A stretch of 64,000 bases of DNA from Physcia stellaris (Eukaryota > Ascomycota > Lecanoromycetes > Caliciales > Physciaceae). Below the pieces are notes generated by a model. That model made no database searches. It was not told the origin of the DNA and saw only the letters and a program-made list of their open reading frames with translations. Made by a program: the position numbers and the translations under genes. The DNA lies in NCBI GenBank assembly GCA_018902385.1, contig JABSSW010000063.1:62001-126000 (forward strand). The letters run 5' to 3'. Positions 1 through 64,000 of this stretch are shown in pieces (within the stretch, counting starts at the first letter, position 1; each line of letters opens with the position of its first letter).

Positions 1-3000
1 CGAAGTGCAATTCTAGCGCCTGGCTTGCCCTTGACATCATCTAGCTTTTCGCTCGCAAATCTGTGGAAGCTAATGTTGGTGTTGTGTATGGCCAGCCAGA
101 TCGGTCCTGCGGACTTCGACTCTTTCAATGAGCTGATGACCTTTCCAGCAGCCGCACTTCGTGATAAAGTGACATCGTCCTTTCCTTTGGATTTATTCCC
201 AGTAAAGATCTGGTACATACCATGCCATGGATGGTCGATGCATATCCGCAAAACAAGTGCAAAGAGGAGGCTCTGGAACTCGTCAGTTGAGTCTAACAGT
301 CGTGAAGACCATTGATTCATCAAGGTGGCAAACTTCCTACTTCCTACTTTGGTTATGTGTTTTGCAACTGCTGTGTTAGCGACATTGCTGTTCCAGTTCT
401 CCAACCACAACGCAGAGAACCGCAGGGCATCTTGATCGAATTTGTCACAAGCCTTGAGACAAAGCAAATAGTTCTCCAGGCTTTGACGGAGGAATGCTTG
501 CCGGCTGTCATGCAAGCGCTGAAATTCACGATCGTCTAGATCGAGCCATTGTTTTGCTTTATTTCGATGGGTTGTCAGGTTGGCTCTTTCTTTTCCCTGC
601 GAAGCTGCGGATTTGATCATCCTATCAAGATCATGGACTTCTGCCTCTTTTTGCTCACGGAGTTTCCCCATGCGACGATAATCTTCAAGGGTGTCCGGAT
701 TTTGCAATTGCTGATCACAAAAGGAAGCGAATTGATGGTAAACCTTACCGGCTTCGTCGCCCTCAGAAACACCGTTAAGCTCTTTGATGGCCGGTGCAAG
801 GTATCGATTGATAATCTCGTCCGGCTTTTCGAGTCTAGCTTCGGATATGTGATGGCCCTGTGTATGGTCTTAGCAATATGACTAATAGAATTGTCATCGG
901 TGTTAGAGTCACCAATTTAGCAAGCACTTCTGGTTTTCCGACATGAATCGACTGCGCTTTTGGATGCATACTCGACTGCAGTTCCTGGAGCATTCGAATT
1001 GACGTCGACATCTCGCCTTGATCCCAAAGCACTTGAGCGCTCTCAAAACTAACTGCAGCTAGGATATCAACGCCGGCAGCTTGGCATGACTGTGAAAGAC
1101 TTGTTAGATGTGTCACTGATGTCAAGGCATTTTGGAATGCTGCATGTTCTCTGCTCATTCTTGATGACGCCAACAAGACTTGGCTCTCGAGGAGTTTGGC
1201 ATCGTGCTGTGAAATCTTGAGAATGTTCTGAAGCCGCGCACTCTTACTCAATGAGCTGAACATCGACTCGCGGCACGAGATTATGTCGCTAATGCGATCG
1301 AAACTGTGTAGTATTAGTGGTCATCATGAATCACAGCTGAATAAAGAGAGTTACCTCCCGATACGCATCCATTCACCCCTCGCTTCAAATTTAGCCCATA
1401 CTTCGTATAATTCAGTGCTGCTCTCTGAAGAGAATATCTCGTCTGCTTCTGATAGTATAGCTAGCACGGCAAGCGTTTTGTGAGCTGCAGAGGTTGCATC
1501 GCCTCCAGCCAGTAGTATTGCCATGACATCACCGACTCCAGAGTTGATGGCGGAGGACGCTGAGTCAAAGTCCACAGCGCTGTTGATGCCTTGCAGCGCC
1601 TTGAAAACAGTGCTGGACCCACTGGAGTGTGACGTCGGAACCGGAACATCCCATTGTTCCAGCTTTCTGGCCGTGTTCAACATTGACTCGGGAGCTGTAT
1701 GCCCAGACTCCGCCATCTTGCTAAGCATAGACTGTGATAATCCATGAAAGTCCAAACTGTTCAATACAGTAATCATGCTTGCGTAGTCCCCGGGTGGGGT
1801 TTCCTTAGCAAGTCTTATTTGGCTGTCAAAGTAGGCGCCTCGGAATGAAAGACTCTTGAAACCAGCTTGCTCGTACTCTAAGCGAGTCATTAGTGAAGCA
1901 AGACTAGATGGCTGCTGCACACCATAAAAGGAGTCTTGCTCATCGACGTTTTGATAAATTTCTAGCAAGAGGTCCGTTGGCTCATCAAATTTAACACCTG
2001 ATGAGCGCCTTGACGCTTTAGCTGCCTCTGAATGACTAGTCTCCAGGAAGACCAGAGCTGTCTTGAACATCGAACAGGTTACTGCCGCGCTTGCAGCGGC
2101 GCTATAATCTATCGCGAGCCAACGTGAGCGATCGGCCTTTGCTATTTCGTTTGGCAGCGGTTGCTTGCGGAGGTATAAGATTGCTCTCAGGAGTATTTTG
2201 ACATGGGCCATCGAAGTCTTACTACAATTCTTGAGCCACTCATGGGCAGCTTCAGATATTACTCGCCTCGTCTTCTCCTGACCCCCTGCCTCATTGAGCA
2301 GTACTAGATGAAGCACATAAGGGAAAATCTGATTCGCGAGGCCCCTTACTACCGAGAGAATCTTTGGTAATTCGGATAGAATGGGATCCTCGTCACCAGT
2401 CAAGGCAAGAGCAATGCATAGCTGCCGAATCCATGAAGATACCGAGATGTCTTCGTCGAATCGTGCACATTCAGATAGCGATTTTTCCAGGGAAAGCTTC
2501 AAGATTTCTGGAACGGGGTGATGCTGGACCCAGAGCATGCTTGCCATCAAAGAGTCTGGTAATACTTGCTCGCAATCAGAAAAATATTCGGTGCCATGTG
2601 CTCTGTTCAAGATTGACCGAAGAGTCTTCTCTGCTGCACCAACCTCTTTGCTACTCTCAACTAACAAAATGCTACACAGTGATCTTAGTATGTAAGTTCT
2701 CGATGCCGAGGAGGGTTCTGAAGATGATGCCACAGTATCAGAATGTTTGTTGTCAAGTTGCATTTCCGACATCATAGCATGATCCACGCTGCCGGTTCCT
2801 GCGAAGGCTCGGCCAAGCACCCGGCCTGCCCACACAAGATAGTTCCTACCGCAGTTGCTCCGCTGACAAGTATTCCATACGACTCCAGCATATCTCGCAG
2901 CTAGTTGATCCTCGCCTAGAATATCCTCACGAACGTTTGGCGGGGATTCGAAAGCGGAACAGAGAAGATTGAGTACTAGATTTCTAGAGGCTCGATCGAG

Positions 3001-6000
3001 CAGATTGCGTTCTGATCGCTGGTCTTCGAGTAACTCTAACAGCAAGTCACTTTCGTATGATCCCTTTTTCGCGTTACCTCTGTCCCGTACGTTTCTTGCC
3101 GCTCCAATGATGGCTCTGAAGGATTGTTCCGTGGCACCTGTCAGCTGAGACGAGGTGTACCTACCAAGGAAAGCAGTAAACCAAGCGTGGAAGGCATTCG
3201 CCTTCGACATTGTGGCCTTGTACTCACTTTCTTGAGTCGTACTTTCCTGTGCAGAACCGAGGAACGCTCTCGTCGAAGTAAGGGTGGAGACCGCAATGCC
3301 CACAAGGAAAGATGGCACTTCTTTGAGATAAGCTTCACTATGACTCAAAAGGTATTGATATATACCGATGCTGTCTTCTGAGCATTGCGCATCAGTGAGA
3401 AAAGTTCTCAATGAGTGAAGTGCCATTTCAAGAGGATATCCCTTTAATGCTATGGAACCAGCCATAGATATTAAAATTCGGATCCGCCGAATGATGGCGC
3501 ATGCATGGGACGAGCCCAGAGCCGGATGGATTCCACTCAAAAGGTCTCTAAATACATAGACGTAGAGCACTGGAGACCACATTGAGTCCCGTTCGAAAAC
3601 GCTCCTACGGCACAGCTGATCTATTTGTGGAATCAAGAATTTGGCTTTGAAAGAAGGTTGCTGATTGATAGGTACGACCCGAGCTGATGAGCTGGTCGTC
3701 GTCATCTCTTGGTGAGCGACAAGTACACTTTGAAACGCCACATGCTTGCTTAGGCCTTTTTGAATATGTTCCTCCTCATCGATCGTTTTGAAGAACGTCG
3801 CCAGGATATAAGGAAAGTGGGCCGTGACGAGAGAGAAGTATTGCTCTTTACCTAAACACTTACGTAGGCGCGCCTCGGCTCCGGGAGCTTGACTTGTATG
3901 TGATTGTGCTATTGAGAGGTCCCGAGCCATACTGTAAGCGGCTACCTTGCTGAAGGAATCTTCGAGGAGCTGGTTATATGATGTCTCAAGGATCCTTGCT
4001 AATTGAACAGCTTCATCATCCCTGCCTCGCATGATGATCTGACCCACTACATCACTTTGCACGTCTCTCAGAAGCTCCTTGATGCTGGCATAACCAAATA
4101 TGTCATATGGTAATGATATAAGAGCCTGCGTCTCAAGCCATGTGTAGATTATTTGCGATGCGAACAGTCTAAAAAGTTCTTGAGAGCCTTCTAGACCAAG
4201 GGACTTTGTGAGATATGTTACACAATATTTGGCATGCCCACGAGACTCGGGTATCGGTCCCGGAGTCTCCAGGATGTGATAGACGCAACGGCGAAGCAGG
4301 GTCGACCACGCAGCGCCCAGGCGTGAGAATATGTAAAGCCGAAGAGCTATACCTTCCGAATAATCCGTTGAAGCTGGTAACCGGGTCACAATGTCTTGAA
4401 GGATATTCTCGTGCTCTTTCAGTATGAATAAGCCAAATATTTCTGATATGCTGTTGCCAACGTGATATTTGACGACCAAAGAACCTTCCTGTAAAACGCG
4501 GAACAAGCTCGTCCTTGCAGATTCTAGGGAAAGGCTTTTTGCGTACTCAGGATGGACCTTGATAACGCGTTGAAGCATGGTGGAAATGGAGATTTGAACA
4601 TGTGGCGATGCTATACCTCCTTCCAAGGCTTTCCGGATGAACCATTCATATAATTGCGACCCAAGGTCGGTGACCTCACCCATGTCAGCCGTCGTCCACA
4701 ACTCTGCGAGAGCCGTTAAAACGTCCAAGCACACGCCCAGTGCAACTTCACATCTCTCGAATTCGTAAGCCTCCAGGAGCTCCTGACCTATATACTCCAA
4801 CAAACTGCTGGCCTCTTTTTCGCCCAATCGATAGCCAGATTCCAGAACTTCTCGCAGAGTTTGTCGGCAAGAAAGAAAATCCTGAGGTTGGAGTTGGGTC
4901 AGGTATTCTACAAAATTTGGCGAGAGGATAGGTTCGCTGATAGTCATGACTGACTCGGTCATCGTCTCATTATTGCACTCTAACAATGGACGAGATACGA
5001 AGCACAGCTTAGCAGCTTGGCAAGCGCGGAAGGCCATATAGCCGGTTGTAGCGCTAACCTCCTCATGGGGAATATCCACTGCTAATGTCTCGTCACTCCC
5101 TTGCTGATGGCTACCTTGAGATTCAAAATCGTCGTCTAGATCCATGACATCCTGACAATTAGTACTTTTTTGAGTAAGGTTAGAGCTGCGTGTCCGCCAA
5201 TAATCAGGGTCAAAGTATTGGGCGACAGCAGCAACGCCGGAGGAAAGTATGTCTTGACCGCTACAATGGACTACATCAACGGCAGGGAAATCCAACATGA
5301 CTTCATACAGGCCATCTTCAAGGTCCCCCCTGATGCCAGACTCAATAATTTTCTCAATTAGCTTCTTCATCAAAGCACCGACTAAGTTTCGAAGATCTTC
5401 TTCTCTGCGATTTTCTCCGGCACAGTCATGAGATAACATAGCTTGACCGACGATGCTCAATGACATGGCAACCTTAGCCATGTCTGGTGTGATGATTGAT
5501 GGACCCTTGGAAGAGCCGGGTTGAAAGACATCACGGAACGTTACCGAGGTCTCAGTGGTAAGGTATTCCGAGATCAAGCCGAATATCTTCTTTTGCTGCA
5601 GGCTGGATGAGTCAATCTGCAAGCTAGTCATGATTGAAGACCTTCCGAGATCAGAATTTGCACTATCGTTGAGCTCAAGGAGTAAATAACGTGTGAGCTT
5701 CCGCTTCCTCAGGGAGATTACATCGGCCTGAGAGATTCGGCCGAGGCGTTGAGCTGCCTCGATTCTTGGTCCTTCCGACGGTAAACCCAAACAGACAGAT
5801 AACAATTGGACAATAGAGCGAGTGGGACATAGCTGGGCGATTTGCGCTGTATGTGTACGGTCGTGGAGCATTCCTAGCGTATCAATTGATCAATGGCTTC
5901 AAGCATAGCACAGGCTGACTTACTTGGTGACCACCTCATGAACAACCAGCGCAGAATTTGCTCGAGTGTTTCTGTTATAGAACCAATATTAAACTTGCAT

Positions 6001-7980
6001 CTCAATGGCGCAATGACAGATAAAAGCTTGGTGCTTGAGTCAACGCAGACAGCGGGACCACTGAGGTCAAAAGAAGATATCATATTGTCAACGATATCAT
6101 TTATTTCCAGATATCCGATAACTGCAGTCTCAAGAAGACACCTTAGTAAGTGGCATGCGGCCCGACAAATGAGCGAGGATGTGATAGATCTCATCGCGAT
6201 TTTGAACGCTTGTAACCACAGGCCATGTAAAGCGGCAGCGTTTGCAGACGGTGAATATAACGCACTGGACAAGGAATCAGCAAAACGCCTATATACTGGC
6301 AATGGAGCTAACCTTGACATGGCAAGCATGGCCCAAGACACAATAGTGGAACTATTATCTGACAAACAAAACAGCAAGACGTCGAGAGAATACTGCATAG
6401 TATACTCATCGACTATTGGTTGGTCAAGGAGGAAAGCCATGATCTGTACTGCATGAAGCTTCTCTGCTCCCTGAGCCATCTTTGCACGGAGTAGCACGTT
6501 CTCCCACAAGGAAGAGATTTTTCTTCGTTTTGTGGCAGGGTTGAACTCTTCGGCCGGATAGGACTGATGCTGCGCATTACTATACAGATCTAAAGCAGCG
6601 ATGATCGATCTGCTGACTTGCAGCAACGCCCACGGCTGCTCTACTTTGATAACCCCAGGACGAGCTCTGAAAGCCTTTAAGCAAAGAGAATTCTCATGCT
6701 CCGAATCATACGGAGCGTTAGCCAAGTTCAGATCTGCAAACTGCAACTGCTCTCTTTCCGGGCGTTTACAATAGTCCTCTTTAAAAGCTTCCAAGAGATC
6801 TTGCAGGTCAGAAGTGAATCGATCCCTCTCATCAGATTGCACAATCTGCCTGAAGTGTGGTTCACCATTTAGTAGTGAGATAAGCATGGAGTCTTTTAAA
6901 GTACTTGACTTAGGCTGCCAATAACGACTTATTAGTGGTAGCACAGATTTGACAGTATGCCGTGCCAGTCCGACGTCGTCCGTGACAATTCTCGCCAGAA
7001 TCGAGTTGATACAATCGAAAGCAGCTTGCTGTGTATGACTAGCATGGGTCGACAATCCAAGAAACTCGATCAAGTTCTGCAGTACCGCTTGGGCCTTTTC
7101 TCCAATAGGCGCATTTGGAGTCAAGTGCAGATATTTTGTGCAAAGAATAAGCTCTTCGGCGGAAGATTTTAGAGACAGCTTGCCAGAGATCTGCGCTGTC
7201 TGATCACTCGTCTTGCGCAGAGAAAAGCTGTGGCCTTGGGGGGTCGCTGATCGGCTAACATTGTCTCTAAAGGAGCTAGATTCGCGGACTCTATGAGATA
7301 ACGAAGACTCGTTCTCATTTAGGGCATAATTTAAGTCATGGATAGCCTCGCTGCAGAAATCTGCAATCTCGTGCCAATCCTCTTTCTTGAAATGTTCTGG
7401 ATGAGGCGGATGTTCTAATATTACCCTCAGGGCCTTAAGATAATCCGAAACCAATGGTTCGCAATACCCACCGTCAATTGTGGGCAGAGTCTGGGTAACG
7501 TGCTGGAAAAGAGCCTTCACTGTCTTATATCGTAGTTTTCGGACTCCGACCTTTACAGTCTTGAGAAGAACATCGGCACAAGCAGACAGGCGTGACGCGG
7601 CCTGACTTTTTGCTCGTTCTTTTGAACTTCTTGCATAGCTAGAACTCTGGCTCGTCGAGAGACGGAAAAGTGCTTCAAAGATCTGGTGGTAAGCCTTGTC
7701 GGACAGCGCGTCTCTAAATCCACTTCAGTGACTAGTCTCAGCATATCAATGGTATCATTACAATTTTGAGCTGTCGCGATTCTGAGACAGAATATGCGTC
7801 AAATCTGAACCACTTAAGCAGGTGTTATGATGAAAGTCAAGCGACCGCACCAGCTAAACCATTATTCCTTTCTGTAACCCCCTCGCATCCAATCTTTCCT
7901 AAGGACATTAGTTTGTAATTTCACAAAGTTGCTCGCCTTAAAGACATACTCAGAGCCTCTCCGAGACTGACTTCCTCCAT
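1..7980 (-). CDS. tel1: Tel1/ATM-family serine/threonine kinase, C-terminus cut by window edge
   Basis: This is the DNA-damage checkpoint and telomere-maintenance PI3K-like kinase (ATM orthologue). Phase-consistent exons are 7980-7950, 7898-7851, 7804-7762, 7713-5924, 5873-1355, 1303-913 and 857-1, with introns of 46-55 nt; about 2,560 codons are present. The start at 7980 opens [10 protein letters not shown] and splices to a TAN-like motif ([15 protein letters not shown]), which is diagnostic of the Tel1/ATM N-terminus. A long helical HEAT-type body follows, then FAT-domain sequence from about position 1300 ([20 protein letters not shown]). The window ends shortly before the PI3K catalytic motifs, so the kinase loop and FATC segment lie outside it. 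The gene is divergent from nup192 across 406 bp. There is no internal frameshift. Identification is confident; the three tiny 5' exons are my splice inference, supported by phase and motif. Confidence 0.93.
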
Positions 7981-8386
7981 ACTTTGATCTGGGTATCAGA
8001 CCAGCGGAGGAAGTAATTAACTGATTCGTACTTTGTATGCATGCCTACTCTAGGACTCAAGTTATGTTTATACTGATGAGGCCGCGCAAACCGACACTCA
8101 AAAATGACACTGAAATTCTACAAGTAGGAACACACCATCACCGTGATTCCTAGAGTTAGAGCGAAGTTGTGTAGAACATGATCATCATTGGCAACGACAG
8201 GGGAGAAACAAATTGCCGAGAAGAATATCACAACTCGTGGAAAGTTTAAAATTCTTCGATGCCAAGAAGGATTCCCATGAATTGTGCACCTCGGTGAAAT
8301 AAGCGCGCGTCGAAAGCGGCAAATCTCGCGTCAGTTCGTCGTGTGACCGCGTGTTTAGCACTTGACATTAGCTACTTTATCATGCC
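7981..8386. promoter_or_regulatory. Bidirectional promoter region between tel1 and nup192
   Basis: This 406-bp gap separates the divergent start codons of tel1 (minus) and nup192 (plus), so it must hold both promoters and 5' leaders. No coding exon was found. A 9-base inverted repeat (7970-7978 with 8006-8014) overlaps the tel1 start codon. No TATA element or known binding site is clear enough to name. Confidence 0.5.
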
Positions 8387-11300
8387 ATGGCCGAGTCGGA
8401 GGCCATCGAAGGTCTACGAGGACTACAGCAAGATTTAATTGCCCTAGAAGAGTCGCGGTTACGGAATGTCGAGAGGCTTTGGGTAGACCTTGAAGCTCGA
8501 GTGGAAGAGTTCAGGAACTTGCTTGACAAGCCCTCCAAAAACGAAAGTAGCCGGAAAAAAATCCTCTCCGGCATGTCGTCCCTGAATTAAGCAGATCAGA
8601 TCGCCCCTTCATGTCGCCTATCAATGCTAATAAGTCTCGCAGGTGAAATCCGGGTGCAGGATGAAGACTACACAATCAACGACGAGTTCAAGGAGAGCAC
8701 TCTACAGCTTGCCGATGGACTCGACTTGGATGAACTCGAATCCGCTAGACTTCTGCTTCAATCGGAACAAGCCTCGGATAGCCCCCAGCGATCGGGTACA
8801 GCCTCCGCCGTTATCCGTTTTCATGAAAGACGGCAATCTCTCCTTGAGTCCTTACGTCTCGTATTAAAACAATCTATTGATCCTGAAGCCGATGAGGAGC
8901 ACCGAGATGTTCTGCGCCAACTCGTGGCTTTAGTTTTAGAGACAAAAGATGGTCCCGCACGAAACGGATCACGATATGCTCAAAAATGTTTAGCCGGATT
9001 GGTAGGTATAGAGCGCTGGCTCCAGGCACTGGGTGATCGACACCAAGGATCCTTAACCATTGGACAGGCAATGAACCCTGAGCAAGAGGAGATGCTACAG
9101 TTTCAGCAAGCCAGTCTAGGTCATCAGCACGAGTCTCTGGGCGCTGTACTCGCGTATTTGGTCAAAGCCAGTTATACCGCCATCAGTGACTTTCATAAGG
9201 TCTTAGAACATTTACCAAAACTCGTCAAATGGAACAGTCTGGCTTTGCACTACGTTCCATCGATAATCGCTCTAATATCCCAACACGGCTCCCCAGATGG
9301 GACTTCTACATTTACTGAGGCTCAAGCAATGCACCAGAGGATCACAGATATTCAAGACTCAACTATGTGGCCATTGAAGCACCTCCAAGCTGCTACAGTG
9401 ACTTGGTGGCTGGCTGAGTACAGTGGATGGTTTCTTGAAGCTCCAACGGGCTCGCCAATGCCGGGAATCGATCTTCAAGCTGAAGCCGAGAGCCGCTCAA
9501 AGGCCTTTTTTCAGGCACTAAGGAATGGCGCATTTCAATGCATACTCTCTATCTGTTCTCAAATCAAACCCGGTGATTGGTATGATCCTGTGAGGAACGG
9601 ACTTACACGATATTTACTCAAGGATGCGCCAGCTCTGCCTCGCGAGGTCATGTACGCTTCTGTCTACTTTCAAGAATTAGTCATGGAGCAAGTCGAAGCG
9701 TTCGTTGACGCCTTTGTGACGAACATGCCAGACACCCTGCGAAGATTCAAGGCTGAAGAGGATGATCAGAGGAGGAAGATCCTATCAACTTTACAGGCAG
9801 ATGCGAGCAATGGCATGACAGAGCAGGAATTGCACCTTGAAAGGTTCCTCGTAATAATCTCCTATGCTTTTGATGACCGGATTGATGCTGCAGAATCTTT
9901 TTGGGCCGATACAGACAGTAACCTTTACGGCTTCCTGCAATGGGCATCCAAGAGACAGTCAACTCCCCGTGCCGGGGCCTTCTGTGAGCTGCTCCGAGCC
10001 ATATCCAAGGGCGAAGAATGTGCAGCATCGGCGCACCGTTTCTTGTTAGAAGAAGGTGGTGGCGGCGGCTCTTCCTCAAGGATTCGCCGAACAAGCTCTC
10101 TGAGCTGGACTCTGATCTTCGAGGAACTCAACGTCTACACCTCAGCGGTCCGAGATAGCTCTGTTGCGTCACGTCCCTCTTTCAGCAACAAGCCTAATTC
10201 AGATGAGATCGACGAGCCAGAAAGCGGACTGATGCTGGAATGTTATCTTCGACTCACTGCCCACCTTTGCCGCGAGAGCGCAGGTGCAAGGAACTGGATT
10301 TTATATCATCCATCCATTCGAATTCTGGACGCCCTTTTTTTACTGTCTAGTAACACCGTACCGAGTCGTATCCAAGCTTGTGCATTCAATATAATGCGAG
10401 CGCTGCTCACAGAGAAGACAGCAGAATTAGGTCTGTTTGTCTGGAGCTCACTGGATCAGTGGGTTTCCGGAGGATTGGTCCCAACAACGAGCGCATCGAG
10501 ACCTACAAAGCCCCCAATATCACCAGCACATTCAGAAGCAGCAACTTTCGAACTTATCGCCGCAGATTTCGAAGCTTCATGCGAGTTTATCAATCTACTC
10601 CAGAGCCTTGTCGCACCTTCTCTGAACGACTCTGAACTTAACGACTCACTCCCTTTCCCCGAGCAGCTGGGTTCGACATACCGGACCCCTGGAATTGAGC
10701 CATATATTGACTTTGCCCTCGGTAAAATATTTGCTTTAAGTATGGAGCAGTCAGATGATCCATTACGATTGCGAATTTTGAGATGCAGCGTGCTAGATTT
10801 CGCTATCACCTGTCTTGCAACATTCAACGAGGATCTTGTCATTCTCGCCAATAGATCAACAGTCGCAGTCGATAGTGCTATGAGTACCTCATCTCTTGCA
10901 GCATATATCCGATTACACCCTTTTGGTCGCGTGATGGAATGGATGTTCAACGAGAAGGTTTTGGCATCGCTTTTTGCAACAGCGAGACAAGACGTAAATG
11001 AGGTGTCCAACTCTTCTCCAGGCTCACCACTGCTTGTGTCCCTTCTGCGCTGTATAGATGTCATGAACTTAGTCATGGATCTCCAAACGACTTATCTCGA
11101 GATAGCACGGCCTCAGATTAAGATGCATGCAGTTGGAAATCGTAAACCGGTACTAAACCCAGCACTGGTGTGTTTTGAAGATAGTGTTGCCTTGCATCTG
11201 GGTCTCATTGCAGATCTAGGTCTTTATGCTGGCACAGGCAACCATGCACTTGCTGTGTCCTCGTTAAGGCTGTTACAAAAGCTATCCAGTTCGAGGAGGT

Positions 11301-13618
11301 TGAACCATCAAGCTGCTCCAAGTATAGCCAAAAAAAACCAAGGCAACCGTCTGATCGAGGTCTTAGAACAACAAGGTCAGGTTGAACAAATTGCAGGATC
11401 ATTAGTCCATGCAATGCAATTTGACCTACGCGAGCTAAGCGAAGGTAGCGAAGCTCCAGGTTGGATCATCAAGTCGGTCATCTTAGAGTTCCTCTATGTA
11501 TGCTTGACCTGTTCATCGGGCAGACCGACTTTGGCACACGCTCTCTTGGGGTTCGATTGCGGTACCTCTTCAGTGGACGTCCGATCAAATGGCCAATTTG
11601 CAAGAGGCGCCTCTCTTTTCCATACCATACTGACTCTCGTTGTCGATTATCCAGATGGCAAAGGCAATGATATTTTCCCATGGGCCTGTAGTCTGAAGCA
11701 AAAAGGAATGAGGGTGCTCTCAGAATTGTGGACTTCACCACTGACCGCCATTTTCACCTTGACTGAGTTAAGGACTAGCGACTTTCTCTTTGCGATGTTT
11801 CTAAAACAACAATCAGTCGGGCCAAATACTGAATGGGGAGGACGACCATCTCTTCATCCTGAATTTCCTTACACTGACTCAAGCATGGCGTATGGCGACT
11901 TTTTGGAACAGCGCCGCGCTCTATTTGAATACACAAGCGCAGAGATTAGGCTGCTAGCTGATGAAGCAGCTCCGTCGTTGAAGGCGCGTATTGTTTCAAC
12001 GTTGCTTGGGGCAACTGCTCTCCCTGATGGTTCTTATGAATCAAATCTGTCCGTCTTCGACCTGTTCGACTTTGCCGAGCTTGAATTCACAGAGAAAGCC
12101 CAAATACCTCATCTGACTTACTTTGCTGAGATAAACCTCTCAATTAAAGCAAGCGGTGAGACAGATGCTGGTGGCTGGCAATCGGACATAAATCTAATTG
12201 AAGAGCTTATAGCATTGCGCTTCAACGAATTACGCATGAATGGTCGCTTGCAAGAAAGTAGCGAAGAGCAGCGGGCTGTGGCCGAGGCACAAGATGTCCT
12301 GATGTTCTTTCAAGGCCAGAACCAGATCCATGTACTTCGGTACGCTAAATCTCGACTGTTGAAGGCTTGGAGCGACCTTTTGAAAATCTTCGTAAGCAAC
12401 TGTGACCTTGTTCACAGCAACAAATCAACGCTCATTCTGCAATCCCTTCAAATGATCAATCCCAAGCTCGAAAGATTCAGCGAAGAAAGCCCGCAAGACG
12501 CGTTGGAACTTGCTAAGCTCGTTCAAGCTTTGTTAGCGCAGCTTGACTTCCAAGCAATGGTAACAGATTCCGCAAAAGCCGAAGATGTAGGTAACGACAA
12601 GCTGTTTCAAACTTTCAGAACGGCGGTGCGAGCAATACATGTACCTCATGGGTCCTCTCGGTTTCACGAGGTTCTGTACAATATATGCCACAGGTATCTA
12701 GCTGAGACGTCAAATCTACCTGATGCTTCTGTCCGGCGCCGTCATGACACCCATACAATTAAGTCTGCTGGTGGGGTATTGCTAGACATCTTATGTGATG
12801 ATGCCTATGAGGGTTCCAGTACCTGCAGGATTTCTGCCCTCCTCTTGCTCACTTCATTGGTAGCTCTGGCCAAAGCTACAAACTCAAATTACATAATCGA
12901 GTCTTTGGTGCGGACCAATGTCATAGTCCTATTTGTAGAGGCACTCAGTGACATACCAAAGGAGTTACGTGCTACCGATCGACAAGGTTAGTAATCCGGA
13001 TCTATCATTGGTGCATTGACTGAGTCCGGTGGAAATGGCAGACATCCCTCTGTTGCTGTCATATTACGAAAGTAAGCTCGCACTACTTTTGACGATATCT
13101 CAGACTCGAGCCGGCGCGGTTCATATCGCACACGCTGGGCTGTTCCAAGCGGTGCGAACTTCAGGTCTATTCTCGGTAGACCCCGATTTGGGCATTGGTA
13201 GGATTCTTTGCCATCTCGATAGAGACGAAGACTAAAACTACTACAATAGAAATCGACAATCCCGAGGCATTAGACAAATATTATAATCTGCTACTATCAG
13301 TTACCCGAGTCGTCACATCTGTGGTCTTAAGTCGGGGACCCCAAAACGAACAAACTTTGGAACAAGCAAGGGCCTTTCTGGTAGAGAACCGATCACTTGT
13401 TGTAGCTATGTTCAAACGGCAAGCAAAGGTTGGAGCAGTGACCTTCGAAAGCATGGGCGTAGGCGTGGAGGAGCTTGTTGAGCTTCTTGTATTACTGATC
13501 ACGGTTACCGGCTTTTTAAGTGTACGTTGAGCCCCTCTTGATTACCCACTCTGAAGACTAACCTTTCCAGTATGAGGAGAAGCGAGATACCAAAGCGGCG
13601 AGATTAGGTTTCTCCTAA
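8387..13618 (+). CDS. nup192: Nup192/Nup205, inner-ring nucleoporin
   Basis: This is a large alpha-solenoid scaffold of the nuclear pore inner ring. Exons are 8387-8570, 8643-12986, 13042-13197, 13250-13521 and 13571-13618, giving 1,667 aa, the usual size for fungal Nup192. The hallmark segment EIRVQDEDYTINDEFKES followed by LQLADGLDLDELESARLLL sits at the start of exon 2. Near the C-terminus IPLLLSYYESKLALLL and FLVENRSLVVAMFKR match the family tail. The first intron begins with GC (gcatgt) rather than GT; the frame only works with this donor. The last exon encodes just 15 residues (YEEKRDTKAARLGFS) and is inferred from phase and the Nup192 C-terminal style. The gene shares its upstream region with tel1. 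Confidence 0.93.
8571..8642 (+). other. Non-canonical GC-AG intron in nup192
   Basis: This 72-nt intron starts gcatgt, has a branch-site-like gctaataa about 20 nt before its end, and finishes ctcgcag. Splicing here joins ILSG to EIRVQDED in frame, as in Nup192 proteins. No GT donor nearby gives an open frame. Confidence 0.8.
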
Positions 13619-14261
13619 GCCGTTTGAAGTCTGCGTTATTGACGATCGGCATCTGATCATGTATGTTCCACGACTAAGGATTGGGTACACAAAATAGTGG
13701 CTCCGAATTTTAGAGCTGAAGATGATGTTCTCAATGGCATGATATCTAGTCTAAGGTTAGTCATTGCTGCAGTATCAGTGTTCCACGCTCACGATCTAGA
13801 GACGCTAGGATGTCCTACCCTCGGGTCATCGTCGGCGGTGCTCTGCTGTGTGAGCTGTCGGATTCTGAGGAGCAGCCAAGTTCGTAAACCAAGGATCTAT
13901 AGGGTACTGGGGTCTACTGAATATGCATCTATCAGCGAGCGAGCCAAGATATAGAATAACAGTCGTGCAGTCCGAAGCGGTGACTGAGTAGAGATGATGC
14001 GTAACTTTATCCTCATGTGCTCGATTACGCCATCAATTAATTACACGATGTCTCCAATATTGAATTATATCCACCTCCGTACCGTCTTGAAACGCCTAAC
14101 AAATTCCTGTAAACCTCTTGCGTTGTTGCAAAGCGTTTATGTCCGCAAAGTCCGATGTCTATGGCTTTGCCAACGTCATACTATTTGATACTCAAACCCT
14201 TCTTCAATTGGGTATACGAAACCGCTGTAGGGAGAACGCACCCTTTTACCTCAATGCGTGC
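13619..14261. other. Intergenic, nup192 3' side and cul4 promoter
   Basis: These 643 bp hold no ORF with recognisable homology. The open frames here are short and low-complexity, and the in-frame extension of cul4 upstream of 14262 begins at a non-ATG codon. The region presumably carries the nup192 3' end and the cul4 promoter. Confidence 0.5.
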
Positions 14262-17200
14262 ATGCCTTCCTCCCCGCGCAACAACAGCCGGTCCAGCGAA
14301 ATCCAACGAGCCTTCGCATCCACCGAGCAGAAACACAAAACCATATCCGAGCTTTTCGCAACCTCGAAAAGCGTTTCTGTTGCACGACCTAACGTTTTAG
14401 ACTTGCAAGATCCCTCGCCTCGTAAGCGCATTAAATATACACATCCAGGTCCTTCAACCAACGATTACCTTTGTCCAACAGCAGCAATGGATAGTTCGCC
14501 ATCTACTTCATCTATCCGATCAACCGGCAACAATGCGGCTGAGGCTATCGATCTGACAGGCTCACCCGGTCCTGCTCTTTCAAAATCTTCTCCTTCACGA
14601 AAACGACTCAGCGGTTCAGTTAGACCTACTTCGTTCGCACCCATGGGTGGCCCGAAGAAACTCATTGTCAGGAATTTGAGGACGGCCCCCAAAACTGACC
14701 TCAATCAATATTACAACCACGTTACAGATCAGCTCGAAACCGCCTTGTCAGCAATATTCAATAATTCGAAGCTACCATGCTCACTTGAAGAACTTTACAA
14801 GGGTGTGGAATCGCTGTGCAAGCAGAATCGTGCTCCCGCCATACATAAAATGCTTCAAGAAAAATGTAGGAAACATGTTTCGGTACAGATGTTGGAGGCG
14901 CTCTTACAACATTCTGCTACCGCTACACCCACCAATGTACTTGAATTGGTTGTAAAAGAATGGTCGATGTGGAGAATGCAGCTGGTAAGTAGCAGTTCGA
15001 TAATTTATAAAGACTTTACTCAATCTGCCTTAGACTACCATTCGTTCCATCTTCTACTATCTAGATCGATCGTATCTGCTTCAAAGGTCTACCCTAGAGT
15101 CAATCGAGGAGATGGGTATCAAAAGCTTTCGCAACTATATTTATGTCAATGGATCGCTGAAGGAAAAGATCTTACAAGGCACATACGACCTGTTGGCGGC
15201 TGACCGTCAGGGAGAGCTTGAAGCTGAGTCAAAGGCACTCCTCGTGGAATCTGTGAAGCTGTTACATGCACTTGGCGTCTACACGAAAGACTTCGGACCC
15301 AAAGTCATCGGAGACTCGGAGAAATATTTGCTGTCCTGGGCCAGTGAAAAGAGCTCATCTTTAAGTTTGCCATGTTACATCTCCGAATGCCACAAACTTG
15401 TTGAGAACGAGACAAAACGCTGTGATAGATTTGGTCTGGACAGAACGACCAAGGATACCCTGGAAACCCATATAGAGGTAAGTGTTTCATTACATGATGT
15501 ATTCCATGTAGTAACGGCAAATTCGACGGGCCTTATCATGGTCTGGGTTTCTGCAACATCAGCTGCTTTTTCAAAAAGGGCAAAACACAGTTATGTCTTG
15601 TGATGTTTGGTATATCTATTCGCTTACGCGAGAGCATGCAGTACAATTTCTATATTGAGTCGTGATCACGGGGAGAATGTCTTAGCTGACTGTTGGTCGA
15701 TCAGGATATTGCGGTGGAACGCAAGCAAGATATATTATTAAAATCCGACAGCGTGTCAATACTCCTCAACGACCACAATCTTCTTGCTTTAGACCAATTA
15801 TATGCGCTATTGAGACGTCGCCGCTTGAGTGAGAACTTGAGACCGCCTTTTGAAACTTATATCTTAGGGAAAGGAGCTGATATTGTCTTTGATGAAGCAC
15901 GGGAACAAGAGATGGTTCCAAGGCTTTTGGACTTCAAGCGGGAGCTGGATGAAGTGTGGGCTAAATGCTTTCAAAAGCATCAGGGTCTCGGTCATACTCT
16001 GCGGGAATCATTCGAAACATTCATTAACAAGAGTAAGAGGAGTAATATGACATGGGGTACAGATAACCCAAAACCCGGTGAAATGATTGCGAAGTATGTA
16101 GACATGATCCTTAAAGGGGGCACGAAAGCCATCGCACCTACAGCAACGGACACTCCAGGACGGAGACCCAGTAAATTGGAAGATAACGAGGACGATTCGA
16201 GTATGGACGAAGAAACGGAGATCAGCAATCAATTAGACCAAGTGCTCGAACTTTTCCGCTTCGTACATGGCAAAGCGGTTTTTGAGGCATTCTACAAGCG
16301 CGATCTAGCTCGTCGGCTGCTCTTGGGCAGAAGTGCCAGTTCAGACGCTGAAAAAACGATGCTAACTCGACTTAAATCTGGTATGTTGATTTTCATTCCC
16401 CAAGCCACTTTCGCCTTCAGAATCCGAATACGATGGAATTCACCTCATTGTTTTGCCGAGTGGCCAAAGACTATAGATACTGACTGGAATGTAGAGTGCG
16501 GCGCTGGCTTTACCCATAACTTGGAGCAGATGTTCAAGGATATCGAGATGGCCAGAGAGGAAAACGTATCGTACCGATCAATGAGGGAAGAACGCCAGAT
16601 CAAATCACCTGTAGATCTCAATGTGAACATACTCTCAGCATCTGCTTGGCCCTCCTACCCAGATGTACGTATATTGTCAAGAACGTTCCTCGCCTTCGCC
16701 TAACGACGCAGCCTCTCGCTAGCACGAGAAGTGTATTGCTCTCTATTTTATGACGGCACGCTCACTATATTGCCTAGGTCGCGGTCGAGATCCCTCGAGT
16801 GATCCAGTCAGCAGCAGCTAGCTTCGAAGCGCACTACAAAAATAAGCACACCGGCCGCCGCCTAGCCTGGAAGCATGGGCTCGCTCACTGCCAACTCAAA
16901 GCTAATTTCCCAAAAGGCAACAAAGAGATAGTCGTCAGCGCATTCCAAGCTATCGTCCTCCTCCAGTTCAACGCTAAGGATTTAAATGAAGCCGTGCCCT
17001 ATCCCCAAATCCAAGCTGCCACCAATCTCGACGACACCGAACTGAAACGTACCATGCAATCACTTGCTTGTGCCAAATACCGCGTCCTCAGCAAGACACC
17101 AAAGGGGCGAGAGGTCAACAGCACGGATACCTTCAGCATCAACGCCAACTTCTCAGACCCCAAGTACCGCATCAAAATCAACCAGGTCCAAGCCAAGGAG

Positions 17201-17539
17201 ACCAAACAGGAGAACAAAGAGACACATGAGCGCGTAGCTGCCGATCGCAATTTCGAGACGCAGGCCGCGATTGTGAGGATCATGAAGAGCCGAAAGACGA
17301 TTACGCATGTGGAGTTGATCAGTGAGGTTATCGTTGCGACGAGGAGTAGGGGCGTGCTCGATCCGGCTGATATCAAAAAGAATATTGAGAAGTATGTTTC
17401 ACTTAGTAATGTCGATTTTCATTCCGTCGGACGAATCCTAGAAGCTGACCCTTTGCGCTTGTCCAGATTGATAGAGAAGGATTATATGGAGCGCGATGAG
17501 ACAGAAGATGGAAGGAATGCTTACAGCTATCTCGCCTAG
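14262..17539 (+). CDS. cul4: Cullin-4-type ubiquitin ligase scaffold
   Basis: This is the scaffold of a cullin-RING ubiquitin ligase. Exons are 14262-14984, 15034-15477, 15705-16380, 16495-16664, 16778-17391 and 17467-17539, giving 899 aa. A Ser/Pro-rich basic N-terminus of about 130 residues precedes KKLIVRNLRT and LEELYKGVESLCKQ, typical of Cul4. Cullin repeats follow (YYLDRSYLLQ), then the cullin homology domain (FEAFYKRDLARRLLLGRSAS; ECGAGFTHNLEQMFKDIE). The Nedd8 acceptor motif IVRIMKSRK places the modified lysine near residue 844, and the winged helix ends NAYSYLA. Start 14262 is the first ATG in frame. Cul4 normally recruits substrates through DDB1-like adaptors. Dcn1, which promotes cullin neddylation, is encoded about 4 kb away. 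The last intron is 75 nt, a multiple of three with no stop. Confidence 0.93.
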
Positions 17540-18401
17540 GCCTCCTCATGATAAGTATAGCATTGCAAGGTTAGGATCGTTGGAGTTTCATGTCAGAGTA
17601 ATGTCATAGCATAGACTCTTCCAAGCGTTAGATGACCATATGCAGAACAACCTCCTACTCACTCCCACCCTACGACACTTGTCTTTCACTTCGGCGTCAC
17701 CCATTCGATCTTAAGATCTATGATACCGCCAATCATACAGTGACATTCTCTAATCAGCAGAGTACCATTTTCCGTCGTTACTGTATAATCGTATTGTCAT
17801 GGCGTTAAGAGGAACCATTGATACATTAGGGGACCCTCGATTGGTCAATGGGCCCATCCATAACCTCAGCCCAACCGTCAAGCCGTCACATAGTGAGAAC
17901 GTCAAACGTTAACCCTTCACGTACACCAAGCTTCGGTCCGCTCGATTGCGTGTCATCTCGTCAACGGACTCACTCATCCCTTGGTGAAACGATACTAGAC
18001 CATTCAGCGAAAGCTTGGGCCATTGACGAGGGTTGAGCGAAGAATGGTTCAATGATCCTTAATCGTTAAAAAACTCTGTAGCATATAATATAGCATAGCT
18101 TCCCCATGATGTGACTTTGCAACTCAAGATGGTCGCTTTACTTATATCGTAGGGTACTCTACTTTTGGTGCTGCTTCACCGTAGCTGGATGGGTCTGAAA
18201 GGGTAAAGGCTTGCTCACTTCCGCAGAATATCAGGCATTACCTTAGGGTGACAGGTTGAAGTAACGAGCAAGATGTTTCAGACTACGCAGATTGTTCAAA
18301 GATCGTTTTCGCTTCTCCTTCGGCATACGCTACCAACATGCAGCTTCCGAGCCATGATAAGTCCTAGAAAGAGACATTGCCCAAATCATTGCAGGTAGGG
18401 T
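17540..18401. other. Intergenic between convergent cul4 and saf1-like genes
   Basis: These 862 bp lie between two 3' ends. Only short ORFs without recognisable products were seen (for example 17848-18036). The region likely holds both 3' untranslated regions and polyadenylation sites; I see no further gene. Confidence 0.5.
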
Positions 18402-20983
18402 TCAGGTCTCCGCCGCTTGCCATCCGAGATGTGGCAGCTCCTGGTCTTCCCACAAATACCTAACGCCACCACTTTCGTCTCTTTGCGAGGCAGGATGCCT
18501 TGTCCTGTCTGCCTCAGTGACTGCTGCTGCTCCATCCCGCGCCGTCAAGCCCAGGAACCACCGTACTAGCCAACAAAGCCATGCCCAAAGCCATGTCGGG
18601 CCGGCAGCAAGCCCCACTCTCGGGGCTGGCGGATCGTTGCTAGGAGCCGCCAGGACCGTATGGTGTTCTTTGGGCTGCTTTATATGCTTGCGCCTCACCC
18701 TTTCAGCCTTCGCTTCATCCACCAGGACTAGCGCGGCGCTGTGCCAGCCAGCGGCAGCGACCTTCAGCGCAAAGTACGCTGGCAATTCATGCTCACTTTC
18801 ACTGACACCTTCCTCCCAGCGACGACCTTGCTCCTCGAACCAGTCACCAGACTTGACGTACCACTCTCTTGGAGAAGGTCTTGGTATCCTGTCCCGAATT
18901 TGCCGGAATGAATCATGCAGCCACTGTCTCATTAATGGCTCGAACCACACTGTCCTACGCTGCTCCCCGCTTAGCACTAAATCTGGCTGATTATCGGCTT
19001 GCTGTACGCCACGAAGCCAAGAGGTAATGTGTGTAGCACCCAGGCCGAAAGCTCCGACGTTTCCAGGATCAATACCAAAGGATGAGATAGTGCCATTGGC
19101 GTGTAGAGCGTGGGTGTGGTAGTCTCCGAAAGCGAGGGAGATGACGGACTGATGCTGCAAAGAAGCGATCAGTTTTGGTCGAGAATGCACGTCTGACGGA
19201 AGGGTGTTGGCTATTGATGCGTTGATGAAGGCGTCTATGAGTGAGCGAGAAGCTGTCAGGACTTCCCCGGAGGATGTGAAGATTGCAAAAGAGCGGAAGG
19301 AACCCTGAAGATCTTGGATCTCGAAGGGCGATGAGAATTCAGTTGATTTGAACGTTGTAAGCTCTACGGGCCTGGCATCGGACTCTACTTCCGTGGATGT
19401 GGTCGTGCTGTAAGCAAACACTTTATTGAGCTCTGTGGTAAACACGATATATCCTTCAAGAACAATGTGTTGGGTTACTACACCAACTTCAGAGTCTAGG
19501 GAATCATGTGAAGTCCAGCGGCCACCTTTCCGAGATTGACCAGTGCCAGGTACGGTGGAAGAGTGAGTCAGCATGATATCCGCTCCGTCTCTGAGATCGT
19601 AGGGGCTCGGGTCCCAGAATATAATTCCAGTTCCTTCGACATAGACAGAACTTCGGTCCCAACCTATCACCGTTCTAGCAAAGCGGAAATGTTAACTTGA
19701 GGGATTGAGATACAGCTCACACACCTGCAACGACCCGGAGCACGTTTTTCTCTTTCAGACTCAGAAGCATGAATTCAACCTGCACTGCTTGCTTTTGGGC
19801 CCAGAACCAGATCTTGCCATCTGTATATAAGTCCAAGTCAGCATTGTCTAATCCACGATGCTGTGATCAAAATCGAAGATGAGTCGTATTAGCGGCTGAA
19901 CTCCCTTATTTCGAAGCTATGCGGACGCAGGAATTAAACGGCAAGAAAGCCCGAAATTACCTACCATCTGAAAGCCCTAATACGTGATTGCGCCCCGTAG
20001 AGTACTGCTTTATCGCTGTGCTAGGCTCATATCGGGAATTGTTGGTGGGAGGGAAACCGGGAGGAAAATCGAGGCGTTTCAGCCCAGTGTCATGAGCTTC
20101 GGCAGAGATATAGCCATTAAAGGTCCCAAGGAGGTAAATAACCCCAAGTGAGTTGAGTAGCGTGGTAGACCAACCACTACCGAATTAGCTTAGGTACCCC
20201 AGCTAAGATCTATTATAAACCCTTGAATTTGCGAAGGGACAGCAGTTGGATAAGTGTGACAGCAAGAAGACCTACCCACATTGCACATCAGCCACTATGC
20301 CGACTTCCTCCGTGGCAAAGCTTGGACGCATCGGATATCCTACATGTCCAAACAGCGAAGGTGTTTGCGGTTGCCTCAAGGGGCGTCGACGAAGGTCCCC
20401 TCGGGGCTGTATGTCTGTTGAGTCCATATCGTGAGTACCAATGCTACCTCGATCATTGTTCCCCCACGTGAAGATTTGTGTCTGCGTTAGCAGTCGATGG
20501 TACAGCCATTGCCAACGAGTTCCATCAGCTTGGAACAGCGGCTGACTTCGGACGCGGAAATGCGTCAACGTCAAGGTTCGCCAGAAGGTCGGGTCTTCTC
20601 GATAAACCAGCAGACTTTTCTATCGTATAATTTAGCGCAACTCTGGTCTTCAACCAGTCGACCCATAGCGAGGCCAGTGCTAGAGGAATAGGTTCTATAG
20701 GAGAAGGTCCTTGTTTGAATACCACCAAAAAACGGCACAGCTTTTTGCCCTTCAAGCTTTTGGTTACTCGCCGATCACTGCAATGAGACTATACGGTACT
20801 TTCGAGGAACATGAGATGGGAACCTACACTAGAGCAAGTGAAATTCAAGAAGTCGATCGCGGAAAGGTATGGAAAAATAGAAAAGAGGATATCCGTAGCT
20901 ATTAACTCCAATTAGCTTTGTTCGAGGCAGTCTGGCTTCGCAGTGGGAAGCATACGCAAGTCTTGAAAGGTCATAGTCGCCAT
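18402..20983 (-). CDS. saf1: SCF-associated factor 1-like F-box / RCC1-repeat protein
   Basis: This is a substrate adaptor of an SCF ubiquitin ligase. Exons are 20983-20956, 20898-20828, 20619-20276, 20176-19965, 19820-19721 and 19674-18402, giving 675 aa with every phase closing. The F-box starts at residue 9 (LPTDILFSIFPYL ... EDPTFWRTL) and is split over three exons. RCC1/beta-propeller-type blades follow (QIFTWGNNDRGSIG, GKIWFWAQKQ, ISLAFGDYHTHALHANG, VAAAGWHSAALVLV). The order F-box then RCC1-like repeats is the Saf1 architecture. An unusual tail after the last repeat carries a Trp-rich hydrophobic run at about residues 610-628. The gene lies between cul4 and dcn1, both cullin-pathway genes. 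The 208-nt intron 20620-20827 is longer than its neighbours. Confidence 0.87.
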
Positions 20984-21154
20984 AGTTACTTATGTGTTGC
21001 AGAGGAATAGTCTCCAGTCAAATACCTATTTTCCAAGTATGGCGAAGCTGCACATCAACCTTAAAACCGGAAAACGGTGATCAAGACGGGCCGGTTTCTC
21101 TAGGAGTAAAAGTACCGCTTTTGATACAGATAATACACAGCTAGTGCTCATGCA

Positions 21155-21203
21155 CCTAAGGTACCTTAAGGTATCAATTACCTTACCTGATACCTTAGGT
21201 ACG
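21155..21203. repeat. Palindrome-rich GGTACC element upstream of saf1
   Basis: Position 21155 onward carries a near-palindrome around ggtacc. Its right half (ttaaggtatc) is repeated inverted at 21189 (gataccttag) with a 13-nt loop. The element lies between the dcn1 stop and the saf1 start, within the presumed saf1 promoter. Similar ggtacc-centred words recur elsewhere in gaps of this window. Confidence 0.6.
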
Positions 21204-21240
21204 CTACCCACATCCATCATCGAGTCTACTCTCGAGGGCT

Positions 21241-24200
21241 TCAGGCCAGCCACTCTAGCATAGGAGTAATGCCATCCCTTCCCATGTCATCTAGTGCGTG
21301 CTCATTCTTCCATCTTCCCTTCTTGCTCACCCGTTTTTCTCTCACATATTCTACGAATTGGTCGATCACTCCAGGCCATGCTCCGTCTTCACTCCACCAG
21401 CCCATCGTCTCACCCCCAGGCTCCATGGTCTTGAGCACCAGTTTTCCGGTTTGCTCCCACATGTCCCTGCTCACCCCTTTTTTCCATCGAGTTTCGAGGT
21501 AATCGAGCCACCATTCGAGCCAAGGGGATGGCTGAGGTGTTGTTGACGTTGGCGGTGAGTGCCAGTTGACCGAAGGTGATTGGAGCAGAAGGCGCCAGTA
21601 TTCAATCGCAACATCGAGTGGGAGGGACTTTTGACCGGTAACCAGGGCAAGCTTGAATGTATGTTTGTAGATGCGGCGGAATAGATCCGGTTGCGGCAGC
21701 TCACGGCGAAGGTCTCGTATGACAGCCTTCTGTGCGTTGAGGTCGTTGGCCCTAATGGATAATGAGTAATCTCACCTGTTGCTCCACAACATCAGTTTCC
21801 ATACCGGCGTGTTTTCCAGCCATCAACAAAGCCACTTCGGGCCAGCTCGCCCATCGTTGGCGCTGAGAGCTCGGTTAAGACTGCAAGAAGGACAACCTCG
21901 TCGAGCTTGACACCTAGGTCGCCAAGATAGCGCATTGAGCCATCCACGCCGATGGTATCTGGATCAGGATCTGACTTGTCTAGAAAAATTCTGTTAGCCA
22001 TCCGGTGAAACTTGACACCACCAATGTCGCAGTACCTTTATACTTGTCAAACAATTTATTCAGGTTTGCAGTTGATCCAGATGAGCTTGGCGAAGCGGTA
22101 GGGTTTTGGAAATATCTATTGTTTAGGGCAGACTGGTTAGCTTTTGGACGTCGGCTTCTCATCATCTGCAAACCAACGAAAAACGATTGCCGGTTTTCTG
22201 CAGCGCTATAAGACATATCTCTAGGGATGCCAAGGAAAGGGGCCCCATCTATGTAAAACTTGGGCGTCGTGGGTTTTTTCGGCTGGGTAAGACGCAACCG
22301 TTGGGGCCTTTTCAATGGCTCATCGGCGCCTATGGGTTCAATGATCGGTTTGCTGCATTCCGGACAACTAAATAAACGTGTTACGTGTCTTGCATCACGT
22401 AGTAATTCTGGCTTTCCAAAGTACAGCTCGTAAAGATCCACCTGAATGCTTGAAGGCCTATGCGGGCAAGGAGTCGAATTTAGTGCACCATCAAAAGTTG
22501 GTGGACATTCTACTTTCGAGCCGTGATTTGCGGGCGAAGCCTGCGAACCCGGAGACAATAACATTGATTCCCGATTAACTATGCGAGAAACATCGGTATG
22601 GGAGCCCAAATGCCCCTCTTTCGCAAGTTCTGAGAGACAACGCTGGATCAGGGTAACGAGGCTGGAAACTTTTGCACTGCTCGGATCACGCTCGAGAAGA
22701 CCAAGCATGACAACCAGCTCTCTTTCCATAGGATTCTGAATTGGCCGAATCGAACCAGAATTTATACCTGCCGTCAAATCTGCTTTCAATAACAAGGCGA
22801 CATCCCGAATGGAGTTCTTGTAGCATTCGCTATTCCGTGGGAGGTTCGTCCTGAAGATGCCATCCTCTATGACGTTCAACTCAAGGACTTCCAAGATTGT
22901 GTCGAAGTTTGCCCGGAGCTTTGGTTTGTAATCTGACCGAGGTGCTGTGAATCCAGATATTTCGTTCTCGTCTAGCATAATTCCTTTACTGTCATTGATT
23001 TCTGTATGCTCATCTAAGACGTGTGCAACAGAGTCCCCAAACTCATGTTTAGAATTGTTCGTTCGAGAAGAGCTTGACTCGGAGTTTAGTACAAAGTCTG
23101 CGGAAGCGCAGTTTATTGAAGATCCTGCATTAAAAGTTCTCTTGACGAATGTATGTTGGGTGTCCCATTCTTCCGCAAATAGGTCGACGCTGCCAACGAG
23201 TGTGGGAGGTCGCATTCGGCGACCATCATGGATAGTTCCGGACGCTTTACGTTTCGTTGGTGAACTACACACACTGAAGCTTGACTTTCTAAGCTTCCTT
23301 GAAGTCGTTCTTTGTGGTGTATCGGATCTAATACGGCGGTAAACGTAATCGTTCGGTAGGCCAATGTCAAGTCCCAGCTTCCTAGCTTTTTGGGTGGGCA
23401 TTTTAAGACCCCAGAGGTCGGCGGAAAAGCCTTCTTCTGGTGAAATGCTTAGCACATCGTAGTCAGCGGCTTCTGGGTTTCCAGCTGTGCCACTAAAACT
23501 TTGCTCCCACGCAACTGCTGGCGATCCAATTGTTTGGGAACTCATGTCGTTGCAGAATGTAGTAACAGAGCTGTCGCCACGCGTGTGACTCCGCGCCAGG
23601 GTTTCTGAATCGAGGCTTGGTGAACGGTCTCTACTCATTCGTACCTCAGGCGGTAGCATATCAGAGCCAAGTCCTCTACTATCTTCCTGAGTTATATGGC
23701 CAGTCTCAGATGTCATCTTCGTATCATTACTTCTGTGAAGGCTCTTGTCCCAATCTTGCAATTTGCCAAGGATGAATGATACCTCATCTAGTGAGAAGTC
23801 TTCAAGACCATATTCCTCTCTGTATTCAGTGAGTGCTATCACAGGGTCCAACCCGCTGAGTATTCTTTCACCATATTGCTCGAAGAAGTGATTTGCGAGC
23901 GACTCCAACTCTTGGATCACATCTGCGCCAACTTTATGACTTGGACTTGAAGGCGGAGACTCTTCGGCAGCACGTTCGAATATAGCCTGTGCAGCTTGAG
24001 CTGGCTTGACTTCAACGCTGGAGATCATACATGAGAAGTACGGTCGATCTATAAGCATACCCTCCAGCCGCATGCTGACAAATGACACGGCCTCGGAAAG
24101 GTTTAGATTCCCGGATCGATAGGCTTTGATGAGATTGTCAATATCTTCAACGATCTCAGATTCAAGAGATGTTGGAGAATTCTGAGAGAAAGGGCCTTCC

Positions 24201-25681
24201 TTGCGGACCTCTTGGAAGATGGAGCTTCTTGGCAACCCAAAGTCTTCTAAGCGAGTTGCCAGATCAGGTAGAGTCGCATCAGCCATATTTAATAGAAAGC
24301 GATATCGAATAATCGCACTTTCAAAGCTCAATTGGCCCTCGTTCAATTGTGCGTGAGTACGCGTCAACATGGTTTCTAGAGACGCCTCGTCAACTTCATT
24401 CCCATACGACACTACATGTTGCCCTGGGATGCCGATAGCCTCCAGAAGCCAGGCTAGGTCGAAAATCGAGATGTCCGGCATTCCAAAAAGAGTCCTATAA
24501 CGGTCAATAGCTTCAGTAATGACGAGAGCGCCTTCTTTGAACGAGTCGTACGTGTCCTGGAGCCGCCTATACACTGCATCTTCATCCTCAAATCCTTGAT
24601 ATTCATCTTGGGGGATTCCAGGTTCAGTATCATCGGCAGCCCATCTCTTGGGAGACTCGTTGTGTCCGCTTGCGGATATCAGCTTGTTTCTGATGAGGTG
24701 ACGGTAACGAATACTTGGGTGATGCGAATGCTGAATATCAGGATCTATGCCAAGTAGAAGCCTTTGTTCTCTCCCACGAGGTGCCTTCGAGTTGGCCAAA
24801 ATCTCGATCGAGCGCAAGAATGACGATTTAAACCCCAGCTCCTTGAGTATTCGATGAAGGTCCTTCTCCGGCATGAGCGGTCGTTTCAGCGCGTATCTAA
24901 GCATTGTGGGTATCTTGGACCAGTATTCGACGTCAGATGCTGGAGCAGCCGCTGCCCAGTGACTGAAGAGTTTTCGGGTTGATTCAACATTGGCTTGAAT
25001 TCTTTGACTTCTCGTACTCCAACACGGAAACTCGTTCACATCATAGAAGTCCGTCAAATCATAATCAAACGGAACATCCTCTGTCTTTAGTAGCTGTTCA
25101 GAGACAATGACCTCGTCCTCGTCCTGCAATGTTCTGCCAGTGCTGTCCAAGGGAAGCTGCGCAAGTCGTTTCTCTAGATCCCTCCATGATCGCGCCAATC
25201 TCGCCGGGTCACCGTGTTTCAACGGACGACGACGACGATTTCGAGGGTTCTGGCTCGACGGCAAGCTCAAACTTTCGCCATCTACCTTGTAGCCGACTAC
25301 TTGGGCCATATCTTTCCAAAATTTGCAAACCAGATACACCCAAATATGGATGCCTTTCCCACAAATTTGCAAGGACCAATAGGTTCTGGGAAGAAAGTAA
25401 CGATAACAGAAGATAGAGAAATACATACGCATCTACTGCCTGTTCGACATTCCATCCGTAGGCCTTGAGTTGCTGGGATTGAGATATATTAGCGGATCAC
25501 TCCTTCCATGCTTGTAGTTCGAATGCCATGCCAAAAGAAGAAGCGGCAGATCTTCGCAGCGTGCCCCGATGTAGCTATAAGGTAAATGGCTTACCTTTGC
25601 AGCAAGACTATCTTTTGTTTGTGTGAAGCCAACAAATTGTGCTATCGCGCCCTTTTGGGAAGGCGTGTACGCCGAAGGCAT
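21241..25681 (-). CDS. dcn1: Dcn1, defective-in-cullin-neddylation protein (short splice form)
   Basis: This scaffold-type E3 promotes Nedd8 transfer to cullins. Exons are 25681-25595, 25472-25429, 22115-22036, 21979-21805 and 21751-21241, giving 298 aa, the normal Dcn1 length. Exons 1-2 encode the UBA-like N-terminus (QKGAIAQFVGFTQTKDSLAA and QLKAYGWNVEQAVDA). Exon 3 gives YFQNPTASPSSS and NKLFDKYK. Exons 4-5 give the PONY domain (GSMRYLGDLGVKLDEVVLLA; WSEDGAWPGVIDQFVEYV). The intron between exons 2 and 3 is 3,313 nt and contains a huge same-strand ORF. Its acceptor has a perfect gctaac branch site 20-odd nt upstream, so the short product is well supported. An alternative acceptor at 25385 would retain the ORF in frame. 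Functionally it pairs with cul4 nearby. Confidence 0.9.
21980..25309 (-). CDS. Unrecognised 1,109-codon ORF inside the dcn1 intron, overlapping dcn1 exon 3
   Basis: I do not recognise this protein. The frame is uninterrupted from an ATG at 25309 (MAQVVGYKVDG, purine at -3 and G at +4) to a stop at 21980. In that frame it reads through the 3' splice site into dcn1 exon 3 and stops in the following intron. Residues about 240-525 contain three or four degenerate helical units of roughly 60 residues (EAIDRYRTLFGMPDI...DLAWLLEAIGIP; SAIIRYRFLLNMADATLPDL). The middle is Ser/Thr/Pro-rich and probably disordered. Near residues 947-985 there is a possible Cys/His metal site (CPH ... FSCPECSKPI). There is no signal peptide, transmembrane segment, transposase or nuclease motif that I can see. 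It could be a nested gene, an alternative giant dcn1 exon, or a 5' part fused to the PONY exons. The long open frame is certain; the gene model is not. Confidence 0.65.
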   Translation of the reverse strand: MAQVVGYKVDGESLSLPSSQNPRNRRRRPLKHGDPARLARSWRDLEKRLAQLPLDSTGRTLQDEDEVIVSEQLLKTEDVPFDYDLTDFYDVNEFPCWSTRSQRIQANVESTRKLFSHWAAAAPASDVEYWSKIPTMLRYALKRPLMPEKDLHRILKELGFKSSFLRSIEILANSKAPRGREQRLLLGIDPDIQHSHHPSIRYRHLIRNKLISASGHNESPKRWAADDTEPGIPQDEYQGFEDEDAVYRRLQDTYDSFKEGALVITEAIDRYRTLFGMPDISIFDLAWLLEAIGIPGQHVVSYGNEVDEASLETMLTRTHAQLNEGQLSFESAIIRYRFLLNMADATLPDLATRLEDFGLPRSSIFQEVRKEGPFSQNSPTSLESEIVEDIDNLIKAYRSGNLNLSEAVSFVSMRLEGMLIDRPYFSCMISSVEVKPAQAAQAIFERAAEESPPSSPSHKVGADVIQELESLANHFFEQYGERILSGLDPVIALTEYREEYGLEDFSLDEVSFILGKLQDWDKSLHRSNDTKMTSETGHITQEDSRGLGSDMLPPEVRMSRDRSPSLDSETLARSHTRGDSSVTTFCNDMSSQTIGSPAVAWEQSFSGTAGNPEAADYDVLSISPEEGFSADLWGLKMPTQKARKLGLDIGLPNDYVYRRIRSDTPQRTTSRKLRKSSFSVCSSPTKRKASGTIHDGRRMRPPTLVGSVDLFAEEWDTQHTFVKRTFNAGSSINCASADFVLNSESSSSRTNNSKHEFGDSVAHVLDEHTEINDSKGIMLDENEISGFTAPRSDYKPKLRANFDTILEVLELNVIEDGIFRTNLPRNSECYKNSIRDVALLLKADLTAGINSGSIRPIQNPMERELVVMLGLLERDPSSAKVSSLVTLIQRCLSELAKEGHLGSHTDVSRIVNRESMLLSPGSQASPANHGSKVECPPTFDGALNSTPCPHRPSSIQVDLYELYFGKPELLRDARHVTRLFSCPECSKPIIEPIGADEPLKRPQRLRLTQPKKPTTPKFYIDGAPFLGIPRDMSYSAAENRQSFFVGLQMMRSRRPKANQSALNNRYFQNPTASPSSSGSTANLNKLFDKYKGTATLVVSSFTGWLTEFF
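22116..25428 (-). other. 3.3-kb dcn1 intron with an alternative 43-nt intron sharing its donor
   Basis: The donor gtatgt at 25428 can pair with the acceptor at 22116 (branch gctaac, acceptor caatag), giving normal Dcn1. It can also pair with an acceptor at 25386 (tttcttcccag), removing only 43 nt. The latter joins exon 2 in frame to the giant ORF, which in turn continues in frame into exon 3. All other introns in this window are 46-227 nt, so 3.3 kb is a clear outlier. Confidence 0.75.
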
Positions 25682-26295
25682 CTTGATAAGTCGCTAGTTG
25701 GAGGTTTGGAGAGCAGTCAGAGGGCAGACAGAGGTTATTCCAGGTATGGAGTGGAGGAATTCCAAGCTTTGGAATTTCAGATATCAACATGAAGCAGCTA
25801 TGCTCATTTCCTGCACGATGATGAATGATGATAGACGATTTAAATAGATAGCGCCAATCGGTTGAAGCCGTTATCTTATCTTATCTACTTATCGAGCCTA
25901 CTCAGGGACATTTTTCGGGAATGCCCAAAACTAGGCTGATGTACCTAGTAGGCAAAGCTTGAGCACTCCCGAAAAACGCCCCTGGTAGTATGTAGGTACA
26001 GGGCGTTAATGTCACTGTGAGCATGATGACTACGTTGGCCATTCATTGCAACGAAAGCAATCCTTTGAATAGATCTGCACAGTAGAGTAAAGTGTATGTT
26101 ATTGTTGGTTCCAAATTACATGGCCTATCTACGAGTAACCCAAGACTCATTTAATGCTTGAATATACTGAGTATAAGGTATAAGTGAAAGTATGCTAGAA
26201 CGTGAAAGGACATGACGGAGTTATATTATCCTTAAACACCATGACGGTCAAAGCTGTTCTCTGGACAGGATCAAAGTTCTTCAATTGGGGTATTT
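25682..26295. other. Intergenic between mannosyltransferase gene 3' end and dcn1 start
   Basis: These 614 bp upstream of dcn1 contain no supported gene. They carry a strong 22-base inverted repeat at 25903-25924 and 25963-25984. The region should contain the dcn1 promoter and the 3' untranslated region of the mannosyltransferase gene. Confidence 0.5.
25903..25984. repeat. 22-bp inverted repeat with 38-nt loop
   Basis: The arms 25903-25924 and 25963-25984 are reverse complements except at three positions. At each, the right arm (as reverse complement) has G where the left has A. In a minus-strand transcript all three become G-U pairs, so the RNA can form an uninterrupted 22-bp stem. It lies about 220 nt upstream of the dcn1 ATG and about 310 nt past the mannosyltransferase stop. 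Confidence 0.75.
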
Positions 26296-27965
26296 CTAAG
26301 CAGATGCCCATCCCCCTGCCACTTTCACCCATTCGGCCATGCAGCTTCCTAGCTTTCCCTCAACGTCGACAATGTCGGTATCACATTTACATCTACATCC
26401 AACGCCATTTTCCTTGACTGAGTCCCACGTTTCCCAATACTCATCTTCCTCGATCCTCTTCTTCTCGTCCTTTGTAGTCATCTCCAAAAAGGGAGGTCTG
26501 TCAAGCTGGCGATTCCCCGGCGCATTGGCTGGACAGTGCTGTATTGTCGTATGGCGGTACCCAATATCGCGGAAGTAGTGTATGTCTTTGGGTGACAGCA
26601 GTGCTCCAGCCGCGAGCGAATGGATTGGCGCATCTCCCCACTGAACAAGGTTTTAATGGCTTCATCATACAAGTCTGGTAGATTCAACTTACCCTTTCCA
26701 TCCAAAAGCCTCCGCTCCTATCCATCATATCAAAGAAGTCGTTATACTCCTTACTCCTGAACCAATCCAACCTTGCAATTTCGAAGTTACTCCAGAAGTG
26801 GCACATGTTGTAAACTTCACCCTCCATCGCTTCGGGATCTACATCTGGAAGCCCCCCTTGACCGGCTTCGGTACTGAGTATCTCTTCAGGCAACGGGGGC
26901 TTGTATTTGGGATCGTCGTCCTGTGGGAATTTGGGGACCTCCGCTGGCTCCGCGAACATTTCCCACAAGCCCTTAGATGTAAGATTGTTAACGCGTTTGT
27001 ATGCTGAGGCGTAGCGAAAAATATTAGGTACGGTTTCCTTCAGCTCCTTGACGGCTATGGTGAAACCATAAGTTTTCTTGGCCCGCTCCATGTGTATGAA
27101 TGGATCACTGCACCTGTAAGTATGAGGGACCCTGCTGAGATAGGTTGGTGCTTACTATGTCATGTCGCAGAAGTATTTGATGTCTGGCTCCACTCGCCAA
27201 TACCAATCGTACTTTGCAAGCAGTTCGTGTTTGTAGAAAAACCTTGCTACTTGTTAGCCACAAAGTCACGGTAACGGGGGCAGAGGCAAACCCTGAATAG
27301 AATCTACACATGTGGTGGTAGCTCTCCATACCACCATACATGATGGCTTTGTCCCCTTGCTTCCTGATGCCCTCTCTTGCGACCTCAACGTTTGACCAGT
27401 CAGGATACCCCCACATGTCCGGATCGATCTTGCCGAATTCCACGGGTGAGCTCGTGTAATTCAATATGGTCTCTTTGAAAGTCGTATTGAAATCGCCATC
27501 GTTCAGAAAGACGTACGGGTAATTGAACCATCGGTTGAAATGTCTCTCCATCGATTTGATAGATTGTATAACGCCCTGTAGCTCTGAGTTTCTTGCCAAA
27601 ACGACTAATACGGCGTTTGCGCGTGGACCATTGGTCTGAGGCTCAAGACACCCGGTCACGAAGACCTTGTCGTGTTCCTCGCTGATCTTCCTTATTGCAG
27701 GAGGGGCTCCCGCTGGAATAAAGATTGTGCCCGGTGAGGATGGATGAACGATGACGAGTATTAAGATTAATATAAGAACAATGCACGGGAACAGTAAAAC
27801 AACGCCTAAAGGTATTGAAATCTTGGGGTTGCCCTTCAGCCGAATCCTCCTCTTGAAGAAAGCGAGCTTTGGCGCCACATGATCTTTTTGATTTGAGAAG
27901 TCATCAAGAGACGGGGGGCTCGGCGTTGATGGTAGCCTTTTGACCAAATTCTGTACAAGACCCAT
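26296..27965 (-). CDS. KTR/Kre2-type alpha-1,2-mannosyltransferase (GT15)
   Basis: This type II Golgi membrane enzyme adds alpha-1,2-mannose to N- and O-glycans from GDP-mannose. Exons are 27965-27292, 27242-27156, 27107-26693 and 26640-26296, giving 506 aa. A cytosolic basic N-terminus precedes a transmembrane anchor at about residues 50-74 (LGVVLLFPCIVLILILILVI). GT15 motifs follow: FNYPYVFLNDGDF, WYWRVEPDIKYFCDMTYDPF, the catalytic-region HFWSNFEIARLDWFRS, and the conserved AAGALLSPKDIHYFRDIGYRH. The C-terminus is Cys-rich (GCRCKCDTDIV). Length and motif order are normal for the family; which KTR member it is cannot be said. Start 27965 is the first ATG of the anchor-containing frame. Confidence 0.92.
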
Positions 27966-28669
27966 GACGTCTGGGGTCTTCGCTTAGTCTGATTGCGCAA
28001 CGGCGGCTTCGATATGCTGGGAGGAAATAGTCGGTATGCCAGGCCCGGCCGGGTTCAAGCGTTGGAACCGTACGCCCCTGTCCTCAGTTCTATATTGTGC
28101 TCTTGAACGGATCGCAGGATCTAAAGAGGCCGATTCACAGACACTTGGCATTAGAACAAGTCTCGTATGGCGCGGGCCGGGAGAAGGGTTTTGGGTTTAT
28201 TGACAAGAATTTGATGGAAGGAGAGGATAGGAGGTGCACTGCTATCGAGCCTGCTGGCGACTACCTATGGCCATTCCGGTTCTCATTTGCTATTGGTGAC
28301 AAATCTTCGAGAAGCTCGAGCTTTTCCCTGAACACAATTAACATACGCTAAGCAATGTTTGATTGCATTGGTGGTTCCGAGGAAGTTTTGCAGTGGCGGC
28401 GACCCGTGTAAAGTCGCGAGATTTCACGCTTATTCTCAAGACTCGTATTCCAAGTAGGAGGTGTATGAAAAGCTCCACCCTGATCATTAGCACGGGCGGA
28501 AGCGTTACCGAAGTAAGGTACAGTAGGGTTAAGCCCAGGGCTAGTCTTTCTAGAGAGCACGGGCAAAATGGGAGCTCTTGAATGCCACACCCAGTCACCA
28601 AGCCTCAATGCTTTGTACCGCGATGGACAGATTCTAGCTAGGAACACAGCTTATTGTCACGCGTGCAAA
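27966..28669. other. Intergenic upstream of mannosyltransferase gene
   Basis: These 704 bp lie between the mannosyltransferase start and the 3' end of the DUF4604-type gene. ORFs here are short on both strands and look like chance frames. I see no RNA gene. The region presumably serves as the mannosyltransferase promoter. Confidence 0.45.
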
Positions 28670-29250
28670 TTACGCTACATCGTCGAAGGATAATTTGATT
28701 TTCTTACTCTTCTTGCTCTTTTGAGTCCGCCTAAAATTGTCGGGACTATTATATCCTGACCGAGTCTCATCTGAAGCTTGAGCAAAGTCCCCATCATCGC
28801 CTATGACCTTGACTAGTCTCTTCTTTGTGGATCTGCCAATATTCGCAGCGGGTTCTTTGAGGGTCATACTTCCCGTTGTAGGTTCACTGAATGCAGCAGT
28901 TCGCGCAACCTCTTCTTCTTCTTCTTCTTCTGCGCGGCCTGATGGATGCGCCTGTTCTGGGTCCTCAAGCTCGTTTTTGGAGATCATCGCTTCGTAGGTC
29001 TCCTTGGATACTACATTTTGGCTGTCCTCATCCACGTATGTTGGGGCATCATCATCCAATTCATTCGAAACCCTGCGCCTTTTGGGTCTTGCCAAAGGCC
29101 GTTCAGGTCGATTCGAATCTCCAGCTCCACATTCACTTCGAAGCCTTTGCAAGAACGCAGGCTCTTTCGATTCTGCGAGATGATCAGTAAAATGTCTGCA
29201 TCACTGCAAAGAAACAAACCATAGCTAAGGTTTTTCGCATTGAAAGTCAT
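28670..29250 (-). CDS. DUF4604-type small acidic/basic nuclear-like protein
   Basis: The function is unknown. Two exons (29250-29220 and 29172-28670) give 177 aa. The N-terminus MTFNAKNLSYESKEPAFLQR matches the conserved start of DUF4604 proteins, and DDDAPTYVDEDSQNVVSKET is the second conserved block. An all-Glu run of seven residues is encoded by a GAA/GAG repeat around 28914-28932. The C-terminus is lysine-rich (KKSKKIKLSFDDVA), resembling a nuclear localisation signal. The gene is divergent from prp19 across 386 bp. The splice joins 31 nt of first exon to the rest and is required to make the conserved N-terminus continuous. Confidence 0.85.
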
Positions 29251-29636
29251 TGGGCATCGAGGTATTGGGTCGCTTTGTTGAGACGTAGTAACGATCCGAC
29301 GAAGACAACTTTCCGCCTCCTTGTTTCTAGTAAAGGGAGTCCTTGTACTAAAATGCAACGTAGAGCTTTGAGTCAACCGTACGACTCTCCTACAAGGTAT
29401 GGGGGCGAATTAGTATATTACGACAAGGTTGTTCGTCGTTTAAGCAGCCGCCCCCCCCAAATTTCGATGTTCGTCGTTTTGACCCGATACGCGGCTGCTG
29501 AGTCATTTATTTCCCGGTAAATTACGGTAAATTATGAAGAACTTGAAACTTTTTGGGGGTGCTGCTTAACAAAGTGATATTCACCTGTGAAGGTGACGAG
29601 CAAAGGAGACTAATTTGTCCTCTCAGCCTTTACAAG
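29251..29636. promoter_or_regulatory. Bidirectional promoter between DUF4604-type gene and prp19, with inverted repeats
   Basis: This 386-bp divergent gap contains an imperfect inverted repeat: gtttaagcagccgcccc at 29438 against ggggtgctgcttaac ending at 29570. A second short inverted pair (agcagccgc/gcggctgct) is nested inside it. The word ggtaaatta occurs twice in tandem near 29516-29534, and gttcgtcgtt occurs twice (29431 and 29470). No gene is present. Confidence 0.5.
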
Positions 29637-31262
29637 ATGCTGTGCGCAAGTGAGTTATCTGGCACGGAAATGTAGCTCATTAATTGACATTGTCAGTATC
29701 GGGAGAAGCACCTCAAGTGCCAGTTGCTTCACGCAAAAGCGGTTCGTCCCCCAAATCGATCAGATTGACCGCAACTAAATGGCCCAGGCAATGTGTTTGA
29801 GAAACGCCTCATAGAAGCCTACATCTCCGAACATGGCACAGATCCTGTGACCAATGAAGAGCTCACGACAGATGAACTGGTGGAGCTCAAGATCTCAAGG
29901 ATTCCCAAACCTCGACCTCCAACACTGACCTCAATACCATCGCTACTGACGGCCTTCCAAAACGAGTGGGACGCGCTCGCACTGGAGACATATGACCTTA
30001 GGCAACATGTAGCGCAGATTAGACAAGAGCTCAGCACTGCCTTGTACCAACATGACGCGGCCGTACGAGTAATAGCAAGGCTATCGCGCGAGAGGGATGA
30101 GGCCCGTGAAGCTTTATCAAAGATTACAGTGAATGGCGGTGCAATGAGTAATGGAACTGCGATGCAGGTAGACCGGCCAGAGCTCTCAAGCACATTGGTT
30201 GCGAAAGTTGAGACTACGAGCGAAAAGTGCGTCAATCCCAACCATTCCTTTCGAAAGACTAATCTCAATTTTCAGACTCACTGGGACTCGGAGGAAACGC
30301 GCAGTGCCAGATGGCTGGGCTACCGGCCGTGAAATCGAGACATTTACATCAGTGGTGGCATCCAAGCCCTTATATTCCGGAGCTAGGTCGCTTTCAGCGG
30401 ATACAAGTCGTGAGATGTTTTTGACCGGAGGTGACAGCGGCGTTGCTGGCGTCTACAATGTGTCAACAAATCAATTGGTCAAAGAGCTAGAGGTTGGGTC
30501 CGGGGCCGTTACAGATGCTATCTGGACAGGATCTCGAATTGTAGTCTCAACTTCGTCAGGGGTTGTCAAGTTTTTCGACAACGGAGCTGAGGATTCCACC
30601 TTTTCAAGTCACGCGGGTAAAGTCACTGCTCTTGCAATCCATCCGAGTGGGGATATTCTAGCGTCCGTGGGAGTAGACAAGAGCTACATTCTCTACGATC
30701 TAGAGAACTCAACGCAAGCCACCCAAGTCTACACTAACTCGGGTAAGCGACCAAGGTGTTGCATGATGGACTCCGTCATCAAGCTAACTTCCAACCAGAG
30801 TTGAATTGTGCGAGCTTCCATCCTGACGGACGTCTGCTCGCTGTAGGGGCAAACGACGGGCAGGTCAAGGTCTTCGAAGTGACCACGGGTAACAACGCCG
30901 CGAATTTCGAGGAGAGCGGTCCTGTTCGAGATCTAGCATTCTCGGAAAACGGGATCTGGCTTGCTGTTATTACTGAGGGATCAAGCAGCGTCTCTATCTG
31001 GGATCTTCGCAAAGCTTCCAAGATCAAGGTCTTGGAGAATGGCAATCAGATCGAGAAGATCAGATGGGACTACTCGGGTCAATTCCTTGCCATCGCAGGG
31101 CCTAGCGGTCTGATAGTACAGCAGTACTCCAAAACAGCAAAGGAGTGGTCGGTACCACTGCAGAGCGCAGTTCCAGCGCTGGCTGTGGAATGGGGGGCCA
31201 ATGCACAAAGCCTTGTATCACTGGATGCTGAGGGCGTAATTACTGTTTTAGGCTTGAAATAG
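29637..31262 (+). CDS. prp19: Prp19, U-box E3 ligase and spliceosome NTC core
   Basis: This pre-mRNA-processing factor is the scaffold of the Prp19/NineTeen complex, with E3 activity via a U-box. Exons are 29637-29649, 29697-29741, 29788-30226, 30276-30742 and 30799-31262, giving 475 aa. The first exon is only 13 nt; splicing yields MLCAISGEAPQVPVASRKSG and NVFEKRLIEAYISEHGTDPV, the classic U-box N-terminus. A coiled-coil tetramerisation region lies around residues 70-135. KRAVPDGWATGREIETF opens the C-terminal WD40 propeller (SHAGKVTALAIHPSGDILAS; ELNCASFHPDGRLLAVG). Length and domain order are standard. Start 29637 is supported by the conserved N-terminus rather than by any longer ORF. Confidence 0.94.
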
Positions 31263-31788
31263 AGAGTACTCCGTGTTGATGGGCATCAATGATTGTAGTA
31301 TCTTCGAGGTATCGGGAGAGGAAAAGCTTCGAGTCAGCGGCGACATTCCCAATTGTGTGCTGCGGCTTGATGTGAGACAAGTTCTAATTTGCAACAATGT
31401 AAGACTTCTTGGTTGATATCCAGGAGTATGATAGCTTGCGTGTGACTCGCCTCTCCATAATTATGCGTTGGATGCCCACCCGGGAATAGCAGCTCGAAGC
31501 GTGTGAAGCGGGCACTACTACTGACCCGAGGTCACTGAAATCAACAAAGAGAAGGTAAGAGAAAGAAGTGACTGGATGCTTCCTTGCTTGTTGACGGATT
31601 ATTCATACGTTACGAAAAATACCCATTTCATCTCCGCTAAAGTGGGTATGCAAGCATCGGGAGTTCAACTTCACGCTGCCGATAAAACACCCACGGTCCC
31701 TCGCCACATCCGACTCCTTGATCCCGCCAATAACTTGTCCCTGCTGCTTCAGTGAGGTTCAGGACCGTCCGGGCTCCATGTTTTGATC
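31263..31788. other. Intergenic between prp19 and RING-protein gene
   Basis: These 526 bp contain no supported gene or RNA. They lie between two plus-strand genes and should hold the prp19 3' untranslated region and the next promoter. Confidence 0.45.
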
Positions 31789-33018
31789 ATGGACGGTCAG
31801 TTCTCTTCAACATCACTGCTGAATTACCCGAGGCAAGGCCAGAAGGTACGCTCTCAGAGTGTCAAACTGATCGGACCATGAAGCTGACTCGAAACCCACC
31901 CAGCGAACGCACCAGCAGATGATTGCAGATCACACAATCTCACCTCCACCCTGGAACTCGTCAGAGCTCCCTTATTCATCCAGTTCCTTCCTCCAGAACG
32001 ACTTTCCAATGAACCGCTTTGTTGGTGACGGCTTGGACTACAGACGGCCGGTCATGTCTCAGCCCAATACCAACGTTATAGATCTTACAGAAGAGTCTTC
32101 AACACCGAGGACCAACAGAGCAGCAACTCGAGGTGTGATCTCAACATCGATACCCAGACGGTCTGGTCGGCCTGAGCATCCGATCATCGACCTGGAGGAG
32201 GAGTACGGGGATGACGAGCCTGACGTACAGAGCGAGCATACAAGAGACGCAAGTCCTGAATTTGAACTACTTTATTCCAGACCCTTATCGGCAGCGAGAC
32301 CTCGATCCCAGTCTTCTGGCGCCCGTCGTGATGGGTCACAGTCGAGACGAGTGGGGAGGCCGGTGACGCAGAGTACCATACAGAGATCTGTGGCCAGTAT
32401 ACACAGAGGGTTGCAAGAAGCTACGAATCGGATTGGATTTTATCAAAGCATGTTACGTCCTGCGCCTCAAGCACCCGGACATCACCACCACCATCACCAA
32501 GGCCACCATCATCATCAAGCAGCTAGGCATCGAGTTCCGAACGAGGCCGATATGCTATTTCTGCAAGATGTCGGCCTGGATTTCAACCTCCCTGATCAGT
32601 TGGACTTCGAAACTCAAGGCTTTCGGATGGGTGACGTAGTCCAACCCCGTCCACAACCACCTCCACCAACTTATGACGCTCCTCCCAAAGCCAGAATTGG
32701 CTTCACACGGTCACCGAGAGAGGATGATGTTTTAGTGTGTCCCAATTGTGATAGCGAATTAGGCATAGGGAGGGATGAGGAGAAGAGACAGGTGTGGGTG
32801 GTCAAAAAATGTGGTCATGTAAGTCTTGTATTCAATAGTGGCAGACCCGGTACTAATCCTCGTAAAAGGTCTATTGCGGCGCATGTGCAAAGAATCGTAC
32901 GCAGTCGAGGGGCAAGGGGCCAAGGACAACAAGCTCTCCGCCCTTCAAGACATGTCGAGTGGAGGATTGCAAGTCGAAAACAAGTCACGCGACAGCCATG
33001 TTCCAAATCTACCTGTGA
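31789..33018 (+). CDS. SIM-containing RING protein, Slx5/Rfp1 (SUMO-targeted ubiquitin ligase)-like
   Basis: Exons 31789-31845, 31904-32818 and 32869-33018 give 373 aa. Two SUMO-interaction-like motifs are visible in the N-terminal half, NVIDLTEE and PIIDLEEEYGDDE, each with acidic residues following. The C-terminus has a RING-like Cys/His set: VCPNCDSELG, KKCGHVYCGACAKNR and FKTCRVEDCKSK. SIMs plus a C-terminal RING is the layout of SUMO-targeted ubiquitin ligase subunits such as fission yeast Rfp1. The first exon is inferred from an in-frame upstream ATG. A low-complexity polyhistidine stretch (GHHHHHHQGHHHH) lies near residue 210. The spacing of the first RING pair is atypical, so catalytic competence is uncertain. 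Confidence 0.75.
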
Positions 33019-33508
33019 TTTCCAATTCTCCAGGTTCGTAATCAAAATGACGACATCCAACGTTTGCTGCATAGCGTACGGCGTTTTCCGCGGTCTTCTT
33101 CCGTGTCCAGAGATACCTGTGAATTCAAACGGATAGGGATCCCCAAGGTCCAGCATTCTACCAATATGGGGACCGTCCAAGTACATTGGTGGGCTCATCG
33201 TCCATGGGGGCTATATCAGCATATCTTAGGTGGAACTTTAAAATGTAAATTAGCACGATAGCAGCATGCTTACCTGATCTGATCGTCTTCGGCTTCAAGA
33301 GGCGTCTCGAGATGGCCAAGACCATGTTCTAGACTAGACTCGACCCACAAATAAAGTAACCCAAGCCTAAGGGCTTACGGGACGGCTCGGCAACGGCAAG
33401 CTTAATTCTCAGCCTCAACCTAATATGTAAAGATTCAATACTCCAATTTCCCAAATCGCACGTTGACACTTTAGGTATACCTCCATCCTCCGAAAATCAG
33501 CATCTGCC
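33019..33508. other. Intergenic between RING-protein gene and phs1
   Basis: These 490 bp contain no supported gene. Short frames on either strand have no recognisable product. They should contain the upstream gene's 3' end and the phs1 promoter. Confidence 0.45.
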
Positions 33509-34408
33509 ATGGATCGCACCTCTTCGTATTCCACCCAACCGCGCCGCGACCTCAAAACCCACTACCTTCTTGCCTACAACCTCATCTCTGCAATTCTCTG
33601 GTTCGCCATCCTCGGCCGCGTTCTCCTCCTCCTCTCTCTCGTCGGCGTCACCCATGTCTCCGGCGGCGTGGGCAACCTTGCGAGATGGACGCAGACGCTC
33701 GCGGTTCTGGAAATTGTTCACTCTGCTTTAGGTTCGAATTGTCCACAATCCTCTCCACCCAGCCTCCTCCCCCTGCATGATCTAACACCGCGCAGCATAG
33801 AAATGATGAAGTTGTAGTGTCAATAGAAGCTGACCGATGGGCAGGACTCGTCCGCTCTCCCCTCCCAACAGCAACCCTCCAAGTCTCGTCCCGCCTCTTC
33901 CTGATCTGGGCTATCTGCCACCCGCCCTCCTTTGCGCCCCATACCACCCCTTCACCATTCTACAGCTCTATGTTGATCGCGTGGTCTCTTACCGAGGTCG
34001 TGCGGTATAGCTATTTTGTCTTTAGCCTTCGTGGAGGTGTGCCTGCTTTCGAAGGAACAGAGGTTGAGAGGATGATACTGAAGGGAATCGGATGGGCGCG
34101 GTATAACTTCTTCTACGCGCTGTATCCGCTTGGGATATGTAGTGAGTGTGCGCTCGTGTGGAAAGCGAGTATGGTTGCGAGTCCGTGGGTGAGAGTGGGC
34201 CTGTGGGCCGTGCTGGGGGCTTATGGTCCTGGTGAGTGGAAATTCCTGTCTGAGGCGGATGGGGTGTAGTGAAAGGGGAGGATTGCTTGACATGAAGAAT
34301 CGTGCTAAGTATATTTGTTTTCTAGGGAGCTATATCCTCTACACACATATGATCGCCCAAAGACGAAAGATGACAAGAGGAAAGGGCAAGGCCGGGATTC
34401 CGCCATAG
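33509..34408 (+). CDS. phs1: Very-long-chain 3-hydroxyacyl-CoA dehydratase (Phs1/HACD)
   Basis: This enzyme dehydrates 3-hydroxyacyl-CoA in the third step of very-long-chain fatty acid elongation, in the endoplasmic reticulum membrane. Exons 33509-33731, 33845-34231 and 34326-34408 give 230 aa. Several hydrophobic helices are visible (LAYNLISAILWFAILGRVLL; IAWSLTEVVRYSYFVFSL). The catalytic signature lies in YNFFYALYPLGICSE, containing the conserved Tyr and Glu. The C-terminus RRKMTRGKGKAGIPP is a basic cytosolic tail. Introns are 113 and 94 nt. Length is typical. Confidence 0.93.
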
Positions 34409-34844
34409 TGACTTTTCGTGTGTAGGGTCAGGGACCTCCGTAGTCGTAAAATCAATATCAATCTCTCTTATTCATGCATGGGACGTTGAGCATCATCCCC
34501 TGGACGGTAGAGAATGCCACTTGGAGAATGATGCAGTCTGTAACGGGCATAAGCTCGATTACCATGTTGATGAGTTTGGGACCCAGGTGCTCCCAGCCGC
34601 GAGGTACTGAATTGGTTCTTACCAGCGCAAAAGATTGACGAAAGTCAATAAATCAGTCAGTCGGCTCTTCAGCTGTAGCCTACGAAGTCATGCCCCGGGG
34701 TTATAAAGAAGGATGTGAGAGACATGAATGTAACTCCACACTACTTGTATAAATACAATTGCCGTGTTGTTCTAGCTAAATTGCATTGAACCTATACAAT
34801 CTGATTAAGCAATCGCCAAGTATCTCAATGTTCGATCGAAGCAG
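34409..34844. other. Intergenic downstream of phs1
   Basis: These 436 bp contain no supported gene. They are AT-rich in places (around 34740-34800) and probably contain the phs1 3' untranslated region. Confidence 0.4.
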
Positions 34845-35297
34845 CTAGTCTATACTCTCAGGGTTGCAGTTTATATCAAAAGAAACCGTTCCAGTCTGTA
34901 ACATTGGGACTTTACTCGATATCGGCACCGGAGTGGATGTTCGGATAGGTATTCGACAAAAACCTATCGAACAATCTGTATTTGACTTCGAAAACACGAC
35001 AGTGCGATCAAAATCTGTGAATGTAAAGTGCATTTTCCATGAAATAATTCCTGTTCGTGATTCCGAATCCGGCCAACCTGGTTTCTATGCTGGATTTTGA
35101 AGAGAGCATAGCACCAGTGCAGAGAAAAGAGGAAGAAAAACGTCAAGCATTGGCAAGCGTTTCCAAATCGAGAAAACAAAAGACGTTACCTTAATGATCA
35201 AGACATAGTTTGTCAATGCGCCGAGGACAGGTGCAGTAAAGGTTACCACCCACCAAGGCAATTCGATGTTATTCCAAGCCAGTATCTGCAGCGCCAT
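34845..35297 (-). CDS. Possible small membrane protein, two exons (doubtful)
   Basis: Two same-strand frames, 35297-35190 and 35084-34845, join in phase through a 105-nt GT-AG gap to give 115 aa. The N-terminal part is hydrophobic (LPWWVVTFTAPVLGALTNYV) and could span a membrane once. The second exon (GIISWKMHFTFTDFDRTVVF) resembles no family I know. The frame closes neatly, but part of the second exon is also open on the opposite strand and the acceptor choice is not unique. Treat it as a candidate only. Confidence 0.3.
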
Positions 35298-35472
35298 TAT
35301 CGATTGACTCCCGTGGTATCATCTTCGCCGACTCAGCCCATCCAGCGCCCCCATGTGGGTCATCATGCAACACCTTTACTATTCATAATGCATTGTCCAT
35401 CCATCCGGCCCAGCCATGTTTTATTCTCCAATCCATACTCCAACGCCACCCACAATTGTAGATTGATTGCTA

Positions 35473-38400
35473 TCATGCCACATCCAAACTCCGTCTCACA
35501 GCGCCAAAGCCTCTCTTCAGCATTTCATGTACGTCCAAGCTCCGCCTTTCTTTCGGCGATGATGCGTGCCCTTTATCCCCCTCATCGTCGGCCGCCCTGC
35601 TCTTCATCTCGATGTCAACTCTCTTCTCGTCTTTATCTTCGCTTTCACTATGTTGCCGTCTCCTCACCCCGTTGCTGGCGTCAGTACTTTTCTCAGCAAA
35701 CATAATCCTTGGGCGATTGAGTAGCTCTTGAACCTCGCCTTCTCGCTTCTTTTGGTCTTCCGCAGTGCGCGGCACATCTCTCATCCCAGCTCTGGTTTCC
35801 TCAACCCATTCGCTTGGTCGCCTGCTCAGATGTCCCGGACCAGACCGACCTTCGCCATTAGCAGCCTCTTCAAACCTTTGGCGGATAGCAGGGTCCTTCT
35901 CAAGCTCTTGAAAGACTTCGACATCAGACTCTATACAGAAATTCTTTATGCATCGGACTGCGATTTCGAATGCCCAAACAGAAGAGATGATGAGTATCAG
36001 TGTCAGCCACCAAAGCGCGTTTCTACCAAATCGACCAAGCAGTCCGTCTTTGACATCGTAGATTACATTGTCCGAATAAAGGGCGCTGAGAAGGAGGTTC
36101 CAAAGAAACCAACATCCGATGCTGAGGAACATCGCAACCACGCACGTGATACTTTTGTTGTGAAGTTCAAAGAACTGGATTTTGGTAGCAATGATAATCA
36201 CGCATGCAGTGAATGTCAAAGCGCCCATCGAGAAGAGATCATTCCCGATAGTGAAAATTGCTTGCCCGTATATGCCGAGCATAAGGAAGTAGACCAGCAT
36301 TGCCTCAGAACTTGCCATGAAGACCCAGCCAGCATAGATCTTGATATTGAAGCCACCATTGTGGTGACCGAGCGAATAAAGTTCCGGTACTGCCAGAAGC
36401 GTCGACGAAGCGAGGTCTTTCTCAAAGATGCCCATGAATATGACCGGGAGAGAGGTGAACAAAGTATTGAACATTGACAAAGACCAAGACTCGTAAAGTG
36501 AGGTTCCTGTATAGCCAGCGTAGCGTTGAAAAAGGGCTTGGGTCAAGTAAAACAGCATCTCCTTCCAGAACGTGCCTAGAATGTATTTAGAAGTTCGAAC
36601 GTAATTCCAACGACCGTGGACTAGGAGTAGTCGAAGGAGGAATCGGAATTGGGCGATTGAGTAGTCCGAGGTGCGGGCTGCTTGCAGGCCCTCTTTACCA
36701 GTGATACCAATCCCGACATGTGCTTCTTGTATCATGGCAATGTCGTTGGCTCCGTCTCCTATAGCGAGAGTGACGGAATTCTTGACCTTTCTGCGAATAG
36801 CTCCAACAAGCCAGGCCTTTTGGCTGGGAGAAGCCCGACAACAGATCACTGTATCAACCAGAATGGCTAAATCGACGAAGAGACGTCTGGCCGTGTCGTC
36901 AGCTTCGAGCAAACCCAACGTGTGACCATCAATAACAACAACAGAATGAGCGACCCCGCCACGACCGATGTCGAGGGTGGCACTGGCCATGCGTTGATTG
37001 ACTTCTCCAGTTTCGTAATCGAGGATGGTAACCGCCGAGTAGTCTTTGATCAATCGACAAGAATGGCCAGTGTTGACAGCGGTCTCTCTTTTGTCTCCAG
37101 TAAGCATCCACATTTTGATGTTGGCACGCCGTAGCTTCTCGATTGCTTCTGGCACGCCATCTTGTAGTTTGTCCTCAATCGCTGTCGCTCCTACGAGCTC
37201 AAAGTCTTGCTCAATCATATCGCCAGCTCTCTCAACCTGCTCTTGTCGGTTCACCAGACTTGTGGAAGCATCAAGGAAAAGTTTGCGCCAGGACATGTAT
37301 TCTTCCTCTCCCACAAACCGATAACCGTAGAGCAAGGTTCTAAGACCTTCAGTAGCAAAGTCGTTGATATGTTGGAAACATCGCTCGAAAACGGCACTAT
37401 CATCGACTACTAAAGATTCTTCCACAAGTTCTTCGGGTTGCTCTCCCGCGCTGTGGATAGCCTGTCTCTCTGTGAGGCTTAGGGGCAGCTGACGAGAAGC
37501 CAGAGTTGTTGATGGTCTTGGATGATAGAGTTCGCTAAAATGATCTCGCGAAGCTTGGTCCACGTCAGTTTCGCGATCCTTCAACCAGTCTTCCAGCTCA
37601 TCTCGAATTGGCTGGAGCCGTTGGGCTGTCATACTGGCTCGCGGGATCCCACCCAAACTATGACGGTGCAGACTAAAGCTTGATCGAGTCATGCTATCGT
37701 TGCGAGCTCGTTGTTCACTGTGTCGTCTGATGGCTTCCTGCGCTTCCGAGCTCTGTCTCTTACTTACTCTTTCCTCAACCTTGTTGGCCTGTTCCATAGC
37801 TACGCCATGCAACCGTAGCCGTTGGATAATCATAGAATCTGCACCTTTACATATCACGCAAATGCGTTTATCCGGGAAACGTACAACGATGGACATCCGC
37901 TTCCTGCAACTGGAGAATTCTATAACGTCCAATATTTGGTAAGACTCTAAGATGGGCTCCTCTCCGGGTACTGAAGGAAGAGATTTGATTATAATGGCTG
38001 AAGCCTGCCTATCGATGACTATGTAACCAAGTTCTTGAGCAGCACGAACCAAAGCTTGCTCGTCTGGTGACGAAGATTGAAAGTCCGTGTCACCCGCTTC
38101 GTTGGTCTCGGGTATGCACGTATGGCAGAGCGCTAAAGACAGTAAGAAGAAACGAACCTTCCTTGCGAAGACGGTATAGGGTCTGTTCTGAATGTAGGAC
38201 AGGAGATCTTCTGTGTTAAGTTCCTTGTATGGCCTTGCAGCTTGCTCCGTTGCCGGACTTATGGTTCCACTGCAAGCGATAGGACTCGGGGCAAAATCTC
38301 TACCTGCTGACGAGTCCACGTGTTGGGAACTTGCTGTGCTTAATCTCGAGTCTTCAGTCCTCCATCTGATCGGCTTTTTACCTTTGCCGTGATTAAGTTG

Positions 38401-40756
38401 AGGCTTGAGCTTTCGAGCAGTATGAGCAGTGGGCTCCCCTCGAACGTCTGTGTCGTGTAGCCATGCTGTACCTGCTATACTCATTTTGCGGAATTTCATG
38501 GTATTATTTGTCAATGTACCTGTTTTGTCCGAGAAAATGTAGCTAAAGCATGTTAGCCAATATGACGATAGTGGGTTTCTTGAAGGTTATTCTCCTACTT
38601 GACTTGTCCCAATTCCTCATTGATGGTGTTCGTCCTAGGCTCCATGGGTGTGTTCGAATCTTCATCATACATATGAATGTCGTTCATGAGGAGTATCTGG
38701 AAAGCTTTGACGATCTCAAGACTAACATACAATGACAATGGAACCATTGTATTGAAGAGAATGATGAACGAAGTCAGGATCGGGAAGAAGCCCACCCGAG
38801 CATCTGTCAAATACCAGGCCTTTTTTTCGGTTGTCTTCACCCAAACCTGATATGCAATGGTATTGAAAATTGCTAAAGCAACCACAAAAATTACTATGAT
38901 CACAACAACCCGGTTCACAATTGTCTGCAAGGCTGGCGCCTTTACACGAGGATTTTTGGTCGCATTCATCCTGATTTTGCACTCCTCGCCGCTGTACACG
39001 ACCATTCCCACAGCTTCTTGGGTGTTGCGAAGTACGCTTCCTCGATACACGACCTCATTATTGGTGAGAGGCAAGGTCTCCTTTTCAAGTTCTACCTTTC
39101 CGTCAAAATTGTACAGGTCCAGGTTTGGGTCTTCGACAACCAAGCGAGCGTTGCAGGCGATCACTTCGTTCGCGGAGCTACACCTTCGGACCAAAGAAGG
39201 TGAGGCCTGTTTGCTTTTTAAGTTTGTTTCGCCGTCAAGAGCCATGGTCTCGAAGTACGCCATGCCATTTGTTCCTTCAACGTGCAATAAGGCAACATCC
39301 GCTGGCGCAACCTCGTCGCGCTGCAGTCTCACTACGTCTCCCACACGAACGTCTTTCCACTTAATCTTGAACCATTCGATGGATTTTGGAGGCGTCGATA
39401 TCCCTTCACTCCTTACTTGCAGACTTCGAGCGATAAATGCATACTTCGTGTTCTCCGCTTTGTCCAGCTTATACCGCCGGAGATCGTCGTAACCTTCTTT
39501 TGCCATGGAGATAATTACGAAAAAGTTAACGGAACAATGGTGGTATAGTTGCCTGTTGTGCTCAAACCTGGAATCATCTGAAGAATGGACACACAGAGAA
39601 AGTAGAAGTTCGCCAATTTTGAAAATTGTGCAAAAAGCTGACGAGGAAGGAAATTCCATAAGGTGTAGCGGCTCGAGCAAATCTTGTTGTCGATGTATTC
39701 TCGGCCAGTTCTCTCATCAGTGAGTGGATTCTGACGGGTGCAATCCAATTCTATCTGCCGTCCGTTCTTTGATGGCGGGCTCTCATTATATCGAAGTATT
39801 GCATTCCGGAACTTCTGATATAGGTGTCTAATACGTTTGACCAACCTAGGATGAGCTGATCGATTTCTCGCCCATGTCTCGTACCGGGCAAGGGACAGTG
39901 TTAACGGTACACCTTTGGCAGGATGCGAGCGAAGCTCTATTGAATCTTCAACCTGAGTTATTGGAGACACTGTGACTGATGCTTTGCTCTTTTCTGTTAC
40001 AGGATTATTGGTAACCGCGTGAGAAAGACTTCTAGCTCCTAACGATAGAGAGGCCACTGGCGATGCCGACGGGTTACCACTCTCGGACTGCCCTTGAACA
40101 TTGCGCGCTAATAGGGACCTGCGCAGTGAGAAGCCACGCTGACGAGACCGTGCAGAAGTTGTCGAAGATGATGCAGCTATATTGGCCGGTGCCGAATGTG
40201 CTGAATTGGTTTGATCATGCTCGCTAGCACTCAGAGGGGATCTTGACCGCCCAGACACCTTTGAGCGTCAATGGAATTAGCCTTAATATCCCCATATAAT
40301 TGGCTGACTCTAGCTGATAAGTGTACTTCTATATACTCTTAAAGCATCGAGAAGAAAATTGGGGATATGTATATGTAAAAAATCACTTACTCCATTTGAT
40401 TCCGCAGTAACTTTTCGTGTGTCGATCGACAGTGGTGGCAGAGCTACTGATCCTTGTGAAGCTGCGGTATTCAGCTCGTGTCTTGCTTGCGGTAGAGCAT
40501 CTTGAGGCGTGCCATTCTGAGACGAACGATGGCCCTCATGCAACAAAGATATAGAGGATTGCCCAGAAGCTTCTCGACTTGGTGGAGTTGAAAGCCTATT
40601 ATTGACAATGTCCCACGGATCCTCTCTTAGCCGCCGTTCCTGCGAGTCGCTGCTTGAATATGTTTGATCTTGAAGGGCTCTGACTCCATTCTCAAGTGAA
40701 TTTGACCGTAGGGTAATACTCTTCTTCTTTGGATGTCCAAGCTCTTCTCCTGACAT
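35473..40756 (-). CDS. dnf3: Dnf3-type P4-ATPase phospholipid flippase, with a one-base frameshift
   Basis: This ATP-driven aminophospholipid flippase acts in Golgi, endosomal or plasma membrane. Exons are 40756-40391, 40258-38599 and 38542-35473. The protein would be about 1,698 aa. A long disordered N-terminus precedes the membrane core. P4 motifs are intact: DGET in MALDGETNLKSKQ, the phosphorylation loop YIFSDKTGTLTNNTMKF (spliced), the hinge GDGANDIAMIQEAHVGIGI, and ten-helix topology. Residues around the join and the segment GTAWLHD resemble Dnf3 more than Drs2. At 39520-39524 a run of five T (coding strand) breaks the frame between TTIVPLTF and FVIISMAKEGYDD. Exon 2 is 1,660 nt, one short of what the phase needs. 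This is either a sequencing error or a pseudogenising deletion. Confidence 0.9.
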
Positions 40757-41954
40757 GCTCGGCCTCGTTCAGAGCCATCGATTGGCCCCAGGATCGGACG
40801 GATTATGTTATGGTCTTGGTGGAGAGAAGGTGGGGCGAAATACGGGAGCACAGGTCATGGAAGCGGTCGGGAACTCATCGGTGAGAGGTGTTCTCAGTTA
40901 TTCCAGAAACGAGTGTAGGTCGATAAGTAGAAAGAAGTAAGAGGCGATAAGAAAAGCGAAAGAGGAGATCAGCCAAGCCGACGCTTGATGCGTACGAGTC
41001 CGAGGGGACAAGCCGTTTTGGCAGTGTGTGCTTGGCACCTTCTCTCTGCCACCACTGAACGCGATCACAATCGGAATCAGCACTTGTCACAGTGCATCAT
41101 TAGGAAGCCTCCCTGCATAAAGAGATGCCGCCCTGCATTCGCTCTCCTCGTGTGTAGTACGTTAGGTACCAAGGTAGCCTTCTAATGAGGTTCATGAGCA
41201 TTGTCATTGTCATTGTTGTCTATATTCACGAAACAGCGATCTAGCAGCTGCAGTAAACATCCTTTCGGCAGCACCAGCAGTCTCACTATCTCATCTCGAT
41301 CTACGGGGTCGTACGTAGTCATTATGAGTCAAAGTTATTATCTTATGGCCTGGTACTTAGTGGTGCATTTCGTGAGGATGCACTCCAACAGACCCTACCC
41401 AACCAGTGATGGCGTCAGAATGTTATGTTTTCTTTGTGCCATGTTTATATGCTCTGTGCTATGGATGGTTACGCCTCTTGTCACATTAATGAGTACGTAA
41501 GAGGCGATGCATGGGAGGCAAAATCGCACCACTCCAGACCGTGCGATATAATGTACAGTCTCCGTAGAGATTTTGATTTCAATTAAGCCTATCTGGTCAT
41601 AGCTAGGAATTCGCACCTATGCGGATGTAGATACAGCCGTAGCTGAGAACATGAGTAACCCATCGAAGGGGTATGGAATGAATGAAGGCCTCCCGACTCC
41701 TTCCGTACCAGACAGACGGACAAAGGACACAGTCCCAAACTCCAGCGTACAAAGTCTCAGAGGTCGATTAGGTGGGTATTATTGCTGATGAGCAAATAAA
41801 CACACGACACACACGCTGTCTCCAACATGAGTCAGGATCTACTATTGCTTCAACCTACACCAGGCCCGTATGTATTCGTACAAGCACAAGCAACCTCCCC
41901 AAACTCCTCATAAGTACAGTTCATTCAGTGTAAGGTAGCGCCCGTGTTCCCGGG
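40757..41954. other. Intergenic upstream of dnf3
   Basis: These 1,198 bp lie between the dnf3 start and the 3' end of the homeobox gene. I found only short frames, including a Ser-rich one at 41201-41500 that does not begin with ATG, and no exon chain. A ggtacc motif occurs at 41165. The region probably holds the dnf3 promoter plus a long homeobox-gene 3' end. Confidence 0.45.
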
Positions 41955-43863
41955 CTATGGATCATATCCAATCTGCTCCGGACTCAGGCTCGAAGGGTCA
42001 ATCGTTCCGAACGGGACCAGATGATGGAGCTGGTCCATCTCCTCACTTGAGGCGTCCTCGTGCATTTGGGTAGCTATGCCCGCGTCCTCGACTTGTGGTG
42101 GGTGCATTGGCAAGTTCAGATTCTGCTTAGAGTACATCTCACTAAGCATCATGCCGTCATCCGAGAGGGTTGAGTGGTGATCCTGAGCTATTGAGAGAAA
42201 TTCCGCTGACGGACTCCTCCGAAATCCATTCAGGGGTGGCGATTGATCGGCGATCACAGGGTCACCGTGGCTATAAGCCGAGAGTGGTGATACGGAGGGA
42301 TGGATCAGATTTGGGTGCTCCATCATGGGAGATAGGTAAGGAAGGCTGTAAGGCGTATTAAAACTGGAGGCTGGAATGGCCTCCATGTTCGTGCTCGATG
42401 AGTAAAATGAAGGGCTGGCATATTCGGAGGGAGATGCCGTTGTGGTTGCCGACATTGGATGCTGACGGTAATCTAAGCCGTATCCAGACGAAGTGTCTAT
42501 CCGCAGGTTCGGACCCAGCGCACCAAGATTATTGTGATGTTGAGGTACAGGGGCGTAAATGCTGGTGTCGGTCATGTTGGTGGAAGGGTGTTGGACGTGA
42601 AAGGATGGCATCGGTTGCTGCAACATCGAGAAATCTACAGCAACCGGAACAGACTTGCTACGGGTTCGCTTGTGGCCACGGGGTCCAGGTTGCATAGGCA
42701 TGCCAAACGGAGTCTCCTGGAACATAGCGAGGTGGGGATGTGCCATGTGATTAGGTTGGGAGGCAGGCCTAGGAAAGATCGGAGATACAGGTGCTGACGA
42801 AGGCATAGCGTGAAGGTCAAATGGACTATGGCGATTGCGAAAGGATTCCAGGGATACTAATTTGGCAAGCTCACCACTCAATTGCCGAGGGTTGCCTCCA
42901 AGATGATGTACCATGATCTGAGAAGCCTGTTGCTCTTCGGTGAAGTCCCCACACTGATGAAAGCCGCCAGTACCAGACGAATCCATGAAAAAGTTCGGGG
43001 GCCGGTTGAGTTCGACAAGAAGTCCACGAGGTCTCGAGGACAGACCACTTGGATCCCCCGGGGAGTTGCCATTCTCCAATGTGATGTTTTTAATATAAGA
43101 GAATGGATACTCAATCTTATATCCAGCAGAGTCATTGTTGATATAGTAAGTCAGGCAGGCTTTGTCGGGTGCATAGAAGATAACCAAATCCATAGCATTC
43201 TGGCCCACTCGGCGCCAGGTTCCGATACTCAAGGATTTGCAGGTGAAGTGATGAATAACTGTTTTTGATTATTAGAGATAAAAGCATAACAGCGACACCA
43301 CCGTTGTACTTGACTCACCGACTTTGCCAGGATTCGCAGATTCGGCATTTACAAGGGTGCCATTGCCATAGGAGTTCATTGGATTGGGAGATCGGCCGAA
43401 TAGATCCCGTGCAATTGGTTTCCCAGACTCCACTGCTTGCTGCATGAGATATTGACGCATTGAGTCCGGTATCGCATCACAATCTTCACCCGTTTCTATG
43501 CTCTTTTTGGCAAGAAGCTTTATCTTTGCACGACTAGGAACAAAGGAGTCAGCAACGACGAGAAGAGCAAAAGGAACTTACGCACCGGTTCTGGAACCAT
43601 ATCTGTACGGATCGTTCAGTCATGTTGATGTCCTGCGCAATACGTTCCCGAACGGCGGCCGTGGGGGTTGGGTTCTTGTTGAATTCAATATCCAAGGTGC
43701 CAAGTTGGTCCTGAGTAGCCCGCTGGCGCTTCTGGTTCTTTTGCTGTTGTGTTAAGGTACTCTTCCGGGGTGGTCGTCTGGAAGTCGCATTGCTTATCGA
43801 GGCCGATATAGGCGGCGAGGGCGTTGAGGCGGACATCATGTCGAGGCTACCAGGAGACTGCAT
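41955..43863 (-). CDS. Homeobox transcription factor of a fungal family
   Basis: Exons 43863-43586, 43533-43319 and 43258-41955 give 598 aa. The homeodomain lies at about residues 35-100. Helix 3 reads [16 protein letters not shown], split by the first intron, with the invariant W, F, N and R present. About 75 residues later a second conserved block occurs, [20 protein letters not shown] then [20 protein letters not shown]. This block is shared by a group of filamentous-fungal homeobox regulators involved in development. The remainder is Ser/Pro/His/Met-rich with a basic patch ([11 protein letters not shown]), probably a disordered activation region. Introns are 52 and 60 nt. The nearest upstream gene lies 2.4 kb away. 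Target genes cannot be inferred from sequence. Confidence 0.9.
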
Positions 43864-46318
43864 TGATGGAGCGGATTGGGCGCAGCCTGGGAAAGGCTTC
43901 TATGCAAATTGGAAGGTCACACGTAATGATGCTGGTCTTGCAGATGGCTGAAGATGTTGAGGTGGAAGGTTTTGTTTGACTCGCGTGGACTGACAAGGGA
44001 TCTCCGAATGAACGTAATGGACACTCGACAGGGCTCCGGGAAAAACAGTGGTCAGTAAGACAAGCAAAGTGAATTGAAAATGAAGCCAGGTGATTTGACG
44101 AGGAAGGCAAAGGTAGGAATAATAGACTTGGTGGTGGCTGAGGACCGGGAAGTCGAGAAGGCCAATTAATTAGTATGGACGAGTTGTAAGTGCTAGTAAG
44201 TGAAAGCAAGATGCCGAAGGAGTGTGATAGACGACCGAAAGGAGTGACGGTTGACTTAGAGACGAACAGAAGCAGAAAAAAGGAATGGCTACGACACTGT
44301 CAAAATGTGGTTGTAGAGATGAAAAGATCGAGTGACAAAAACAGAAGGGGAAGTTTTTGGAGGGGAGTATGGAACGGCAGAATCGGCCCCTGACTCTCTA
44401 CCCAAGGGAAAAAGCAGGGGGTACCAGGGGTGCCAGGGGTACCTTAAGGCACCTCGCTGACAAGCGCCCAATAGGCTGCAGACCATCGCAAACAATGTCT
44501 TACTCCCACGATCCTGTGCGATATCGCAAGGACTTCGCATGCTGCAAGCGTGCCATTGCTTGTACTCATACTTGATCTTCCAAACACCCATCGATCAAAG
44601 ATGCCAGGTATTCATAGATATTTCATCCACTGTTCTACGATTGTCCACGTCTGACCACATGACACCAGTAGTATCCAGAACTCCCTCTTGTCCATCGGTA
44701 AGGTACATCTCGTCAAGCGATAGTCGCAAGAAACCCCCCACGTTACATATCCTATTGACTGTCCAACCTTGAAAGACCATGCAGCACCGGCGGGTAGTCA
44801 TGAACCTGGGCTACCACAGCAATCGAGCCTGTTGATACACTCAACCTGTCAAGTATAGCCGGCAGCAGTTCCCCCTCACAAAGCTTGGACCTGCAGGGGG
44901 ACATTGCTACTACTACTACCACTACTACTACAGTTGTTACTATTTATACGGTAAGCTTTCAGGTAGTAGGTACGGAGGTACGAGTAATAGCCAGTCAATG
45001 TTGTCACGCAAAGGTCAGCTGGTTGGACTTTGCCATGTGGGCGGTTATGCGTGAGGGAGCCATGGAACACCGATTTGACTACTGCGACAGGAACAGGCTT
45101 AGCTTGCACTCCTGCGCTGTTTCGAAACCCAAGCTCGCCACGCTCGCCAGGCTAGTGGTACCTACATGTACCTAGCACTAAGTCAGGAACCCGTTCTGCA
45201 CGCTGGCGGGTTTGGCTTCCTCGGCTTCACCCTGCAGCGTGCAGCGCCGCCGGCGTGAACGATTATACCTAGTCGAACTTCCGTCTATGGCGTCGTTTTT
45301 GGCTGTCCGTGAAACGTTGTTCCGTCAGGATAACAGACACGATCGTCGTCATACCCAAGGCTCAGGTACGTACAGTACATGCGAGATTGGTGGGGAGTGT
45401 ACACGTTCCAATGGTTCATTCACCTGATCAGCAGCTTGAGGAAAGGTGTCTATGGAGGCTGTACAACCGTCCCACCTTCACACTGTGCCGCTGTCGAACA
45501 GCGCACGACGAAGTCTCTTTACGAAGCGATTACAAATACTAGAGCTCATGCAGCAGGTACCTGAATGTCCCGCGATTCTCGTCCGATCTGGCCCGCTGAG
45601 ATGATTACCCCATAAAGTAGGGATGCTTTTCTAGTGCGGTGGTGGCTGTGAGCCCGTGAGATCTTGCTGCAAGTCAGCCCTTCCATCTGCAGACTCGAGT
45701 CGGGCCGAGATCTTCACCCAGCTTCACCACAGTCGCCATGGTTATTCGGCCATAGAATTGAGAGCCGGTTTCGTTGTCAGTTGATTTCTAGATAATGATT
45801 CCAGAACACCAAAGCATGAGATCCGGGGACGACGTTGGATCCGAAGCATTAATCACATCACAGAAGTCCAATTTTCGAGACCGCTAACTTGGGTTCGACA
45901 AAGGATCCATCTTTCTTAGCAATCATTGAAAACATCTAGTGACTCAATAGTAACGAGATCCAAATTGCCTTTCCTTTTCCTCATTCACAATATGCTCAAA
46001 ATGAAGAGAGAGTCCGCCAATTCAGAGAGCCCCCTGGGTCCATCAACCGGATTTTAAATCTGCATTCAATTCATTAATCACAGATCCATACATACGTAGG
46101 TAATATCGCCTACATCATGAGCTATACATGGGTAGGGCACCAGCGAACAATTGGTCCTTGATCACCGTGTGATGCACCTGACTTCGTTCTTAGTCGAAGT
46201 ACGTAATGGTCAGATCTGGAGGAATTCCACATCGAAGCTCTGTAGTTGGAGTTGGTTGAATGCTACGATAAAGCAGCACCCAGGAATTGTGGTCGCCAAC
46301 GTTGAAGCATAAGTCAGT
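43864..46318. other. 2.4-kb gene-free stretch upstream of the homeobox gene
   Basis: No protein-coding exon, tRNA or rRNA could be supported here. Features seen are a purine-rich tract near 44180-44350, direct repeats of aggggt(a/g)cc words at 44415-44445, an act/acc trinucleotide run at 44905-44931, and ggtacc palindromes near 45158 and 45556. It is the longest empty interval in the window and presumably holds the homeobox gene promoter and long leader. A non-coding transcript cannot be excluded. Confidence 0.5.
44905..44931 (+). repeat. Trinucleotide (ACT)n microsatellite
   Basis: About nine ACT-type units with one ACC interruption lie in the non-coding region upstream of the homeobox gene. 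They are visible directly in the sequence. Confidence 0.85.
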
Positions 46319-47084
46319 TCATGGTTTTGGTGGCACAAATCCATACTTCGTGAAGAAAGCTGGCAAGTGGCTCTCCCATCGTGTGATCTCGCAAATGTTA
46401 GACTTGAAACTGTTAGCGATGCAGACAACCTACAAAGCTCTTTTCAGCTACGACACCGTCCTTAACCCAAAGGGCCCAGAAACCATTCAAGTTTGCCATC
46501 ACAATATCGGTAGTCAGGCGGTCTCCAACAATAGCAATATGACTTGGCCGAGTGACTCCAGCGCCTGGCTCATTCCGAAAATGCTCCAAAATTTGGGCGC
46601 CGCAGCCGGGTTTCTTCGTTTTGTGCCGAAGTACCTTCACCCCAGTTGCTTCTTCGAGGAGCTTTGCTTCTATGCCCCCAGGGTCACTGTGCGTGCCGGC
46701 AGAATTGCTGACTATCAAGAGGGCGGAGTTTGGATAAGCTTCGCGCAATGCCTGAAACTTATTCTAGAGACTGCTTAATTTATGTAATGAGTAGAGGTTT
46801 AAGAGAACTTGGATGGCTCGTGATAAGCAAATAGGCATTGAGACTGGAACTTCAATACGTACTCTGTATGGCTTGTGAACGACATTTTCTTTAGGTATCG
46901 CGAAGCAGTCGTCCTTGTCCAGAACTACGGCCTTTATGTCTGGCTGCTCGCCGCGGGTAAATGACTGAAATGAATTCGAGATTGGAATTGGTAGATCATT
47001 GAACGTAGGGATAGTCGCATGAGGAAGACAAAGAGCGGGTCTGACCAACAGCTTGAAGGCATTCAATGTTGCCGAGACATTCAT
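46319..47084 (-). CDS. gep4: Gep4, mitochondrial phosphatidylglycerophosphatase
   Basis: This HAD-superfamily phosphatase dephosphorylates phosphatidylglycerophosphate in mitochondrial cardiolipin synthesis. Exons 47084-46863, 46763-46434 and 46387-46319 give 206 aa. The N-terminus MNVSATLNAFKLLVRPALCL is typical. HAD motif I is VVLDKDDCFAIP, motif II is the SNSAG region, motif III includes the Lys of KTKKPGC, and motif IV is VGDRLTTDIVMAN. The last exon supplies WESHLPAFFTKYGFVPPKP. It is divergent from smd3 with 248 bp between start codons. Confidence 0.94.
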
Positions 47085-47332
47085 AGGTTTAGAGCAATGG
47101 TTTACATAGATTCTTCGGACTTGGAGGGAGTAAAATAATTGTACAGAGCAGGGTCGAGAAAACGTCTACATTTAGGGTTCTGTCACTCACTAGCGCGACA
47201 TGCTCTCCCCCAGATCTAAAGTTTTTGTCGGAGGAGGAGATTATCCTCGTGCGCATTCGAAACTCGGCACCAGTCTGTGATTGATACCGCCAGTAACAAT
47301 CACGAGACAGCGACTTACGCCATTCCACCACC
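47085..47332. promoter_or_regulatory. Bidirectional promoter between gep4 and smd3
   Basis: These 248 bp separate divergent start codons. No clear regulatory motif can be named. Confidence 0.5.
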
Positions 47333-47900
47333 ATGACCAGCACTATCGGAATTCCAATCAAGCTGCTGAATGAAGCTCAGGTATATCACATTGCTGAAGC
47401 TAGCTCGAAGGTACTCTGGACTGACTCGACTACCACAGAATCATGTCGTTACCCTCGAGATCACGTCCGGCCAAGTCTATCGCGGCAAGCTTATCGAAGG
47501 TACTCACCGCCCCCTCTGTCAGCCCACCAATTTCGTTCTTTCCAATTCGTGCAAGGTTGACTGACAACTTCCTACCCGAACAGCTGAAGACAACATGAAC
47601 GTCCAACTAAAAGACATTACCGTTACCGCAAGAGATGGTCGAGTTAGCCATTTGGATCAGGTATACATCCGGGGGAGCCATGTGCGATTTTTCATAGTGC
47701 CGGATATGTTGAGGTTCGTCAGATGCGCTCTCAGCCACAAGAGGCTCTCAACAAAGGTCTGGAGGGGAAACTAATGATCTGTTTCCAGGAATGCGCCTAT
47801 GTTTCGGTCGCGAGGGACGAGAGGTCGTGGTGTGGGATTGGCGAGAGGAAGGGCTACAGTCAATAGGGCGAGAGGCCAAAGGGGAGGAAGAGGAGCATGA
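47333..47900 (+). CDS. smd3: Sm protein D3 of spliceosomal snRNPs
   Basis: This is a core Sm-ring subunit of U1, U2, U4 and U5 snRNPs. Exons 47333-47380, 47439-47499, 47584-47713 and 47789-47900 give 116 aa. Sm1 is visible in [20 protein letters not shown] followed by [12 protein letters not shown]. Sm2 is visible in [16 protein letters not shown]. The RG-rich tail ([20 protein letters not shown]) is the expected site of arginine methylation. Length and motifs are standard. It is divergent from gep4. Confidence 0.95.
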
Positions 47901-48173
47901 TGATTGGCCGTTGATGCTGGATTGAGGAGTCAACAAGCAGTCACCAGGGCGTCGAGGGCAAGAGATTCTCTCCCAACATACTGTTCCGAGCGTACTTTTG
48001 GGGTGGGGCAACAGGGGAAAATTGATTGTGAGGAAAGCACAACATCTACAGTTTACATGAGATACCCACAAATGCAGGATTGACTTTTCCTCTAAGCTAA
48101 CGCATCGTTCCTAAGTACACATGTTGAGCTTTGCATAAAAAGAGAAGCATCCCTTTTTCTTACGAACCCCACC

Positions 48174-49327
48174 ATGTCTCCTCCAGCCCCACCAAACATC
48201 TCGAATTCCCTCCGCATACTCTACATCTCTCCACCTCAAACGGAAAAACTTGTCACTCTCCGAGGTAAGTATTATATTTCCCTTGGACACACCAATTGAG
48301 GTAGCCTAAGCTAAGAATTCTTTTATGTGATAGGCAGCACTCTGCCAATCTCAACACCGTATTACAGCGCGACAATACCAATCTGGCACGATCAGATCAG
48401 TCTTACGCCAACCGCAATCAAAGAATGGGAAGCCGAATGGCGTGCGGGCGAAGCAGGAGAAGTGGTGCGGAGCTTAGGAGCCTGGGTCGTAGCGATACCG
48501 AAACCCTTGACGAAGGATGATCTGGTAAAGAATTACTTTCTCTATGCGAAAGGATGAAGCAATAAAAGAGCATTGGAAGTTTGCTAAGGGCTATCAACTA
48601 ATAGTGTACGATCCGAACACTCCTCAACACCCTCAGTAGTCTCGTATCACACCACACGTCGGAAGCCGTAGACTCATACCAGTTGACCAACGAACCTTTG
48701 CTGCTCTGCCTAGGTGTACATCAACCTACATTGCCTCAGCTCGAGATAACTGACGACGACTGGGAAGATCTCTGCCGAGAAGCTGGGGGTTGGGAGTGGA
48801 TTGATGGGGAAGCCGAAGGAGAAGGTACGAGGAATGAATTTGGCGGTAAGTCGAGTCACACATAGCAGAAAGAGGCTCAGTTCGAGCAGCTCATTAGCCT
48901 CTACAAGGGCATGGATGCGGCGGGCTGACGCGAAATCCCAGAAAAGGTCGGCATCGCTCGACTCATAGAAGCGCTTGAAGCTCACGAATGGGAAGATGCC
49001 GGAGACAGGGCTGACCTGCCAGACGATCTCCAATTCAACGAGGATGAAGGGCTTTCGCAGTCAGCGTCCGACACCTTAGACTTAGATTCGGCGGCGAAAG
49101 AGCCCATCCTAATAAGGTCAGACGGCAAGGCAAAGGATATTGGTCAACGGTCTGACATTGAAACGAATACCGACACGATCGAGGGTGAAGAGGATGACCA
49201 GGTTCAAGAACTAGAGAATATGATGTTGAAGTTGCAGGCTATCAAAGATATGGGGGCGGACATGCCAGAGGCTGAGAGGAGAAAGCTGGCGGCGAAGGCC
49301 GTTGGGGATGTGATGAGGAAGATATAA
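48174..49327 (+). CDS. irc6: Irc6 / AAGAB (p34)-like adaptin-binding protein
   Basis: This family binds clathrin adaptor subunits and assists adaptor assembly and vesicle traffic. Exons 48174-48264, 48334-48524, 48605-48845 and 48942-49327 give 302 aa. The N-terminal half has a Rab-like beta pattern (SLRILYISPPQTEKLVTL ... YYSATIPIWHDQISL ... GAWVVAIPKPL). A conserved C-terminal feature is EKVGIARLIEALEAHEWEDA, then an acidic linker and the helical end (ENMMLKLQAIKDMGADMPEA). Four exons close in phase. The family call rests on domain pattern and the ARLIEALEAHEW motif rather than on catalytic residues, hence moderate confidence. Confidence 0.8.
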
Positions 49328-49869
49328 GATGACTGCGGGCGAACATTCATACCAATACTAAAGTTCAACCAGCAGCGTACTTAAAAGTAATAGTGAAGAA
49401 TCTACGAGCGCCTGAACACGTTTCGTCCCGTCCAAGAGGCTATTGAAGACTCGCAGACTCAAAGAGCGTCAAACTGACTGGAAATCGCAAGTTCTCTCAG
49501 TACTCAGTGAATGAAAATTGGGTATGTCGAGTCTTCTCACAGAGCTGCTACAGACTTGCGATTTTTAGGAGCCTTCAACTCGCAATTCAAGTGAACCTTC
49601 CCAGTGGAAGATTTCTCTTAACATGCACGTCTTGCTTGAGAGTACTTACGCGGAAGATGTCCAGCTCTTGTTGTGCTTTATCTCGATGGACTGGTTGAAA
49701 GAATCATGTTCGCAGGACTCGATAATCTGTTTCAGACTGTGAGCGACCCTCTATAAACATACCAAACCAGTCGCTTGATGTAACATCCTCGACCCGCAAT
49801 TCAGGCGTCTACTCCAGCTGATCCTTATGGCTGCCAACGCCCTGCTAACTCCAATACCTTATGAACAGT
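49328..49869. other. Intergenic between convergent irc6 and dma1
   Basis: These 542 bp lie between two 3' ends. No gene is seen; short frames lack recognisable products. The region likely holds both 3' untranslated regions. Confidence 0.45.
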
Positions 49870-51745
49870 TCATGCAGAAGTCTCTGCCTGGAGGCTTGCT
49901 GCTCGCCGGCCAGCACTCCCATCAAAGACAAACGGGCCGGCGTTATTGGTAGGTGTCATTGGTCCATCTGCAACAAGCATTTCCGAAGCATTTGCGCTCG
50001 AGCTTTGCGCAGGTCGTGATCCATCATTAGACATCATTTCACCTTCCTGCATCAATGGCTGGGTAGGCGTTATAGGCCGTAAATAATTCCCGAAATTCTC
50101 TTCCTCACTATTGCGAAAGGGAATGGTCCTATTACTTAGATTGCCTTGAGGTGGGGAGATCCTTCTCGCGTTACGGCGGTTTAGCAGTGTTGAGGTATCA
50201 AGAGGGTTTGCAGAATTATTGGGGGCGTCTGGGAGATTATTTGTCGGGAGCACAGGAGAGATCGGTGATTCGTCTGCCCCATTTCGAATTGAAAGAAGTC
50301 GTCCAGTGCTTGCTGCCATTTCCGTGTCCTCGGCGTTGTCCTCAGGTAGTAATGGTATTGCATTAGCACCGTGCGTCTCAGGTCCCCTAGAATGATCCTC
50401 ATGCTCCTCATCCTCCCATTCTTCGTCATTCGGATCTTCGACGTCCGCTTCCAAGTCAGCTACAGCACGACAATTAGGACAAAGAAATTGTGGCCAGGTT
50501 TTGTGATCGTTTAGAATTGGCCGAATGCACTTATAATGCCAGACGTGGGAACATGGCGCAACGAACAATGATTGACAAGGCTAAGTAAGGTCAGCGGAGC
50601 AACTAGGAAAGCGATCACCATGACAGAAAACGTACCGCTATAGACATGAGGCATATTGAGCATTCCGAAGAATGGGTAGATGCTCCGTCGGAATCTTTCT
50701 TTGGTACCGCTTTAGCTAGCTCTCGTAGGCGCTTGTGGGTCGTCACACTGCCGTTCCGTTAGAAAAACGAGTGCCGTATAACAAGATATAAGACGTACTT
50801 GAAATTATTGAGTCCCTTTTGCCAAGCTCGGTTGCACTCTACTCGGATCTTAACGCATCTGAATATCATTTCCTCGCCGCCTCTGAAATCAATGCCTAGT
50901 TGCACAACATCTCCGTCGTTCACTGGGAAGGGTCGTGATTCTACGCTTGGTGCGCTCAAACGAATGTGATTGAGAAATGTTCCAGATGAGCTTTTGACGT
51001 CCTTGATATACCATTGGCCATTGGAACACCAGAACTCGCAATGTCTTCGGCTTACGACCTTTGATTTGAAGCCTACTGGAGCAGACGAAGGGGCATTTGG
51101 AGGAGGATTCGGATTGCTATCACGCTCAGAGTATCTTCCTACCCGAATGACGCACTCTTCATGGGGTAAAGTCCTTGATGTAGGAGGGAAAAGGAGCGAC
51201 GGTCGGGATGCACGTGGATCTTGGTGGGGTATAAGTCTTATCGTCGGCATCTGGTGATCTTGAGGGTATCCTGCGAGACTGACTCCTGCGGGCTGAGATT
51301 CTGAGGACGCTGTTTGGACGGTCGGTTGAGTATTCGAGCCCTGCGGTCCTTGAGGAGCACTTCCTGCTCGATGCCTCGCCATTATTCTCGACAGTCCAGT
51401 CCGACCTGTACCGGTAGATGCTAGTGGGGGACCTTGCTCCTCTGAGTTTTGAGGATACTCTTCGGCTGAGATATTTGCTTGCTCCGCAAGGCGAAGCTGT
51501 TCAGCAGGAGTGCTAGTGGATCTGGTGAGGCTATTCTGGGGAGGACGTGGTGCGCTAGGAGGTCGATCTGTAGCCTGAGTTGTAGCTGGGGATAAGCTAT
51601 GACTATGGGCGCGAAAGTAACTCAATCGCCTGCGTCGTCCGCCAGTGCCACCAGTGCGTGAAGCGGGGCTGTCGTTTGCTGACGGCGATAGAGGACTTTC
51701 GGCGAGATAGGTTGACATTGAAGATGGCGTTGACTTAAAGTTCAT
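49870..51745 (-). CDS. dma1: Dma1/Chfr-type FHA-RING ubiquitin ligase
   Basis: This mitotic-checkpoint E3 ligase recognises phosphothreonine through an FHA domain. Exons 51745-50799, 50747-50636 and 50580-49870 give 589 aa. A Ser/Pro-rich N-terminus precedes the FHA domain at about residues 185-290: IRVGRYSERD, SKVVSRRHCEFW, and KDVKSSSGTFLNHIRLS. The RING follows, split by an intron: CSICLMSIAPC, APCSHVWHYKCI and FLCPNCRAVADLE. A long acidic, Pro/Ser-rich tail follows. Start 51745 (MNFKSTPSS) is the first in-frame ATG; MSTYLAESP nine residues later is an alternative start. It is divergent from mvp1 across about 510 bp. Confidence 0.93.
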
Positions 51746-52254
51746 GTACACTATGGAAAAGCGTGCACCAAAAGCTAATTGCAAAGCATGGTGGGGTGAA
51801 GACAGAGCATAGAGTCAGTGTTTTAAGTGGAGTGTCGATTTGGAAAGTAGTGATAGGGGTCCAATTATCTCTGGACCCCCGTGTTCTATGTACGTACCGT
51901 GGTTCGGTGAAATGAATATCAACACCTAGTCAGCTCCGATGATGGTCAGATGTAAATGATACGGGTCATTGCCCTTTGGAATATTTCAAGACTTCACGCT
52001 GTGTTGAAACCCTTTCATCTCATGTTAGTGAGCCTCATGAGTTAAACAGGGGGCAGTGACGCCTGCCCGTTGACCCAGAGGTCGTCATCAACCATGTATG
52101 TTGTTCCAAACCGAGTGCGTTGCCAATTGATGGCAAACTGACTTATCAAGCGATGAATGAAGCTTCAGGCTTCCTGTAGCTTGCATATTTGCGGTGGCTT
52201 GCAAAACATATTAACTCTATACGTCTCAACTACCCGTCTGGTTGCGCCGCACAC
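51746..52254. promoter_or_regulatory. Bidirectional promoter between dma1 and mvp1
   Basis: This 509-bp gap lies between divergent starts. No exon or named motif could be supported. Confidence 0.45.
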
Positions 52255-54670
52255 ATGTCGCTGTTCGGAGACGACTCTAGTGTGGATAATTCGACGACTC
52301 CTGCGGAGCAAAGTCCCTCTTTAACGACGAAACAGCGCCGGCACCCAAGTCTCATGCTTCTTTGTTTGACGATAACGCAGATGGTGGTGACTCGCCATGG
52401 AGCATGCCAACACCAAAGAAAGGAGGAAGGAGTGATTTGGTGAAGACACTGCTCCCAGCTTCGTCAGTTCCGGAGCGCTACATCGACGCGTTTGACGTTT
52501 TGTTGGAGTCGGAATATAAGGATCCCTCTGGAGTAATCAGTCTTGTTGGGGTGAAGCAGCTGTTAGAGAGCACTAGACTTGAGAGCACCCAGCAACGCCG
52601 AATACTTGAACTTGTGACTGGAGGTCAAGGTCGCGCAGGTGGGCTTGGTCGTAACGAGATAAATGTACTGATAGCGCTCATCGGGCTTGGTCAAGAGAGG
52701 GAGGAACTCAGCTTTGACGGAGTTGACGAACGTCGTGGAAGTGAGTACATTCACCGCCCATTTCCCCGCACGTATACAACGAGTGACTCGATTACTACAG
52801 ATCTTCCAAACCCGTCATTACCTCTTATAACCCAGTTAAAGAGTGCTAAAGTTCCCGACGACGCTGAGCAAAATTCACCGCAGCCACAATCCCCGCCCTC
52901 TCCCGCCAAACAGCCTACTCCTGAATCATCACCTCCGAAATCGCGGCGTCTTAGGAAGGATTCCCTCGAGAATCTGGACTCAGATCCATGGGGTAGCCCT
53001 GCACTACATAAGGGCCACACTCATAATGTCGAGAATGAAGAGACTCCTGCGACCAACGGAGTAACAGCCGCCCGACCCATAGATACTGGTTTCGGAGGCT
53101 CCACAAGAACTACAAGCACATTTACAACACACATGGATGATCGGTCTTCTACGCATACGGGGAACGAAAACCACCCATCAAGACCTCAGACCGACGGAAG
53201 TGGTGCTGGCTGGGGCTCGTATGACAATCCTGGCGAGGGTTTCTCGGGTGGAGCACCATCAGGACTCGGCGCTGAAAGTTTTGGAGTTTCGAGGGACGAA
53301 CAGGATATGCATTCCGGAAGCGCTATCAGGAGATCTGTTGGTGGAGGCCGCACTCTTAACCGTGGGGCTGAGGAGACTGTTGCTGTAACTTTGCTTCCCG
53401 ATAAGGAAGGCATGTTCTTATTTCAGCATCGAAACTACGAAGTCAAGTGCGTGAGACGAGCGAGCTCGGTTATACGCAGGTACAGCGATTTTGTCTGGTT
53501 ACTGGACTGTTTACATAGAAGATACCCATTCCGACAATTACCTCTTCTACCACCAAAACGAGTTGCAGGTAAGATGGTCGTATTATTTTGCAAGATTGAC
53601 GCTAACAGATGCATGGTACTATAGTTAATGGCCGACACCTTTCTTCTGATGTGACTTTCGTAGAAAAGCGCAGACGAGGCCTAATCCGATTCGCCAATGC
53701 GCTGGTGAGGCATCCAGTATTGAGCCAGGAGCAACTGGTGGTTATGTTCTTGACCGTTCCCACAGTAAGGCTTAAACTTCATCCGTAGATACACAGAACT
53801 GACTCTCCGACCAAGGAGCTTGCGGTGTGGAGAAAAGAAGCAACAAAATCCGTCCAAGAAGAGTTCACAGGGAAACCCCTGCCACCAGGGCTCGAAGACT
53901 CGTTGCCAACCAATCTCTTGGAAACATTCGATACTGTTCGTTCAGGCGTCCGGCAATCAGCAGAGGCGTATATAGGCTTATGCAGCCTGCTAGAGCGCCT
54001 CATTAAACGGAATCAGGGGGTAGCTGGAGATCAAATGCGGTTCTCGCATGCTCTTACAGCATTAACTGAAAGCTCCACGAGTACCTACGCTGTGGACGCG
54101 AACGACGTCCCACCGTTGAACGCGGGTATGAATTCAACAGCAAAACATTTAGCTACCAGTCAAGCCCTACTGGAAGACGAAGCAAGGGCTTGGGACGAGG
54201 GAGTTCTGGAGGATTTCAAAAAGCAAAGGGATGCGCTTGTCACTGTACGGGACATGTTTGACCGTCGAGACCGGTACGCGAAAGACAACATCCCACAACT
54301 AGAGCGAAGAATCGAGAGCAATGAACACAAACTTGCCGGGCTCATGGCCAGGCCGCCAGGTGCACCAGTTAAGCCTGGCGAGCAAGAGAAATTGGAGCAA
54401 GCCGTGAAGGCTGTGAGTGTCAAGTACTTGTCCTTAGCGACCACGGCTAATAATGCTTAGGATAAGCAGTCAATAGTTGACCAGCATGCTCGCGGTGTTT
54501 TCATCAAGGAATGCATCCGCGACGAGCTGGCTTTCTTCCAGCAATCGCAGTATCACGTCAGTAGACTGCACCAGGATTGGGCTCAGGAGCGGGTGAAGTA
54601 TGCAGAGCTACAGGCCGATAATTGGAGGGCATTGAGCGATGAGGTGGAAAACATGCCTACCGGAGAATGA
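52255..54670 (+). CDS. mvp1: Mvp1 sorting nexin (PX-BAR), with a one-base frameshift near the start
   Basis: This endosomal sorting nexin tubulates and sorts cargo; it is related to SNX8. Exons are 52255-52740, 52801-53568, 53625-53764, 53816-54412 and 54461-54670, about 733 aa. The start MSLFGDDSSVDNSTT fits the family, but the following conserved text (SLFNDETAPAPKSHASLFDD) lies in another frame. One base is missing near 52312-52318 (caaagtccctc), and exon 1 length is one short of what the phase needs. PX motifs include EVKCVRRASSVIRRYSDFVW and RYPFRQLPLLPPKR. The BAR-like C-terminus runs from LAVWRKEATKSVQEEF to HQDWAQERVKYAELQADNW. The 60-nt first intron is a multiple of three and stop-free. 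Either a sequencing error or a real truncation is possible. Confidence 0.9.
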
Positions 54671-55343
54671 TTGAGCATTCGAAGAAGCTCTGTATGCATA
54701 GCGGATAGTTGTTTTGTACCTTAGATTGTAAACATTGCTACGTCGCACGACATATCAATATTCTAGCTTCACTCTCAGCCCCTCCTGACACTAGTAGTTA
54801 GCTAGACGTGTATCTTCTCAGAATGAAGAAATGGTAGCTCGACTTCGGGAAACCCATACTTCCAATTGATCCAAACACGGGTAACCTTGACTCGATGTTC
54901 CTTCGTTTGATAAGCACTCGAAGGTCTCCTTATCGACAACACTATTCCTGTTTAGGCCCAGCGTCGACAGCCCCTCCTTCCGAGCTACCTGAGCTACCTT
55001 ACCTGACCCTCATCATCACATCCCACCTTGAGCCATCCAAGCTACCATATTACCTGTGCTTGTGTTGTGGAAATCCTGCCTGGGAAGCAGCTTCTACCGG
55101 CTTCTCAAAGCCCCCAGAAAACGCTTCCTTCACTCCCTGTCACTTCAATGACCTTGTCAGACCCCGCATGATCGTTTGAATACCAAGGAGTCATAAGGCT
55201 GCCTAGGCACCCGAGTCTACTACCTTCTTCGGTACGCTCAACCTCACCAAGCATTAGCACACTCAATAAGTCTTCATGTACTTGTCCAGAAGTTTCACAC
55301 AGATCATTGATCTGCTTTAATGCCTTTTTTCTGACTCTGAAGC
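54671..55343. other. Intergenic between mvp1 and the orphan membrane-protein gene
   Basis: These 673 bp contain no supported gene. A frame at 54895-55179 is low-complexity and unlike any protein I know. A tandem word (gagctacct) occurs near 54979-54996. The promoter of the downstream gene is expected here. Confidence 0.45.
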
Positions 55344-57935
55344 ATGCAGTCACAGGAGCACAGTAGACCCGTAGTCAAACGGTTCCACAGAACTCCGACC
55401 CTCGATCAGTGGCTCTCACATTCCGTGATAGTTCCCATGGCTTCGGGTCCCGAGGATAGCTTTGTCGATGACACTTCAAGCTCGCTAGGAGACAGTACAT
55501 ACGACTTCCTTGATGACAAGAGCGCTTTCACCACGGACGATGAAGATGCCAGTAATTTGACCAAATCTACAACCTCCAACGATGCACAAGATTTTGAGAT
55601 ACCAGCCATCGAACAGTCTCAAAACACCGCTCATACCGTCAGGCCATCGGATGATACAGCCAGCCCCAAGCAGAATGATGCTGTTACAAAGGAGGACGAC
55701 CAGCGCATCATCGATGACGATCATACGGACATCAAACTTGACGAACCTTTTCGATACAGTGCAGACATCGCGAGGTCTGTCGAAGGTTCGCATACTCTGA
55801 GAATCTTCGACGAACTTGAGGTGAAAGAGATGAAGAATATCGTCGGCGCCCAAGCTCCATTGTCCCAACTCAAGGCTACAGTTAGACAGACCATGGCTGG
55901 CAATACCATGTCTCTTCGGGGACCATTCAAATTATTATACATCGGAGAAAACGCAGCTAAGGATACCATTGTACAGAAGATCGGCTCGGCACTGACTGCG
56001 TCATTGGGAAGCTCTATGTCGCGGTTGGAAACGCCCGGGTCGTCCAGATTTAGCGTGGTTCCTATCTCATCGTTTGGGGAGACGCGGGCTCCTGAAGTGC
56101 TCCTTGTTGATTCCTTAGGCATCGAGATCAGAGTCGATCATTGTGCCTCCGCTACGTTCGCTAGAAAGGAAGACAGCAACGACTCAATCTCTCTGCGTCT
56201 GTCGAATGGCATGCTATTAACATCGAGATGGTCGTTACACGAGTCAAAATTCATTATAGAGGCCCGCTCTCCTGGTTGGGAACTCCCTCAGTTAGCAGTG
56301 TTTTATCTGTCAGACACAGAGACCATGGAAGCAAAGCAGACTCGACGATTTGCCCGATCGTTCTTGAGCCGTCATAAAGTTTCATGTCTCGTCATTACCC
56401 AGAGCCAGCTTTGGAGTAGATCAACCGAAGCTATGACCCTGGACCACCTAACACCACATTTATGCCTTGAGACAAGCGGCTTGGATAACGTTCGGCCTCG
56501 TGTTATCAAGCGCCTCCCTATCGATCTAGCAACCTTCGTTAATCTCGATGCAGTCCAAGTCAATAGAAACCTAGCGTGCCTTGCGGAAGCCTCCTCCTCA
56601 GCCGAGACGAAGTTCAAAGACTTGCCAATACCCAAAGATGACAATGTAAAGCGCGAATTGATTGCCGATGAGACTGGCCGCTGCTCTATCAAAGCTGCCG
56701 GAACCAAATACTCGGGTTGGGTCGACTCCATACTCGAGACAATCCATCCGTTGGTCGAGTCCCCTATCTCGGCTTTGTTCCTACTTACCCTGGCTGTCAG
56801 CTGTTTGGGTTTGGTACCTTACTTTGCTTACTCAGGCTCAGCCATTTCGAATGCCTCGGGTTTTCAGCCTGTACCAATTTCGACCCTGGAACATCTGAGG
56901 ACAGGCGCCAAGTCGAAGGCAGTACAAGCTGAATCGGCTCTCGCATCACATCTGGCATCCACAACTCCCACCCGAGCAGCGCTGCCCAGTCTCGAAGCAG
57001 CTTCGCACGCCAACACAGATCTGGCCTCTTTCTTGCTCGATTCACATGCCCTTACGCCGAATAACTCCGCAAAATTCAAAGTCCATGTGGTTGGAGAGCA
57101 TCACGTTGTCCTTCGACCGCCACATTGGTTTATGCGATATAGAAAAGCACCGAAGCTGGTCTTCAATATCACCCGGAAGGACAAATCTGTAGAATACGAG
57201 CTCTCTATGCTTTTTGACGGAGTGTATGCCTTGAAAATATCCCGCGAAGATGCTCATGGACTTCTAGACGTATCTGTACGTACGACATCAAAGCCAAAAA
57301 TCAATGAAACGTTTCAAGTGGATTTCGGCAACTCGTGGCTGCGTATCGATGGGTGGAAGGATGTTGCCCGGAGTGTATCGCATTCGATTCGGAAGGATCT
57401 TCAACTAGTACAGACGGGTCTGAGCATCTTACGCGCACAGACTAATATAGGAATACAGACGTATACCAGAAACGTTGTGGGAAAGATGCACTCCGTCGGT
57501 CGAGATCTAATCGATGCCAGAGATACAGCTCTTAATCGGACCGCCATTACCACCGACCTCATGCTAGCTCAGACCAAAGGCCTCTCGCGGGTTCTGTCTA
57601 GCAAATTCAATTACAAAGGCGCAGTGCTGACGAAGCAGCTTTCTTTGCATGGTCGGCAGGTTCGAAGCAACCTCCATCAATATGCCGGGAGTAAAGCGGC
57701 GGCTTTGAAGCAGAACATCAAGATTTTCTCTCGAACAATCAGGAGCATTAACATCAAAGCGGTGGGCCAAGGTGTCCAGCAGCTTCGGCAAGACCAGCTA
57801 CGCTTAACGCAGAAAAAAGCGCTGAAGGCTTGGTGGAAGATAGCAGGCGTGCCGAAAGCTACCTCTGGAGGAAGTGTTTCGCAGGGACTACAACGTAGGA
57901 AAGGACTGCGATCAAGGAAGACAGACAACAAATGA
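55344..57935 (+). CDS. Orphan single-exon membrane protein, 863 aa
   Basis: I do not recognise a family. The ATG at 55344 opens an uninterrupted 863-codon frame, unusual here because most neighbours have introns. The first 170 residues are acidic and Ser/Thr-rich. A mixed region (GPFKLLYIGENAAKDTIVQK; RAPEVLLVDSLGIEIRV) follows and resembles an alpha/beta fold. One clear transmembrane segment lies at about residues 472-496 (ISALFLLTLAVSCLGLVPYF). After it come a beta-rich part (VVGEHHVVLRPPHWFMRYRK) and a long basic amphipathic helical C-terminus ending GLRSRKTDNK. A single-pass organelle or nuclear-envelope protein is possible, but that is inference. It is very likely a real gene. Confidence 0.8.
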   Translation: MQSQEHSRPVVKRFHRTPTLDQWLSHSVIVPMASGPEDSFVDDTSSSLGDSTYDFLDDKSAFTTDDEDASNLTKSTTSNDAQDFEIPAIEQSQNTAHTVRPSDDTASPKQNDAVTKEDDQRIIDDDHTDIKLDEPFRYSADIARSVEGSHTLRIFDELEVKEMKNIVGAQAPLSQLKATVRQTMAGNTMSLRGPFKLLYIGENAAKDTIVQKIGSALTASLGSSMSRLETPGSSRFSVVPISSFGETRAPEVLLVDSLGIEIRVDHCASATFARKEDSNDSISLRLSNGMLLTSRWSLHESKFIIEARSPGWELPQLAVFYLSDTETMEAKQTRRFARSFLSRHKVSCLVITQSQLWSRSTEAMTLDHLTPHLCLETSGLDNVRPRVIKRLPIDLATFVNLDAVQVNRNLACLAEASSSAETKFKDLPIPKDDNVKRELIADETGRCSIKAAGTKYSGWVDSILETIHPLVESPISALFLLTLAVSCLGLVPYFAYSGSAISNASGFQPVPISTLEHLRTGAKSKAVQAESALASHLASTTPTRAALPSLEAASHANTDLASFLLDSHALTPNNSAKFKVHVVGEHHVVLRPPHWFMRYRKAPKLVFNITRKDKSVEYELSMLFDGVYALKISREDAHGLLDVSVRTTSKPKINETFQVDFGNSWLRIDGWKDVARSVSHSIRKDLQLVQTGLSILRAQTNIGIQTYTRNVVGKMHSVGRDLIDARDTALNRTAITTDLMLAQTKGLSRVLSSKFNYKGAVLTKQLSLHGRQVRSNLHQYAGSKAAALKQNIKIFSRTIRSINIKAVGQGVQQLRQDQLRLTQKKALKAWWKIAGVPKATSGGSVSQGLQRRKGLRSRKTDNK

Positions 57936-58341
57936 TGGACGAACGGGATCGGGGTGCATGGCGTGTAACGACGGCTGGGTTCGGTTCAATACTCCAAGGC
58001 TGATAGGAGACAGGGTGGCAGCGGTGTTCAGATTGGAATGGGATGGGGGAGTTGCTTGCATCAGCAGATAACGGACGCCAAATTTTGTAGTTCAACCATA
58101 CACCAATATCAAGTATCTTGTGATGATATCTGTGTGGACCAAAACCGATGTCTGAGGACTTTAGCTTTTTTACCCCTGGATCAGTGAATGTTTAGAGTTC
58201 CAGGGCGGTTACATACTTGTATGAAAACATAAGTACGCTAGTGAATTAATCAATACCAGCTTCGATAGACCCAACCCATTTTCACTTTCCACCAATTCTT
58301 TCAAGTGTGTTTTATACAGATATTAATCACGATTCGAAATT
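57936..58341. other. Intergenic upstream of yrb1
   Basis: These 406 bp hold the end of the orphan gene's transcript and the yrb1 promoter. No gene is seen. Confidence 0.45.
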
Positions 58342-59317
58342 ATGTCTACAGCCGAAGAAACCAAAGCAGATACCCATCTAGAGCCACAAACCGCCACCGA
58401 GACCAAGGAAACCGACACAACGACTGCACCCACTGGTACTAGGGAAGACTCAACCTCCAAACCTGAACAGTCCTCGTATACCGAGAAGGCTTCTGCAGCA
58501 ACCAGTTCGTATACCGAGATGGCTTCTGCAGCGACCAGTTCAGCCACCAATGCAGCGGTCGGAGTCAAAGATAGCGTCTTCTCCATGTTCGGTGGAGGGG
58601 CTAAAAAGGACAAAAAAGAGGACGATGAAGCCCAAGACCGTTCAGGATCTTCGAAAGCACAGAAGGAGGCCGAAGGTGAAGATGAGGAGGTATTTGAACC
58701 TTGGCCCCTCGGCTTGCGATGTGCCGAATGCTTACGGATTTCGAACAGGATCAACCACCTGAGTCCGAAGACGTGCATTTCGAGCCCGTCGTCCGTTTGA
58801 CGGAGAAAGTTGAGACCAAGACCAACGAGGAGCTCGAGGAGCAGACTTTCAAGATGCGGGCCAAGCTTTTCAAGTTCGATCGCGATAGCAAGGAGTGGAA
58901 AGAGCGTGGGACGGGGGATGTGAGGCTACTGAAGCACAAAGACAATGGGAAGACGAGATTGGTCATGAGGCGGGACAAGACGCTGAAGGTTTGTGCTAAC
59001 CACTACGGTATGTTCAAAGCTAAGACGTGCTACGCGTGAGCGGTAATGCTGATGGCGATGTAGTTGTCCCTGACATGAAGCTCTCGCCGAACGTGGGAAG
59101 TGACCGAAGCTGGGTATGGAATGCAGCAGCGGATGTCAGCGAAGGAGAACCAGAAGCTCAGACCCTTGCCATTCGATTTTCCAACAGCGAGAGTACGTTA
59201 TCCGTTTCTATAGTGCCTCACTGTCACTAACAGACATCTCCAGACGCCAACCTCTTCAAAGAGGCTTTCATCAAGGCGCAACAAGAGAACGAAGCCATTT
59301 TTGCGAAGACCGAGTAA
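58342..59317 (+). CDS. yrb1: Yrb1/RanBP1, Ran-GTP binding protein
   Basis: This cytosolic protein binds Ran-GTP and stimulates RanGAP to end nuclear export. Exons 58342-58689, 58749-59007, 59064-59192 and 59244-59317 give 269 aa. A Thr/Ser/Glu-rich N-terminus contains a tandem duplication. The Ran-binding domain covers about residues 120-265: [59 protein letters not shown], then [16 protein letters not shown] and [15 protein letters not shown]. Domain length and order are canonical. The N-terminal extension is longer than in yeast Yrb1. Confidence 0.94.
58474..58539 (+). repeat. 33-nt tandem duplication inside yrb1
   Basis: The units 58474-58506 and 58507-58539 each encode SYTE(K/M)ASAATS and differ at two bases. 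They expand the low-complexity N-terminus in frame. Confidence 0.9.
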
Positions 59318-60592
59318 TCGTTGCTCATGCAGCAAAGCAGCAGAATCCAGATGCTTCTAAAGCAGAGCATATTTATTCATGCCCACTTTTGCGTCCAAGC
59401 ATGAAGTCTCTACGGATCAATGCAGATTCCCCAAGAACAGTCTAATCCCCACTAACTTCCTCCAACTCACCACCAAAACCCCCTTAGATAGCCCCAACCC
59501 AGTCCTTAAGACACGGGTGTAGCATTAGCATTGCCACGAAGAGACGATAATCAAAAGAAACCTTGTTAATTCTGCAACCTTTCACAGATACTAGGAATAT
59601 GCCTAGCTTCCTTCGAGATTGCTATCAGCTCAGCAGAAAGGGGGCTCCAAGTATGAGGTAATGCCAACCATGGCGACTGATAGCAGATCCATAGCATTTC
59701 ATGGCTAGTGCCTCCTTTCGGAATGAGCTTCATCTTCAGAGAACAAGACTGGCTTGGTTGCACTCCAGCTTTGAATACTGACAGCATATACCAGAGACCA
59801 AAGAACCATTACTACCTAAAATTCCCCCTTTACAACCTCCTGTATAAGGACAAACGATCAATCTCCACATCTATCCCACACATCATCGCCTGGCTCATCT
59901 CAGACAGATCCTTAGTCTGGAGCTCATGTACAATTGGCACCAGGATTTGGGACCATGAGAATATCCAGTCTCCTAGAATTCCGCTTGATTTATATCACAG
60001 AAATAGCCACAACAAACAGTTGGGAAGGCTTCCCTTCGGTTCCTCTTCGATCCTCCTTCACAACCCAAGACCTCCGTTTTAGCAGTCATTGTCATTAAGG
60101 CTCTGTTCCTAGCCGCTGGGTATGGCCTTGGGGCTTCGTCCAGCCGCTTAAACTCGAGAAACAAGATCACAATGCAGATGACTGCCCACAGAATCGCGTG
60201 CGTGATACCAGCGCGTCATCAATGACAAGTCATAGAATCGATGCAGGCTTATGAGCACTCTCAAGGAAGACTGAAATGCGTTTGAACAGATTACGCCATA
60301 GAAGCTGCGATGCCCCTCACCAATACCATCCATTTCCAAATGCAACGACGGCTGGCGAAGTTCTCTCGCCTCTTGAAAGCAGGGGTTCGTCTACTTCGCC
60401 TCGATCAAGATCCCGAATGGGAAATCACCACTCTAATACCCTCAAGATATTCTGTTAGGCTTTCTCCTCATAGTAGGAGAAGAGGAGATTTAAAAGAACC
60501 GTGATCGCTATGGTCCTGTCATAATCTTGCTCTGGTTTGCTGGACCATTCCCAGCGCCCGACGCACGAGATTGGAAGAGACAGGGAGACACA
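59318..60592. other. 1.3-kb interval between convergent yrb1 and dioxygenase genes
   Basis: No gene could be assembled. On the minus strand around 60050-60480 there are coding-like fragments in different frames, including a hydrophobic piece (HAILWAVICIVILFLEFKRL). I could not join them into a consistent exon chain. A plus-strand frame at 59708-60082 looks like chance. The interval may hold a small unannotated gene or a decayed one. Confidence 0.35.
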
Positions 60593-61996
60593 TTATCTTT
60601 CGCTATCATCCAACTTGAGCACTCTTTGGCGGAAGGCGTCATCGTCGATGTAAGCTCCTCTAAGCCATCTCTCACCCCCAGAGAATGCTCTCCGTCCATG
60701 TAGGATTCTCCAATTATCGAAAATCACGCAAGTACCCTCCTCAATTTGAGTCTCAAACACCGCTTCCCTGCGCTCGAATTCTTCCTTTAAAAGTCTTGCG
60801 CCTTTGATCCAGTAGTATAAAGGCGGCGTGTCTCTCCCATTTTGCTTCCTGAACATTGGTGCCCGAAAGGGCGGACTCCAACGAACAGCTTTTAACGCAT
60901 TCTCGAACCTTGATGTGTCCACAGATCTTCGATGAGCCTTTGGCCATTCTCTAAACCTTGGAGGTCCGTCAAAAGAAATTGTAGGATGCTCATATTCTAG
61001 CCAATATCCGTTGTTTCTGTAGTGGAACGGTTGCATATGATTTATTAGTGCAACAATCGCCACTTGTTGTGCATTGACTGGCTTGAAGGTCGGATCTGAA
61101 GGGTCAAGGTTTCTCCTTACAAGGGTGGAAACGGCTTTGAAAGAGTCGCTGAAAAGACTTTGGCCTCCTTGCTTACTTTTCTTCAAAAAGTGCAAGATTT
61201 GAAGCTTAGGAGGGTCCTTGTAGTAAAGCAAATCCATATGGAACCCCAAGTCGGAAGAGGTATCTGCAACATTCTTCGCCGAAGCACGCGATCGAACATC
61301 CCAGGTTGGACCGTATATCGTGTTCTTCAGGGGCCCAATACGACTTCCGATGTTGCCTACAGAATCAGGGTTTGATGGCACATTCGAGATAAAGGCTACG
61401 CCGTACTGTAAGAGGTGGTGAGTGACGTGATTCAGCGTCGAATTATTAGAGATATAATCGTCGTACTTGACTGTCAAATCGCGCTCGACGGCTTCTAGGT
61501 CAGCTCGCTCCCAGAGAATTCTAGGATGCCTCTGGCGAATGTTGTTCTCCGTGGCCTTCATGCTCCTCCTAGATAGAAATCCGGGAGGGTAATAGCTTCG
61601 ATGAGACACATATCCTGCGACATCCTCTGTCCACGACACGGAAAACGAGCCATCGGCGTTGACCTCAAGATCTGTAGCCTGTATTTCCGCAGGAATTGCG
61701 GTGGCATCAAAGAGCTTTTGAGTCGTTGATTGGTCGATGCAGGAGCTACAAGGACACGAGTCTCGAAGTACCCAGCTGTCAAGCCGATGGCTCACACCAT
61801 TCAGCACGACATCAAGCCTCCTTCGCGAGAATTCTTCTACAATTCCCTTATCACGAAAGACCTCTTCAAGGATTGGAGGCCTCCGGTGTTTTATACCAGT
61901 GTCATGTGGTTGGTGAGGTACGACGTACGCTCGGAAGCGGCCTGGACTACCTCGGGGCATGTACCATAGCTTCTTCTTCAAAATTGACCGGATCAT
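60593..61996 (-). CDS. Gamma-butyrobetaine hydroxylase-like 2-oxoglutarate dioxygenase
   Basis: This is a single-exon 467-aa member of the TauD/BBOX family of Fe(II)/2-oxoglutarate dioxygenases, which hydroxylate trimethylated amino acids in carnitine synthesis or related compounds. A basic N-terminus (MIRSILKKKLWYMPRGSPGR) could be a mitochondrial presequence. The N-terminal Zn-binding DUF971-like module has WVLRDSCPCSSCIDQSTTQK. The iron ligands are visible as HMD in DLGFHMDLLYY and the distal His in WRILHGRRAF, with the 2-oxoglutarate Arg in RWLRGAYIDDD. Trimethyllysine dioxygenase is a close alternative; the two cannot be separated from sequence alone. It is divergent from taf14. Confidence 0.88.
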   Translation of the reverse strand: MIRSILKKKLWYMPRGSPGRFRAYVVPHQPHDTGIKHRRPPILEEVFRDKGIVEEFSRRRLDVVLNGVSHRLDSWVLRDSCPCSSCIDQSTTQKLFDATAIPAEIQATDLEVNADGSFSVSWTEDVAGYVSHRSYYPPGFLSRRSMKATENNIRQRHPRILWERADLEAVERDLTVKYDDYISNNSTLNHVTHHLLQYGVAFISNVPSNPDSVGNIGSRIGPLKNTIYGPTWDVRSRASAKNVADTSSDLGFHMDLLYYKDPPKLQILHFLKKSKQGGQSLFSDSFKAVSTLVRRNLDPSDPTFKPVNAQQVAIVALINHMQPFHYRNNGYWLEYEHPTISFDGPPRFREWPKAHRRSVDTSRFENALKAVRWSPPFRAPMFRKQNGRDTPPLYYWIKGARLLKEEFERREAVFETQIEEGTCVIFDNWRILHGRRAFSGGERWLRGAYIDDDAFRQRVLKLDDSER

Positions 61997-62449
61997 GTTT
62001 TACATGAGCTGAGTGACCTGCCTCACATGACCATGAGCATCTACTGGTTCAAACATTGACCAGAATATCTCGTAGGAAATTTCGAATTCATCCTAGCTGG
62101 TCTTTTAATAAAGTATCAACAAACCATCATGACATTTCGTGTATTATTATTGAACTGGAATTTACAATCCACTTTCAGCAACCACTGCCCATGGAGTGAA
62201 GATCAACTACCAAGTAATAAAACTTGTGGTATCCCGTATTTTACCGGAGTAAACTATCACCGAGCCCGGAGCGATCTAGATCTCGATTCTCATTGAAGCT
62301 AAGCTAGCCTCGCTACCCCACCATCCCGAGCGCCGCCTCTACCAACGACAAGGATCACCACCCTGTCACTATCCGCTCACAAGTGCTGATCTTACACTGA
62401 CCAGCTAATTCGCCAATTGTTGTCGCAAGAGCCCAGCAAAGCGGTCGTC
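61997..62449. promoter_or_regulatory. Bidirectional promoter between dioxygenase gene and taf14
   Basis: This 453-bp gap lies between divergent starts. No exon or named motif was supported. Confidence 0.45.
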
Positions 62450-63504
62450 ATGCCTGATGTGAGTTCCAACACATCCAGCAGCTCCCATTCACTACATGCA
62501 GAGCGCGCCGAGCTGACTTCAGAGGCAGAACAAAGTCACACGCAAAATCAAGATCGTTACAGAGCAGCAGATCATGTCAGTCCTCAAGCCCAGCTCGTGG
62601 AGCGCCCTTTACTATTATCACCAAGCTAATCTACGACACATAGCGATAAGCCATCCGGCGTCGAAGGCTACCCTCAGCGCTCATGGTCGATTCAAATCTT
62701 CCTGCTCGGTGCGAATGATGAAGAGCTTCCAGCCAACATCTTCGACAAGGCGAAGTACATGCTTCACCCAAGCTTTCCTGTTCCCGAACATAGTACGTTG
62801 AGATCCTACAGAAAGGCGACAGCATTGGAGAGTCGAGCTAAAATCTGCTCCAGCGCTCAAAAAACCGCCATTCCACCTCAAGCAAGAAGGATGGGGCGAG
62901 TTCGACATGCAGATCATCCTCACTGCCATTGATCGAGGCGGAGACCATACCATAACACACGATCTCAACTTCCGAAGCCCGCGCTACGAGGCGTTTCACA
63001 CTGTGGTATGGTTCAGAGTGAATCCTTGACCGCCCGCTATAAGACTAATTCCGTGGAATCATGCAGACCTTTAAGAACCCCAAGCCAGCGCTTGCCGCAG
63101 CTCTGGCAGAATCTGGTCCTATGGAGAACGGAATCAAGAAGAAGGGCGACGAGTCGGCGAAGAAGAAGAAGAGGGCTGATCGAGGGGTGAGTGGCCTCAT
63201 CCTTAAGGGTCATCAACATAGAACAGGACTGACTCAATATATAGGTCGATATGGAGAAGCTGGCCGACAACCTGCAGCGCCTGACCGAAGATGACCTTCT
63301 ACAAGTCGTGCAGCTTATACATGACAACAAATCCCCCGAGACGTACACCAAAAATGATGTTGAGCGTAAGATCGATTGTTTACATGCCCTGTCCCTTTTG
63401 TGAAGCTGACAGTACCTACAGAGGGCGAATTCCATGTCGACCTTTATACTCTTCCCGACAGCTTAGTTCGTCAGCTTTGGGATTTCACGCAGGAAAAGCT
63501 ATGA
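62450..63504 (+). CDS. taf14: Taf14, YEATS-domain subunit of TFIID and chromatin complexes
   Basis: This YEATS reader of acetylated or crotonylated histone lysines is shared by TFIID, TFIIF, SWI/SNF, INO80 and NuA3. Seven exons (62450-62458, 62529-62575, 62644-62792, 62854-63005, 63067-63186, 63245-63365, 63422-63504) give 226 aa. The first exon has 9 nt (MPD); exon 2 gives NKVTRKIKIVTEQQI. YEATS motifs follow: GVEGYPQRSWSIQIFLLG, KPPFHLKQEGWGEFDMQIIL, HTITHDLNF. A lysine-rich linker precedes the extra-terminal domain (KLADNLQRLTEDDLLQVVQL; EFHVDLYTLPDSLVRQLWDF). The acceptor of intron 1 could be 62522 or 62528, both in frame. Length is normal. Confidence 0.92.
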
Positions 63505-64000
63505 TGGGGCATTTAACGGCTTCGGTTGCAATACCCGAATGGATTAAGTGTGAATATAATCGCACAATGTGGGCGTTCAGGTAAAATGGTGTTTATGCCG
63601 GGGCATATCAATGGAAAATTCTTGTTGCAATAATTGATTTCTTAAGGTGTATTCACAGGGGAAAAATTGAGTCCCAAGAATGAGATATAGAGGCCTGGCC
63701 TCGATCAAGGTCTCTCTGCTCGAATCCTCTTGTAATGTGCATAATGCACCCTGCAGTGACGCGCCCTCAACGTCCTCCTGAATCGTCTATCAGAAACGGT
63801 GCGTTGGACCCAGTCTGATATCGAAAGGGGCCCTCTGGATCAGTCGATCTATTCCACCTAGCTGCCAATTGTTGAGCACCAAGCCATCAATGTGCTTCGA
63901 TTGAAACAGCGCATTCTCAATGTTTGTTCTCTTCATCGCCGGATAAGTCACATTTACGTTTTCGCCCTTCTACTCTTCCCCAATCGCCTCGTTCCTTGCT
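63505..64000. other. Right-edge sequence downstream of taf14
   Basis: In these 496 bp I see no supported coding exon or RNA gene. They contain the taf14 3' end and possibly part of a gene beyond the window. Confidence 0.4.

Follow-up and report, generated by a model that had tools for sequence, protein, structure and literature searches.

The closest described systems to the locus reported here are DCN1 and its relatives DCNL1-5 (DCUN1D), which carry the same C-terminal PONY (Cullin_binding) domain. According to the accessible part of the literature on the mammalian DCNLs, these proteins bear differing N-termini on the shared PONY domain, which are thought to set their localisation, and DCNL3-5 are devoid of the UBA domain (PMC4886823). 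In fungi, intron retention at some infection stages has been described for dcn1 of Sclerotinia sclerotiorum (Sscle_07g055740), an indication that the splicing of dcn1 is open to variation in filamentous ascomycetes. The variant is among those cut to an ORF <30 aa; the accessible part of that report mentions no large N-terminal exon and does not specify the retained intron (PMC9597501). Regarding genes that appear to lie within other genes, for 22 of 53 tandem human nested genes the most likely interpretation was a splice variant of the host, as opposed to true nesting, as stated in the accessible part of the study (PMC3192792). Among the matches listed in the open-licence literature, no title or abstract opening described a dcn1 arrangement such as the one presented here.

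In Physcia stellaris, dcn1 is read from the reverse strand of the window, i.e. the whole stretch of DNA analysed (64,000 nucleotides, bases 62001-126000 of contig 63); the genome searched comprises 44 Mb in 147 contigs. The original prediction held that a normal Dcn1 of 298 aa is obtained only if 3,313 nt (25428-22116) are removed, and the five exons displayed in Table 1 splice accordingly. The spliced protein matches UBA_4 with 42.5 bits and Cullin_binding (PF03556) with 109.2 bits, and residues 7-269 of human DCNL1 (8or2_F) align to it as a single stretch that spans the 25429/22115 join. Its UBA N-terminus is of the DCN1, DCNL1 and DCNL2 type. Dcn1 and human DCNL1 agree in the alignment at the D of DMW, the A of GAWP and the D of IDQF, three residues that may correspond to the acidic-Ala-acidic (DAD) cullin-binding patch. 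The profile search of the genome found at least one PF03556 match, located in exon 5, as well as three Cullin_Nedd8 matches, which may represent substrates of the DCN1 products. The 3.3-kb intron 2 is far beyond the usual ascomycete length; in Verticillium dahliae, for instance, the mean intron is given as 100 bp in the accessible part of the source (PMC5294800).

Table 1. Features of the dcn1 locus in window coordinates. X is the long open frame in the span of intron 2; P0005 is the homologue from Heterodermia.
Feature	Coordinates	Strand	Remarks
dcn1 exon 1	25595..25681	-	UBA part 1, MPSAYTPSQKGAIAQFVGFTQTKDSLAAK; 26/29 residues identical in P0005
dcn1 intron 1	25473..25594	-	122 nt
dcn1 exon 2	25429..25472	-	UBA part 2, QLKAYGWNVEQAVDA; apparently in P0005 too, in a shifted frame there
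Canonical dcn1 intron 2	22116..25428	-	3,313 nt; donor GTATGT, branch-site-like GCTAAC, acceptor AATAG
Putative internal promoter with 5' leader, for the X transcript	25310..25428	-	
Possible alternative 43-nt intron, exon 2 to X in frame	25386..25428	-	rival model, weaker
X, presumed alternative first coding exon	22116..25309	-	1,064 codons, starts ATG GCC, continuous with exon 3
X repeat R1, residues 240-306	24392..24592	-	R1-R2 profile match, probability 99.5
X repeat R2, residues 306-372	24194..24394	-	in tandem with R1; mostly missing in P0013
Most conserved X segment, residues 596-700	23210..23524	-	KRKAS (23240-23254) in 14/14 rows
C-x-H...C-x2-C zinc-site-like motif, X residues 948-985	22355..22468	-	13/14 rows
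Dual-purpose stretch	22116..22144	-	codons KANQSALNN(R) containing GCTAAC (from 22141) and the AATAG acceptor
dcn1 exon 3	22036..22115	-	YFQNP...KYK; YFQNPTASPSSSGSTANLNKLFDKYK; would be common to both products
dcn1 intron 3	21980..22035	-	56 nt; the open frame enters and stops at the intron end
dcn1 exon 4	21805..21979	-	PONY region, first part
dcn1 intron 4	21752..21804	-	53 nt
dcn1 exon 5 and stop codon	21241..21751	-	PF03556 match at 21346-21732, the sole one found in the genome

An uninterrupted same-strand frame of more than 3.3 kb is present at intron 2, just as it had been described. It is open from 25432 to 21980 and comprises 1,109 aa when counted from the ATG at 25309. The earlier placement of all 1,109 aa inside the intron stands for 1,064 codons, whereas the remainder extends beyond it: one Arg codon lies across the acceptor, 26 codons belong to exon 3, where the frame is dcn1's own, and 18 run into intron 3. 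The 500 mononucleotide-shuffled versions of the intron had open frames of at most 226 codons, versus 1,103 in the real sequence. The codon score of the X frame was +0.059 per codon, and the other five frames scored from -0.053 to +0.002; along X it was uneven, with parts near zero or negative (-0.090 at residues 913-988). This measure is weak, since two of the six held-out training frames from the neighbourhood scored about -0.01 (the other four, 0.064-0.104) and intron 1, the negative control, reached +0.139 in one frame.

Protein searches, in which the best 8,000 candidates were scored, found 13 homologues of the frame (P0001-P0013), 45-99% identical, which form an alignment of 14 rows together with the window. 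P0001 is a distinct sequence on another contig and is 99% identical to the window frame. The only named carrier is Heterodermia aff. obscurata (P0005), a lichen fungus of a lecanoromycete genus, whose gene model has dcn1 exons on both sides of X. These two homologues argue against a misassembly or an ORF private to this assembly, which the original prediction had named as refutations, and a chance ORF is ruled out by the shuffles and by the 13 homologues with their uneven conservation. No point in support of an artefact of either kind was found, and we give it hardly any credence. No homologues beyond these 13 were gained from a profile search (best 8,000 candidates scored) or by querying with residues 570-690 of P0008, a conserved part. 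The distribution of X thus seems restricted, which is provisional because the fungal coverage of the protein database is uncertain, and its range may be wider than these 13 homologues. Pattern scans for the relatives' DNA gave 99 matches in genome_contigs and 62 in viral_contigs, none of which was confirmed.

These homologues also bear on whether X is a gene of its own, as was first proposed. A separate same-strand nested gene with its own 3' end would borrow exon 3 for its protein and stop inside intron 3; in fact, the frame read mechanically ends at 21980, and X has its own ATG. Nevertheless, a stop ahead of exon 3 would be anticipated for such a gene, and none of the 14 proteins has one. 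All of them keep the phase of exon 3, and the junction reads Arg followed by YFQNP in every row. A nested gene would further need intron 3 to be kept, yet its donor-like start is retained wherever it can be seen (13 rows): in each unspliced row, KYK/KYR is followed by Gly and then Ile, Thr or Asn, whose codons begin with A, which fits a G/GTA donor. Also against it, the tails past exon 3 are of variable length, and exon 3 is better conserved than they are. Identity to the window is 77-96% for exon 3 in the 12 homologues other than P0001 and 25-83% for the intron-3 read-through tail in eight comparable rows (P0001 being 100% identical in both), the tail comparison omitting P0005, which is already spliced there, and three rows that are too short.

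Moreover, P0005, an NCBI automatic gene model of 1,356 aa, joins X to PONY in one protein, in the order dcn1 exon 1, an apparent exon 2 in a shifted frame, X, exon 3 and the PONY domain. P0009 reads past intron 3 into exon-4-like sequence in a shifted frame, and the match of that frame to exon 4 indicates that exon 4 follows there too. Dcn1 exons are found on both sides of X in at least two fungi, and exon 3 comes directly after X in 14/14 rows. Because no protein stops before exon 3 and all share its frame, a giant alternative N-terminal exon fits better than a second gene, and the proposal of a separate gene nested in the intron is not upheld; we regard it as improbable. What does survive of it is a conserved coding frame of no known family within the dcn1 intron span, for which special expression is required. 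Since the sequence past exon 3 is donor-like and poorly conserved, the natural product would be X joined to PONY (1,319 aa).

Regarding the other end of the gene, the Dcn1 tail (21241-21345, reverse strand) reads VSKKGRWKNE... after REKR in the window and GEQEGRMEE in P0005. Since GEQEGKMEE is obtained from a neighbouring frame of the window, the two tails differ by a frame shift.

If X is an alternative exon, its last codons coincide with the splice signals of intron 2. The window bases for Lys-Ala-Asn-Gln-Ser-Ala-Leu-Asn-Asn-Arg include GCTAAC and AATAG/A. In 14/14 rows, an invariant Ala precedes Asn (13) or Asp (1), so that CTRAY is permitted, and seven codons on, Asp (9), Asn (4) or His (1) precedes an invariant Arg, which permits YAG/A; the codons for Asp, Asn and His all end in a pyrimidine. 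With both branch site and acceptor permitted in every row, these bases may act as splice signals in addition to coding. In the relatives this pattern was read from amino acids, which permit the signals. Among 734 ungapped neighbouring column pairs, the branch-type pattern is found in all rows at two places and the acceptor-type pattern at three, and both occur within 45 nt at the X/exon-3 junction only. The junction is compatible with a splicing constraint, for which the amino-acid level falls short of proof, and part of the pattern could be protein constraint because its halves recur at two and three places of X.

Concerning the remaining splice-like sequences, GTATGT is found in intron 2 at the donor only, and RCTRAC and YAG are paired at two places there, one being the terminal GCTAAC...AATAG. 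Weaker GTRNGT donors lie inside X at 23274 and 23272. Splice-like sites inside X were not significantly depleted when compared with synonymous shuffling (lower-tail P 0.19 to 0.63, six measures). Two further ideas were discarded. An acceptor hidden by RNA structure finds no counterpart in the folding around the junction, which is ordinary (z -0.28), and an overlooked intron within X, by which the frame would acquire a stop of its own, was not found in a scan for GTRNG[TC] donors with a CTRAY and YAG acceptor 45-200 nt away.

The 5' region was considered in the same way. With intron 2 retained, the dcn1 frame would extend 72 codons past exon 2 (116 aa in total) and meet a stop inside X, in a frame other than that of X. 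Given this stop, and an intron length that is not a multiple of three (3,313 = 3 x 1,104 + 1), X needs its own start. The Met of X stands at the same place and is followed by Ala (11), Gly or Ser in the 13 rows that include the start, a count that omits P0005, whose first column is the dcn1 start, and in which the start codons of the metagenome homologues are gene-caller choices. The 41 open codons upstream of this ATG score below 98% of the 41-codon windows of X. Seven ATGs between 25681 and 25426 make translation of X improbable on a transcript begun at the dcn1 promoter; two in-frame ATGs, at 25432 and 25426, are placed shortly before or at the start of the presumed promoter and leader. A transcription start inside intron 2 would be the simplest source of X.

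Alternatively, exon 2 could be spliced to X over the 43-nt intron (25428-25386), giving a UBA-X-PONY protein of 1,388 aa, with the 3,313-nt splice as the alternative. The GTATGT donor, a pyrimidine-rich tract and the CAG at 25386 would make an exact in-frame join, and the stretch upstream of ATG 25309 is open in the X frame. However, this intron is very short and has no CTRAY, and the join drops the UBA_4 match from 42.5 to 31.7 bits, still over the cut-off of 21.8. Per codon, the score over the 25 codons that precede ATG 25309 is -0.19, on a level with the worst 3.6% of X windows, which is weak evidence on such a short stretch and given the high score of the intron 1 frame. ATG 25309 is, in addition, matched in 12/12 homologues that include the start. 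Thus, we consider a fusion of all three parts unlikely.

It could also be that X-PONY is the sole product, the UBA exons being leftovers or a 5' leader and canonical Dcn1 having been lost. In favour of this, ascomycetes seldom splice introns of 3.3 kb, and X is conserved; but the near-identity of exon 1 to Heterodermia (Table 1), where exon 2 also seems intact, the UBA match that is completed only by exon 3, and the branch site and acceptor permitted in 14/14 rows all speak for a functional Dcn1, and such a loss appears quite improbable.

As for the protein itself, X was said to belong to no recognised family, and this was confirmed in that no significant match was found in Pfam (14 members searched), NCBIfam (three proteins), PHROGs (window only) or the PDB, besides the Cullin_binding match of P0005, which is its PONY part. 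The PDB matches of the X profile had E values of 1.2 or more. Some matches below the Pfam cut-offs were obtained for HORMA (4/14 members, best E 0.12) and for COMM_HN (3/14, best E 0.024; 17-23 residues in R1/R2), as well as a weak one for DUF6471 (3/14, best E 0.08). COMMD proteins have been linked to cullins, and the COMM_HN match is a lead, not a finding.

Conservation along X is uneven. Ten rows (P0004-P0013) are 62-71% identical to the window at residues 600-700 and 25-36% at residues 701-815, as in a real protein. The KRKAS motif within the most conserved segment may be a nuclear signal. Between Heterodermia and the window, the PONY part is 88% identical and X 49%, so X evolves faster. 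Alignment gaps of 49-89 columns are seen inside X in 6/14 rows (P0008-P0013), with the junction untouched and both ends kept; one repeat is largely gone in P0013, the zinc-like motif in P0011, and other parts in P0008, P0009, P0010 and P0012.

A transposon, mobile element or homing gene was also considered and rejected: no nuclease, transposase or maturase domain was matched significantly in the four databases named above, one X copy was found (that is, at least one in the genome), and the repeats are short and imperfect. A 21-nt direct repeat (76% identical) occurs near both ends of X, at 22155-22175 and 25312-25332, and may be due to chance or be a trace of the insertion of X.

A cullin-4 gene is located at 14100-17536 on the forward strand (PF00888; Cullin_Nedd8 match at 17243-17392; best PDB matches CUL4A/B), at a distance of about 3.7 kb from dcn1; cullins are the expected targets of the dcn1 product. 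Between both genes, the frame at 18405-19691 on the reverse strand is weakly RCC1-like, below the Pfam cut-off. Two other forward-strand frames, 31871-33133 (421 codons) and 55341-57932 (864 codons), have no Pfam match, and the remaining gene content of the window includes Nup192, a TAN domain as in Tel1, and Glyco_transf_15, so that the genes are of fungal or at least eukaryotic character.

Regarding all these data, the explanation that we favour, and hold to be probable, is that one locus provides two NEDD8-ligase helpers by a switch of N-terminus, either UBA or X (~1,065 aa), the latter from an internal start. In the first product, a transcript from the dcn1 promoter would have the whole 3,313-nt intron spliced out and would encode Dcn1 (UBA and PONY, 298 aa). 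In the second, a putative internal promoter would start a transcript at about 25428-25310, whose first coding exon would run from ATG 25309 through to exon 3; with introns 3 and 4 removed, it would encode X-PONY (1,319 aa, without UBA), reading the unused branch site and acceptor as codons. Since the internal start is located downstream of the strong GTATGT donor, the acceptor would be left without its usual partner and stay as codons. Both predicted proteins would share PONY because one PONY domain was found in the genome. Activity could persist with X in place of UBA since, in the accessible part of the source, neddylation does not depend on the UBA of the yeast protein (PMC4886823). By analogy with the N-termini of animal DCNLs, X probably sets where and on which cullin complexes PONY acts, and could steer it to particular cullin complexes or to the nucleus.

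In its broadest form, the proposal is that one DCN1 locus amounts to two NEDD8 E3s in a group of fungi, including at least one lichen-former, in which the lineage-specific X (~1,065 residues) replaces UBA by way of a giant alternative first exon, a 29-base stretch is kept as both codons and splice signals, and the choice of promoter or of splicing switches between two modes of cullin activation; this could as well hold as fail. If true, it would be a fungal single-locus counterpart of the five DCNL genes of mammals, and an uncharacterised protein of a thousand residues would gain a functional handle, tied to cullin neddylation. The locus also offers a natural test of how splice signals and protein code can occupy one set of bases, and it cautions that exons of this type will be described as nested genes.

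Compared with known systems, the predicted arrangement is like that of alternative first exons, with an internal start, a first coding exon of its own and shared downstream exons; X has its own ATG (25309) and continues in frame into the shared exons in 14/14 rows. It differs in that the exon is fungal, of about 3.2 kb and continuous with the next one, the acceptor and branch site being read as codons. Exitrons and retained coding introns have in common with it that the same stretch is an intron in one product and coding in the other, but intron 2 is not a multiple of three and X needs its own start. Finally, mammals have five DCNL genes, whereas here one gene, with the sole PF03556 match found, apparently has two N-termini, one of which exceeds 1,000 residues and belongs to no known family.
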